From the NCBI GenBank assembly GCA_963681505.1, contig OY811981.1:620001-684000 (forward strand): a stretch of 64,000 nucleotides of DNA, written 5' to 3'. Below the pieces are notes generated by a model. That model was not told the origin of the DNA, ran no database searches, and saw nothing but the letters and a program-made list of their open reading frames with translations. Positions within the stretch are counted from its first letter, which is position 1; each line of letters opens with the position of its first letter. A program made the position numbers and the translations under genes. Origin of the DNA: Eunapius fragilis. Taxonomy: Eukaryota; Porifera; Demospongiae; Spongillida; Spongillidae. Positions 1-64,000 of the stretch are shown here, one piece after another.

Positions 1-3000
1 CCCACTACCACTACAATTACCACTACCAATCCCACTACCAATACCACTACCAATCCCACTACCTCTACCACTACCACTACCAATCCCACTACCAATCCCA
101 TACAACTACAACTACCAATCCCACTACCTCTATCACTATCACCAACAATCCCACTACCACTACCACGCTACCAATCTCACTACCTATCCCACTACCACTA
201 CCACTACCAATCCCCCTACCAATCCCACTACCACTGCAATTACCACTACCAATCCCACTACCAATCCCACTCCCACTACCGCTACCACTACCAATCCCAC
301 TATGACTACCACTACCACTACCAATCCCAGTACCAATGCCACTACCAATACAACTACCAATCCCACTACCTCTACCACTACCACTACCAATCCAACTACA
401 AATCCCACTACCAATCCCACTACCTCTACCACTATCACCACCATTCCCACTACCACTACCACTACCATTACCAATCCCACTACCAATCCCACTAGCACAA
501 CCACTACCAATCCCACTACCACTACCACTTGTAATCCCCCTACCAATCCCACTACCACTACAATTGCCATTACCAATCCCACTACCTATCCCACTACCAA
601 TCCCACTACCACTACCACTACCACTACCAATCCCACTATCTCTACCACTAATACTACCAATCCCACTACCAATCCCACTACCACCACCACTACCAATCCC
701 ACTACCAATCCCACTACCACTACCACTACCAATCCCACTACCACTACCACTACCAATCCCACTACCACTACCAGTACCAATCCCACTACCATTCACGCTA
801 CCACTACAATTGCCACTGTTAATCCCACTGCCAATCCCACTACCAATCCCACTGCCAATCCCACTACAACTACCACTACCACTACCAATCCCACTACGAC
901 TACCACTACCACTACCAATCCCTCTACCAATCCCACTACCACTACCACTACCAATCCCACTACCACTACCACTACCAATCCCACTACCACTACCAGTACC
1001 AATCCCACTACCATTCACGCTACCACTACAATTACCACTGTTAATCCCACTACCAATCCCACTACCAATCCCACTGCCAATCCCACTACAACTACTACTA
1101 CCACTACCAATCCCACTACGACTACCACTACCACTACCAATCCCACTACCAATCCCACTACCAATACAACTACCAATCCCACTACCTCTACCACTACCAC
1201 TACCAATCCCACTACAAATCCCACTTACAATCCCACTACTTCTACCACTATCACCACCATTCCCACTACCACTACCACTACCACTACCATTACCAATCCC
1301 ACTACCAATCCCACTACCAATCCCACTACCAATCCCACTACCAATCCCACTATCAATCCCACTACCACTACCACTACCACTACCACTACTAATCCCACTA
1401 CCACTACCACTACCAATCCAACTACCAATCCCACTACCAATCCCACTACCAATCCCACTACCAATCCCACTACCAATCCCACTACCACTACCACTACCAA
1501 TCCCACTACCAATCCCACTACCAATCCCACTACCAATATCACTACCAATCCCACTACCAATCCCACTACCAATCCCACTACCAATCCCTATACCACTATC
1601 AATCCCACTACCACTACCACTACCAATCCCCCCTACCAATCCCACTACCACAACAATTACCACTACCAATCCCAGTACCAATCCCACTACCACTACCACT
1701 ACCAATCCCACTACCTCTACCACTATCACTACCAATCCCACTACCACTACCACTACCACTACCATTACCAATCCCACTACCTCTACCACTATCACTACCA
1801 ATCCCTCTACCACTACCACTACCACTACCATTACCAATCCCACTACCAATCCCACTACCAATCCCACTACCACTACCACTACCACTACCAATCCCACTTC
1901 CAATCCCACTACCACTACCACTATCAATCCCACTGCCACTACTGCTACCAATCCCCCTACCAATCCCACTACCACTACTATTACCACTACCAATCCCACT
2001 ACCAATCCCACTACCAATCCCACTACCACAACCACTACCACTACCAATCGCACTACCTCTATTACTACCACTACCAATCGCACTACCAATCCCACTACCA
2101 CTACCACTACCAATCCCACTACCTCTACCACTATCACCACCAATCCCAATACCACTACCATTACCAATCCCACTTCCAATCCAATTACCACTACCACTTC
2201 CACTACCACTACCAATCCCACTGTCTCTATCACTACCACTACCAATGCCACTACCAATCCCACTACCACCACCACTACCAATCCCACTACCAATCCCTCT
2301 ACCACTACCACTACCAATCCCACTACCACTACCACTACCAATCCCACTACCACAACCAATCCCACTACCGATCTCACTACCACAACCACGGCCAATCCCA
2401 CTACCACTTCGACTTCCAATCCCATTACCATTACCACTACCAATCACACTACCAATCCCACTACCACTACCACAACCACTACCAATCCCACAACCACTAC
2501 AACTACCACTACCAATCCCACTACCAATCCCACTACCAACCACTACCAATCGCACTACCTCTATCTCTACCACTACCAATCGCACTACCAATCCCACTAC
2601 CACTACCACTACCACTAACAATCCCACTACCTCTACCACTATCACCACCAATCCCACTACCACTACCACTACCACTACCATTACCATTCCCACTTCCAAT
2701 CCCATTACCACTACCACTACCAATCCCACTACCACTTCCACTACCAATCCCACTACCACTACTACTACTAATCCACCTTCCAATCCCACTACCACTACAA
2801 TTACCACTACCAATCCCACTACCAATACCACTACCAATCCCACTACCTCTACCACTACCACTACCAATCGCACTACCAATCCCATACAACTACAACTACC
2901 AATCCCACTACCTCTATCACTATCACCAACAATCCCACTACCACTACCACGCTACTAATCTCACTACCTATCCCACTACCACTACCACTACCAATCCCCC

Positions 3001-4300
3001 TACCAATCCCACTACCACTGCAATTACCACTACCAATCCCACTACCAATCCCACTCCCACTACCGCTACCACTACCAATCCCACTACGACTACCACTACC
3101 ACTACCAATCCCAGTACCAATGCCACTACCAATACAACTACCAATCCCACTACCTCTACCACTACCACTACCAATCCAACTACAAATCCCACTACCAATC
3201 CCACTACCTCTACCACTATCACCACCATTCCCACTACCACTACCACTACCATTACCAATCCCACTACCAATCCCGCTAGCACAACCACTACCAATCCCAC
3301 TACCACTACCACTTGTAATCCCCCTACCAATCCCACTACCACTACAATTGCCATTACCAATCCCACTACCTATCCCACTACCAATCCCACTACCACTACC
3401 ACTACCACTACCAATCCCACTATCTCTACCACTAATACTACCAATCCCACTACCAATCCCACTACCACCACCACTACCAATCCCACTACCAATCCCACTA
3501 CCACTACCACTACCAAACCCACTACCACTACCACTACCAATCCCACTACCACTACCAGTACCAATCCCACTACCATTCACGCTACCACTACAATTGCCAC
3601 TGTTAATCCCACTACCAATCCCACTACCAATCCCACTGCCAATCCCACTACAACTACCACTACCACTACCAATCCCACTACGACTACCACTTCCACTACC
3701 AATCCCTCTACCAATCCCACTACCACTACCACTACCAATCCCACTACCACTACCAGTACCAATCCCACTACCATTCACGCTACCACTACAATTGCCACTG
3801 TTAATCCCACTACCAATCCCACTACCAATCCCACTGCCAATCCCACTACAACTACCACTACCACTACCAATCCCACTACGACTACCACTACCACTACCAA
3901 TCCCTCTACCAATCCCACTATCACTACCACTACCAATCCCACTACCACTACCACTACCAATCCCACTACCACTACCAGTACCAATCCCACTACCATTCAC
4001 GCTACCACTACAATTACCACTGTTAATCCCACTACCAATCCCACTACCAATCCCACTGCCAATCCCACTACAACTACTACTACCACTACCAATCCCACTA
4101 CGACTACCACTACCACTACCAATCCCACTACCAATCCCACTACCAATACAACTACCAATCCCACTACCTCTACCACTACCACTACCAATCCCACTACAAA
4201 TCCCACTACCAATCCCACTACTTCTACCACTATCACCACCATTCCCACTACCACTACCACTACCACTACCATTACCAATTCCACTACCAATCCCACTACC
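1..4300. repeat. 12-bp/6-bp satellite array, block A
   Basis: Tandem CCCACTACCAAT units are interspersed with short runs of CACTAC. The + strand is almost free of G. Variant units (CCCATACAAC, ACCACGCTACC, CATTCACGCTACC, AATCCCCCTACC) act as landmarks and show large-scale duplication: the CCCATACAACTACAACTACC landmark occurs at 97, 2881 and again at 13881 in block C. The sequence from 2881 runs into 62-bp island 1, while the copy from 97 does not reach an island. Long open frames on both strands follow from the stop-free, 3n-long units and are not evidence of coding. Confidence 0.95.
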
Positions 4301-5298
4301 GGCACAATTCAGCGCGCTGCTACCGATTGCTGCACTTTCACGGGATCTATCTGTAACAATTCGGCGCAATTCGGCACGCATGGACGGATTGGTGCGCTTC
4401 GGCTGGACCAATCTGTAACAATTCGGCGCAATTCGGCGTGGTACGACCGATTGCTGCACATTCACGGGATCAATCTGTAACAATTCGGCTCAATTAGTCG
4501 CGCATGGACGGATTGGTGTGCTTCGGCTGGACCAATCTGTAACAATTCGGCGCAATTCGACGTGGTACGACAGAGTGTTGCACTTTCACGGGATCAATTT
4601 TGTATCAATTCGGCGCAATTCGGCGCGCTGCGACGGATTGCTGCATTATCGCGGGATCAATCTGCAACAATTCGGCACAATTCGGCGCGCTGCGACCAAT
4701 TGCTGCACTTTCACAGGTTCAATCTGTAACAATTCAGAGCAATTCGGCGTGCTGCAATGGATTGGTGCACTTTTGCGGGATCAATCTGTAACAACTCAGC
4801 GTAATTCGGCGCGCTGCGACGGATTGCTGCACTTTCATGGGATCAATCAGTAACAATTCGGCGCAATTCGGAGCGCTGCGACGGATTGGTGCACTTTCGC
4901 GGGAGCAATATGCAACAATTCGGCACACTTCAGCGCGCTGGTACCGATTGCTGCACTTTCACGGGTTCTATCTGTAACAATTCGGCACAATTAGTCGCGC
5001 ATGGACGGATTGGTGCGCTTCGGCTGGACCAATCAGTAACAATTCGGCGCAAATCAGGATGGAACGAACGATTGCTGCACATTCACTGGATCAATCTGTA
5101 ACAACTCAGCGCAATTCGGCGCGATGCGACAGATTGTTGCACTTTGACTGGATCAATCTGTATCAATTCGGCGCAATTCGGAGCGCTGCGACGGATTGCT
5201 GCATTATCGCGGGATCAATCTGCAACAATCTGCAACAATTCGGCACAATTCAACGCGATGCGACCAATTGCTGCACTTTCACGAGTTCAATCTGTAAT
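4301..5298. repeat. 62-bp satellite island 1
   Basis: About sixteen units of a 62-bp monomer. Each has two CAATTCGGCG-like decamers, a variable core (GCTGCGACGGATTGCTGCAC or related), then CGGGATCAATCTGTAA. The left junction is ...CCCACTACCGGCACAATTCAGCG, a type shared with islands 3 and 4. The right junction is ...TCTGTAATAATACCAATCCC, shared with most islands. Relative to island 3 it lacks one 62-bp unit near its left end. Short open frames of 60-110 codons arise because 62 is not a multiple of 3 and frames rotate; none looks like a gene. Confidence 0.93.
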
Positions 5299-6690
5299 AA
5301 TACCAATCCCACTACCAATCCCACTACCAATCCCGCTAGCAATCCCACTACCAATCCCACTACCAATCCCACTACCACTACCACTACCACTACCAATCCC
5401 ACTACCAATCCCACTACCAATCCCACTACCACTACCACTACCAATCCCACTACCAATCCCACTACCAATCCCACTACCAATCCCACTACTAGTCCCACTA
5501 CCAATCCCACTACCAATCCCACTACCAATCCCACAACCAATCCCACTACCAATCCCACTACCACTACCATTTACAATCCCACTACCAATCCCACTACCTC
5601 TACCACTACAACTACCAATCCCACTACCAATCCCACTACCAATCCCACTACCAATCCCACTACCAATCCCACTACCAATCCCACTACCAATCCCACTACC
5701 AATCCCACTACCAATCCCACTACCAATCCCACTACCAATACCACTACCAATCCCACTACCAATCCCACTACCAATCCCACTACCAATCCCACTACCAATC
5801 CTACTACCAATCCCACTACCAATCCCACTACCAATCCCACTACCAATCCCACTACCAATCCCACTACCAATCCCACTACCAATCCCACTACCACTACCAC
5901 TACCACTGCCAATCTCACAACCAATCCCACTACCAATCACACTACCAATCCCACTACCAATCCCACTACCAATCCCACTACCAATCCCACTACCACTACC
6001 ACTACCACTACCAATCCCACTACCAATCCCACTACCAATCCCACTACCAATCCCACTACCAATCCCACTACCAATCCCACTACCAATCCCACTACCAATA
6101 CCACCACCAATCCCACTACCAATCCTACTACCAATCCCACTACCAATCCCACTACCACTACCACTACCAATCCACTACGATTCCCACTACCACTACCACT
6201 ACCAATCCCACTACCAATCCCACTACCACTACTAATACCAATCCCACTACCAATACCACTACTAATCCCCCTACCAATCAGACTACCACTACAATTACCA
6301 CTACCAATCCTACTACCAATCCCACTACCAATCCCACTACCAATCCCACTACCACTACCACTACCATTTACAATCCCACTACCAATCCCACTACCTCTAC
6401 CACTACCACTACCAATCCCACTACCAATCCAACTACCAATCCCACTACCAATCCCACTACCACTACCACTACCATTCCACTACGATTCCCACTACCACTA
6501 CCACTACCAATCCCACTACCAATCCCACTACCACTACTAATACCAATCCCACTACCACTACCGCTACTAATCCCCCTACCAATCAGACTACCACTACAAT
6601 TACCACTACCAATCCCACTTCCACTACACTACCAATCCCACTACCAATCCCACTACCACTTCAATTACCACTACCAATCCCGCTACCAAT
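5299..6690. repeat. 12-bp/6-bp satellite array, block B
   Basis: Mostly perfect CCCACTACCAAT with CACTAC runs. It starts at the common junction and soon carries the CCCGCTAGCAAT variant (near 5332) that also follows islands 3, 7, 8 and 9. The last 500 bp contains phase-breaking units and the CAATTACCACTACC variants that lead into island 2. Confidence 0.95.
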
Positions 6691-8258
6691 CAATTATGGC
6701 GCGATCAATCCCCATCAATTCGGCGCATTTCGGCGCGCATGGACGGTTTGGTGCCCTTCGGCTGGACCAATCTGTAACAATTCTGCACAATTCGGCGTGG
6801 TACGACCGATTGCTGCACATTCACAGGATCAAACCGCAACAACTCAGCGCAATTCGGCACGATGCGACAGATTGTTGCACTTTCACGGGATCAATCTGTA
6901 TCAAATGGGCGCAATTCGGTGCGCATGGACAGATTGGTGCGCTTCGCCGGGATCAATCTGCAACAATTCGGCACAATTCGGCGCGCTGCGACGGATTGCT
7001 GCACTTTCACGGGTTCAATCTGTAACAATTCAGAATAATTCGGCGCGCTGCAACGGATTGGTGCACTTTCGCGGTGGCAATATGCAACAATTCGGCACAA
7101 TTCAGCGCGCTTGTACCAATTGCTGCACTTTCACGGGTTCTATCTGTAACAATTCGGCGCAATTCGGCGCGCATGGACGGATTGGTGCGCTTCGGCTGAA
7201 CCAATCTGTAAAAATTCGGCACAATTCGGCGTGGTACGACCGATTGCTGCACATTGACGGGATCAATCTGTAACAACTCAGCGCAATTCGGCGCGATGCG
7301 ACAGATTGTTGCACTTTCACGGGATCAATCTGTATCAATTCGGCGCGCTGCGTCGGATTGCTGCATTATCGCGGGATCAATCTGCAACAATTCGGCACAA
7401 TTCGGCGCGCTGCGACAGATTGCACCACTTTCACGGGTTCAATCTGTAACAATTCAGCGCAATTCGGCGCGCTGCAATGGATTGGTGCACTTTTGCGGGA
7501 TCAATCTGCAACAATTCGGCACAATTCGGCGCGATGCGACAGATTGCACCACTTTCGAGGAACCAATCTGTAACAATTCGGGGCGCTGCAACGGATTGCT
7601 GCACTTTCACCGGGACAAATCTGTAACAATTCAGCGCAATTCGGCGAGCTGCGACAGAATCCTGCACTTTTGCAGGATCAATCAGTAACAATTCGGCGCA
7701 ATTCGGCGTGGTGTGACCGATTGCTGCACATTCAAGGGATCAATCTGTAACAACTCAGCGTAATTCGGCGCGCTGCGACGGATTGCTGCACTCTCATGGG
7801 ATCAATCAGTAACAATTCGGCGCAATTCGGAGCGCTGCGACGGATTGGTGCACTTTCGCGGGAGCAATATGCAACAATTCGGCACACTTCAGCGCGCTGC
7901 TACCGATTGCTGCACTTTCACGGGTTCTCTCTGTAACAATTGGGCACAATTAGTCGCGCATGGACGGATTGGTGCGCTTCGGCTGGACCAACCTGTAACA
8001 ATTCGGCGCAATTCGGCTTGGAACGAACGATTGCTGCACATTCACTGGATCAATCTGTAACAACTCAGCGCAATTCGGCGCGATGCGACAGATTGTTGCA
8101 CTTTGACTGGATAAATCTGTATCAATTCGGCGCAATTCGGAGCGCTGCGACGGATTGCTGCATTATCGCGGGATCAATCTGCAACAATCTGCAACAATTC
8201 GGCACAATTCGGCGCGATGCGACCAATTGCTGCACTTTCACGAGTTCAATCTGTAATA
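6691..8258. repeat. 62-bp satellite island 2
   Basis: A run of 62-bp monomers with several 52-bp units that lack one decamer, for example around 7335-7390 and 7575-7600. The left junction is the TTATGGCG(C/G)GATCAATCCCC type, shared with islands 7, 8 and 9. The right end has the same ordered set of variant monomers as islands 1, 3, 7, 8 and 9, finishing at TCTGTAATAATACC. The first array units after it carry CCCACAACCAATCTTGCTAGC, a diverged version of the usual CCCGCTAGC landmark. Confidence 0.93.
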
Positions 8259-11200
8259 ATACCAATCCCACTACCAATCCCACAACCAATCTTGCTAGCA
8301 ATCCCACTACCAATCCCACTACCAATCCCACTACCACTACCACTACCACTACCAATCCCACTACCAATCCCACTACCACTACCACTACCAATCCCACTAC
8401 CAATCCCACTACCAATCCCACTACTAATCCCATTACTAGTCCGACTACCAATCCCACTACCAATCCCACTACCACTACCATTTACAATCCCACTACCAAT
8501 CCCACTACCTCTACCACTACCACTACCAATCCCACTACCAATCCCACTACCAATCCCACTACCAATCCCACTACCAATCCCACTACCAATCCCACTACCA
8601 ATCCCACTACCAATCCCACTACCAATCCCACTACCAATCCCACTACCAATCCCACTACCAATCCCACTACCAATCCCACTACCAATCCCACTACCAATCC
8701 CACTAGCAATCCTACTACCAATCCCACTACCAATCCCACTACCAATCCCACTACCAATCCCACTACCAATCCCACTACCAATCCCACTACCAATCGCACT
8801 ACCACTACCACTACCACTACCAATCCCACAACCAATCCCACTACCAATCCCACTACCAATCCCACTACCAATCCCACTACCAATCCCACTACCAATCCCA
8901 CTACCACTACCACTACCACTACCAATCCCACTACCAATCCCACTACCAATCCCACTACCAATCCCACTACCAATCCCACTACCAATCCCACTACCAATCC
9001 CACTACCAATACCACCACCAATCCCACTACCAATCCTACTACCAATCCCACTACCAATCCCACTACCAATCCCACTACCACTACCACTACCATTTACAAT
9101 CCCACTACCAATCCAACTACCTCTACCACTACCACTACCAATCCCACTACCAATCCCACTACCAATCCCACTACCAATCCCACTACCAATCCCACTACCA
9201 ATCCCACTACCAATCCCACTACCAATCCCACTACCAATCCCACTACCAATCCCACTACCAATCCCACTACCAATCCCACTACCAATCCCACTACCAATCC
9301 CACTACCAATCCCACTACCAATCCCACTACCAATCCCACTACCAATCCCATTACCAATCGCACTACCAATCCCACTACCAATCCCACTACCAATCCCACT
9401 ACCAATCCCACTACCAATCCCACTACCACTACCACTACCACTACCACTACCACTACCAAACCCACTACCAATCCCACTACCAATCCCACTACCAATCCCA
9501 CCACCAATCCTACTACCAATCCCACTACCAATCCCACTACCAATCCCACTACCAATCCCACTACCAATCCCACTACCAATCCCACTACCAATCCCACTAC
9601 GAATCCCACTACTAATCCCACTACCAATCCCACTACCAATCCCACTACCACTACCACTACCACTACCAATCCCACTACCAATCCCACTACCAATCCCACC
9701 ACCAATCCCACTACCAATCCCACTACCAATCCCACTACCAATCCCACTACCAATCCCACTACCAATCCCACTACCAATCCCACTACCAATCCCACTACCA
9801 ATCCCACTACTAATCCCACTACCAATCCCACTACCAATGCCACTACCACTACCACTACCACTACCACTACTAATCCCACTACCACTACCACTACCAATCC
9901 AACTACCAATCCCACTACCAATCCCACTACCAATCCCACTACCAATCCCACTACCAATCCCACTACCAATCCCACTACCACTACCACTACCAATCCCACT
10001 ACCAATCCCACTACCAATCCCACTACCAATATCACTACCAATCCCACTACCAATCCCACTACCAATCCCACTACCAATCCCTATACCACTATCAATCCCA
10101 CTACCACTACCACTACCAATCCCCCCTACCAATCCCACTACCACTACAATTACCACTACCAATCCCACTACCAATCCCACTACCACTACCACTACCAATC
10201 CCACTACCTCTACCACTATCACTACCAATCCCACTACCACTACCACTACCACTACCATTACCAATCCCACTACCTCTACCACTATCACTACCAATCCCTC
10301 TACCACTACCACTACCACTACCATTACCAATCCCACTACCAATCCCACTACCACTACCACTACCACTACCAATCCCACTACCAATCCCACTACCACTACC
10401 ACTACCAATCCCACTACCTCTACCACTATCACTACCAATCCCACTACCACTACCACTACCACTACCATTACCAATCCCACTACCTCTACCACTATCACTA
10501 CCAATCCCTCTACCACTACCACTACCACTACCATTACCAATCCCACTACCAATCCCACTACCAATATCACTACCAGTCCCACTACCAATCCCACTACCAA
10601 TCCCACTACCAATCCCTATACCACTATCAATCCCACTACCACTACCACTACCAATCCCCCCTACCAATCCCACTACCACTACAATTACCACTACCAATCC
10701 CACTACCAATCCCATTACCACTACCACTACCAATCCCACTACCTCTACCACTATCACTACCAATCCCACTACCACTACCACTACCACTACCATTACCAAT
10801 CCCACTACCTCTACCACTATCACTACCAATCCCTCTACCACTACCACTACCACTACCATTACCAATCCCACTACCAATCCCACTACCAATCCCACTACCA
10901 CTACCACTACCACTACCAATCCCACTACCAATCCCACTACCAATCCCACTACCAATCCCACTACCAATCCCACTACCAATCCCACTACCAATCCCACTAC
11001 CAATACCACCACCAATCCCACTACCAATCCTACTACCAATCCCACTACCAATCCCACTACCAATCCCACTACCACTACCACTACCATTTACAATCCCACT
11101 ACCAATCCAACTACCTCTACCACTACCACTACCAATCCCACTACCAATCCCACTACCAATCCCACTACCAATCCCACTACCAATCCCACTACCAATCCCA

Positions 11201-14200
11201 CTACCAATCCCACTACCAATCCCACTACCAATCCCACTACCAATCCCACTACCAATCCCACTACCAATCCCACTACCAATCCCACTACCAATCCCACTAC
11301 CAATCCCACTACCAATCCCACTACCAATCCCACTACCAATCCCATTACCAATCGCACTACCAATCCCACTACCAATCCCACTACCAATCCCACTACCAAT
11401 CCCACTACCAATCCCACTACCACTACCACTACCACTACCACTACCACTACCAAACCCACTACCAATCCCACTACCAATCCCACTACCAATCCCACCACCA
11501 ATCCTACTACCAATCCCACTACCAATCCCACTACCAATCCCACTACCAATCCCACTACCAATCCCACTACCAATCCCACTACCAATCCCACTACGAATCC
11601 CACTACTAATCCCACTACCAATCCCACTACCAATCCCACTACCACTACCACTACCACTACCAATCCCACTACCAATCCCACTACCAATCCCACCACCAAT
11701 CCCACTACCAATCCCACTACCAATCCCACTACCAATCCCACTACCAATCCCACTACCAATCCCACTACCAATCCCACTACCAATCCCACTACCAATCCCA
11801 CTACTAATCCCACTACCAATCCCACTACCAATGCCACTACCACTACCACTACCACTACCACTACTAATCCCACTACCACTACCACTACCAATCCAACTAC
11901 CAATCCCACTACCAATCCCACTCCCAATCCCACTACCAATCCCACTACCAATCCCACTACCAATCCCACTACCACTACCACTACCAATCCCACTACCAAT
12001 CCCACTACCAATCCCACTACCAATATCACTACCAATCCCACTACCAATCCCACTACCAATCCCACTACCAATCCCTATACCACTATCAATCCCACTACCA
12101 CTACCACTACCAATCCCCCCTACCAATCCCACTACCACTACAATTACCACTACCAATCCCACTACCAATCCCACTACCACTACCACTACCAATCCCACTA
12201 CCTCTACCACTATCACTACCAATCCCACTACCACTACCACTACCACTACCATTACCAATCCCACTACCTCTACCACTATCACTACCAATCCCTCTACCAC
12301 TACCACTACCACTACCATTACCAATCCCACTACCAATCCCACTACCACTACCACTACCACTACCAATCCCACTACCAATCCCACTACCACTACCACTACC
12401 AATCCCACTACCTCTACCACTATCACTACCAATCCCACTACCACTACCACTACCACTACCATTACCAATCCCACTACCTCTACCACTATCACTACCAATC
12501 CCTCTACCACTACCACTACCACTACCATTACCAATCCCACTACCAATCCCACTACCAATATCACTACCAGTCCCACTACCAATCCCACTACCAATCCCAC
12601 TACCAATCCCTATACCACTATCAATCCCACTACCACTACCACTACCAATCCCCCCTACCAATCCCACTACCACTACAATTACCACTACCAATCCCACTAC
12701 CAATCCCATTACCACTACCACTACCAATCCCACTACCTCTACCACTATCACTACCAATCCCACTACCACTACCACTACCACTACCATTACCAATCCCACT
12801 ACCTCTACCACTATCACTACCAATCCCTCTACCACTACCACTACCACTACCATTACCAATCCCACTACCAATCCCACTACCAATCCCACTACCACTACCA
12901 CTACCACTACCAATCCCACTTCCACTCCCACTACCACTACCACTATCAATCCCACTGCCACTACTGCTACCAATCCCCCTACCAATCCCACTACCACTAC
13001 TATTACCACTACCAATCCCACTACCAATCCCACTACCAATCCCACTACCACAACCACTACCACTACCAATCGCACTACCTCTATTACTACCACTACCAAT
13101 CGCACTACCAATCCCACTACCACTACCACTACCAATCCCACTACCTCTACCACTATCACCACCAATCCCAATACCACTACCATTACCAATCCCACTTCCA
13201 ATCCAATTACCACTACCACTTCCACTACCACTACCAATCCCACTGTCTCTATCACTACCACTACCAATCCCACTACCAATCCCACTACCACCACCACTAC
13301 CAATCCCACTACTAATCCCACTACCACTACCACTACCAATCCCACTACCACTACCACTACCAATCCCACTACCACAACCAATCCCACTACCGATCCCACT
13401 ACCACAACCACGGCCAATCCCACTACCACTTCGACTTCCAATCCCATTACCATTACCACTACCAATCACACTACCAATCCCACTACCACTACCACAACCA
13501 CTACCAATCCCACAACCACTACAACTACCACTACCAATCCCACTACCAATCGCACTACCTTTATCTCTACCACTACCAATCGCACTACCAATCCCACTAC
13601 CACTACCACTACCACTAACAATCCCACTACCTCTACCACTATCACCACCAATCCCACTACCACTACCACTACCACTACCATTACCATTCCCACTTCCAAT
13701 CCCATTACCACTACCACTACCAATCCCACTACCACTTCCACTACCAATCCCACTACCACTACTACTACTAATCCACCTTCCAATCCCACTACCACTACAA
13801 TTACCACTACCAATCCCACTACCAATACCACTACCAATCCCACTACCTCTACCACTACCACTACCAATCCCACTACCAATCCCATACAACTACAACTACC
13901 AATCCCACTACCTCTATCACTACCACCAACAATCCCACTACCACTACCACGCTACCAATCTCACTACCTATCCCACTACCACTACCACTACCAATCTCCC
14001 TACCAATCCCACTACCACTGCAATTACCACTACCAATCCCACTACCAATCCCACTCCCACTACCGCTACCACTACCAATCCCACTACGACTACCACTACC
14101 ACTACCAATCCCAGTACCAATGCCACTACCAATACAACTACCAATCCCACTACCTCTACCACTACCACTACCAATCCAACTACAAATCCCACTACCAATC

Positions 14201-15107
14201 CCACTACCTCTACCACTATCACCACCATTCCCACTACCACTACCACTACCATTACCAATCCCACTACCAATCCCACTAGCACAACCACTACCAATCCCAC
14301 TACCACTACCACTTGTAATCCCCCTACCAATCCCACTACCACTACAATTGCCATTACCAATCCCACTACCTATCCCACTACCAATCCCACTACCACTACC
14401 ACTACCACTACCACTACCAATCCCACTATCTCTATCACTAATACTACCAATCCCACTACCAATCCCACTACCACCACCACTACCAATCCCACTACCAATC
14501 CCACCTCCACTACCACTACCAATCCCACTACCACTACCACTACCAATCCCACTACCACTACCAGTACCAATCCCACTACCATTCACGCTACCACTACAAT
14601 TGCCACTGTTAATCCCACTACCAATCCCACTACCAATCCCACTGCCAATCCCACTACAACTACCACTACCACTACCAATCCCACTACGACTACCACTACC
14701 ACTACCAATCCCTCTACCAATCCCACTACCATTACCACTACCAATCCCACTACCACTACCACTACCAATCCCACTACCACTACCAGTACCAATCCCACTA
14801 CCATTCACGCTACCACTACAATTACCACTGTTAATCCCACTACCAATCCCACTACCAATCCCACTGCCAATCCCACTACAACTACTACTACCACTACGAA
14901 TCCCACTACGACTACCACTACCACTACCAATCCCACTACCAATCCCACTACCAATACAACTACCAATCCCACTACCTCTACCACTACCACTACCAATCCC
15001 ACTACAAATTCCACTACCAATCCCACTACTTCTACCACTATCACCACCATTCCCACTACCACACCACTACCACTACCATTACCAATTCCACTACCAATCC
15101 CACTACC
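8259..15107. repeat. 12-bp/6-bp satellite array, block C
   Basis: The longest island-free stretch in the left half. It contains a direct tandem duplication with an offset of 1994 bp (about 8880-10873 and 10874-12867). The copy of the block A landmark at 13881 then leads through ACCATTCACGCTACC units to island 3. Confidence 0.95.
8880..12867. repeat. Tandem duplication, offset 1994 bp
   Basis: Rare variants recur at a constant 1994-bp spacing: ACCACCACCAAT at 9011/11005, CCATTTACAATCCC near 9090/11084, and the CCCCCCTACC unit near 10124/12118. Similarity starts near 8880/10874 and fails near 10924/12918. Copies look nearly identical by eye; small differences exist, such as CCCACTCCCAAT at about 11926 in the second copy. 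Boundaries are approximate because simple array flanks the copies. Confidence 0.85.
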
Positions 15108-16168
15108 GGCACAATTCAGCGCGCTGCTACCGATTGCTGCACTTTCACGGGATCTATCTGTAACAATTCGGCGCAATTCGGCACGCATGGACGGATTGGT
15201 GCGCTTCGGCTGGACCAATCTGTAACAATTCGGCGCAATTCGGCGTGGTACGACCGATTGCTGCACATTCACGGGATCAATCTGTAACAACTCAGCGCAA
15301 TTCGACGCGATGCGACAGATTGTTGCACTTTCACGGGATCAATCTGTAACAATTCGGCACAATTAGTCGCGCATGGACGGATTGGTGTGCTTCGGCTGGA
15401 CCAATCTGTAACAATTCGGCGCAATTCGACGTGGTACGACAGAGTGTTGCACTTTCACGGGATCAATTTTGTATCAATTCGGCGCAATTCGGCGCGCTGC
15501 GACGGATTGCTGCATTATCGCGGGATCAATCTGCAACAATTCGGCACAATTCGGCGCGCTGCGACCAATTGCTGCACTTTCACAGGTTCAATCTGTAACA
15601 ATTCAGAGCAATTCGGCGTGCTGCAACGGATTGGTGCACTTTTGCGGGATCAATCTGTAACAACTCAGCGTAATTCGGCGCGCTGCGACGGATTGCTGCA
15701 CTTTCATGGGATCAATCAGTAACAATTCGGCGCAATTCGGGGCGCTGCGACGGATTGGTGCACTTTCGCGGGAGCAATATGCAACAATTCGGCACACTTC
15801 AGCGCGCTGCTACCGATTGCTGCACTTTCACGGGTTCTATCTGTAACAATTCGGCACAATTAGTCGCGCATGGACGGATTGGTGCGCTTCGGCTGGACCA
15901 ATCTGTAACAATTCGGCGAAATTCGGCATGGAACGAACGATTGCTGCACATTCACTGGATCAATCTGAAACAACTCAGCGCAATTCGGCGCGATGCGACA
16001 GATTGTTGCACTTTGACTGGATCAATCTGTATCAATTCGGCGCAATTCGGAGCGCTGCGACGGATTGCTGCATTATCGCGGGATCAATCTGCAACAATCT
16101 GCAACAATTCGGCACAATTCAACGCGATGCGACCAATTGCTGCACTTTCACGAGTTCAATCTGTAATA
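15108..16168. repeat. 62-bp satellite island 3
   Basis: Left junction CCGGCACAATTCAGCG, right junction TCTGTAATAATACC. Variant monomers follow the order of island 1, with one extra 62-bp unit (CAACTCAGCGCAATTCGACG type) near 15290-15350. The flanking array on the left is a copy of the sequence left of island 1. Confidence 0.93.
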
Positions 16169-16695
16169 ATACCAATCCCACTACCAATCCCACTACCAAT
16201 CCCGCTAGCAATCCCACTACCAATCCCACTACCACTACCAATCCCACTACCAATCCCACTACCAATCCCACTACCACTACCAATCCCACTACCAATCCCT
16301 CTACCAATCCCACTACCACTACCACTACCAATGCCACTACCACTACCACTACCAATCCCACTACCACTACCAGTACCAATCCCACTACCATTCACGCTAC
16401 CACTACAATTACCACTGTTAATCCCACTACCAATCCCACTACCAATCCCACTGCCAATCCCACTACAACTACCACTACCACTACCAATCCCACTACGACT
16501 ACCACTACCACTACCAATCCCACTACCAATCCCACTACCAATACAACTACCAATCCCACTACCTCTACCACTACCACTACCAATCCCACTACAAATCCCA
16601 CTACCAATCCCACTACTTCTACCACTATCACCACCATTCCCACTACCACTACCACTACCACTACCATTACCAATTCCACTACCAATCCCACTACC
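16169..16695. repeat. 12-bp/6-bp satellite array, block D
   Basis: A short 527-bp array spacer between islands 3 and 4. Its left part is the post-island junction sequence with CCCGCTAGCAAT. Its right part matches the array just left of islands 1 and 3 (CATTCACGCTACC, CCCACTGCCAAT, ACTTCTACCACTATC). This looks like an internal deletion of a longer spacer, or an unequal crossover that placed two islands close together. Confidence 0.92.
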
Positions 16696-18890
16696 GGCAC
16701 AATTCAGCGCGCTGCTACCGATTGCTGCACTTTCACGGGATCTATCTGTAACAATTCGGCGCAATTCGGCACGCATGGACGGATTGGTGCGCTTCGGCTG
16801 GACCAATCTGTAACAATTTGGCGCAATTCGGCGTGGTACGACCGATTGCTGCACATTCACGGGATCAATCTGTAACAACTCAGCGCAATTCGACGCGATG
16901 CGACAGATTGTTGCACTTTCACGGGATCAATCTGTAACAATTCGGCACAATTAGTCGCGCATGGACGTATTGGTGTGCTTCGGCTGGACCAATCTGTAAC
17001 AATTCGGCGCAATTCGACGTGGTACGACAGAGTGTTGCACTTTCACGGGATCAATTTTGTATCAATTCGGCGCAATTCGGCGCGCTGCGACGAATTGCTG
17101 CATTATCGCGGGATCAATCTGCAACAATTCGGCACAATTCGGCGCGCTGCGACCAATTGCTGCACTTTCACAGGTTCAATCTGTAACAATTCAGAGCAAT
17201 TCGGCGTGCTGCAACGGATTGGTGCACTTTTGCGGGATCAATCTGCAACAATTCGGCACAATTCGGCGCGCTGCGACAGATTGCACCACTTTCGCGGAAC
17301 CAATCTATAACAATTTAGCGCGCTGCAACGGATTGCTGCACTTTCACCGGGTCAAATCTGTAACAATTCAGCGCAATTCGGCGCGCTGCGACGGATTCCT
17401 GCACTTTTGCAGGATCAATCTGTAACAATTCGGCGCAATTCGGCGTGGTGTGACCGATTGCTGCACATTCACGGGATCAATCTGTAACAACTCAGCGCAA
17501 TTCGGCGCGATGTGACAGATTGTTGCACTTTCACGGGATCAATCTGTATCAATTCGGCGGAATTTGGCGCGCTGCGACGGATTGCTGCATTATCGCGGGA
17601 TCAATCTGCAACAAATCGGCACAATTCGGCGCGCTGCGACCAATTGCTGCACTTTCACGTGTTCAATCTGTAACAATTCAGCGCAATTCGGCGCGCTGCA
17701 ACGGATTGGTGCACTTTTGCGGGATCAATCTGCAACAATTCGGCACAATTCGGCGTGCTGCGACAGATTGCACCACTTTCGCGGAACCAATCAGTAAGAA
17801 TTCGGCGCGCTGCAACGGATTGCTGCACTTTCACCGGGTAAATCTGTAACAATTCAGCACAATTCGGCGCACTGCGACGGAATCCTGTACTTTCGCAGGA
17901 TCAATCTGTAACAATTCGGCACAATTCGGCGTGGTGTGACCGATTGCTGCACATTCACGAGATCAATCTGTAACAACTCAGCGCAATTCGGCGCGCTGCG
18001 ACGGATTGCTGCACTTTCACGGGATCAATCTGTAACAATTCGGCGCAATTCGGCACGCTGCGACGGATTGGTGCACATTAGCGGGACCAATATGCAACAA
18101 TTCTGCACAATTCAGCGCGCTGCTACCTATTGCAGCACTTTCACGGGTTCTATCTGTAACAATTCGGCACAATTAGTCGCGCATGGACGGATTGGTGCGC
18201 TTCGGCTGGACCAATCTGTAACAATTCGGCGCAATTCGGCGTGGTACGACAGATTGTTGCACTTTCACGGGATCAATCTGTATCAATTCGGCGCAATTTG
18301 GCGCGCTGCGACGGATTGCTGCATTATCGCGGGATCAATCTGCGACAATTTGGCACAATTCGGTGCGCATGGACGGATTGGTGCACTTCGGCTGAAACAA
18401 TCTGTAACAATTTGGCGCAAATTTGTAACATAACAAACAATCTGTAACATTTCAGCGCGCTGCTACGGATTGCTGCACTTCCACCGGGACAAATCTGTAA
18501 CAATTCGGTGCGCTGCGACGGATTCATGCACTTTCGTAGGATCAATCTGTAACAATTCGGCGCAATTCGGCGTGGTGTGACCGATTGCTGCACATTCAAG
18601 GGATCAATCTGTAACAGCTCAGCGCAATTCGGCACGCTGCGACGGATTGCTGCACTTTCACGGGATCAATCTGTAACAATTCGGCGCAATTCGGTGCGCA
18701 TGGACGGATTGGTGCACTTCGGCTGAAACAATCTGTAACAATTTGGCACAAATCGGCGCGCTGCTACCGATTGCTGCTCTTTCGCGGGATCAATCTGCAA
18801 CAATTCGGCGCGATTCGGTTCGCAATGACAGATTGTAGAAGTTTCGCGTGATCAATCTGCAACAATTCGGCACAATTCGGCGCGCTGCGA
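16696..18890. repeat. 62-bp satellite island 4 (longest)
   Basis: About 2.2 kb of 62-bp monomers, the longest island. The left junction is the CCGGCACAATTCAGCG type. The right end is unique in the window: it stops inside a monomer (CGCGCTGCGA) and joins AATCCCACTACCACTACC directly, without the TAATAATACC junction. It also contains an irregular stretch at about 18421-18450 (ATTTGTAACATAACAAACAATC). The island is therefore probably truncated at its right side. Confidence 0.92.
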
Positions 18891-20290
18891 ATCAATCCCA
18901 CTACCACTACCACGGCCAATCCCACTACGACTACCATATCCAATCTCACTACCACTACCAATACCAATCCCACTACCAATCCCTCTACCACTACCATTCC
19001 CACTACCATTCCCACTACCAATCCCACTACCAATCCCACTACCAATCCCACTACCACTACCTCTACCAATCCCACTACCAATCCCACTACCAATCCCACT
19101 ACCAATCCCACTACCAATCCCACTACAAATCCCACTTCCAATCCCACTACCAATCCCACTACCAATCCCACCACCACTACCACTACCAATCCTACTACCA
19201 ATCCCACTACCAATCCCACTACCAATCCCACTACCAATCCCACTACCAATCCCACTACCAATCCCACTACCAATCCCACTACCAATCCCACTACCAATCC
19301 CACTACCAATCCCACTACCAATCCCACTACCAATCCCACTACCAATCCCACTACCAATCCCACTACCACTACCACTACCATTACCACTACCACTACCAAT
19401 CCCACTACCACTACCACTACCAATTCCACTACCAATCCCACTACCAATCCCACTACCAATCCCACTACCAATCCCACTACCAATCCCACTACCAATCCCA
19501 CTACCAATCCCACTACCAATCCCACTACCAATCCCACTACCAATCCCACTACCAATCCCACTACCAATCCCACTACAAATCCCACTACCACTACCACTAC
19601 CAATCCCACTACCACTACCACTACCAATCCCACTACCAATCCCACTACCAATCCCACTACCAATCCCACTACCAATCCCACTACCAATCCCACTACCAAT
19701 CCCACTACCAATCCCACTACCAATCCCACTACCAATCCCACTACCAATCCCTCTACCAATCCCACTACCACTACCACTACCAATTCCCTTACCAATCCCA
19801 CTACCACTAGAATTTCCATTATAAATCCCACTACCAATCCCACTACCACTACCACTACTTCTACCAATGCCACTACCAATCCCACTACCAATCCCACTAC
19901 CAATCCCACTACGAATCCCACTACCAATCCCACTACCACTACCACTACCACTACCAATCCCACTACCAATCCCACTACCAATCCCACTACCAATCCCACT
20001 ACCAATCCCACTACCAATCCCACTACCACTACCACTACCACTACCAATCCCACTACTAATCCCACTACCAATCCCACTACCACTACCACTACCATTACCA
20101 ATCCCACTACCAATCCCACAACCACAACCACTACCAATCCCACTACCACTACCAATCCCACTACCACTACCACTACTAATCCCCCTACCAATCCCACTAC
20201 CACTACAATTGCCACTACCAATCCCACAACCAATCTCACTACTACTATCACTACCAATCCCACTATCTCTACCACTACCACTACCAATCC
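18891..20290. repeat. 12-bp/6-bp satellite array, block E
   Basis: Regular array with CACTACGACTACC and CACGGCC variants at the start. A copy of the landmark CACTAGAATTTCCATTATAA lies near 19806. The right end carries CCCACAACCACAACC and ACTATCTCTACC units that are repeated left of island 6. Confidence 0.94.
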
Positions 20291-20628
20291 CAATTCGGCA
20301 CAATTACAATTCGGCACAATTAGTCGCGCATGGACGGATTGGTGCGCTTCGGCTGGACCAATCTGTAACAGTTCGGCGCAATTCGGCGTGGAACGAACGA
20401 TTGCTGCACATTCACGGGATCAATCTGTAACAACTCAGCGCAATTCGGCGCGATGCGACAGATTGTTGCACTTTCACGGGATCAATCTGTATCAATTCGG
20501 CGCAATTCGGAGCACTGCGACGGATTGCTGCATTATCGGGGGATCAATCTGCAACAATCTGTAACAACTCAGCGCAATTCGGCGCGCTGCGACCAATTTC
20601 TGCACTTTCACGGGTTCAATCTGTAATA
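20291..20628. repeat. 62-bp satellite island 5 (short)
   Basis: Five to six monomers. It has a third left-junction type, CCAATTCGGCACAATTACAATTCGG, shared only with island 6. The right junction is TCTGTAATAATACC. The internal order equals the terminal order of the longer islands, so it looks like a left-truncated island. Confidence 0.92.
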
Positions 20629-21876
20629 ATACCAATCCCACTACCAATCGCACTACCAATCCCACTACCAATCCCACTACCACTACCACTACCACTACCA
20701 CTACCAATCCCACTACTACTACCACTACCAATCCCACTACCAATTCCACTACCAATCCCACTACCAATCCCACTACCAATCCCACTACCAATCCCACTAC
20801 CATTTCCACTACCAATCCCAATCCCACTACCAATCCCACTACCACTACCACTACCACTACCTATCCCACTACCAATCCCACTACCAATCCCACTACCAAT
20901 CGCCCTACCAATCCCACTACCAATCCCACTACCAATCCCACTACCAATCCCACTACCACTACCACTACCAATCCCACTACCATTCCCACTACCACTACCA
21001 CTACCAATCCCACTACCAATCCCACTACCACTACCACTACCAATCCCACTACCACTACCACTACCAATTCCCCTACCAATCCCACTACCACTAGAATTTC
21101 CACTATAAATCCCACTTCCAATCCCACTACCACTACCAATACTACAAATCCCACTACCAATCCCACCACCTATCCAACTACCAATCCCACTACCAATTCC
21201 ACTACCAAACCACTACCAATCCCACTACCAATCCCACTACCACTACCACTACCAATCGCACTACCAATCCCACTACCAATCCCACTAACAATCCCACTAC
21301 CAATCCCATTACCAATCCCACTACCAATCCCACTACCACTACCACTACCAATCCCACTACCAATCCCACTACCAATCCCACTACCAATCCCACTACCAAT
21401 CCCACTACCAATCCCACTACCAATCCCACTACCAATCCCACTACCAATCCCACTACCACTACCACTACCAATCCCACTACCAATGCCATTACCAATCCCA
21501 TTACCAATCCCACTACCAATCCCACTACCAATCCCACTACCAATCCCACTACCAATCCCACTACCAATCCCACTACCAATCCCACTACCAATCCCACTAC
21601 CAATCCCACTACCACTACCACTACCACTACCAATCCCACTACTAATCCCACTACCAATCCCACTACCACTACCACTACCATTACCAATCCCACTACCAAT
21701 CCCACAACCACAACCACTACCAATCCCACTACCACTACCAATCCCACTACCACTACCACTACTAATCCCCCTACCAATCCCACTACCACTACAATTGCCA
21801 CTACCAATCCCACAACCAATCTCACTACTACTACCACTACCAATCCCACTATCTCTACCACTACCACTACCAATCC
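20629..21876. repeat. 12-bp/6-bp satellite array, block F
   Basis: Array between islands 5 and 6, and part of the 1.59-kb duplication. It includes CCACTACCAATACTACAAATCCC and CCCACCACCTATCC variants near 21140-21175. There is a phase break at CCACTACCAAACCACTACC near 21200. Confidence 0.94.
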
Positions 21877-22214
21877 CAATTCGGCACAATTACAATTCGG
21901 CACAATTAGTCGCGCATGGACGGATTGGTGCGCTTCGGCTGGACCAATCTGTAACAGTTCGGCGCAATTCGGCGTGGAACGAACGATTGCTGCACATTCA
22001 CGGGATCAATCTGTAACAACTCAGCGCAATTCGGCGCGATGCGACAGATTGTTGCACTTTCACGGGATCAATCTGTATCAATTCGGCGCAATTCGGAGCA
22101 CTGCGACGGATTGCTGCATTATCGGGGGATCAATCTGCAACAATCTGTAACAACTCAGCGCAATTCGGCGCGCTGCGACCAATTTCTGCACTTTCACGGG
22201 TTCAATCTGTAATA
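21877..22214. repeat. 62-bp satellite island 6 (short)
   Basis: Near-identical copy of island 5: same left junction (CCAATTCGGCACAATTACAATTCGG), same number and order of monomers, and same right junction. Confidence 0.92.
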
Positions 22215-25200
22215 ATACCAATCCCACTACCAATCGCACTACCAATCCCACTACCAATCCCACTACCACTACCACTACCACTACCACTACCACTACCAAT
22301 CCCACTACTACTACCACTACCAATCCCACTACCAATTCCACTACCAATCCCACTACCAATCCCACTACCAATCCCACTACCAATCCCACTACCATTTCCA
22401 CTACCAATCCCAATCCCACTACCAATCCCACTACCACTACCACTACCACTACCTATCCCACTACCAATCCCACTACCAATCCCACTACCAATCGCCCTAC
22501 CAATCCCACTACCAATCCCACTACCAATCCCACTACCAATCCCACTACCACTACCACTACCAATCCCACTACCATTCCCACTACCACTACCACTACCAAT
22601 CCCACTACCAATCCCACTACCACTACCACTACCAATCCCACTACCACTACCACTACCAATTCCCCTACCAATCCCACTACCACTAGAATTTCCACTATAA
22701 ATCCCACTTCCAATCCCACTACCACTACCAATACTACAAATCCCACTACCAATCCCACCACCTATCCAACTACCAATCCCACTACCAATTCCACTACCAA
22801 ACCACTACCAATCCCACTACCAATCCCACTACCACTACCACTACCAATCGCACTACCAATCCCACTACCAATCCCACTAACAATCCCACTACCAATCCCA
22901 TTACCAATCCCACTACCAATCCCACTACCACTACCACTACCAATCCCACTACCAATCCCACTACCAATCCCACTACCAATCCCACTACCAATCCCACTAC
23001 CAATCCCACTACCAATCCCACTACCAATCCCACTACCAATCCCACTACCACTACCACTACCAATCCCACTACCAATGCCATTACCAATCCCATTACCAAT
23101 CCCACTACCAATCCCACTACCAATCCCACTACCAATCCCACTACCAATCCCACTACCAATCCCACTACCAATCCCACTACCAATCCCACTACCACTACCT
23201 CTACCAATCCCACTACCAATCCCACTACCAATCCCACTACCAATCCCACTACCAATCCCACTACCAATCCCACTACCAATCCCACTACCAATCCCACTAC
23301 CAATCCCACTACCAATCCCACTACCACTACCACTACCAATCCCACTACCAATCCCACTACCAATCCCACTACCAATCCCACTACCAATCCCACTACCAAT
23401 CCAACTACCAATCCCACAACCAATCCCAACACAATCCCACTACCAATCCCACTACCAATCCCACTACCAATCCCACAACCACTACCACTACCAATCCCAC
23501 TACCAATCCCATTACCAATCCCACTACCAATCCCACAACCAATCACACTACCAATCCCACTACCAATCCCACTACCAATCCCACTACCACTATCTCTACC
23601 AATCCCACTACCAATCCCACTACCAATCCCACTACCAATCCCACTACCAATCCCACTACCAATCCCACTACCAATCCCACTACCAATCCCACTACCACTA
23701 CCACTACCAATCCCACTACCAATCCCACTACCAATCCCACTACCAATCCCACTACCAATCCCACTACCAATCCCACTACCAATCCCACTACCAATCCCAC
23801 TACCAATCCCACTACCAATCCCACTACCAATCCCACTACCACTACCACTACCATTACCAATCCCACTACCAATCCCACTACCTCTACCACTACCACTACC
23901 AATCCCACTACCACTACCACTACCAATTCCACTACCAATCCCACTACCAATCCCACTACCAATCCCACTACCAATCCCACTACAAATCCCACTACCAATC
24001 CCACTACCAATCCCACTACCAATCCCACTACCAATCCCACTACCAATCCCACTACCAATCCCACTACCAATCCCACTACCACTACCACTACCAATCCCAC
24101 TACCACTACCACTACCAATCCCACTACCAATCCCACTACCAATCCCACTACCAATCCCACTACCAATCCCACTACCAATCCCACTACCAATCCCACTACC
24201 AATCCCACTACCAATCCCACTACCAATCCCACTACCACTACCTCTACCAATCCAATGACCAATCCCACTACCAAGCACACTACCAATCCCACTACCAATC
24301 CCACTACCAATCCCTCTACCAATCCCACTACCACTACCACTACCAATTCCCCTACCAATCCCACTACCACTAGAATTTCCACTATAAATCCCTCTACCAT
24401 CCCACTACCACTACCACTACTTCTACCAATGCCACTACCAATCCCACTACCAATCCCACTACCAATCCCACTCCAATCCCACTACCACTACCACTACCAC
24501 TACCAATCCCACTACCACTACCACTACCAATCCCACTACCAATCCCACTACCAATCCCACTACCAATCCCACTACCAATCCCACTACCAATCCCAATAAC
24601 ACTACCAATCCCACTACCACTACCACTACCACTACCAATCCCACAACCAATCCCACTACCAATCCCACTACCAATCCCACTACCAATCCCACTACCAATC
24701 CCACTACCAATCCCTCTACCACTACCACTACCAATCCCACTACCAATCCCACTACCAATCCCACTACCAGTCCCACTACCAATCCCACTACCAATCCCAC
24801 TACCAAACCCACTACCAATCCCACTACCACTACCACTACCACTACCACTGCCAATCCCACTACCAATCCCACTACTTATCCCACTACCAATCACACTACC
24901 AATCCCACTACCAATCCCACTACCAATCCCACTACCAATCCCACTACCAATCCCACTACCAATCCCACTACCGCTTCCACTACCAATCCAACTACCAATC
25001 TCACTACCACTACCACTACCAATCCCACTACCAATCCCACTACCACTACCACTACCAATCCCACTACCAATCCCACTACCACTACCACTACCAATCCCAC
25101 TACCAATCCCACTACCAATCAAGCTACCAATCCCACTAGCAATCCCATTACCAATCCCACTACCAATCCCACTACCACTACCACTACCAATCCCACTATC

Positions 25201-27226
25201 GATCCCACTACCAATCCCACTACCACTACCACTACCAATCCCACTTCCAATCCCACTACCAATCAAACTATCAATCCCACAAGCAATCCCATTACCAATC
25301 CCACTACCAATCCCACTACCACTACCACTACCAATCCCACTACCAATGCCACTACCAATCCCACTACCAATCCCACTACCAATCTTACTACCACTAACAC
25401 TACCAATCCAACTACCTATCCCACTACCAATCCCACTACCAATCCCACTACCAATCCCACTACCAATCCCACTACCACTACCACTACCACTACCAATCCC
25501 ACTACCACTACCACTACCGATCCCACTACCAATCCCACTTCCACTCCGTCTACCAATCCCACTAACAATCCCACTACGAATCCCACTACCAATCCCACTA
25601 CCAATCCCACTACCAATCCCACTACCACTACCACTACCACTACCAATCCCACAACCAATCCCACTACCAATCCCACTACCAATCCCACTATCAATCCCAC
25701 TACCACTACCACTACCACTACCAATCCCACTGCCAATCCCACTACCAATCCCACTACCAATCCCACTACCAATCCCTCTACCAATCCCACTACCTATCCC
25801 ACTACCAATCCGACAACCAATCTCACTACCACTACCACTACCACTACCAATCCCACTATCAATCCCATTACCAATCCCACTACCAATCCCACTACCAATC
25901 CCACTACCAATCCCACTACCAATCCCACTACCAATCCCACTACCAATCCCACTACCAATCCCACTACCACTACCTCTACCAATCCCACTACCAATCCCAC
26001 TACCAATCCCACTACCACTACCTCTACCAAACCCACTACCAATCCCACTACCAATCCCACTACCAATCCCACTACCAATCCCACTACCAATCCCACTACC
26101 AATCCCACTACCAATCCCACTACCAATCCCACTACCAATCCATCTACCAATCCCACTACCAATCCCATTACCAATCCCACTACCAATCCCACTACCAATC
26201 CCACTACCAATCCCACTACCAATCCCACTACCAATCCCACTACCACTACCACTACCACTACCACTACCAATCCCACTACCACTACCACTATCAATCCCAC
26301 TACCAATCCCACTACCAATCCCACTACCAATCCCACTACCAATCCCACTACCAATCCCACTACCAATCCCACTACCAATCCCACTACCAATCCCACTACC
26401 AATCCCACTACCAATCCCACTACCAATCCCACTACCAATCCCACTACCAATCCCACTACCAATCCCACTACCAATCCCACTACCAATCGCACTACCAATC
26501 CCACTACCACTACCACTACCAATCCAACTACCAATCCCACTACCAATCCCGCTACCAATCCCACTTCCAATCCCTCTACCAATCCCACTACCATTCCCAC
26601 TACCACTACCACTACCACTACCAATCCCACTACCAATTCCACTACCGTTCCCACTACCACTACCACTACCAATCCCACTACCAATCCCACTACCAATCCC
26701 ACTACCAATCCCACTACCAATCCCACTACCAATCCCACTACCAATCCCACTACCAATCCCACTACCAATCCCACTACCAATCCCACTACCAATCCCACTG
26801 CCAATCCCACTACCAATCCCACTACCAATCCCACTACCAATCCCACTACCAATCCCACTACCACTACCACTACCAATCCCACTATGATTCCCACTACCAC
26901 TACCACTACCAATCGCACGACCAATCCCACTACCACTACTACTACCAATCCCACTACCACTACCGCTACTAATCCCCCTAACAATCAGACTACCACTACA
27001 ATTACCACTACCAATCCCACTACCAATCCACTACCAATCCCACTACCACTACCACTACCACTACTAATCCCACTACCTCTACCACTACCCCTACCAATCC
27101 CACTACCAATCCCACTACCACTACCACTACCAATCCCATTACCACTACCAATCCCACTTCCACTACACTACCAATCCCACTACCAATCCCACTACCACTT
27201 CAATTACCACTACCAATCCCGCTACC
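22215..27226. repeat. 12-bp/6-bp satellite array, block G
   Basis: Begins with the second copy of the 1.59-kb duplication, then long runs of nearly perfect 12-mers. Landmark CACTAGAATTTCCACTATAA is near 24368. A one-base slip (CCCAACACAATCCC) is near 23425. From about 26470 it is the left part of a large duplicated block that recurs from about 30578. Confidence 0.94.
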
Positions 27227-28973
27227 ATTCAATTATGGCGGGATCAATCCCCATCAATTCGGCGCATTTCGGCGCGCATGGACGGTTTGGTGCCCTTCGG
27301 CTGGACCAATCTGTAACAGTTCTGCGCAATTCGGCGTGGTACGACCGATTGCTGCACATTCACAGGATCAAACCGTAACAACTCAGCGCAATTCTGCGCG
27401 ATGCGACAGATTGTTGCACTTTCACGGGATCAATCTGTATCATTTCGGCGCAATTCGGTGCGCATGGACAGATTGGTGCGCTTCGCCGGGATCAATCTGC
27501 AACAATTCGGCACAATTCGGCGCGCTGCGACGGATTGCTGCATTATCGCGGGATCAATCTGCAACAATTCGGCACAATTCGGCGCGCTGCGACCAATTGC
27601 TGCACTTTCACGGGTTCAATCTGTAACAATTCAGAGCAATTCGGCGCGCTGCAACGGATTGGTGCACTTTCGCGGTGGCAATATGCAACAATTCGGCACA
27701 ATTCAGCGCGCTTGTACCGAATGCTGCACTTTCACGGGTTCTATCTGTAACAATTCGGCGCAATTCGGCGCGCTGCAACGGATTGGTGCACTTTCGCGGT
27801 GGCAATATGCAACAATTCGGCACAATTCAGCGCGCTTGTACCGAATGCTGCACTTTCACGGGTTCTATCTGTAACAATTCGGCGCAATTCGGCGCGCATG
27901 GACGGATTGGTGCGCTTCGGCTGAACCAATCTGTAAAAATTCGGCGCAATTCGGCGTGGTACGACCGATTGCTGCACATTGACGGGATCAATCTGTAACA
28001 ACTCAGCGCAATTCGGCGCGATGCGACAGATTGTTGCACTTTCACGGGATCAATCTGTATCAATTCGACGCGCTGCGTCGGATTGCTGCATTATCGAGGG
28101 ATCAATCTGCAACAATTCGGCACAATTCGGCGCGCTGCGACAGATTGCACCACTTTCACGGGTTCAATCTGTAGCAATTCAGCGCAATTCGGCGCGCTGC
28201 AATGGATTGGTGCACTTTTGCGGGATCAATCTGCAACAATTCGGCACAATTCGCCGCGCTGCGACAGATTGCACCACTTTTGCGGAACCAATCTGTAACA
28301 ATTCTGGGCGCTGCAACGGATTGCTGCACTTTTATCGGGACAAATCTGTAACAATTCAGCGCAATTCGGCGCGCTGCGACGGAATCCTGCACTTTTGCAG
28401 GATCAATGTGTAACAATTCGGCGCAAATCGCCGTGGTGTGACCGATTGCTGCACATTCACGGGATCAATCTGTAACACCTCAGCGTAATTCGGCGCGCTG
28501 CGACGGATTGCTGCATTTTCATGGGATCATTCTGTAACAATTCGGCGCAATTCGGCGCGCTGCAACGGATTGGTGCACTTTCGCGGGAGCAATATGCAAC
28601 AATTCGGCACAATTCAGCGCGCTGCTACCGATTGCTGCACTTTCACGGGTTCTATCTGTAACAATTCGGCACAATTAGTCGCGCATGGACGGATTGGAGC
28701 GCTTCGGCTGGACGAATCTATAACAATTCGGCGTGGAACGAACGATTGCTGCACATTCACTGGATCAATCTGTAACAACTCAGCGCAATTCGGCGCGATG
28801 CGACAGATTGTTGCACTTTGACTGGATCAATTTGTATCAATTCGGCGCAATTCGGAGTGCTGCGACGGATTGCTGCATTATCGCGGGATCAATCTGCAAC
28901 AATCTGCAACAATTCGGCACAATTCGGCGCGCTGCGACCAATTCCTGCACTTTCACGGGTTCAATCTGTAATA
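27227..28973. repeat. 62-bp satellite island 7
   Basis: TTATGGCGGGATCAATCCCC left junction and TCTGTAATAATACC right junction. It contains a local two-monomer (124-bp) tandem duplication, about 27640-27763 and 27764-27887, recognisable by the repeated CGCGGTGGCAATATGCAAC and CGCTTGTACCGAATGCTGC variants. Island 8 has a single copy of that pair. Confidence 0.93.
27640..27887. repeat. 124-bp tandem duplication inside island 7
   Basis: Two adjacent copies of a two-monomer block (2 x 62 bp), each with the rare CGCGGTGGCAATATGC and GCTTGTACCGAATGC variants. They account exactly for the change in offset between islands 7 and 8. Confidence 0.9.
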
Positions 28974-31334
28974 ATACCAATCCCACTACCAATCCCACTA
29001 CCAATCCCGCTAGCAATCCCACTACCAATCCCACTACCAATCCCACTACCACTACCACTACCACTACCAATCCCACTACCAATCCCACTACCAATCCCAC
29101 TACCACTACCACTACCAATCCCACTACCAATCCCACTAACAATCCCACTACGAATCCCACTACCAATCCCACTACCAATCCCACTACCAATCCCACTACC
29201 ACTACCACTACCACTACCAATCCCATAACCAATCCCACTACCAATCCCACTACCAATCCCACTACCAATCCCACTACCACTACCACTACCACTACCAATC
29301 CCACTGCCAATCCCACTACCAATCACACTACCAATCCCACTACCAATCCTTCTACCAATCCCACTACCTATCCCACTACCAATCCGACTACCAATCCCAC
29401 TACCACTACCACTACCACTACCAATACCAAAACCAATCCCATTACCAATCCCACTACCAATCCCACTACCAATCCCACTACCAATCCCACTACCAATCCC
29501 ACTACCACTACCTCTACCAATCCCACTACCAATCCCACTACCAATCCCACTACCAATCCCACTACCAATCCCACTACCAATCCCACTATCAATCCCACTA
29601 CCAATCCCACTACCAATCCCACTACCAATCCCACTACCAATCTCACTACCACTACCACTACCACTACCAAACCCACTACTACTACCATTACCAATCCCAC
29701 TACCAATCCCACAACCAATCCCACTGCCAATCCCACTACGACTTACACTACCAATCAAACTACCAATCCCACTACCAATCCCACTACCTCTACCACTACA
29801 ACTACCAATCCCACAACCAATCCCACTACCAATCCCACTACCAATCCCACTACCAATCCCACTACCAATCCCACTACCACTACCACTACAACTACCAATC
29901 CCACAACCAATCCCACTACCAATCCCACTCCCAATCCCTCTACCAATCCCACTACCAATCCCACTACCAATCCCACTACCAATCCCACTACCAATCCCAC
30001 TACCAATCCCATTACCAATCCCACTACCAATCCCACTACCACTACCACTACCACTACCAATCCCACAACCAATCCCACTACCTATCCCACTACCAATCCC
30101 ACTACCAATCCCACTACCAATCCCACTACCAATCCCACTACCACTACCACTACAACTACCAATCCCACAACCAATCCCACTACCAATCCCACTCCCAATC
30201 CCACTACCAATCTCACTACCATTCCCACAACCAATCCCACTACAAATCCCACTACCAATCCCACTACCAATCCCATTACCAATCCCACTACCAATCCCAC
30301 TACCACTACCACTACCACTACCAATCCCACAACCAATCCCACTACCAATCCCACTACCAATCCCACTACCAATCCCACTACCAATCCCACTACCAATCCT
30401 ACTACCACTACCACTACCACTACCAATCCCACTACCAATCCCACTACCAATCCCACTACCAATCCCTCTACCAATCCCACTACCAATCCCACTACCAATC
30501 CCACTACCAATCCCACTACCAATCCCACTACCAATCCCACTACCAATCCCACTACCAAAACCACTACCAATCCCACTACCAATCCCACTACCAATCGCAC
30601 TACCAATCCCACTACCACTACCACTACCAATCCAACTACCAATCCCACTACCAATCCCACTACCAATCCCACTTCCAATCCCTCTACCAATCCCACTACC
30701 ATTCCCACTACCACTACCACTACCACTACCAATCCCACTACCAATTCCACTACCGTTCCCACTACCACTACCACTACCAATCCCACTACCAATCCCACTA
30801 CCAATCCCACTACCAATCCCACTACCAATCCCACTACCAATCCCACTACCAATCCCACTACCAATCCCACTACCAATCCCACTACCAATCCCACTACCAA
30901 TCCCACTGCCAATCCCACTACCAATCCCACTACCAATCCCACTACCAATCCCACTACCAATCCCACTACCACTACCACTACCAATCCCACTATGATTCCC
31001 ACTACCACTACCACTACCAATCGCACTACCAATCCCACTACCACTACTACTACCAATCCCACTACCACTACCGCTACTAATCCCCCTAACAATCAGACTA
31101 CCACTACAATTACCACTACCAATCCCACTACCAATCCACTACCAATCCCACTACCACTACCACTACCACTACTAATCCCACTACCTCTACCACTACCCCT
31201 ACCAATCCCACTACCAATCCCACTACCACTACCACTACCAATCCCATTACCACTACCAATCCCACTTCCACTACACTACCAATCCCACTACCAATCCCAC
31301 TACCACTTCAATTACCACTACCAATCCCGCTACC
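28974..31334. repeat. 12-bp/6-bp satellite array, block H
   Basis: Regular array with the CCCGCTAGCAAT post-island landmark near 29008. Repeated higher-order groups of (CACTAC)4 followed by CCCACAACCAAT occur near 29815, 29905, 30060, 30165 and 30325, suggesting a secondary higher-order unit of a few hundred bp. From about 30578 it copies the sequence left of island 7. Confidence 0.94.
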
Positions 31335-32957
31335 ATTCAATTATGGCGGGATCAATCCCCATCAATTCGGCGCATTTCGGCGCGCATGGACGGTTTGGTG
31401 CCCTTCGGCTGGACCAATCTGTAACAATTCTGCGCAATTCGGCGTGGTACGACCGATTGCTGCACATTCACAGGATCAAACCGTAACAACTCAGCGCAAT
31501 TCTGCGCGATGCGACAGATTGTTGCACTTTCACGGGATCAATCTGTATCATTTCGGCGCAATTCGGTGCGCATGGACAGATTGGTGCGCTTCGCCGGGAT
31601 CAATCTGCAACAATTCGGCACAATTCGGCGCGCTGCGACGGATTGCTGCATTATCGCGGGATCAATCTGCAACAATTCGGCACAATTCGGCGCGCTGCGA
31701 CCAATTGCTGCACTTTCACGGGTTCAATCTGTAACAATTCAGAGCAATTCGGCGCGCTGCAACGGATTGGTGCACTTTCGCGGTGGCAATATGCAACAAT
31801 TCGGCACAATTCAGCGCGCTTGTACCGAATGCTGCACTTTCACGGGTTCTATCTGTAACAATTCGGCGCAATTCGGCGCGCATGGACGGATTGGTGCGCT
31901 TCGGCTGAACCAATCTGTAAAAATTCGGCGCAATTCGGCGTGGTACGACCGATTGCTGCACATTGACGGGATCAATCTGTAACAACTCAGCGCAATTCGG
32001 CGCGATGCGACAGATTGTTGCACTTTCACGGGATCAATCTGTATCAATTCGACGCGCTGCGTCGGATTGCTGCATTATCGAGGGATCAATCTGCAACAAT
32101 TCGGCACAATTCGGCGCGCTGCGACAGATTGCACCACTTTCACGGGTTCAATCTGTAGCAATTCAGCGCAATTCGGCGCGCTGCAATGGATTGGTGCACT
32201 TTTGCGGGATCAATCTGCAACAATTCGGCACAATTCGGCGCGCTGCGACAGATTGCACCACTTTTGCGGAACCAATCTGTAACAATTCTGGGCGCTGCAA
32301 CGGATTGCTGCACTTTTATCGGGACAAATCTGTAACAATTCAGCGCAATTCGGCGCGCTGCGACGGAATCCTGCACTTTTGCAGGATCAATGTGTAACAA
32401 TTCGGCGCAAATCGCCGTGGTGTGACCGATTGCTGCACATTCACGGGATCAATCTGTAACACCTCAGCGTAATTCGGCGCGCTGCGACGGATTGCTGCAT
32501 TTTCATGGGATCATTCTGTAACAATTCGGCGCAATTCGGCGCGCTGCAACGGATTGGTGCACTTTCGCGGGAGCAATATGCAACAATTCGGCACAATTCA
32601 GCGCGCTGCTACCGATTGCTGCACTCTCACGGGTTCTATCTGTAACAATTCGGCACAATTAGTCGCGCATGGACGGATTGGAGCGCTTCGGCTGGACGAA
32701 TCTATAACAATTCGGCGTGGAACGAACGATTGCTGCACATTCACTGGATCAATCTGTAACAACTCAGCGCAATTCGGCGCGATGCGACAGATTGTTGCAC
32801 TTTGACTGGATCAATTTGTATCAATTCGGCGCAATTCGGAGTGCTGCGACGGATTGCTGCATTATCGCGGGATCAATCTGCAACAATCTGCAACAATTCG
32901 GCACAATTCGGCGCGCTGCGACCAATTCCTGCACTTTCACGGGTTCAATCTGTAATA
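31335..32957. repeat. 62-bp satellite island 8
   Basis: Copy of island 7 without the internal 124-bp duplication. Same left (TTATGGCGGGATC) and right (TCTGTAATAATACC) junctions. Confidence 0.93.
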
Positions 32958-33699
32958 ATACCAATCCCACTACCAATCCCACTACCAATCCCGCTAGCAA
33001 TCCCACTACCAATCCCACTACCAATCCCACTACCACTACCACTACCACTACCAATCCCACTACCAATCCCACTACCAATCCCACTACCACTACCACTACC
33101 AATCCCACTACCAATCCCACTACCAATCCCACTACCAATCCCACTACCAAACCCACTACCAATCCCACTACCAATCCCACTACCAATCCCACTACCAATC
33201 CCCCTACCAATCCCACTACCAATCCCACTACCAATCTTACTACCAATCCCACTACCACTACCACTACCATTTACAATCCCACTACCAATCCCACTACCTC
33301 TACCACTACCACTACCAATCCCACTACCAATCCCACTACCAATCCCACTACCAATCCCATTACCAATCCCACTACCAATCCCACTACCAATCCAACTACC
33401 AATCCCACTACCAATCCCACTACCAATCCCACTACCAATCCCACTACCAATCCCACTACCACTACCACTACCACTACCACTACCAATCCCACTACCACTA
33501 CCACTACCAATCCCACTACCAATCCCACTACCAATCCCACTACCAATCCCACTACCAATCCCACTACCAATCCCACTACCAATCCCACTACCAATCCCAC
33601 TACCAATCCCACTACCAATCCCACTACCAATCGCACTACCAATCCCACTACCACTACCACTACCAATCCAACTACCAATCCCACTACCAATCCCACTAC

Positions 33700-35985
33700 C
33701 AATCCCACTACCAATCCCACTACCAATCCCACTACCAATCCCACTACCACTACCACTACCAATCCCACTTCCAATCCACTACCAATCCCACTACCAATAT
33801 CACTACCAATCCCACTACCAATCCCACTACCTATCCCACTATCAATCCCACTACCAATCCCACTACCAATCCCACTACCAATCCCACTACCAATACCACG
33901 AACCAAACCCACTACCACTACCACTACCATTACCAATCCCACTACCAATCCCACTACCTCTACCACTACCACTACCAATCCCACTACCAATCCCACTACC
34001 AATCCCACTACCAATCCCACTACCAATCCCACTACCAATCCCACTACCAATCCCACTACCAATCCCACTACCAATCCCACTACCAATCCCACTTACAAGC
34101 CCACTACCAATCCCACTACAAATCCCACTACCAATCCCACTACCAATCCCACTACCAATCCCACTACCACTACCACTACCTCTACCACTACCACTTCCAA
34201 TCCCACTACCAATACCACTACCAATCCCACTACCACTACCAATCCCACTACCACTACCACTACCAATCCCACTACCAATCCCATTACCAATCCCACTACC
34301 AATCCCACTACCAATCCCACTACCAATCCCACTACCAATCCCACTACCAATCCCACTACCAATCCCACTACCAATCCCACTACCAATCCCACTACCAATC
34401 CCACTACCAATCCCACTACCATTCCCACTACCACTACCACTACTATTACCAATCCCACTACCAATCCCACTACCACTACCACTACCACTACCAATCCCAC
34501 TACCACTACCACTACCAAACCCACTACCAATCCCACTACCAATCTCACTACCAATCCCACTACCAATCCCACTACCAATCCCACAACCAATCCCACTACC
34601 ACTACCACAACCAATCCCACTACCATTCCCACTACCACTACCACTACCAATCCCACTACCAATCCCACTACCACTACCACTACCAATCCCACTACCACTA
34701 CCACTACCAATTGCCCAACCAATCCCACTACCACTAGAATTTCCACTATAAATCCCACTACCAATCCCACTACCACTACCACTACTTCTACTAATCCCAC
34801 TACCAATCCCACTACCAATCCCACTACCAATCCCACTACCAATCCCACTACCAATCCCACTACCACTACCACTACCAATCCCACTTCCAATCCACTACCA
34901 ATCCCACTACCAATATCACTACCAATCCCACTACCAATCCCACTACCTATCCCACTATCAATCCCACTACCAATCCCACTACCAATCCCACTACCAATCC
35001 CACTACCAATACCACGAACCAAACCCACTACCACTACCACTACCATTACCAATCCCACTACCAATCCCACTACCTCTACCACTACCACTACCAATCCCAC
35101 TACCAATCCCACTACCAATCCCACTACCAATCCCACTACCAATCCCACTACCAATCCCACTACCAATCCCACTACCAATCCCACTACCAATCCCACTACC
35201 AATCCCACTTACAAGCCCACTACCAATCCCACTACAAATCCCACTACCAATCCCACTACCAATCCCACTACCAATCCCACTACCACTACCACTACCTCTA
35301 CCACTACCACTTCCAATCCCACTACCAATACCACTACCAATCCCACTACCACTACCAATCCCACTACCACTACCACTACCAATCCCACTACCAATCCCAT
35401 TACCAATCCCACTACCAATCCCACTACCAATCCCACTACCAATCCCACTACCAATCCCACTACCAATCCCACTACCAATCCCACTACCAATCCCACTACC
35501 AATCCCACTACCAATCCCACTACCAATCCCACTACCATTCCCACTACCACTACCACTACTATTACCAATCCCACTACCAATCCCACTACCACTACCACTA
35601 CCACTACCAATCCCACTACCACTACCACTACCAAACCCACTACCAATCCCACTACCAATCTCACTACCAATCCCACTACCAATCCCACTACCAATCCCAC
35701 AACCAATCCCACTACCACTACCACAACCAATCCCACTACCATTCCCACTACCACTACCACTACCAATCCCACTACCAATCCCACTACCACTACCACTACC
35801 AATCCCACTACCACTACCACTACCAATTGCCCAACCAATCCCACTACCACTAGAATTTCCACTATAAATCCCACTACCAATCCCACTACCACTACCACTA
35901 CTTCTACTAATCCCACTACCAATCCCACTACCAATCCCACTACCAATCCCACTACCAATCCCACTACCAATCCCACTACCAATCC
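33700..35985. repeat. Tandem duplication, offset 1116 bp
   Basis: The unique landmark ACCACGAACCAAACCC starts at 33895 and 35011. ACCAATATCACTACC, CCCACTTACAAGCCC and ATTGCCCAACCAATCCC recur with the same offset. 1116 is 93 x 12, so the array phase and reading frame are kept. No difference between the copies was noticed by eye, so this looks recent. Confidence 0.88.
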
Positions 35986-36087
35986 CACTACCAATTCCAC
36001 TACCACCACCACTACCAAGCCCACTACCAATCCCACTACCAATCCCACTACCAATCCCACTACCACTACCACTACCAATCCCACTTC

Positions 36088-36240
36088 CAATCCCACTACC
36101 ATTCACACAACCACTACAATTACCACTGTTAATCCCACTACCAATCCCACTACCACTCCCTCTACCAATCCCACTACCACTACCACTACTACTACCAATC
36201 CCACTACCACTACCACTACTAATCCCCCTACCAATCAGAG
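36088..36240. other. Unoccupied paralogue of the element's insertion site
   Basis: CATTCACACAACCACTACAATTACCACTGTTAATCCC and its continuation (CCACTCCCTCTACC, ACTACTACTACC, CCCCCTACCAATCAGAGTACC) match the left flank of the element (ending 37075) joined to the right flank (starting 40030). The single TA at 36121-36122 is present on both sides of the element, so this copy shows the pre-insertion state. Confidence 0.85.
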
Positions 36241-37073
36241 TACCACTACAATTACCACTACCAATCCCACTACCAATCCACTACCAATCCCACTACCACT
36301 ACCACTACCACTACTAATCCCACTACCTCTACCACTACCCCTACCAATCCCATTACCAATCCCACTACCGCTACCACTACCAATCCCACTACCACTACCA
36401 CTACCAATCCCACTACCAATCCCACTACCACTACCACTACCAATCCCACTACCACTACCACTACCAATTGCCCAACCAATCCCACTACCACTAGAATTTC
36501 TACTATAAATCCCACTACCAATCCCACTACCACTACCACTACTTCTACTAATCCCACTACCAATCCCACTACCAATCCCACGACCAATCCCACTACCAAT
36601 CCCACTACCAATCCCACTACCAATCCCACTACCAATTCCACTACCAATCCCACTACCAATCCCACTACCAATCCCACTACCAATCCCACTACCACTACCA
36701 CTACCACTACCAATCCCACAACCAATCCCACTACCAATCCCACTACCAATCCCACTACCAATCCCACTACCAATCCCACTACCAATCCTACTACCACTAC
36801 CACTACCACTACCAATCCCACTACCAATCCCACTACCAATCCCACTACCAATCCCTCTACCAATCCCACTACCAATCCCACTACCAATCCCACTACCAAT
36901 CCCACTACCAATCCCACTACCAATCCCACTACCAATTCCACTACCAATCCCACTACCACCACCACTACCAATCCCACTACCAATCCCACTACCAATCCCA
37001 CTACCAATCCCACTACCACTACCACTACCAATCCCACTTCCAATCCCACTACCATTCACGCAACCACTACAAT

Positions 37074-37075
37074 TA
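37074..37075. repeat. TA target-site duplication, left copy
   Basis: TA directly before the left TIR. The matching TA is at 40030-40031. The empty site at 36121-36122 has one TA. A 3-bp TAC reading is also possible if the element starts at ACGACC. Confidence 0.7.
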
Positions 37076-37088
37076 CACGACCAAAAGT
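37076..37088 (+). repeat. Left terminal inverted repeat
   Basis: CACGACCAAAAGT; pairs with 40017-40029 with two adjacent mismatches (GA versus AG). Confidence 0.8.
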
Positions 37089-37467
37089 TTAAAACCGTTC
37101 CAAACCTGTTACCTGATTTGAATCAGACTGTTATCAAATACTATAAAGGTTGGGAAAAATATCCGTTTCAGATCTGGTGGAGTAATTTCCGATTCTTACC
37201 TGTACTACCACGATAATGCAAAACTGGTAACAGCCTGAATCGTGGGTGGTACCAGCGCCAAGTCAAGTATTGTTCCGGTGATACACGGGGGGAATGCGTG
37301 GTTTTGTCTCGTGATCGCTAATGTTAAATAAACTGATGAATGATTAATACATTCCATAATCACACGCAATACAAATTTAAACAACAAAGCATATTCGTCC
37401 AGTCATGGGTATACACCAAAGCCTTCTCTCCTGATGCTTCTCTCTCTATCCTCCTAGAGCTGGACCC
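37089..37467. other. Left non-coding arm of the element
   Basis: No convincing exon. It contains one CAGACTG subterminal motif (37124-37130), the inverted-repeat block CAAACCTG, and the AACTGGTAACAG...GGTGGTACCAG stretch (about 37222-37255) that has inverted counterparts in the right arm. Confidence 0.6.
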
Positions 37468-38668
37468 TCAATCAAAAGTACAACTGTCACTGCATTCATG
37501 GACTATAGAAACGGCTTGCTTGATCTGGCTGCAGTCTGCTGAGAATATTCTTTTCGTTATGGCAAGTAGTGGGCACTCATACTCGTCCAGCACTGGTTCA
37601 CTATTCACAACAAAATCATCACATCCCTGAAGTACGCAGAATGATTCACCCGTTTCCAACTGACAGGAAGTCAAAAACAGGGCATTCTTTGTCTACAAAA
37701 GATAAACTACTTGAAGTTACTGAGGTGACAAAACATACTATTTTACCTCTGAACAGAGCAGTTCAACAAAGCCTCCAGCATGAACCAATCCACCATCTGC
37801 TGCAATAACCCCTTTGAACACTGCAACAAGGCTGTCCTCCATACAGTGGAAGAGTTCTATTCTAGTTGAGCTATCATGACGATGCAGATCCTCAATGGTA
37901 GCACAGGAAAGGCCAATAGTATTGAGAACAACATGTTTGCAATACGTGTAGGGATTTTGAAAGGCGCTATAGCATAGAATGTGCACATAAAAAAACACTG
38001 ACTAATTTAACTGCAACTCACTTTCCTCAGTGCTCCAGGCTGATATATGCTCCTGTCGCCATTGAGTTCTATCATCGTAACATTGTTGAAGAAATGTCAT
38101 AGGAGTTGAATAAAATGTCTTTAAGCCACCACCACACCTAAATCAACATCAATGATAAGCGTTCATTAAACTGAGTAACACTTACTGGATGTTATCATCT
38201 CCATCACAAGCACACGTATAACGTAGATGCTGCTGCACAGCAAAATGACCCTAGAGGGAGCAAGGCGATTACTAAAAATATTCTGTGCTCTAACAGTAGC
38301 ATTGAAGGATTCACACCTACAGAATGAGAAACATATTAATAACTACTTAGGAAAGAATAAAAGAAACGTACACACCTCTCTGCGGAAAATGCCGAACAAG
38401 GTCCCAAGTTAACCATACAATCCACTAGATGGAGTATTAGGTGGGCCTTCGGTTTATTCAGGCATTGTTTGTGTGCTTGACATTGATGACAAAGTTCTCA
38501 CAAATAGATTTCCACTCATGGTAGAGATGTGGAGAGAAATACCTGCAATATGCTATTCGAAGCACCTATAATAAAAAACATCATAAATCAATCATCATGG
38601 AGTTAAAATTTGTGCTTACCTTTGAAAAACTCAATAACACCTTTCTATCATCACTGCTCAAGTAAGGA
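37468..38668 (-). pseudogene. 5'-truncated, frameshifted multi-exon gene remnant (ESFN...NRLAPSR family)
   Basis: Seven exon-like segments on the - strand are joined by very short introns: 38668-38620, 38565-38502, 38424-38376, 38316-38186, 38137-38022, 37966-37747 and 37659-37468 (stop TGA at 37470-37468). Donors are GTAAGC, GTGAGA, GTGTGT, GTAAGT, GTGAGT and GTAAAA; introns are 54, 77, 59, 48, 55 and 87 bp. Phases agree across introns 1-4 and 6, which supports the model. Readable protein pieces include SSDDRKVLLSFSK, FSPHLYHEWKSI, LGPCSAFSAE, ESFNATVRAQNIF, NRLAPSR, QQHLRYTCACDGDD, AADGGLVHAGGFVELLC and PVLDEYECPLLAITK. Decay: a one-base frame change near 38245-38255, and a phase mismatch between exons 5 and 6. 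No start codon or N-terminus is found. From memory the ESFN...NRLAPSR segment recalls uncharacterised proteins abundant in basidiomycete genomes, with relatives in animals; this was not checked. Function unknown; it may be the element's own former gene. Confidence 0.72.
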
Positions 38669-39040
38669 CTTAAGATAAAAACAGACATTTGAGACCATCC
38701 TTTAAAGTCCCGTCCCACAAAGGAATATCTTGGTGGGGTTCATCAGGGAAGCAGAATAACATGAAGGAGTGTGGAAGAGAGGGAGGGATGTGTGAGAGGG
38801 AGTGTGAGTGGGAAAGGAGAGGGATGTGTGAGTGAGTAGGAAAGGGGAGGATGTGTGAGAGAAGAGTAAATTTGAGAGCAGGTGGAAGATGGGGTGTGGA
38901 TGAGTAGGTGAGACTGTCGAGGGTTGGTGGGAAGTTGAAGAAACAGCAGTGGATGGATGGTGGGAGAGGGAGGTGTGGGGTGTGGGAGGTAGCAAGAGTA
39001 AAGGTTAGAGATGGAGGGATACAGAGTTCATAAACCCTTA
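38669..39040. repeat. Purine-rich (GGGA/GTGT) minisatellite spacer
   Basis: From about 38752 to 39000 the + strand is imperfect GGGATGTGTGAGAGGGAGTG-like repeats; the - strand is pyrimidine-rich. It lies between the VPS35-like exon 2 donor (39041) and the first exon of the downstream gene remnant (38668), so it would sit in an intron on the - strand. The ~97-codon open frame through it on the - strand is low-complexity and not credible. A possible extra exon around 38700-38750 cannot be established. Confidence 0.7.
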
Positions 39041-39041
39041 C

Positions 39042-39259
39042 AGCTAAGCAAGGACGTTCTCAGCTCGTTCAGCATATTGGAGGCATACTGAAGCGCATCC
39101 ATCAGCTTATTGTTGTCCTGTAGCAGAAGACGTACTTTCAACACAAAAGAACATGACGACGCTCCTGAATCTCACCAAACATGTCTTCATCTCGAACGCA
39201 TTCTTCTTCACTTGGTTTAGAGCTTCCGTAAGAAGCTAATCCTGGTCGTCCATTGCCAT
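39042..39259 (-). pseudogene. VPS35-like 5' gene fragment (exons 1 and 2), stop at codon 8
   Basis: VPS35 is the large alpha-solenoid subunit of retromer, which recycles endosomal cargo. Two - strand exons are visible: 39259-39176 (ATG to ...FEMKTCL) and 39117-39042. They are separated by a 58-bp GT-AG intron (GTGAGA...CTGCTACAG) in phase 0; exon 2 ends at a GTAAGG donor (39041). The joined product reads MAMDDQD-stop-LLTEALNQVKKNAFEMKTCL, then NKLMDALQYASNMLNELRTS. Human VPS35, recalled from memory, reads [22 protein letters not shown] then [20 protein letters not shown] over the same stretch, so the match covers the N-terminus and the exon joint. Codon 8 (39238-39236) is TAG where VPS35 has Lys, a one-base change from AAG. 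Nothing of VPS35 beyond about residue 60 is present, and the following region is unrelated. This is a captured fragment, not a working gene; transcripts could still form. Confidence 0.8.
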
Positions 39260-39408
39260 GACGTTTTGTTGGCTGCAGATCTGATCATGCATCATAAAAC
39301 GTAACCTGAGCACACATTTCATAAGTGAACAGGGTTACCGTGAACAGTATTACCGTAAGCCAAAATACAGCTGCCAGTAGCTGAAACGCTAAAGGGGTTG
39401 GCAGACAC

Positions 39409-39499
39409 AGCGGCTCTCAAAACAAAACTGCCATTTTCCCTGTGCTAGTATCACGTGAGGGTGCACGGCTCAGTCGCCCAGGGCAACAGTGAAAACAAA
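39409..39499. promoter_or_regulatory. Compact, TATA-less, possibly bidirectional promoter
   Basis: TCACGTGA palindromic E-box at 39451-39458; RFX-type X-box GTCGCCCAGGGCAAC at 39473-39487, an imperfect palindrome. YY1-like AAAATGGC occurs in both orientations: GCCATTTT at 39430-39437 and AAAATGGC at 39497-39504. It lies between the - strand VPS35-like start (39259) and a + strand ATG exon (39500), an arrangement expected of a head-to-head promoter. Motif calls are by eye; activity is not shown. Confidence 0.55.
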
Positions 39500-39537
39500 A
39501 TGGCCGAAGGTGGCATGCCGGTCGTTTTCCCATTTAC
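39500..39537 (+). pseudogene. Isolated first coding exon (MAEGGMPVVFPF) ending at a GTAAGT donor
   Basis: AAAATGG gives a favourable start context. Twelve codons, MAEGGMPVVFPF, plus two bases are followed by the consensus donor GTAAGT at 39538. Without splicing the frame stops at once (ACG TAA). It lies just downstream of the promoter-like region and points away from the VPS35-like fragment. No acceptor or second exon is recognised before the right end of the element. I infer it is the first exon of the gene that was divergent to VPS35 in the source locus; the gene is not recognised. Confidence 0.45.
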
Positions 39538-39609
39538 GTAAGTGGGAACGGAAACCATTGTGCGGCGTCAAAAAACAGCACTCTTGCAATACTTCTACTG
39601 TATGTGTTG

Positions 39610-39720
39610 CATGTGTGTGTCTGTGTGGTGCGCGCGCGAATGCACATCTTCAGTGTGCTCTGGACATGTGTGTGTCTGTGTGGCGCGCGCGCGAACGCAC
39701 ATCTTACAGTGTGCTCTGGA
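39610..39720. repeat. Two-copy 55/56-bp tandem repeat with alternating CG/TG runs
   Basis: Copies at 39610-39664 and 39665-39720, each CATGTGTGTGTCTGTGTGG then a CGCGCGCGAA run, TGCACATCTT-like sequence and GTGCTCTGGA. The CGCGCGCG and TGTGTGTG stretches are alternating purine-pyrimidine tracts with Z-DNA potential. Open frames across it in three frames are repeat artefacts. Confidence 0.9.
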
Positions 39721-40016
39721 CAACTCTTGTCGAGGATTGATAATCGAGGTGAACTGATATCAAAATGTAGACCCACAGATACAAACCTTGCACAACGGCC
39801 AGTCCGAGCGAGATACTGAACCTTGACTGACACCAATGCTGGTTCGTATTGTATTTCAGGTTTGAAACGAACTGGTACCATGCGATATTCTCAGCCTGAA
39901 CCAGGGTTGTGATACCAGTTAACAACCAGACTGTTGATTTAAACACCCATGATTCAGACTGTATTTCATTCCCACACCAGACTGTATTTCACCACCAGGT
40001 TTGATTCAGACTGGTT
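39721..40016. repeat. Right arm of the element with subterminal CAGACTG repeats
   Basis: CAGACTG at 39927, 39955, 39978 and 40007 (spacings 28, 23 and 29 bp), within repeated contexts GATTCAGACTG and CAGACTGTATTTCA. One copy lies near the left end at 37124. Subterminal motif clusters are typical of transposase-binding ends. No coding segment is recognised here. Confidence 0.7.
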
Positions 40017-40029
40017 ACTTTTGGCTGTG
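40017..40029 (-). repeat. Right terminal inverted repeat
   Basis: ACTTTTGGCTGTG on the + strand; complement CACAGCCAAAAGT. Followed by TA (40030-40031) and then satellite. Confidence 0.8.
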
Positions 40030-40390
40030 TACCACTGTTAATCCCACTACCAATCCCACTACCACTCCCTCTACCAATCCCACTACCACTACCACTACTA
40101 CTACCAATCCCACTACCACTACCACTACTAATCCCCCTACCAATCAGAGTACCACTATAATTACCACTACCAATCCCACTACCAATCCACTACCAATCCC
40201 ACTACCACTACCACTACCACTACTAATCCCACTACCTCTACCACTACCCCTACCAATCCCATTACCAATTCCACTACCGCTACCACTACCAATCCCACTA
40301 CCACTACCAATCCCACTTCCACTACACTACCAATCCCACTACCAATCCCACTACCACTTCAATTACCACTACCAATCCCGCTACCAATCC
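40030..40390. repeat. 12-bp/6-bp satellite array, block J
   Basis: Right flank of the element, continuing the array interrupted at 37075. It matches 36121-36480 closely (CCACTCCCTCTACC, AATCCCCCTACCAATCAGAGTACC), then the CTTCAATTACC...CCCGCTACCAATCCCTTATGG lead-in to island 9. Confidence 0.93.
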
Positions 40391-41779
40391 CTTATGGCGG
40401 GATCAATCCCCATCAATTCGGCGCTTTTCGGCGCGCATGGACGGTTTGGTGCCCTTCGGCTGGACCAATCTGTAACAATTCGGCGCAATTCGGCGTGGTA
40501 CAACCGATTGCTGCACATTCACGGGATCAATCTGTATCAATTCGGCGCAATTCGGTGCGCATGGACGGATTGGTGCGCTTCGCAGGGATCAATCTGCAAC
40601 AATTCGGCACAATTCGGCGCGCTGCGACGGATTGCTGCATTATCGCGGGATCAATCTGCAACAATTCGGCACAATTCGGCGCGCTGCGACCAATTGCTGC
40701 ACTTTCACGGGTTCAATCTGTAACAATTCGGCACAATTCGGCGCGCTGCGACAGATTGCACCACTTTCACGGGATCAATCTGTAACAACTCAGCGCAACT
40801 CGGCGCGATGCGACAGATTGTTGCACTTTCACGGGATCAATCTGTAACAATTCGGCTCAATTCGACGCGCTGCGTCGGATTGCTGCATTATCGCGGGATC
40901 AATCTGCAACAATTCGGCACAATTCGGCGCGCTGCGACAGATTGCACCACTTTCACGGGTTCAATCTGTAACAATTCAGCGCAATTCGGCGCGCTGCAAT
41001 GGATTGGTGCACTTTTGCGGGATCAATCTGCAACAATTCGGCACAATTCGGCGCGCTGCGACAGATTGCACCACTTATGCGGAACCAATCTGTAACAATT
41101 CTGGGCGCTGCAACGGATTGCTGCACTTTCATCGGGACAAATCTGTAACAATTCAGCGCAATTCGGCGCGCTGCGACGGAATCCTGCACTTTTGCAGGAT
41201 CAATCTGTAACAATTCGGCGCAATTCGGCGTGGTGTGACCGATTACTGCACATTCACGGGATCAATCTGTAACAACTCAGCGTAATTCAGCGCGCTGCGA
41301 CGGATTGCTGCACTTTCATGTGATCAATCTGTAACAATTCGGCGCAATTCGGCGCGCTGCAACGGATTGGTGCACTTTCGCGGGAGCAATATGCAACAAT
41401 TCGGCACAATTCAGCGCGCTGCTACCGATTGCTGCACTTTCACGGGTTCTATCTGTAACAATTCGGCACAATTAGTCGCGCATGGACGGATTGGAGCGCT
41501 TCGGCTGGACCAATCTGTAACAATTCGGCGCAATTCGGCGTGGAACGAACGATTGCTGCACATTCACTGGATCAATCTGTAACAACTCAGCGCAATTCGG
41601 CGCGATGCGACAGATTGTTGCACATTCACTGGATCAATCTGTATCAATTCGGCGCAATTCGGAGCGCTGCGACGGATTGCTGCATTATCGCGGGATCAAT
41701 CTGCAACAATCTGCAACAATTCGGCACAATTCGGCGCGCTGCGACCAATTGCTGCACTTTCACGGGTTCAATCTGTAAT
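40391..41779. repeat. 62-bp satellite island 9
   Basis: The last island. TTATGGCGGGATCAATCCCC left junction and TCTGTAATAATACC right junction, followed by the CCCGCTAGCAAT landmark. Monomer order parallels islands 7 and 8, but some monomers are absent and others differ, for example a CACATTCACTGGATC variant repeated near 41560-41635. Confidence 0.93.
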
Positions 41780-44700
41780 AATACCAATCCCACTACCAAT
41801 CCCACTACCAATCCCGCTAGCAATCCCACTACCAATCCCACTACCAATCCCACTACCACTACCACTACCACTACCAATCCCACTACCAATCCCACTACCA
41901 ATCCCACTACCACTACCACTACCAATCCCACTACCAATCCCACTACCAATCCCACTACCAATCCAACTACCAATCCCACTACCAATCCCACTACCAATCC
42001 CACTACCAATCCCACTACCAATCCCACTACCAATCCCATAACCAATCCCACTACCAATCCCACTACCACTACCACTACTATTACCAATCCCACTACCAAT
42101 CCCACTACCAATCCCACTACAAATCCCACTACCACTACCAATACCACTACCAATCCCACTACCAATCCCACTACCAATCCCACTACCAATCCCACAACCA
42201 ATCCCACTACCAATCCCACTACCAATTCCACTACCAATCCCACTACCAATCCCACTACCAATCCCACTACCAATCCCACTACCAATCCCACTACCAATCC
42301 CACTACCACTACCACTACCACTACCACTACCAATCCCACTACCACTACCACTACCAATCCCACTACCAATCCCACTACCAATCCCACTACCAATCCCACT
42401 ACCAATCCCACTACCAATCCCACTACCAATCCCACAACCAATCCCACTACCAATCGCACTACAAATCCCACTACCACTACCACTACCAATCCAACTACCA
42501 ATCCCACTACCAATCCCACTACCAATCCCACTACCAATCCCACTACCAATCCCACTACCAATCCCACTACCACTACCACTACCAATCCACTACCAATCCC
42601 ACTACCAATCCCACTACCAATATCACTACCAATCCCACTACCAATCCCACTACCAATCCCACTACCATTCCCACTACCAATCCCACTACCAATCCCACTA
42701 CCAATCCCACTACCAATCCCACTACCACTACCACTACCATTACCAATCCCACTACCAATCCCACTACCTCTACCACTACCACTACCAATCCCACTACCAA
42801 TCCCACTACCAATCCCACTACCACTACCACTACCACTACCAATCCCACTACCACTACCAATCCCACTACCACTACCACTACCACTACCAATCCCACTACC
42901 ACTACCACTACCAATCCCACTACCACTACCACTACCAATCCAACTACCAATCCCACTACCAATCCCACTCCCAATCCCACTACCAATCCCACTACCAATC
43001 CCACTACCAATCCCACTACCACTACCACTACCAATCCCACTACCAATTCCACTACCAATCCCACTACCAATCCCACTACCAATCCCACTACCAATCCCAC
43101 TACCAATCCCACTACCAATCCCACTACCAATCCCACTACCACTACCACTACCAATCCAACAACCAATCCCACTACCAATCCCACTCCCAATCCCACTACC
43201 AATCCCACTACCAATCCCACTACCAATCCCACTACCAATCCCACTACCACTACCACTACCAATCCAACTACCAATCCCACTACCAATCCCACTACCAATC
43301 CCACTACCAATCCCACTACCAATCCCACTACCACTACAACTACCAATCCCACTACCACTACCACTACCACTACCAATCTCACTACCACTACCACTACCAA
43401 TCCCACTACCACTACCACTTCCAATCCCACTACCAATCCCACTACCAATCCCACTACCAATCCCACTACCAATCCAACTACCAATCCCACTACCAATCCC
43501 ACTGCCAATCCCACTACCACTACCCCTACCAATCCAACTACCAATCCCACTACCAATCCCACTACCAATCCCATAACCATTCCCACTACCAATCCCACTA
43601 CCACTACCACTACCAATCCCACTACTAATTCCACTACCTATCCCACTACCAATCCCACTACCAATCCCACTACCACTACCACTACCAATCCCACTACCAA
43701 TCCCATTACCAATCCCACTACCAATCCCACTACCAATCCCACTACCAATCCCACTACCAATCCCACTACCACTACCTCTACCAATCCCACTACCAATCCC
43801 ACTACCAATCCCACTAACAATCCCACTACCAATCCCACTACCAATCCCACTACCAATCCCACTACCAATCCCACTACCAATCCCACTACCAATCCCACTA
43901 CCACTACCACTACCACTACCAATCCCACTACCACTACCACTACCAATCCCACTACCAATCCCACTACCAATCCCACTACCAATCCCACTACGACTTCCAC
44001 TACCAATACCACTACCAATCCCAGTACCAATCCCACTACCACTACCACTACCACTACCAATCCCACCACCAATCATACTACCAATCCCACTACCAATCCC
44101 ACTACCAATCCCACTACCAATCCCACTACCAATCCCACTACCACTACCACTACCACTACCAATCCCACTACCAATCCCACTACCTATCCCACTACCAATC
44201 CCACTACCAATCCCACTACCAATCCCACTACCAATCCCACTACCAATTCCACTACCAATCCCACTACCACTACCACTACCACTATCACTACCAATCCCAC
44301 TGCCAATACCACTACCAATCCCACTACCAATCCCACTACCAATCGCACTACCAATCCCACTACCAATCCCACTACCACTACCACTACCAATCCCACTACC
44401 AATCCCACTACCAATCCCACTACCAATCCCACGACCAATCCCACTACCACAACCACTACCAATCCCACTACCACAACCACTACCAATCCCACTACCAATC
44501 CCACTACCAATACCACTACCACTAGCACTACTATTACCAATACCAATCCCACTTCTAAACCTCCCACTACCAATCCCACTACCAATCCCACTACCACTAT
44601 CACTACCAATCCAACTACCAATCCCACTACCAATCCCACTACCAATCCAACTACCAATCCCACTACCAATCCCACTACCAATCCCTTTACCAATCCCACT

Positions 44701-47700
44701 ACCAATCCCACTACCATTACCACTACCAATCCAACTACCAATCCCACTACCAATCCCACTACCACTACCACTACCAATCCCACTACCAATCCCACTACCA
44801 ATCCCACTACCACTAGCACTACTATTACCAATCCCACTACCAATCCCACTACCTCTACCACTACCACTACCAATCCCACTACCAATCCCACTACCAATCC
44901 CACTACCAATCCCACTACCAATCCCACTACCAATCCCACTACCAATCCCACTACCAATCCCACTACCACTACCACTACCAATCCCACTACCATTCCCACT
45001 ACCACTACCACTACCAATCCCACTACCAATCCCACTACCACTACCACAACCAATTACCCTACCAATCCCACTACCACTAGAATTTCCACTATAAATCCCA
45101 CTACCAATCCCACTACCAATCCCACTACCAATCCCACTACCAATCCCACTACCAATCCCACTACCAATCCCACTACCAATCCCACTACCAATCCCACTAC
45201 CAATTCCACTACCAATCCCACTACCAATCCCACTACCACTACCACTACTATTACGAATCCCACTACCAATCCCACTACCTCTACCACTACCACTACCAAT
45301 CCCACTACCAATCCCACTACCAATCCCACTACCAATCCCACTATCAAACGCACTACCAATCCCACTACCACTATCACTACCAATCCAACTACCAATCCCA
45401 CTACCAATCCCACTACCAATCCAACTACCAATCCCACTACCAATCCCACTACCAATCCCACTACCAATCCCACTACCAATCCCACTACCACTACCACTAC
45501 CAATCCAACTACCAATCCCACTACCAATCCCACTACCACTACCACTACCAATCCCACTACCAATCCCACTACCAATCCCACTACCAATCCCACTACCAAT
45601 CCCACTACCACAACCACTACCAATCCCACTACCAATCCCATTACCAATCCCACTACCAATCCCACTACCAATCCCACTACCAATCCCACTACCAATCCCA
45701 CTACCAATCCCACTACCAATCCCACTACCTATCCCACTACCAATCCCACTACCAATCCCACTACTAATCCCACTACCAATCCCACTACCAATTCCACTAC
45801 CAATCCCACTACCACTACCACTACCACTACCCCTACCAATCCCACTGCCAATACCACTACCAATCCCACTACCAATCCCACTACCAATCCCACTACCAAT
45901 CCCACTACCAATCCCACTACCACTACCACTACCAATCCCACTACCAATCCCACTACCAATCCCACTACCAATCCCACTACCAATCCCACTACCACAACCA
46001 CTACCAATCCCACTACCAATCCCATTACCAATCCCACTACCAATCCCACTACCAATCCCACTACCAATCCCACTACCAATCCCACTACCAATCCCACTAC
46101 CAATCCCACTACCAATCCCACTACCAATCCCACTACCAATCCCACTACCAATCCCACTACCAATCCCACTACCACTAGCACTACTATTACCAATCCCACT
46201 ACCAATCCCACTACCTCTACCACTACCACTACAAATCCCACTACCAATCCCACTACCAATCCCACTACCAATCCCACTACCAATCCCATTACCAATCCCA
46301 CTACCAATCCCACTACCAATCCCACTACCACTACCACTACCAATCCCACTACCATTCCCACTACCACTACCACTACCAATCCCACTACCAATCCCACTAC
46401 CACTACCACAACCAATTACCCTACCAATCCCACTACCACTAGAATTTCCACTATAAATCCCACTACCAATCCCACTACCACTACCACTACTTTTACTAAT
46501 CCCACTACCAATCCCACTACCAATCCCACTACCAATCCCACTACCAATCCCACTACCAATCCCACTACCAATCCCACTACCAATCCCACTACCAATCCCA
46601 CTACCAATCCCACTACCAATCCCACTACCAATCCCACTACCAATCCCACTACCAATCCCACTACCACTACCACTACTATTACCAATCCCACTACCAATCC
46701 CACTACCTCTACCACTACCACTACCAATCCCACTACCAATCCCACTACCAATCCCACTACCAATCCCACTATCAAACGCACTACCAATCCCACTACCACT
46801 ATCACTACCAATCCAACTACCAATCCCACTACCAATCCCACTACCAATCCCACTACCAATCCCACAACCAATCCCACTACCACTACCACTACCAATCCAA
46901 CTACCAATCCCACTACCAATCCCACTACCAATCCCACTACCAATCCCACTACCACTACCACTACCAATCCCACTACCACTACCACTACCACTACCATTCT
47001 CACTACCACTACCACTACCAATCCCACTACCACTACCACTTCCAATCCCACTACCAATCCCACTACCAATCCCACTACCGATCCCACTACCAATCCAACT
47101 ACCAATCCCACTACCAATCCCACTACCAATCCCACTAAAACTACCCCTACCAATCCAACTACCAATCCCACTACCAATCCCACTACCAATCCCACTACCA
47201 ATCCCACTACCAATCCCATTACCACTACCACTACCAATCCCACTACTAATTCCACTACCTATCCCACTACCAATCCCACTACCAATCCCACCACCACTAC
47301 CACTACCAATCCCACTACCAATCCCATTACCAATCCCACTACCAATCCCACTACCAATCCCACTATCAATCCCACTACCAATCCCACTAACACTACCTCT
47401 ACCAATCCCACTACCAATCCCACTACCAATCCCACTACCAATCCCACTACCAATCCCACTACCAATCCCACTACCAATCCCACTACCAATCCCACTACCA
47501 ATCCCACTACCAATCCCACTACCACTACCACTACCACTAACAATCCCACTACCACTACCACTACCAATCCCACTACCAATCCCACTACCAATCCCACTAC
47601 CAATCCCACTACCAATCCCACTACGACTTCCAATTCCAATCCCACTACCAATCCCAGTACCAATCCCACTACCACTACCACTACCACTACCAATCCAACA

Positions 47701-50700
47701 ACCAATCATACTACCAATCCCACTACCAATCCCACTACCAATCGCACTACCAATCCCACTACGAATCCCACTACCACTACCACTACCACTACCAATCCCA
47801 CTACCAAACCCACTACCAATCCCACTACCAATCCCACTACCAATCCCACTACCACTACCACTACCAATCCCACTACCAATCCCACTACCAATCCCACTAC
47901 CAATCCCACTACCAATCCCACTACCACTACCACTACCAATCCCACTACCAATCCCTTTACCAATCCCACTACCAATCCCACTACCAATCCCACTACCAAT
48001 CCCACTACCAATCCCACTACCAATCCCACTACCAATCCCACTACCAATCCCACTACCAATCCCACTACCAATCCCACTACCAATCCCACTACCAATCCCA
48101 CTACCACTAGCACTACTATTACCAATCCCACTTCCAATCCCACTACCTCTACCACTACCACTACCAATCCCACTACCAATCCCACTACCAATCCCACTAC
48201 CAATCCCACTACCAATCCCACTACCAATCCCACTACCAATCCCACTACCAATCCCACTACCACTACCACTACCAATCCCACTACCATTCCCACTACCACT
48301 ACCACTACCAATCCCACTACCAATCCCACTACCACTACCACAACCAATTACCCAACCAATCCCACTTCCACTAGAATTTCCACTATAAATCCCCCTACCA
48401 ATCCCACTACCACTACCACTACTTTTACTAATCCCACTACCAATCCCACTACCAATCCCACTACCAATCCCACTACCAATCCCACTACCAATCCCACTAC
48501 CAATCCCACTACCAATCCCACTACCAATCCCACTACCAATCCCACTACCAATCCCACTACCACTACCACTACTAGTACCAATCCCACTACCAATCCCACT
48601 ACCTCTACCACTACCACTACCAATCCCACTACCAATCCCACTACCAATCCCACTACCAATCCCACTACCAATCGCACTACCAATCCCACTACCACTATCA
48701 CTACCAATCCAACTACCAATCCCACTACCAATCCCACTACCAATCCAACTACCAATCCCACTACCAATCCCACTACCAATCCAACAACCAATCCCACTAC
48801 CAATCCCACTACCACTACCACTACCAATCCAACTACCAATCCCACTACCAATCCCACTACCAATCCCACTACCAATCCAACTACCAATCCCACTACCACT
48901 ACCACTACCAATCCCACTACCACTACCACTACCACTACCAATCTCACTACCACTACCACTACCAATCCCACTACCACTACCACTTCCAATCCCACTACCA
49001 ATCCCACTACCAATCCCACTACCAATCCCACTACCAATCCAACTACCAATCCCACTACCAATCCCACTACCAATCCCACTACCACTACCCCTACCAATCC
49101 AACTACCAATCCCACTACCAATCCCACTACCAATCCCACTACCATTCCCACTACCAATCCCACTACCACTACCACTACCAATCCCACTACTAATTCCACT
49201 ACCTATCCCACTACCAATCCCACTACCAATCCCACTACCACTACCACTACCAATCCCACTACCAATCCCATTACCAATCCCACTACCAATCCCACTACCA
49301 ATCCCACTACCAATCCCACTACCAATCCCACTACCACTACCTCTACGAATCCCAGTACCAATCCCACTACCAATCCCACTACCAATCCCACTACCAATCC
49401 CACTACCAATCCCACTACCAATCCCACTACCAATCCCACTACCAATCGCACTACCAATCCCACTACCAATCCCACTACCAATCCCACTACCAATCCCACT
49501 ACCACTACCACTACCAATCCCACTACCAATCCCACTACCAATCCCACTACCAATATCACTACCAATCCCACTACCAATCCCACTACCAATCCCACTACCA
49601 CTACCACTACCATTACCAATCCCACTACCAATCCCACTGCCTCTACCACTACCACTACCAATCCCACTACCAATCCCACTACCAATCCCACTACCACTAC
49701 CACTACCACTACCAATCCCACGACCACTACCAATCCCACTACCACTACCACTACCACTACCAATCCCACTACTACTACCACTACCAATCCCACTACCAAT
49801 CCCAGTACCAATCCCACTACCAATCCCACTACAAATCCCACTACCAATCCCACTACCACTACCACTACCAATCCAACTACCAATCCCACTATCAATCCCA
49901 CTACCAATCCCACTACCAATCCCACTACCAATCCCACTACCAATCCCACTACCACTACCACTACCAATCCCACTACCAATTCCACTACCAATCCCACTAC
50001 CAATCCCACTACCAATCCCACTACCACTACCACTACCAATCCCACTACCAATCGGATTACCAATCCCACTACCAATCCCACTACCAATCCCACTACCAAT
50101 CCCACTACCAATCCCACTACCAATCCCACTACCACTACCTCTACCAATCCCACTACCAATCCCACTACCAATCCCACTACCAATCCCACTACCAATCCCA
50201 CTACCAATCCAACTACCAATCCCACTACCAATCCCACTACCAATCCCACTACCAATCCCACTACCAATCCCACTACCACTACCACTTCCACTACCAATCC
50301 CACTACCACTACCACTACCAATCCCACTACCAATCCCACTACCAATCCCACTACCAATCCCACTACGACTTCCACTACCAATCCTACTACCAATCCCACT
50401 ACCAATCCCACTACCACTACCACTACCACTACCAATCCCACAACCAATCCCACTACCAATCCCACTCCCAATCCCAATCCCAATCCCACTACCAATCCCA
50501 CTACCAATCCCACTACCACTACCACTACCACTACCAATCCCACTACCAATCCCACTACCAATCCCACTACCAATCCCACTACCAATCCCACTACCAATCC
50601 CACTACCAATCCCACTACCAATCCCACTACCAATCCCACTACCAATCCCACTACCAATCCCACTAAAACTACCACTACCTCTACCACTACCACTACCAAT

Positions 50701-50949
50701 CCCACTACCAATACCACTACCAATCCCACTACCAATCCCATTACCAATCCCACTGCCAATCCCACTACCAATCCCACTACCAATCCCACTACCAATCCCA
50801 CTACCAATCCCACTACCAATCCCACTACCAATCCCACTACCAATCCCACTACCAATCCCACTACCAATCCCACTACCAATCCCACTACCACTACCACTAC
50901 TATTACCAATCCCACTACCAATCCCACTACCTCTACCACTACCACTACC

Positions 50950-53935
50950 AATCCCACTACCAATCCCACTACCAATCCCACTACCAATCCCACTACCAAT
51001 CGCACTACCAATCCCACTACCACTACCACTACCAATCCAACTACCAATCCCACTACCAATCCCACTACCAATCCCATTACCAATCCCACTACCAATCCCA
51101 CTACCAATCCCACTACCACTACCACTACCAATCCCACTACCAATCCCACTACCAATCCCACTACCAATATCACTACCAATCCCACTACCAATCCCACTAC
51201 CAATCCCACTACCACTACCACTACCATTACCAATCCCACTACCAATCCCACTGCCTCTACCACTACCACTACCAATCCCACTACCAATCCCACTACCAAT
51301 CCCACTACCACTACCACTACCACTACCAATCCCACTACCACTACCAATCCCACTACCACTACCACTACCACAACCAATCCCACTACTACTACCACTACCA
51401 ATCCCACTACCACTACCACTACCAATCCCACTACCAATCCCACTACCAATCCCACTACCAATCCCACTACCAATCCCACTACCAATCCCACTACCAATCC
51501 CACTACCACTACCACTACCAATCCAACTACCAATCCCACTACCAATCCCACTACCAATCCCACTACCAATCGCACTACCAATCCAACTACCACTACCACT
51601 ACCAATCCAACTACCAATCCAACTACCAATCCCACTACCAATCCCACTACCAATCCCACTACCAATCCCACTACCAATCCCACTACCAATCAGACTACCA
51701 CTACTATTACCACTACCAATCCCACTACCAATCCACTACCAATCCCACTACCACTACCACTACCACTACTAATCCCTCTACCTCTACCACTACCCCTTCC
51801 AATCCCACTACCAATCCCACTACCACTACCACTACCAATCCCACTACCACTACCAATCCCACTACCAATCCCACTACCAATCCCACTACCAATCCCACTA
51901 CCAATCCCACTACCACTGCTACTTCCACTACCACTACTAATCCCACTACCAATACCACTACCAATCCCACTACCAATCCCACTACCAATCCCACTACCAA
52001 TCCCACTACCAATCCCACTACCAATCCCACTACCACTACCACTACCAATCCCACTATCAATCCCACTACCAATCCCACTACCAATCCCACTACCAATCCC
52101 ACTACCACTACCACTACCAATCCCACTACCAATCCCATTACCAATCCCACTACCAATCCCACTACCAATCCCACTACCAATCCCACTACCTATCCCACTA
52201 CCAATCCCACTACCAATCCCACTACCAATCCCACTACCAATCCCACTACCAATCCCACTACCAATCCCACTACCAATCCCACTACCACTACCACTGCTAT
52301 TACCAATCCCACTACCAATCCCACTACCTCTACCACTACCACTACCATTCCCACTACCAATCCCACTTCCAATCCCACTACCAATCCCACTACCAATCCA
52401 ACTACCTATCCCACTACCAATCGCACTACCAATCCCACTACCAATCCCACTACCAATCCCACTACCAATCGCACTACCAATCCCACTACCACTACCACTA
52501 CCAATCCAACTACCAATCCCACTACCAATCCCACTACCAATCCCATTACCAATCCCACTACCAATCCCACTACCAATCCCACTACCACTACCACTACCAA
52601 TCCCACTACCAATCCCACTACCAATCCCACTACCAATATCACTACCAATCCCACTACCAATCCCACTACCAATCCCACTACCACTACCACTACCATTACC
52701 AATCCCACTACCAATCCCACTGCCTCTACCACTACCACTACCAATCCCACTACCAATCCCACTACCAATCCCACTACCACTACCACTACCACTACCAATC
52801 CCACTACCACTACCAATCCCACTACCACTACCACTACCACAACCAATCCCACTACTACTACCACTACCAATCCCACTACCACTACCACTACCAATCCCAC
52901 TACCAATCCCACTACCAATCCCACTACCAATCCCACTACCAATCCCACTACCAATCCCACTACCAATCCCACTACCACTACCACTACCAATCCAACTACC
53001 AATCCCACTACCAATCCCACTACCAATCCCACTACCAATCGCACTACCAATCCAACTACCACTACCACTACCAATCCAACTACCAATCCAACTACCAATC
53101 CCACTACCAATCCCACTACCAATCCCACTACCAATCCCACTACCAATCCCACTACCAATCAGACTACCACTACTATTACCACTACCAATCCCACTACCAA
53201 TCCACTACCAATCCCACTACCACTACCACTACCACTACTAATCCCTCTACCTCTACCACTACCCCTTCCAATCCCACTACCAATCCCACTACCACTACCA
53301 CTACCAATCCCACTACCACTACCAATCCCACTACCAATCCCACTACCAATCCCACTACCAATCCCACTACCAATCCCACTACCACTGCTACTTCCACTAC
53401 CACTACTAATCCCACTACCAATACCACTACCAATCCCACTACCAATCCCACTACCAATCCCACTACCAATCCCACTACCAATCCCACTACCAATCCCACT
53501 ACCACTACCACTACCAATCCCACTATCAATCCCACTACCAATCCCACTACCAATCCCACTACCAATCCCACTACCACTACCACTACCAATCCCACTACCA
53601 ATCCCATTACCAATCCCACTACCAATCCCACTACCAATCCCACTACCAATCCCACTACCTATCCCACTACCAATCCCACTACCAATCCCACTACCAATCC
53701 CACTACCAATCCCACTACCAATCCCACTACCAATCCCACTACCAATCCCACTACCACTACCACTGCTATTACCAATCCCACTACCAATCCCACTACCTCT
53801 ACCACTACCACTACCATTCCCACTACCAATCCCACTTCCAATCCCACTACCAATCCCACTACCAATCCAACTACCTATCCCACTACCAATCGCACTACCA
53901 ATCCCACTACCAATCCCACTACCAATCCCACTACC
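50950..53935. repeat. Tandem duplication, offset 1469 bp
   Basis: CCCACTGCCTCTACC, ATCAGACTACCACTACTATTACC, the ACTGCTACTTCC run and CACTGCTATTACC recur at 1469-bp spacing (about 51250/52719 and 51691/53160). 1469 is not a multiple of 12 because the unit includes an 11-bp CCAATCCACTA phase slip. Copies look identical over most of their length. Confidence 0.86.
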
Positions 53936-54363
53936 AATCCCACTACCAATCCCACTACCAATCCCACTACCAATCCCACTACCAATCCCACTACCAATCC
54001 TACTACCAATCCCACTACCACTACCACTACCAATCCCACTACGATTCCCACTGCCACTACCACTACCAATCCCACTACCAATCCCACTACCACTACTACT
54101 ACCAATCCCACTACCACTACCGCTACTAATCCCCCTACCAATCAGACTACCACTACTATTACCACTACCAATCCCACTACCAATCCACTACCAATCCCAC
54201 TACCACTACCACTACCACTACTAATCCCACTACCTCTACCACTACCCCTACCAATCCCACTACCAATCCCACTACCACTACCACTACCAATCCCACTACC
54301 ACTACCAATCCCACTACCAATCCCACTACCAATCCCACTACCAATCCCACTACCAATCCCACT

Positions 54364-55735
54364 ACCACTACCACTACCACTACCAATCCCACAACCAATC
54401 CCACTACCAATCCCACTACCAATCCCAATCCCAATCCCAGTACCAATCCCACTGCCAATCCCACTACCACTACCACTACCACTACCAATCCCACTACCAA
54501 TCCCACTACCAATCCCACTACCAATCCCACTACCAATCCCACTACCAATCCCACTACCAATCCCACTACCAATCCCACTACCAATCCCACTACCAATCCC
54601 ACTACCAATCCCACTAAAACTACCACTACCTCTACCACTACCACTACCAATCCCACTACCAATACCACTACCAATCCCACTACCAATCCCACTACCAATC
54701 CCACTACCAATCCCAATACCAATCCCACAACCAATCCCACTACCACTACCACTACCAATCCCACTACCAATCCCACTACCAATCCCACTACCAATCCCAC
54801 TACCAATCCCACTACCACTACCACTTCCAATCCCACTACCAATCCCACTACCAATCCCATTACCAATCCCACTACCAATCCCACTACCAATCCCACTACC
54901 ACTACCACTACCATTACCAATCCCACTACCATTCCCACTACCAATCCCACTACCAATCCCACTACCAATCCAACTACCAATCCCACTACCAATCCCACTA
55001 CCAATCCCACTACCAATCCCACTACCAATCCCACTACCACTACCACTTCCACTACCAATCCCACTACCACTACCACTACCAATCCCACTACCAATCCCAC
55101 TACCAATCCCACTACCAATCCCACTACGACTTCCACTACCAATCCTACTACCAATCCCACTACCAATCCCACTACCACTACCACTACCACTACCAATCCC
55201 ACAACCAATCCCACTACCAATCCCACTACCAATCCCAATCCCAATCCCAGTACCAATCCCACTACCAATCCCACTACCACTACCACTACCACTACCAATC
55301 CCACTACCAATCCCACTACCAATCCCACTACCAATCCCACTACCAATCCCACTACCAATCCCACTACCAATCCCACTACCAATCCCACTACCAATCCCAC
55401 TACCAATCCCACTACCAATCCCACTAAAACTACCACTACCTCTACCACTACCACTACCAATCCCACTACCAATACCACTACCAATCCCACTACCAATCCC
55501 ACTACCAATCCCACTACCAATCCCAATACCAATCCCACAACCAATCCCACTACCACTACCACTACCAATCCCACTACCAATCCCACTACCAATCCCACTA
55601 CCAATCCCACTACCAATCCCACTACCACTACCACTTCCAATCCCACTACCAATCCCACTACCAATCCCATTACCAATCCCACTACCAATCCCACTACCAA
55701 TCCCACTACCACTACCACTACCATTACCAATCCCA
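54364..55735. repeat. Tandem duplication, offset 810 bp (second copy partial)
   Basis: AATCCCAATCCCAATCCCAG at 54421/55231 and CACTAAAACTACC at about 54613/55423. One base difference noted: CCCACTGCCAAT (about 54452) versus CCCACTACCAAT. A related earlier copy lies around 50460-50700. Confidence 0.85.
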
Positions 55736-57199
55736 CTACCAATCCCACTACCAATCCCACTACCAATCCCAATACCAATCCCACAACCAATCCCACTACC
55801 ACTACCACTACCAATCCCACTACCAATCCCACTACCAATCCCACTACCAATCCCACTACCAATCCCATTACCAATCCCACTACCAATCCCACTACCAATC
55901 CCACTACCAATCCCACTACCAATCCCACTACCAATCCCACTACCACTACCACTACCATTTACAATCCCACTGCCAATCCCACTACCTCTACCACTACCAC
56001 TACCAATCCCACTACCAATCCCACTACCAATCCCACTACCAATCCCACTACCAATCCCACTACCAATCCCACTCCCAATCCCACTACCAATCCCACTACC
56101 AATCCCACTACCAATCCCACTACCAATCCCACTACCAATCCCACTACCAATCCCACTACCAATCCCACTACCAATCCCACTACCAATCCCACAACCAATC
56201 CCACTACCAATCCCACTACCACTACCACTACCACTACCAATCCCACAACCAATCCCACTACCAATCCCATTACCAATCCCACTACCAATCCCACTACCAA
56301 TCCCACTACCAATCCCACTACCACTACCACTACCAATCCCACTACCAATCCCACTACCAATCCCACTACCAATCCCACTACCAATCCCACTACCAATCCC
56401 ACTACCAATCCCACTACCAATCCCACTACCAATCCCACTACAAATCCCACTACCAATCCCACTACCAATCCCACTACCAATCCCACTACCAATCCCACTA
56501 CCAATCCCACTACCAATCCCACTACCAATCCCACTACCAATCCCACTACCAATCCCACTACCAATCCCACTACCAATCCCACTACCAATCCCACTACCAA
56601 TCCCACTACCAATCCCACTACCAATCCCACAACCACTACCACTACAATTACCAAACCCACTACCAATCCCAACACCTCTACCACTACCACTACCAATCCC
56701 ACTTAACTACCACTACCAATTCCACTACCAATCCCACCACCAATCCCACTACCAATCCCACTACCAATCCCTCTACCAATCCCACTACCAATCCCACTAC
56801 CAATCCCACTACCAATCCCACTACCAATCCCACTACCAATCCCACTACCAATCCCACTACCAATCCCACTACCAATCCCAATACCAATCACATTACCAAT
56901 CCCACTACCAATCCCACTACCGATCCCACTACCAATCCCACTACCAATCCCACTACCACTACCACTACCAATCCCACTACCAATCCCACTACCAATCCCA
57001 CAACCAATCCCACTACCAATCCCACTACCAATCCCACTACCAATCCCACTACCAATCCCACTACCAATCCCACTACCACTACCACTACCAATCCCACTAC
57101 CAATCCCACTACCAATCCCACTACCAATCCCACTACCAATCCCACTACCAATCCCACTACCAATCCCACTACCAATCCCACTACCAATCCCACTACCAA

Positions 57200-60100
57200 A
57201 CCCACTAGAAATCCCACTACCACTACCACTACCATTTACAATCCCACTACCAATCCCACTACCTCTACCACTACCGCTACCAATCCCACTACCAATCCCA
57301 CTACCAATCCCTCTACTAATCCCACTACCAATCCCACTACCAATCCCACTACCAATCCCACTACCAATCCCACTACCAACCCCACTATCACTACCACTAC
57401 CACTACCACTACCAATCCCACTACCATTACCACTACCAATCCCACTACCAATCCCACTACCACTACCACTACCAATCCCACTACCAATCCCACTACCAAT
57501 CCCACTACCAATCCCTCTACCAATCCCACTACCAATCCCACTACCAATCCCACTACCAATCCCACTACCAACCCCACTATCACTACCACTACCACTACCA
57601 CTACCAATCCCACTACCATTACCACTACCAATCCCACTACCAATCCCACTACCAATCCCACTACCAATCCCACTACCAATCCCACTACCATTCCCACAAC
57701 CAATCCCACTACCAATCGCACTACCAATCCCACTACCACTACCACTTCCAATCCAACTACCAATCCCACTACCAATCCCACTACCAATCCCACTACCAAT
57801 CCCACTAGCAATCCCACTACCAATCCCACTACCACTACCACTACCAATCCCACTACCAATCCCACTACCAATCCCACTACCAATATCACTACCAATCCCA
57901 CTACCAATCCCACTACCAATGCCACTACCAATCCCACTACCAATCCCACTACCAATCCCACTACCACTACCACTACCACTACCACTACCAATCCCACTAC
58001 CAATACCACTACCAATCCCACTACCAATCCCACTACCAATCCCACTACCACTACCACTACCAATCCCACTACCAATCCCATTACCAATCCCACTACCAAT
58101 CCCACTACCAATCCCACTACCAATCCCACTACCAATCCCACTACCAATCCCACTACCAATCCCACTACCAATCCCACTACCAATCCCACTACCAATCCCA
58201 CTACCAATCCCACTACCACTACATCTACCAATCCCAGTACCAATCCCACTACCAATCCCACTACCAATCCCACTACCAATCCCACTACCAATCCCACTAC
58301 CAATCCCACTACCAATTCCACTACCAATCCCACTACCAATCCCACTACCAATCCCAATACCACTACCACTACCACTACCAATCCCACTACCACTACCACT
58401 ACCAATCCCACTACCTATCCCACTACCAATCCCACTACCAATCCCACTACGACTTCCACTACAAATCCCACTACCAATCCCACTTTAAATCCCACTACCA
58501 CTACCACTACCGCTACCAATCCCGCTACCAATCCCACAATCAATCCCACTACCAATCCCACTACCAATCCCACTACCAATCCCGCTACCAATCCCACTAC
58601 CAATCCCACTACCACTACCACTACAACTACCAATCCCACTACCAATCCCACTACCAATCCCACTACCAATCCCACTACCAATCCGACTACCAATCCCACT
58701 ACCAATCCCACTACCAATCCCACTACCAATCCCACTACCAATCCCACTACCAACCCCACTATCACTACCACTACCACTACCACTACCAATCCCACTACCA
58801 CTACCACTAGCAATCCCACTACCAATCCCACTACCAATCCCACTACCAATCCCACTACCAATCCCACTACCAATCCCTCTACCAATCCCACTACCATTCC
58901 CTCTACCAATCCCACTACCAATCGCACTACCAATCCCACTACCACTACCACTTCCAATCCAACTACCAATCCCACTACCAATCCCACTACCAATCCCACT
59001 ACCAATCCCACTAGCAATCCCACTACCAATCCCACTACCACTACCACTACCAATCCCACTACCAATCCCACTACCAATCCCACTACCAATATCACTACCA
59101 ATCCCACTACCAATCTCACTACCAATGCCACCACCAATCCCACTACCAATCCCATAACCAATCCCACTACCAATCCCACTACCAATCCCACTACCAATCC
59201 CACTACCAATCCCACTACCAATCCCACTACCAATCCCACTACCACTACCACTACCATTACCAATCCCACTACCAATCCCACTACCTCTACCACTACCACT
59301 ACCAATCCCACTACCAATCCCACTACCAATCCCACTACCACTACCACTACCACTACCAATCCCACTACCACTACCAATCCCACTACCACTACCACTACCA
59401 CTACCAATCCCACTACAACTACCACTACCAATCCCACTACCAATTCCACTACCAATCCCACTACCAATCCCACTACCAATCCCACTACCACTACCACTAC
59501 CAATCCCACTACCATTCCCATTACCAATCCCACTACCAATCCCACTACCAATCCCACTACCAATCCCACTACCAATCCCACTACCAATCCCACTACCACT
59601 ACATCTACCAATCCCAGTACCAATCCCACTACCAATCCCACTACCAATCCCACTACCAATCCCACTACCAATCCCACTACCAATCCCACTACGACTTCCA
59701 CTACAAATCCCACTACCAATCCCACTACCAATCCCACTACCACTACCACTACCGCTACCAATCCCGCTACCAATCCCACAACCAATCCCACTACCAATGC
59801 CACTACCAATCCCACTACCAATACCACTACCAATCCCACTACCAATCCCACTACCAATCCCACTACCAATCCTACTACCAATCCCACTACCAATCCCACT
59901 ACCAATCCCACTACCAATCCCACTACCACTACCACTACCATTACCAATCCCACTACCAATCCCACTACCTCTACCACTACCACTACCAATCCCACTACCA
60001 ATCCCACTACCAATCCCACTACCACTACCACTACCACTACCAATCCCACTACCACTACCAATCCCACTACCACTACCACTACCACTACCAATCCCACTAC

Positions 60101-63100
60101 AACTACCACTACCAATCCCACTACCAATTCCACTACCAATCCCACTACCAATCCCACTACCAATCCCACTACCACTACCACTACCAATCCCACTACCATT
60201 CCCATTACCAATCCCACTACCAATCCCACCACCAATCCCACTACCAATCCCACTACCAATCCCACTACCAATCCCACTACCACTACATCTACCAATCCCA
60301 GTACCAATCCCACTACCAATCCCACTACCAATCCCACTACCAATCCCACTACCAATCCCACTACCAATCCCACTACCAATTCCACTACCAATCCCACTAC
60401 CAATCCCACTACCAATCCCAATACCACTACCACTACCACTACCAATCCCACTACCACTACCACTACCAATCCCACTACCAATCCCACTACCAATCCCACT
60501 ACCAATCCCACTACGACTTCCACTACAAATCCCACTACCAATACCACTACCAATCCCACTACCACTACCACTACCGCTACCAATCCCGCTACCAATCCCA
60601 CAACCAATCCCACTACCAATCCCACTACCAATCCCACTACCAATCCCACAACCAATCCCACTACCAATCCCACTACCAATCCCACTACCAATCCCACTAC
60701 CAATCCCACTACCAATCCCACTACCAATCCCACTACCAATCCCACTACCACTACCACTACCACTACCACTACCAATCCCACTACCAATACCACTACCAAT
60801 CCCACTACCAATCCCACTACCAATCCCACTACCAATCCCAATACCACTACCACTACCACTACCAATCCCACTACCACTACCACTACCAATCCCACTACCA
60901 ATCCCACTACCAATCCCACTACCAATCCCACTATGACTTCCACTACAAATCCCACTACCAATCCCCCTACCAATCCCACTACCACTACCACTACCGCTAC
61001 CAATCCCGCTACCAATCCCACAACCAATCCCACTACCAATCCCACTACCAATCCCACTACCAATCCCGCTAGCAATCCCACTACCAATCCCACTACCACT
61101 ACCACTACAACTACCAATCCCACTACCAATCCCACTACCAATCCCACTACCAATCCCACTACCAATCCCACTACCAATCCCACTACCAATCCCACTACCA
61201 ATCCCACTACCAATCCCACTACCAATCCCACTACCAATCCCACTACCAATCCCACTACCACTACCACTACCACTACCACTACCAATCCCACTACCAATAC
61301 CACTATCAATCCCACTACCAATCCCACTACCAATCCCACTACCAATTCCACTACGAATCCCACTACCAATCCCACTACCACTACCACTACCAATCCCACT
61401 ACCAATCCCATTACCAATCCCACTACCAATCCCACTACCAATCCCACTACCAATTCCACTACCAATCCCACTACCAATCCCACTACCAATCCCACTACCA
61501 ATCCCACTACCAATCCCACTACCAATCCCACTACCAATCCCACTACCAATCCCACTACCAATCCCACTACCAATCCCACTACCTATCCCACTACCACTAC
61601 CACTACTAATACCAATCCCACTACCAATCCCACTACCTCTACCACTACCACTACCAATCCCACTACCAATCCCACTACCAATCCCACTACCAATCCCACT
61701 ACCAATCCCACTACCAATCCCACTACCAATCCCACTACCACTACCACTACCGCTACCAATCCCGCTACCAATCCCACAACCAATCCCACTACCAATGCCA
61801 CTACCAATCCCACTACCAATCCTACTACCAATCCCACTACCAATCCCACTACCAATCCCACTACCAATCCCACTACCAATCCCACTACCAATCCCACTAC
61901 CAATCCCACTACCACTACCACTACCATTACCAATCCCACTACCAATCCCACTACCTCTACCACTACCACTACCAATCCCACTACCAATCCCACTACCAAT
62001 CCCACTACCACTACCACTACCACTACCAATCCCACTACCACTACCAATCCCACTACCACTACCACTACCACTACCAATCCCACTACAACTACCACTACCA
62101 ATCCCACTACCAATTCCACTACCAATCCCACTACCAATCCCACTACCAATCCCACTACCACTACCACTACCAATCCCACTACCATTCCCATTACCAATCC
62201 CACTACCAATCCCACTACCAATCCCACTACCAATCCCACTACCAATCCCACTACCAATCCCACTACCACTACATCTACCAATCCCAGTACCAATCCCACT
62301 ACCAATCCCACTACCAATCCCACTACCAATCCCACTACCAATCCCACTACCAATCTCACTACCAATTCCACTACCAATCCCACTACCAATCCCACCACCA
62401 ATCCCAATACCACTACCACTACCACTACCAATCCCACTACCACTACCACTACCAATCCCACTACCAATCCCACTACCAATCCCACTACCAATCCCACTAC
62501 GACTTCCACTACAAATCCCACTACCAATCCCACTACCAATCCCACTACCAATCCCACTACCAATCCCACTACCACTACCACTACCACTACCACTACCAAT
62601 CCCACTACCAATACCACTACCTATCCCACTACCAATCCCACTACCAATCCCACTACCAATCCCACTACCAATCCCACTACCATTCCCACTACCACTACCA
62701 CTACCAATCTCACTACCAATCCCACTACCAATCCCACTACCAATCCCACTACCACTACCACTACCAATCCCACTACCAATCCCTTTACCAATCCCATTAC
62801 CAATCCCACTACCAATCCCACTACCAATCCCACTACCAATCCCACTACCAATCCCACTACCAATCCCACTACCAATCCCACTACGAATCCCACTACCAAT
62901 CCCACTACCAATCCCACTACCACTACATCTACCAATCCCAGTACCAATCCCACTACCAATCCCACTACCAATCCCACTACCAATCCCACTACCAATCCCA
63001 CTACCAATCCCACTACCAATTCCACTACCAATCCCACTACCAATCCCACTACCAATCCCAATACCACTACCACTACCACTACCAATCCCACTACCACTAC

Positions 63101-63230
63101 CACTACCAATCCCACTACCAATCCCACTACCAATCCCACTACCAATCCCACTACGACTTCCACTACAAATCCCACTACCAATCCCCCTACCAATCCCACT
63201 ACCACTACCACTACCGCTACCAATCCCGCT
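57200..63230. repeat. Higher-order repeat region with CACTACATCTACC and CGACTTCCACTAC landmarks
   Basis: Five CACTACATCTACCAATCCCAG landmarks (58218, 59598, 60282, 62268, 62928) are each followed within about 100-250 bp by CCCACTACGACTTCCACTAC (or its CTATGAC variant) and then by CACTACCGCTACCAATCCCG. A 192-bp (16 x 12) tandem step is seen between AACCCCACTATC at 57378 and 57570. Unit lengths vary (about 660-1990 bp), as expected from repeated unequal exchange. Confidence 0.75.
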
Positions 63231-64000
63231 ACCTATCCCACAACCAATCCCACTACCAATCCCACTACCAATCCCACTACCAATCCCGCTACCAATCCCA
63301 CTACCAATCCCACTACCACTACCACTACAACTACCAATCCCACTACCAATCCCATTACCAATCCCACTACCAATCCCACTACCAATCCCACTACCAATCC
63401 CACTACCAATCCCACTACCAATCCCACTACCAATCCCACTACCAATCCCACTACCAATCCCACTACCAATCCCACTACCACTACCACTACCACTACCACT
63501 ACCAATCCCACTACCAATACCACTATCAATCCCACTACCAATCCCACTACCAATCCCACTACCAATTCCACTACCAATCCCACTACCAATCCCACTACCA
63601 CTACCACTACCAATCCCACTACCAATCCCATTACCAATCCCACTACCAATCCCACTACCAATCCCACTACCAATCCCACTACCAATCCCACTACCAATCC
63701 CACTACCAATCCCACTACCAATCCCACTACCAATCCCACTACCAATCCCACTACCAATCCCACTACCAATCCCACTATCAATCCCACTACCTATCCCACT
63801 ACCACTACCACTACTAATACCAATCCCACTACCAATCCCACTACCTCTACCACTACCACTACCAATCCCACTACCAATCCCACTACCAATCCCACTACCA
63901 ATCCCACTACCAATCCCACTACCACAACCACTACCAATCCCACTACCATTCCCACTACCACTACCACTACCAATCCCACTACCAATCCCACTACCACTAC

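Follow-up and report, generated by a model that had tools for sequence, protein, structure and literature searches.

A Pack-type, CACTA/CMC-like transposon carrying the 5' end of VPS35 in a sponge genome

Pack-CACTA elements were reportedly described in plants by Catoni et al. in 2018, and the plant elements make target-site duplications of 3 bp. The transposon analysed here, from the sponge Eunapius fragilis, resembles them in being an element of CACTA type that shuffles a gene fragment, but it lives in an animal and is flanked by a 2-bp duplication, TA.

In animals the process is already known. A survey of Pack-TIR elements in 100 genomes reports 370 cases, 323 of them hAT or TcMariner, with a median captured size of 224 bp and four multicopy cases, given as 1.4%; in its main text CACTA occurs in the reference list only (Tan et al. 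2021, PMC8277862). A sequence-only reading of our DNA had called the capture of a host gene by a DNA transposon rarely described in animals, which is true of multicopy cases, with only four in that survey, and not of the process itself; the copy number found here is unusually high. As in the surveyed elements, a single element encloses a piece of a host gene between its terminal repeats, the parental gene being elsewhere and the introns kept, and as in the multicopy frog, alligator and fly Ssk-FB4 cases the copies are dispersed over distinct target sites (PMC8277862). Unlike the cases set out in that survey, however, this one has at least 15 copies (the frog example has three and Ssk-FB4 four), a captured piece of 0.87 kb (against the median of 224 bp), a CACTA/CMC-like vehicle and an identifiable relative without the gene piece.

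Three further systems share parts of this picture. Turmoil-1 of C. elegans, an earlier case of transduplication, also has host protein-coding pieces on an animal DNA transposon, but in the account of it these lie in the inverted terminal repeats, whereas here an internal segment was replaced by a piece made of upstream region plus exons (PMC2572040). ENS1_Cis, a CACTA element of Ciona savignyi, and CMC elements related to it have the same 5'-CAC..GTG-3' termini and 2-bp duplications, yet gene capture is not described in the available text on them (PMC6004678). The ESTA elements of the CMCT clade, likened here by their description, have an EnSpm-like transposase and TA duplications, but they are fungal, and three families are described there as carrying TET/JBP genes (PMC12730594). 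Our search of the literature found no relevant report of VPS35 capture by a transposon, and none of a transposon-captured gene fragment in a sponge genome. What stands out in the present case is the copy number, the CACTA/CMC-like vehicle, a content of upstream region plus start codon, and the completeness of the record.

The captured VPS35 segment and its donor gene

The window, meaning the whole stretch of 64,000 nt that was analysed (C11:620001-684000), is made up mostly of satellite, and another stretch in it, 37076-40029, is the transposon. Its features are the following.

1-37073 and 40032-64000: satellite, a 12-bp CCACTACCAATC-type unit with blocks of a 62-bp unit (CGGGATCAATCTGTAACAATTCGGCG..) between
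37074..37075, no strand: TA target-site duplication, left
37076..40029, no strand: whole transposon, 2954 bp, inserted in satellite, with ends CACGACCAAAAGT / ACTTTTGGCTGTG and TA on both sides
37076..37088, plus strand: left terminal inverted repeat CACGACCAAAAGT, 11 of its 13 bases equal to the right repeat
37076..38619, minus strand: remainder of the transposase 3' half, which is decayed, together with the element's left end, showing 94.9% identity to the relative on C2 over the left 1653 bases
38620..38724, minus strand: transposase-derived exon (SFVGRDFKGWSQMSVFILSPYL..), on the strand of the VPS35 piece, matching the C2 relative (L050:886-1257, minus) and ending in a GTAAGC donor that was read by eye
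38725..39598, minus strand: captured VPS35 5' segment, 874 bp, comprising the upstream region, the first two exons, each with the intron that follows it, and the first 4 nt of exon 3
38725..38728, minus strand: first 4 nt of VPS35 exon 3 (ATAT), then the junction to transposase DNA
38729..39022, minus strand: VPS35 intron 2, 3' splice site included
39023..39117, minus strand: VPS35 exon 2, with a 2-bp deletion that, in copies with no other damage to the frame, brings in a TGA after codon 57; GT donor after the exon
39118..39175, minus strand: VPS35 intron 1, GT..AG, phase 0
39176..39259, minus strand: VPS35 exon 1, reading MAMDDQD, a TAG at codon 8 (in the window copy only), then LLTEALNQVKKNAFEMKTCL
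39260..39598, minus strand: VPS35 upstream region, that is presumed promoter and 5' UTR, with TCACGTGA, AAAATGGC and GCCATTTT kept as in the gene
40017..40029, minus strand: right terminal inverted repeat CACAGCCAAAAGT (reverse strand)
40030..40031, no strand: TA target-site duplication, right

In the satellite parts built of the 12-bp unit, C far exceeds G on the plus strand.

The sequence-only reading had proposed two spliceable exons matching the VPS35 N-terminus across a phase-0 intron, within 39042..39259. Both exons were located, on either side of a GT..AG intron 1, and the homology proved real, reaching beyond that span to cover 38725-39598. The peptide predicted from the two spliced exons, in which X stands for the stop, aligns with VPS35 chains of solved structure (best E 6.3e-16, for residues 9-61 of a chain of 796 residues). 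The organism's own copy of VPS35, a cell-sorting gene, lies on C14 at about 875.2-879.3 kb, minus strand, and looks complete: its exons in turn match Pfam PF03635, together covering most of profile positions 21-711 out of 726 (best E 5.1e-74). The donor locus is unique, the rest of VPS35 too being matched at one locus, on C14. An intron had been expected between the CL and NKLMDAL codons, and the C14 gene has one, in phase 0, exactly between ..MKTCL and DNNKLMDAL... A chance match to VPS35 is ruled out by the genome match, the aligned gene copy and the structure match.

On the gene side the capture begins about 355 bp 5' of the ATG and takes in an exon 1 of 28 codons. The captured segment measures 874 bp where the gene has 901 bp, and 35 of the 847 bases aligned between them are substituted (4.1%); blastn of the element against the gene gives 88.7% over 922 columns, gaps included. 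The nine of 15 copies that were compared over the whole segment lie 3.4-4.3% from the gene; exons were compared in all 15. The segment falls within the bounds that define a Pack-TIR (an internal sequence of 100-5000 bp, at least 90% identical to a single parental locus and 80-120% of its length; PMC8277862). The same definition asks for a parental copy whose flanking 100 bp are free of transposons. As far as the element's own sequence goes, the transposon is absent at the VPS35 locus, since the match between the two is confined to the captured segment. Introns 1 and 2 are both retained, in line with a definition that excludes retrocopies, and since upstream DNA is retained with them, the segment is not a retrocopy.

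Dispersed copies with common junctions

Genome searches covered the 219-Mb assembly in 24 contigs, and the best candidates were scored, so that all copy numbers are lower bounds. Wnt is matched seven times in this assembly, on two contigs (best E 1.4e-39), as fits an animal genome. The VPS35 piece is present in at least 15 elements, the window copy included. Its 3' junction, CCAAGATAT joined to TCCTTTGTGGG, is identical in 13 of the 14 aligned copies and slightly rearranged in L025; the fifteenth copy, L011, which lies outside the 14-copy alignment, matches the window without a break across this junction. Common to all 15 are the 2-bp deletion in exon 2, Q instead of K at codon 38, a G-to-A substitution within intron 1 and a short 5' UTR insertion, of which two copies have variant forms. 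The remaining differences from the gene occur in some copies only, and the C13 copy, L039, is free of several. The TAG noted earlier at codon 8 is there, from AAG, and is private to the window copy, being found in none of the 14 others.

Both ends adjoin TA in nine loci (L011, L012, L020, L022, L023, L024, L025, L027 and L031), whose outer flanks differ, save for four places on C10 and a C2/C3 pair; in the VPS35-bearing L021, L026 and L028, a motif scan of those loci did not find the right end. An empty site exists in the satellite repeat next to the window copy, where window 36063-36182 equals the element flanks joined at one TA in 119 of 120 positions. The C3 copy sits in a dispersed repeat, and in 26 empty members of this repeat, counted by us from 40 rows scored per flank, the end of the left flank and the start of the right flank overlap by exactly 2 bp, which confirms the 2-bp target-site duplication.

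These observations bear on a rival account, in which a plain segmental duplication or a processed pseudogene of VPS35 was there first and a transposon landed beside it afterwards. The piece is indeed a partial VPS35 copy with lesions, as such an account would have it. A processed pseudogene, however, is contradicted by the introns and upstream DNA that are still there, and a segmental duplication by the single element context, with the same junctions in 15 places, mostly different flanks and TA duplications, and we regard the account in either form as extremely improbable.

In a tree of the left part of the element from 23 places, the 14 VPS35-bearing places and three left-only rows from C10 are grouped with support 100/95, and the six rows that have no VPS35 match fall outside this group; the C13 copy, most of whose left part is missing, was excluded. 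The junctions being common to at least 15 copies, a single capture was followed by transposition, and the alternative of several captures has no support, again because the junction is common. The sequence-only reading had also placed the gene 5' end within satellite heterochromatin. The window copy does lie in satellite, but the satellite 12-mer was found in none of the 14 other VPS35-bearing copies in the DNA examined around each, and the satellite setting is peculiar to the window copy.

We also considered a founder at C3, since the copy at C3:9.42M and the C2 relative share a position in the dispersed repeat, which suggested alleles before and after capture. This idea was dropped, both because the C3 copy is nested among young copies and not basal in the tree, and because its flank shares 99-100% identity with young empty repeats, the C2 flank only about 90%. 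The two insertions, L012 (C3:9422713/9426520, VPS35-bearing) and L034/L050 (C2:5185380/5192810, VPS35-less), are inserted at exactly the same point of that dispersed repeat, although the repeat copies are about 10% apart and the elements are not sisters, which suggests a target hot spot or gene conversion. A gap of 4.9 kb between flank matches on C12 proved to be another copy of the dispersed repeat and not an insertion of the element.

Some copies have local peculiarities. Four places on C10 (7819109, 7849169, 7892470 and 7923561; L037, L024, L036 and L035) have identical left flanks of 40 bp and apparently derive from one insertion by local segmental duplication; the VPS35 piece lies within the matched stretch only at 7849169. 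In L011, L012, L013/L032 and L033, extra insertions of about 0.85-4.5 kb lie at nearly the same spot in the captured upstream region (window about 39407-39505).

The vehicle and a proposed route of capture

The terminal repeats are 13 bp long and imperfect, with CAC..GTG, and so exceed at both ends the 10 bp that is the minimum for a Pack-TIR. Two traits of the CACTA/CMC type are present, 5'-CAC..GTG-3' termini and a short duplication, which at 2 bp (TA) lies within the 2-3 bp of that type. A candidate for the subterminal repeats of that type is the motif CAGACTG, picked by eye, which occurs at element positions 49, 2852, 2880, 2903 and 2932, with a reverse copy at 457. Just outside the captured segment, at window 39610-39722, lies a 55-bp tandem repeat in two copies, which other copies of the element match in more than one register, so that its copy number may vary.

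Gene capture by Helitrons is well known in animals and has reportedly been seen in platyfish, and a Helitron-type capture could in principle have put a VPS35 piece on a mobile element. Helitrons are defined, however, by having neither terminal inverted repeats nor a target-site duplication, whereas this element has terminal inverted repeats, a 2-bp TA duplication and empty sites, and its C2 relative encodes a weakly Transposase_21-like protein; we give a Helitron next to no credence.

This relative, at C2:5185379-5192797, has both element ends, and about 5.4 kb with transposase exons (..VPLILFSDDTSGNKSKKW.., ..DNPRASELVNHLGSSANRYCRVCEV.., ..NSFVGRDFKGWSQ..) where VPS35 would be. At its right end TTG intervenes before the TA, so the duplication there is not clean. 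Its match to Pfam Transposase_21 (PF02992), the tnp2 type of transposase that goes with CACTA/CMC elements, is weak (L050, E 9.5e-4, 18.9 bits, below the curated cut-off of 28.6), as is that of L058, a 70% identical locus at C2:6.06 Mb, to the same part of the profile (E 6.3e-4, 19.4 bits, below the same cut-off). Two D-containing stretches of the relative, judged by eye, would be motifs of the transposase. Further open frames (..EKVVKKVLGPEISQCKSKVNKAVSFCLRRLSDLRAEERRRVKYNVVHELW..) lie opposite the transposase on the plus strand at L050:5138-6131, within the stretch that VPS35 replaces. The relative's transposase exon has 150 scored matches in the genome, many of them broken or partial, and among the loci read there was no intact autonomous element with exactly these ends.

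The CAC..GTG ends, the 2-bp duplication and the transposase all point to CACTA/CMC, and we call the vehicle CACTA/CMC-like, its membership being unproven. CACTA elements have been described with CAC..GTG termini and 2-bp duplications (PMC6004678), and EnSpm-like elements with TA duplications (PMC12730594).

Capture by a DNA transposon, as first proposed, is directly supported by the VPS35 origin of the piece, with introns and upstream DNA kept, by junctions that are the same in 15 places, by the terminal repeats, TA duplications and empty sites, by dispersal from a single origin and by the VPS35-less relative. We hold with high confidence that the element belongs to the Pack-type (transduplicated) transposons, that it is non-autonomous and of the CACTA/CMC kind, and that it carries the VPS35 5' end after a single capture and subsequent dispersal.

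As to how this came about, repair or template switching within a parental element may in one event have removed about 5.4 kb, transposase front included, and put about 0.9 kb from the 5' end of the host's VPS35 gene in its place. Since the resulting Pack element is without the exons that bear the two D-containing motifs, it would need mobilisation in trans; having lost most of its transposase, it would have been moved by the transposase of related elements. It has reached at least 15 places, this satellite array among them. Transcription from a captured promoter might then yield a short VPS35 message, truncated and running on into the transposase remnant. Gene and relative overlap, as judged by eye, by about 2 bases (AT) at the 3' junction and about 1 at the 5' junction, which fits repair or template switching inside the element, a route that has also been proposed for animal Pack-TIRs (PMC8277862).

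Coding capacity and the captured upstream region

The 57-codon frame, with its GT and AG sites, is intact in 12 of the 15 copies. It is lost in the window copy, which stops after 7 codons, in L031 through a frameshift, and in L033, which is without the acceptor and part of exon 2. Against the majority sequence, the exons of the copies show 20 nonsynonymous codon changes, 1 stop and 4 synonymous changes, a small sample of 25 in which some common states are counted repeatedly, and changes per site per copy are 0.008-0.012 in the exons and 0.0115 in intron 1. Comparing exon and intron 1 rates over the 15 copies, small as the sample is, we saw no sign of selection on the captured exons, and as far as it tells the VPS35 fragment in present copies behaves as neutral cargo.

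The VPS35 piece and the transposase remnant lie on the same strand and in the same order. Exon 2 ends in phase 1 and, through the kept intron-2 acceptor, T+AT TCC TTT continues the transposase frame (SFVGRDFKGW), so a founder still free of the 2-bp deletion would have encoded VPS35 and transposase as one in-frame fusion. This deletion is present in all 15 copies, however; it therefore probably destroyed the fusion frame before the element multiplied, and the amplified element encodes at most 57 codons of the VPS35 N-terminus.

One could read more into this arrangement, namely a promoter-hijack chimera that acquired the promoter of a housekeeping gene together with its start codon and splice donors, whose founder was an in-frame VPS35-transposase fusion and which today yields a 57-residue peptide or a regulatory RNA affecting retromer or transposition. 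Such a reading agrees with the common strand and order, with the intron-2 acceptor kept along with 4 nt of exon 3, with exon 2 + AT + TCC reading into SFVGRDFKGW once the shared deletion is set aside, with the survival of TCACGTGA, AAAATGGC and GCCATTTT in the window copy, and with the 12 copies that retain frame and splice sites. Yet the deletion common to all copies, which probably broke the fusion frame before they multiplied, counts against it, as do exon changes that look neutral, the one-in-three chance of an in-frame join and the stop at codon 8 of the window copy, and we consider it unlikely. More doubtful still is the proposal that a working host promoter was captured with start codon and splice sites, that a founder fusion was possible, and that a dozen copies now transcribe a 57-residue peptide or a spliced chimeric RNA influencing retromer dosage, transposition or silencing; promoter activity of the captured upstream region is putative, judged from its sequence.

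One assembly contains the donor gene, the VPS35-less relative, the junctions, the empty sites and no fewer than 15 descendants; this is a clean animal case of gene capture by a TIR transposon, and the captured upstream region offers a natural test of the spread of host promoters by transposons.
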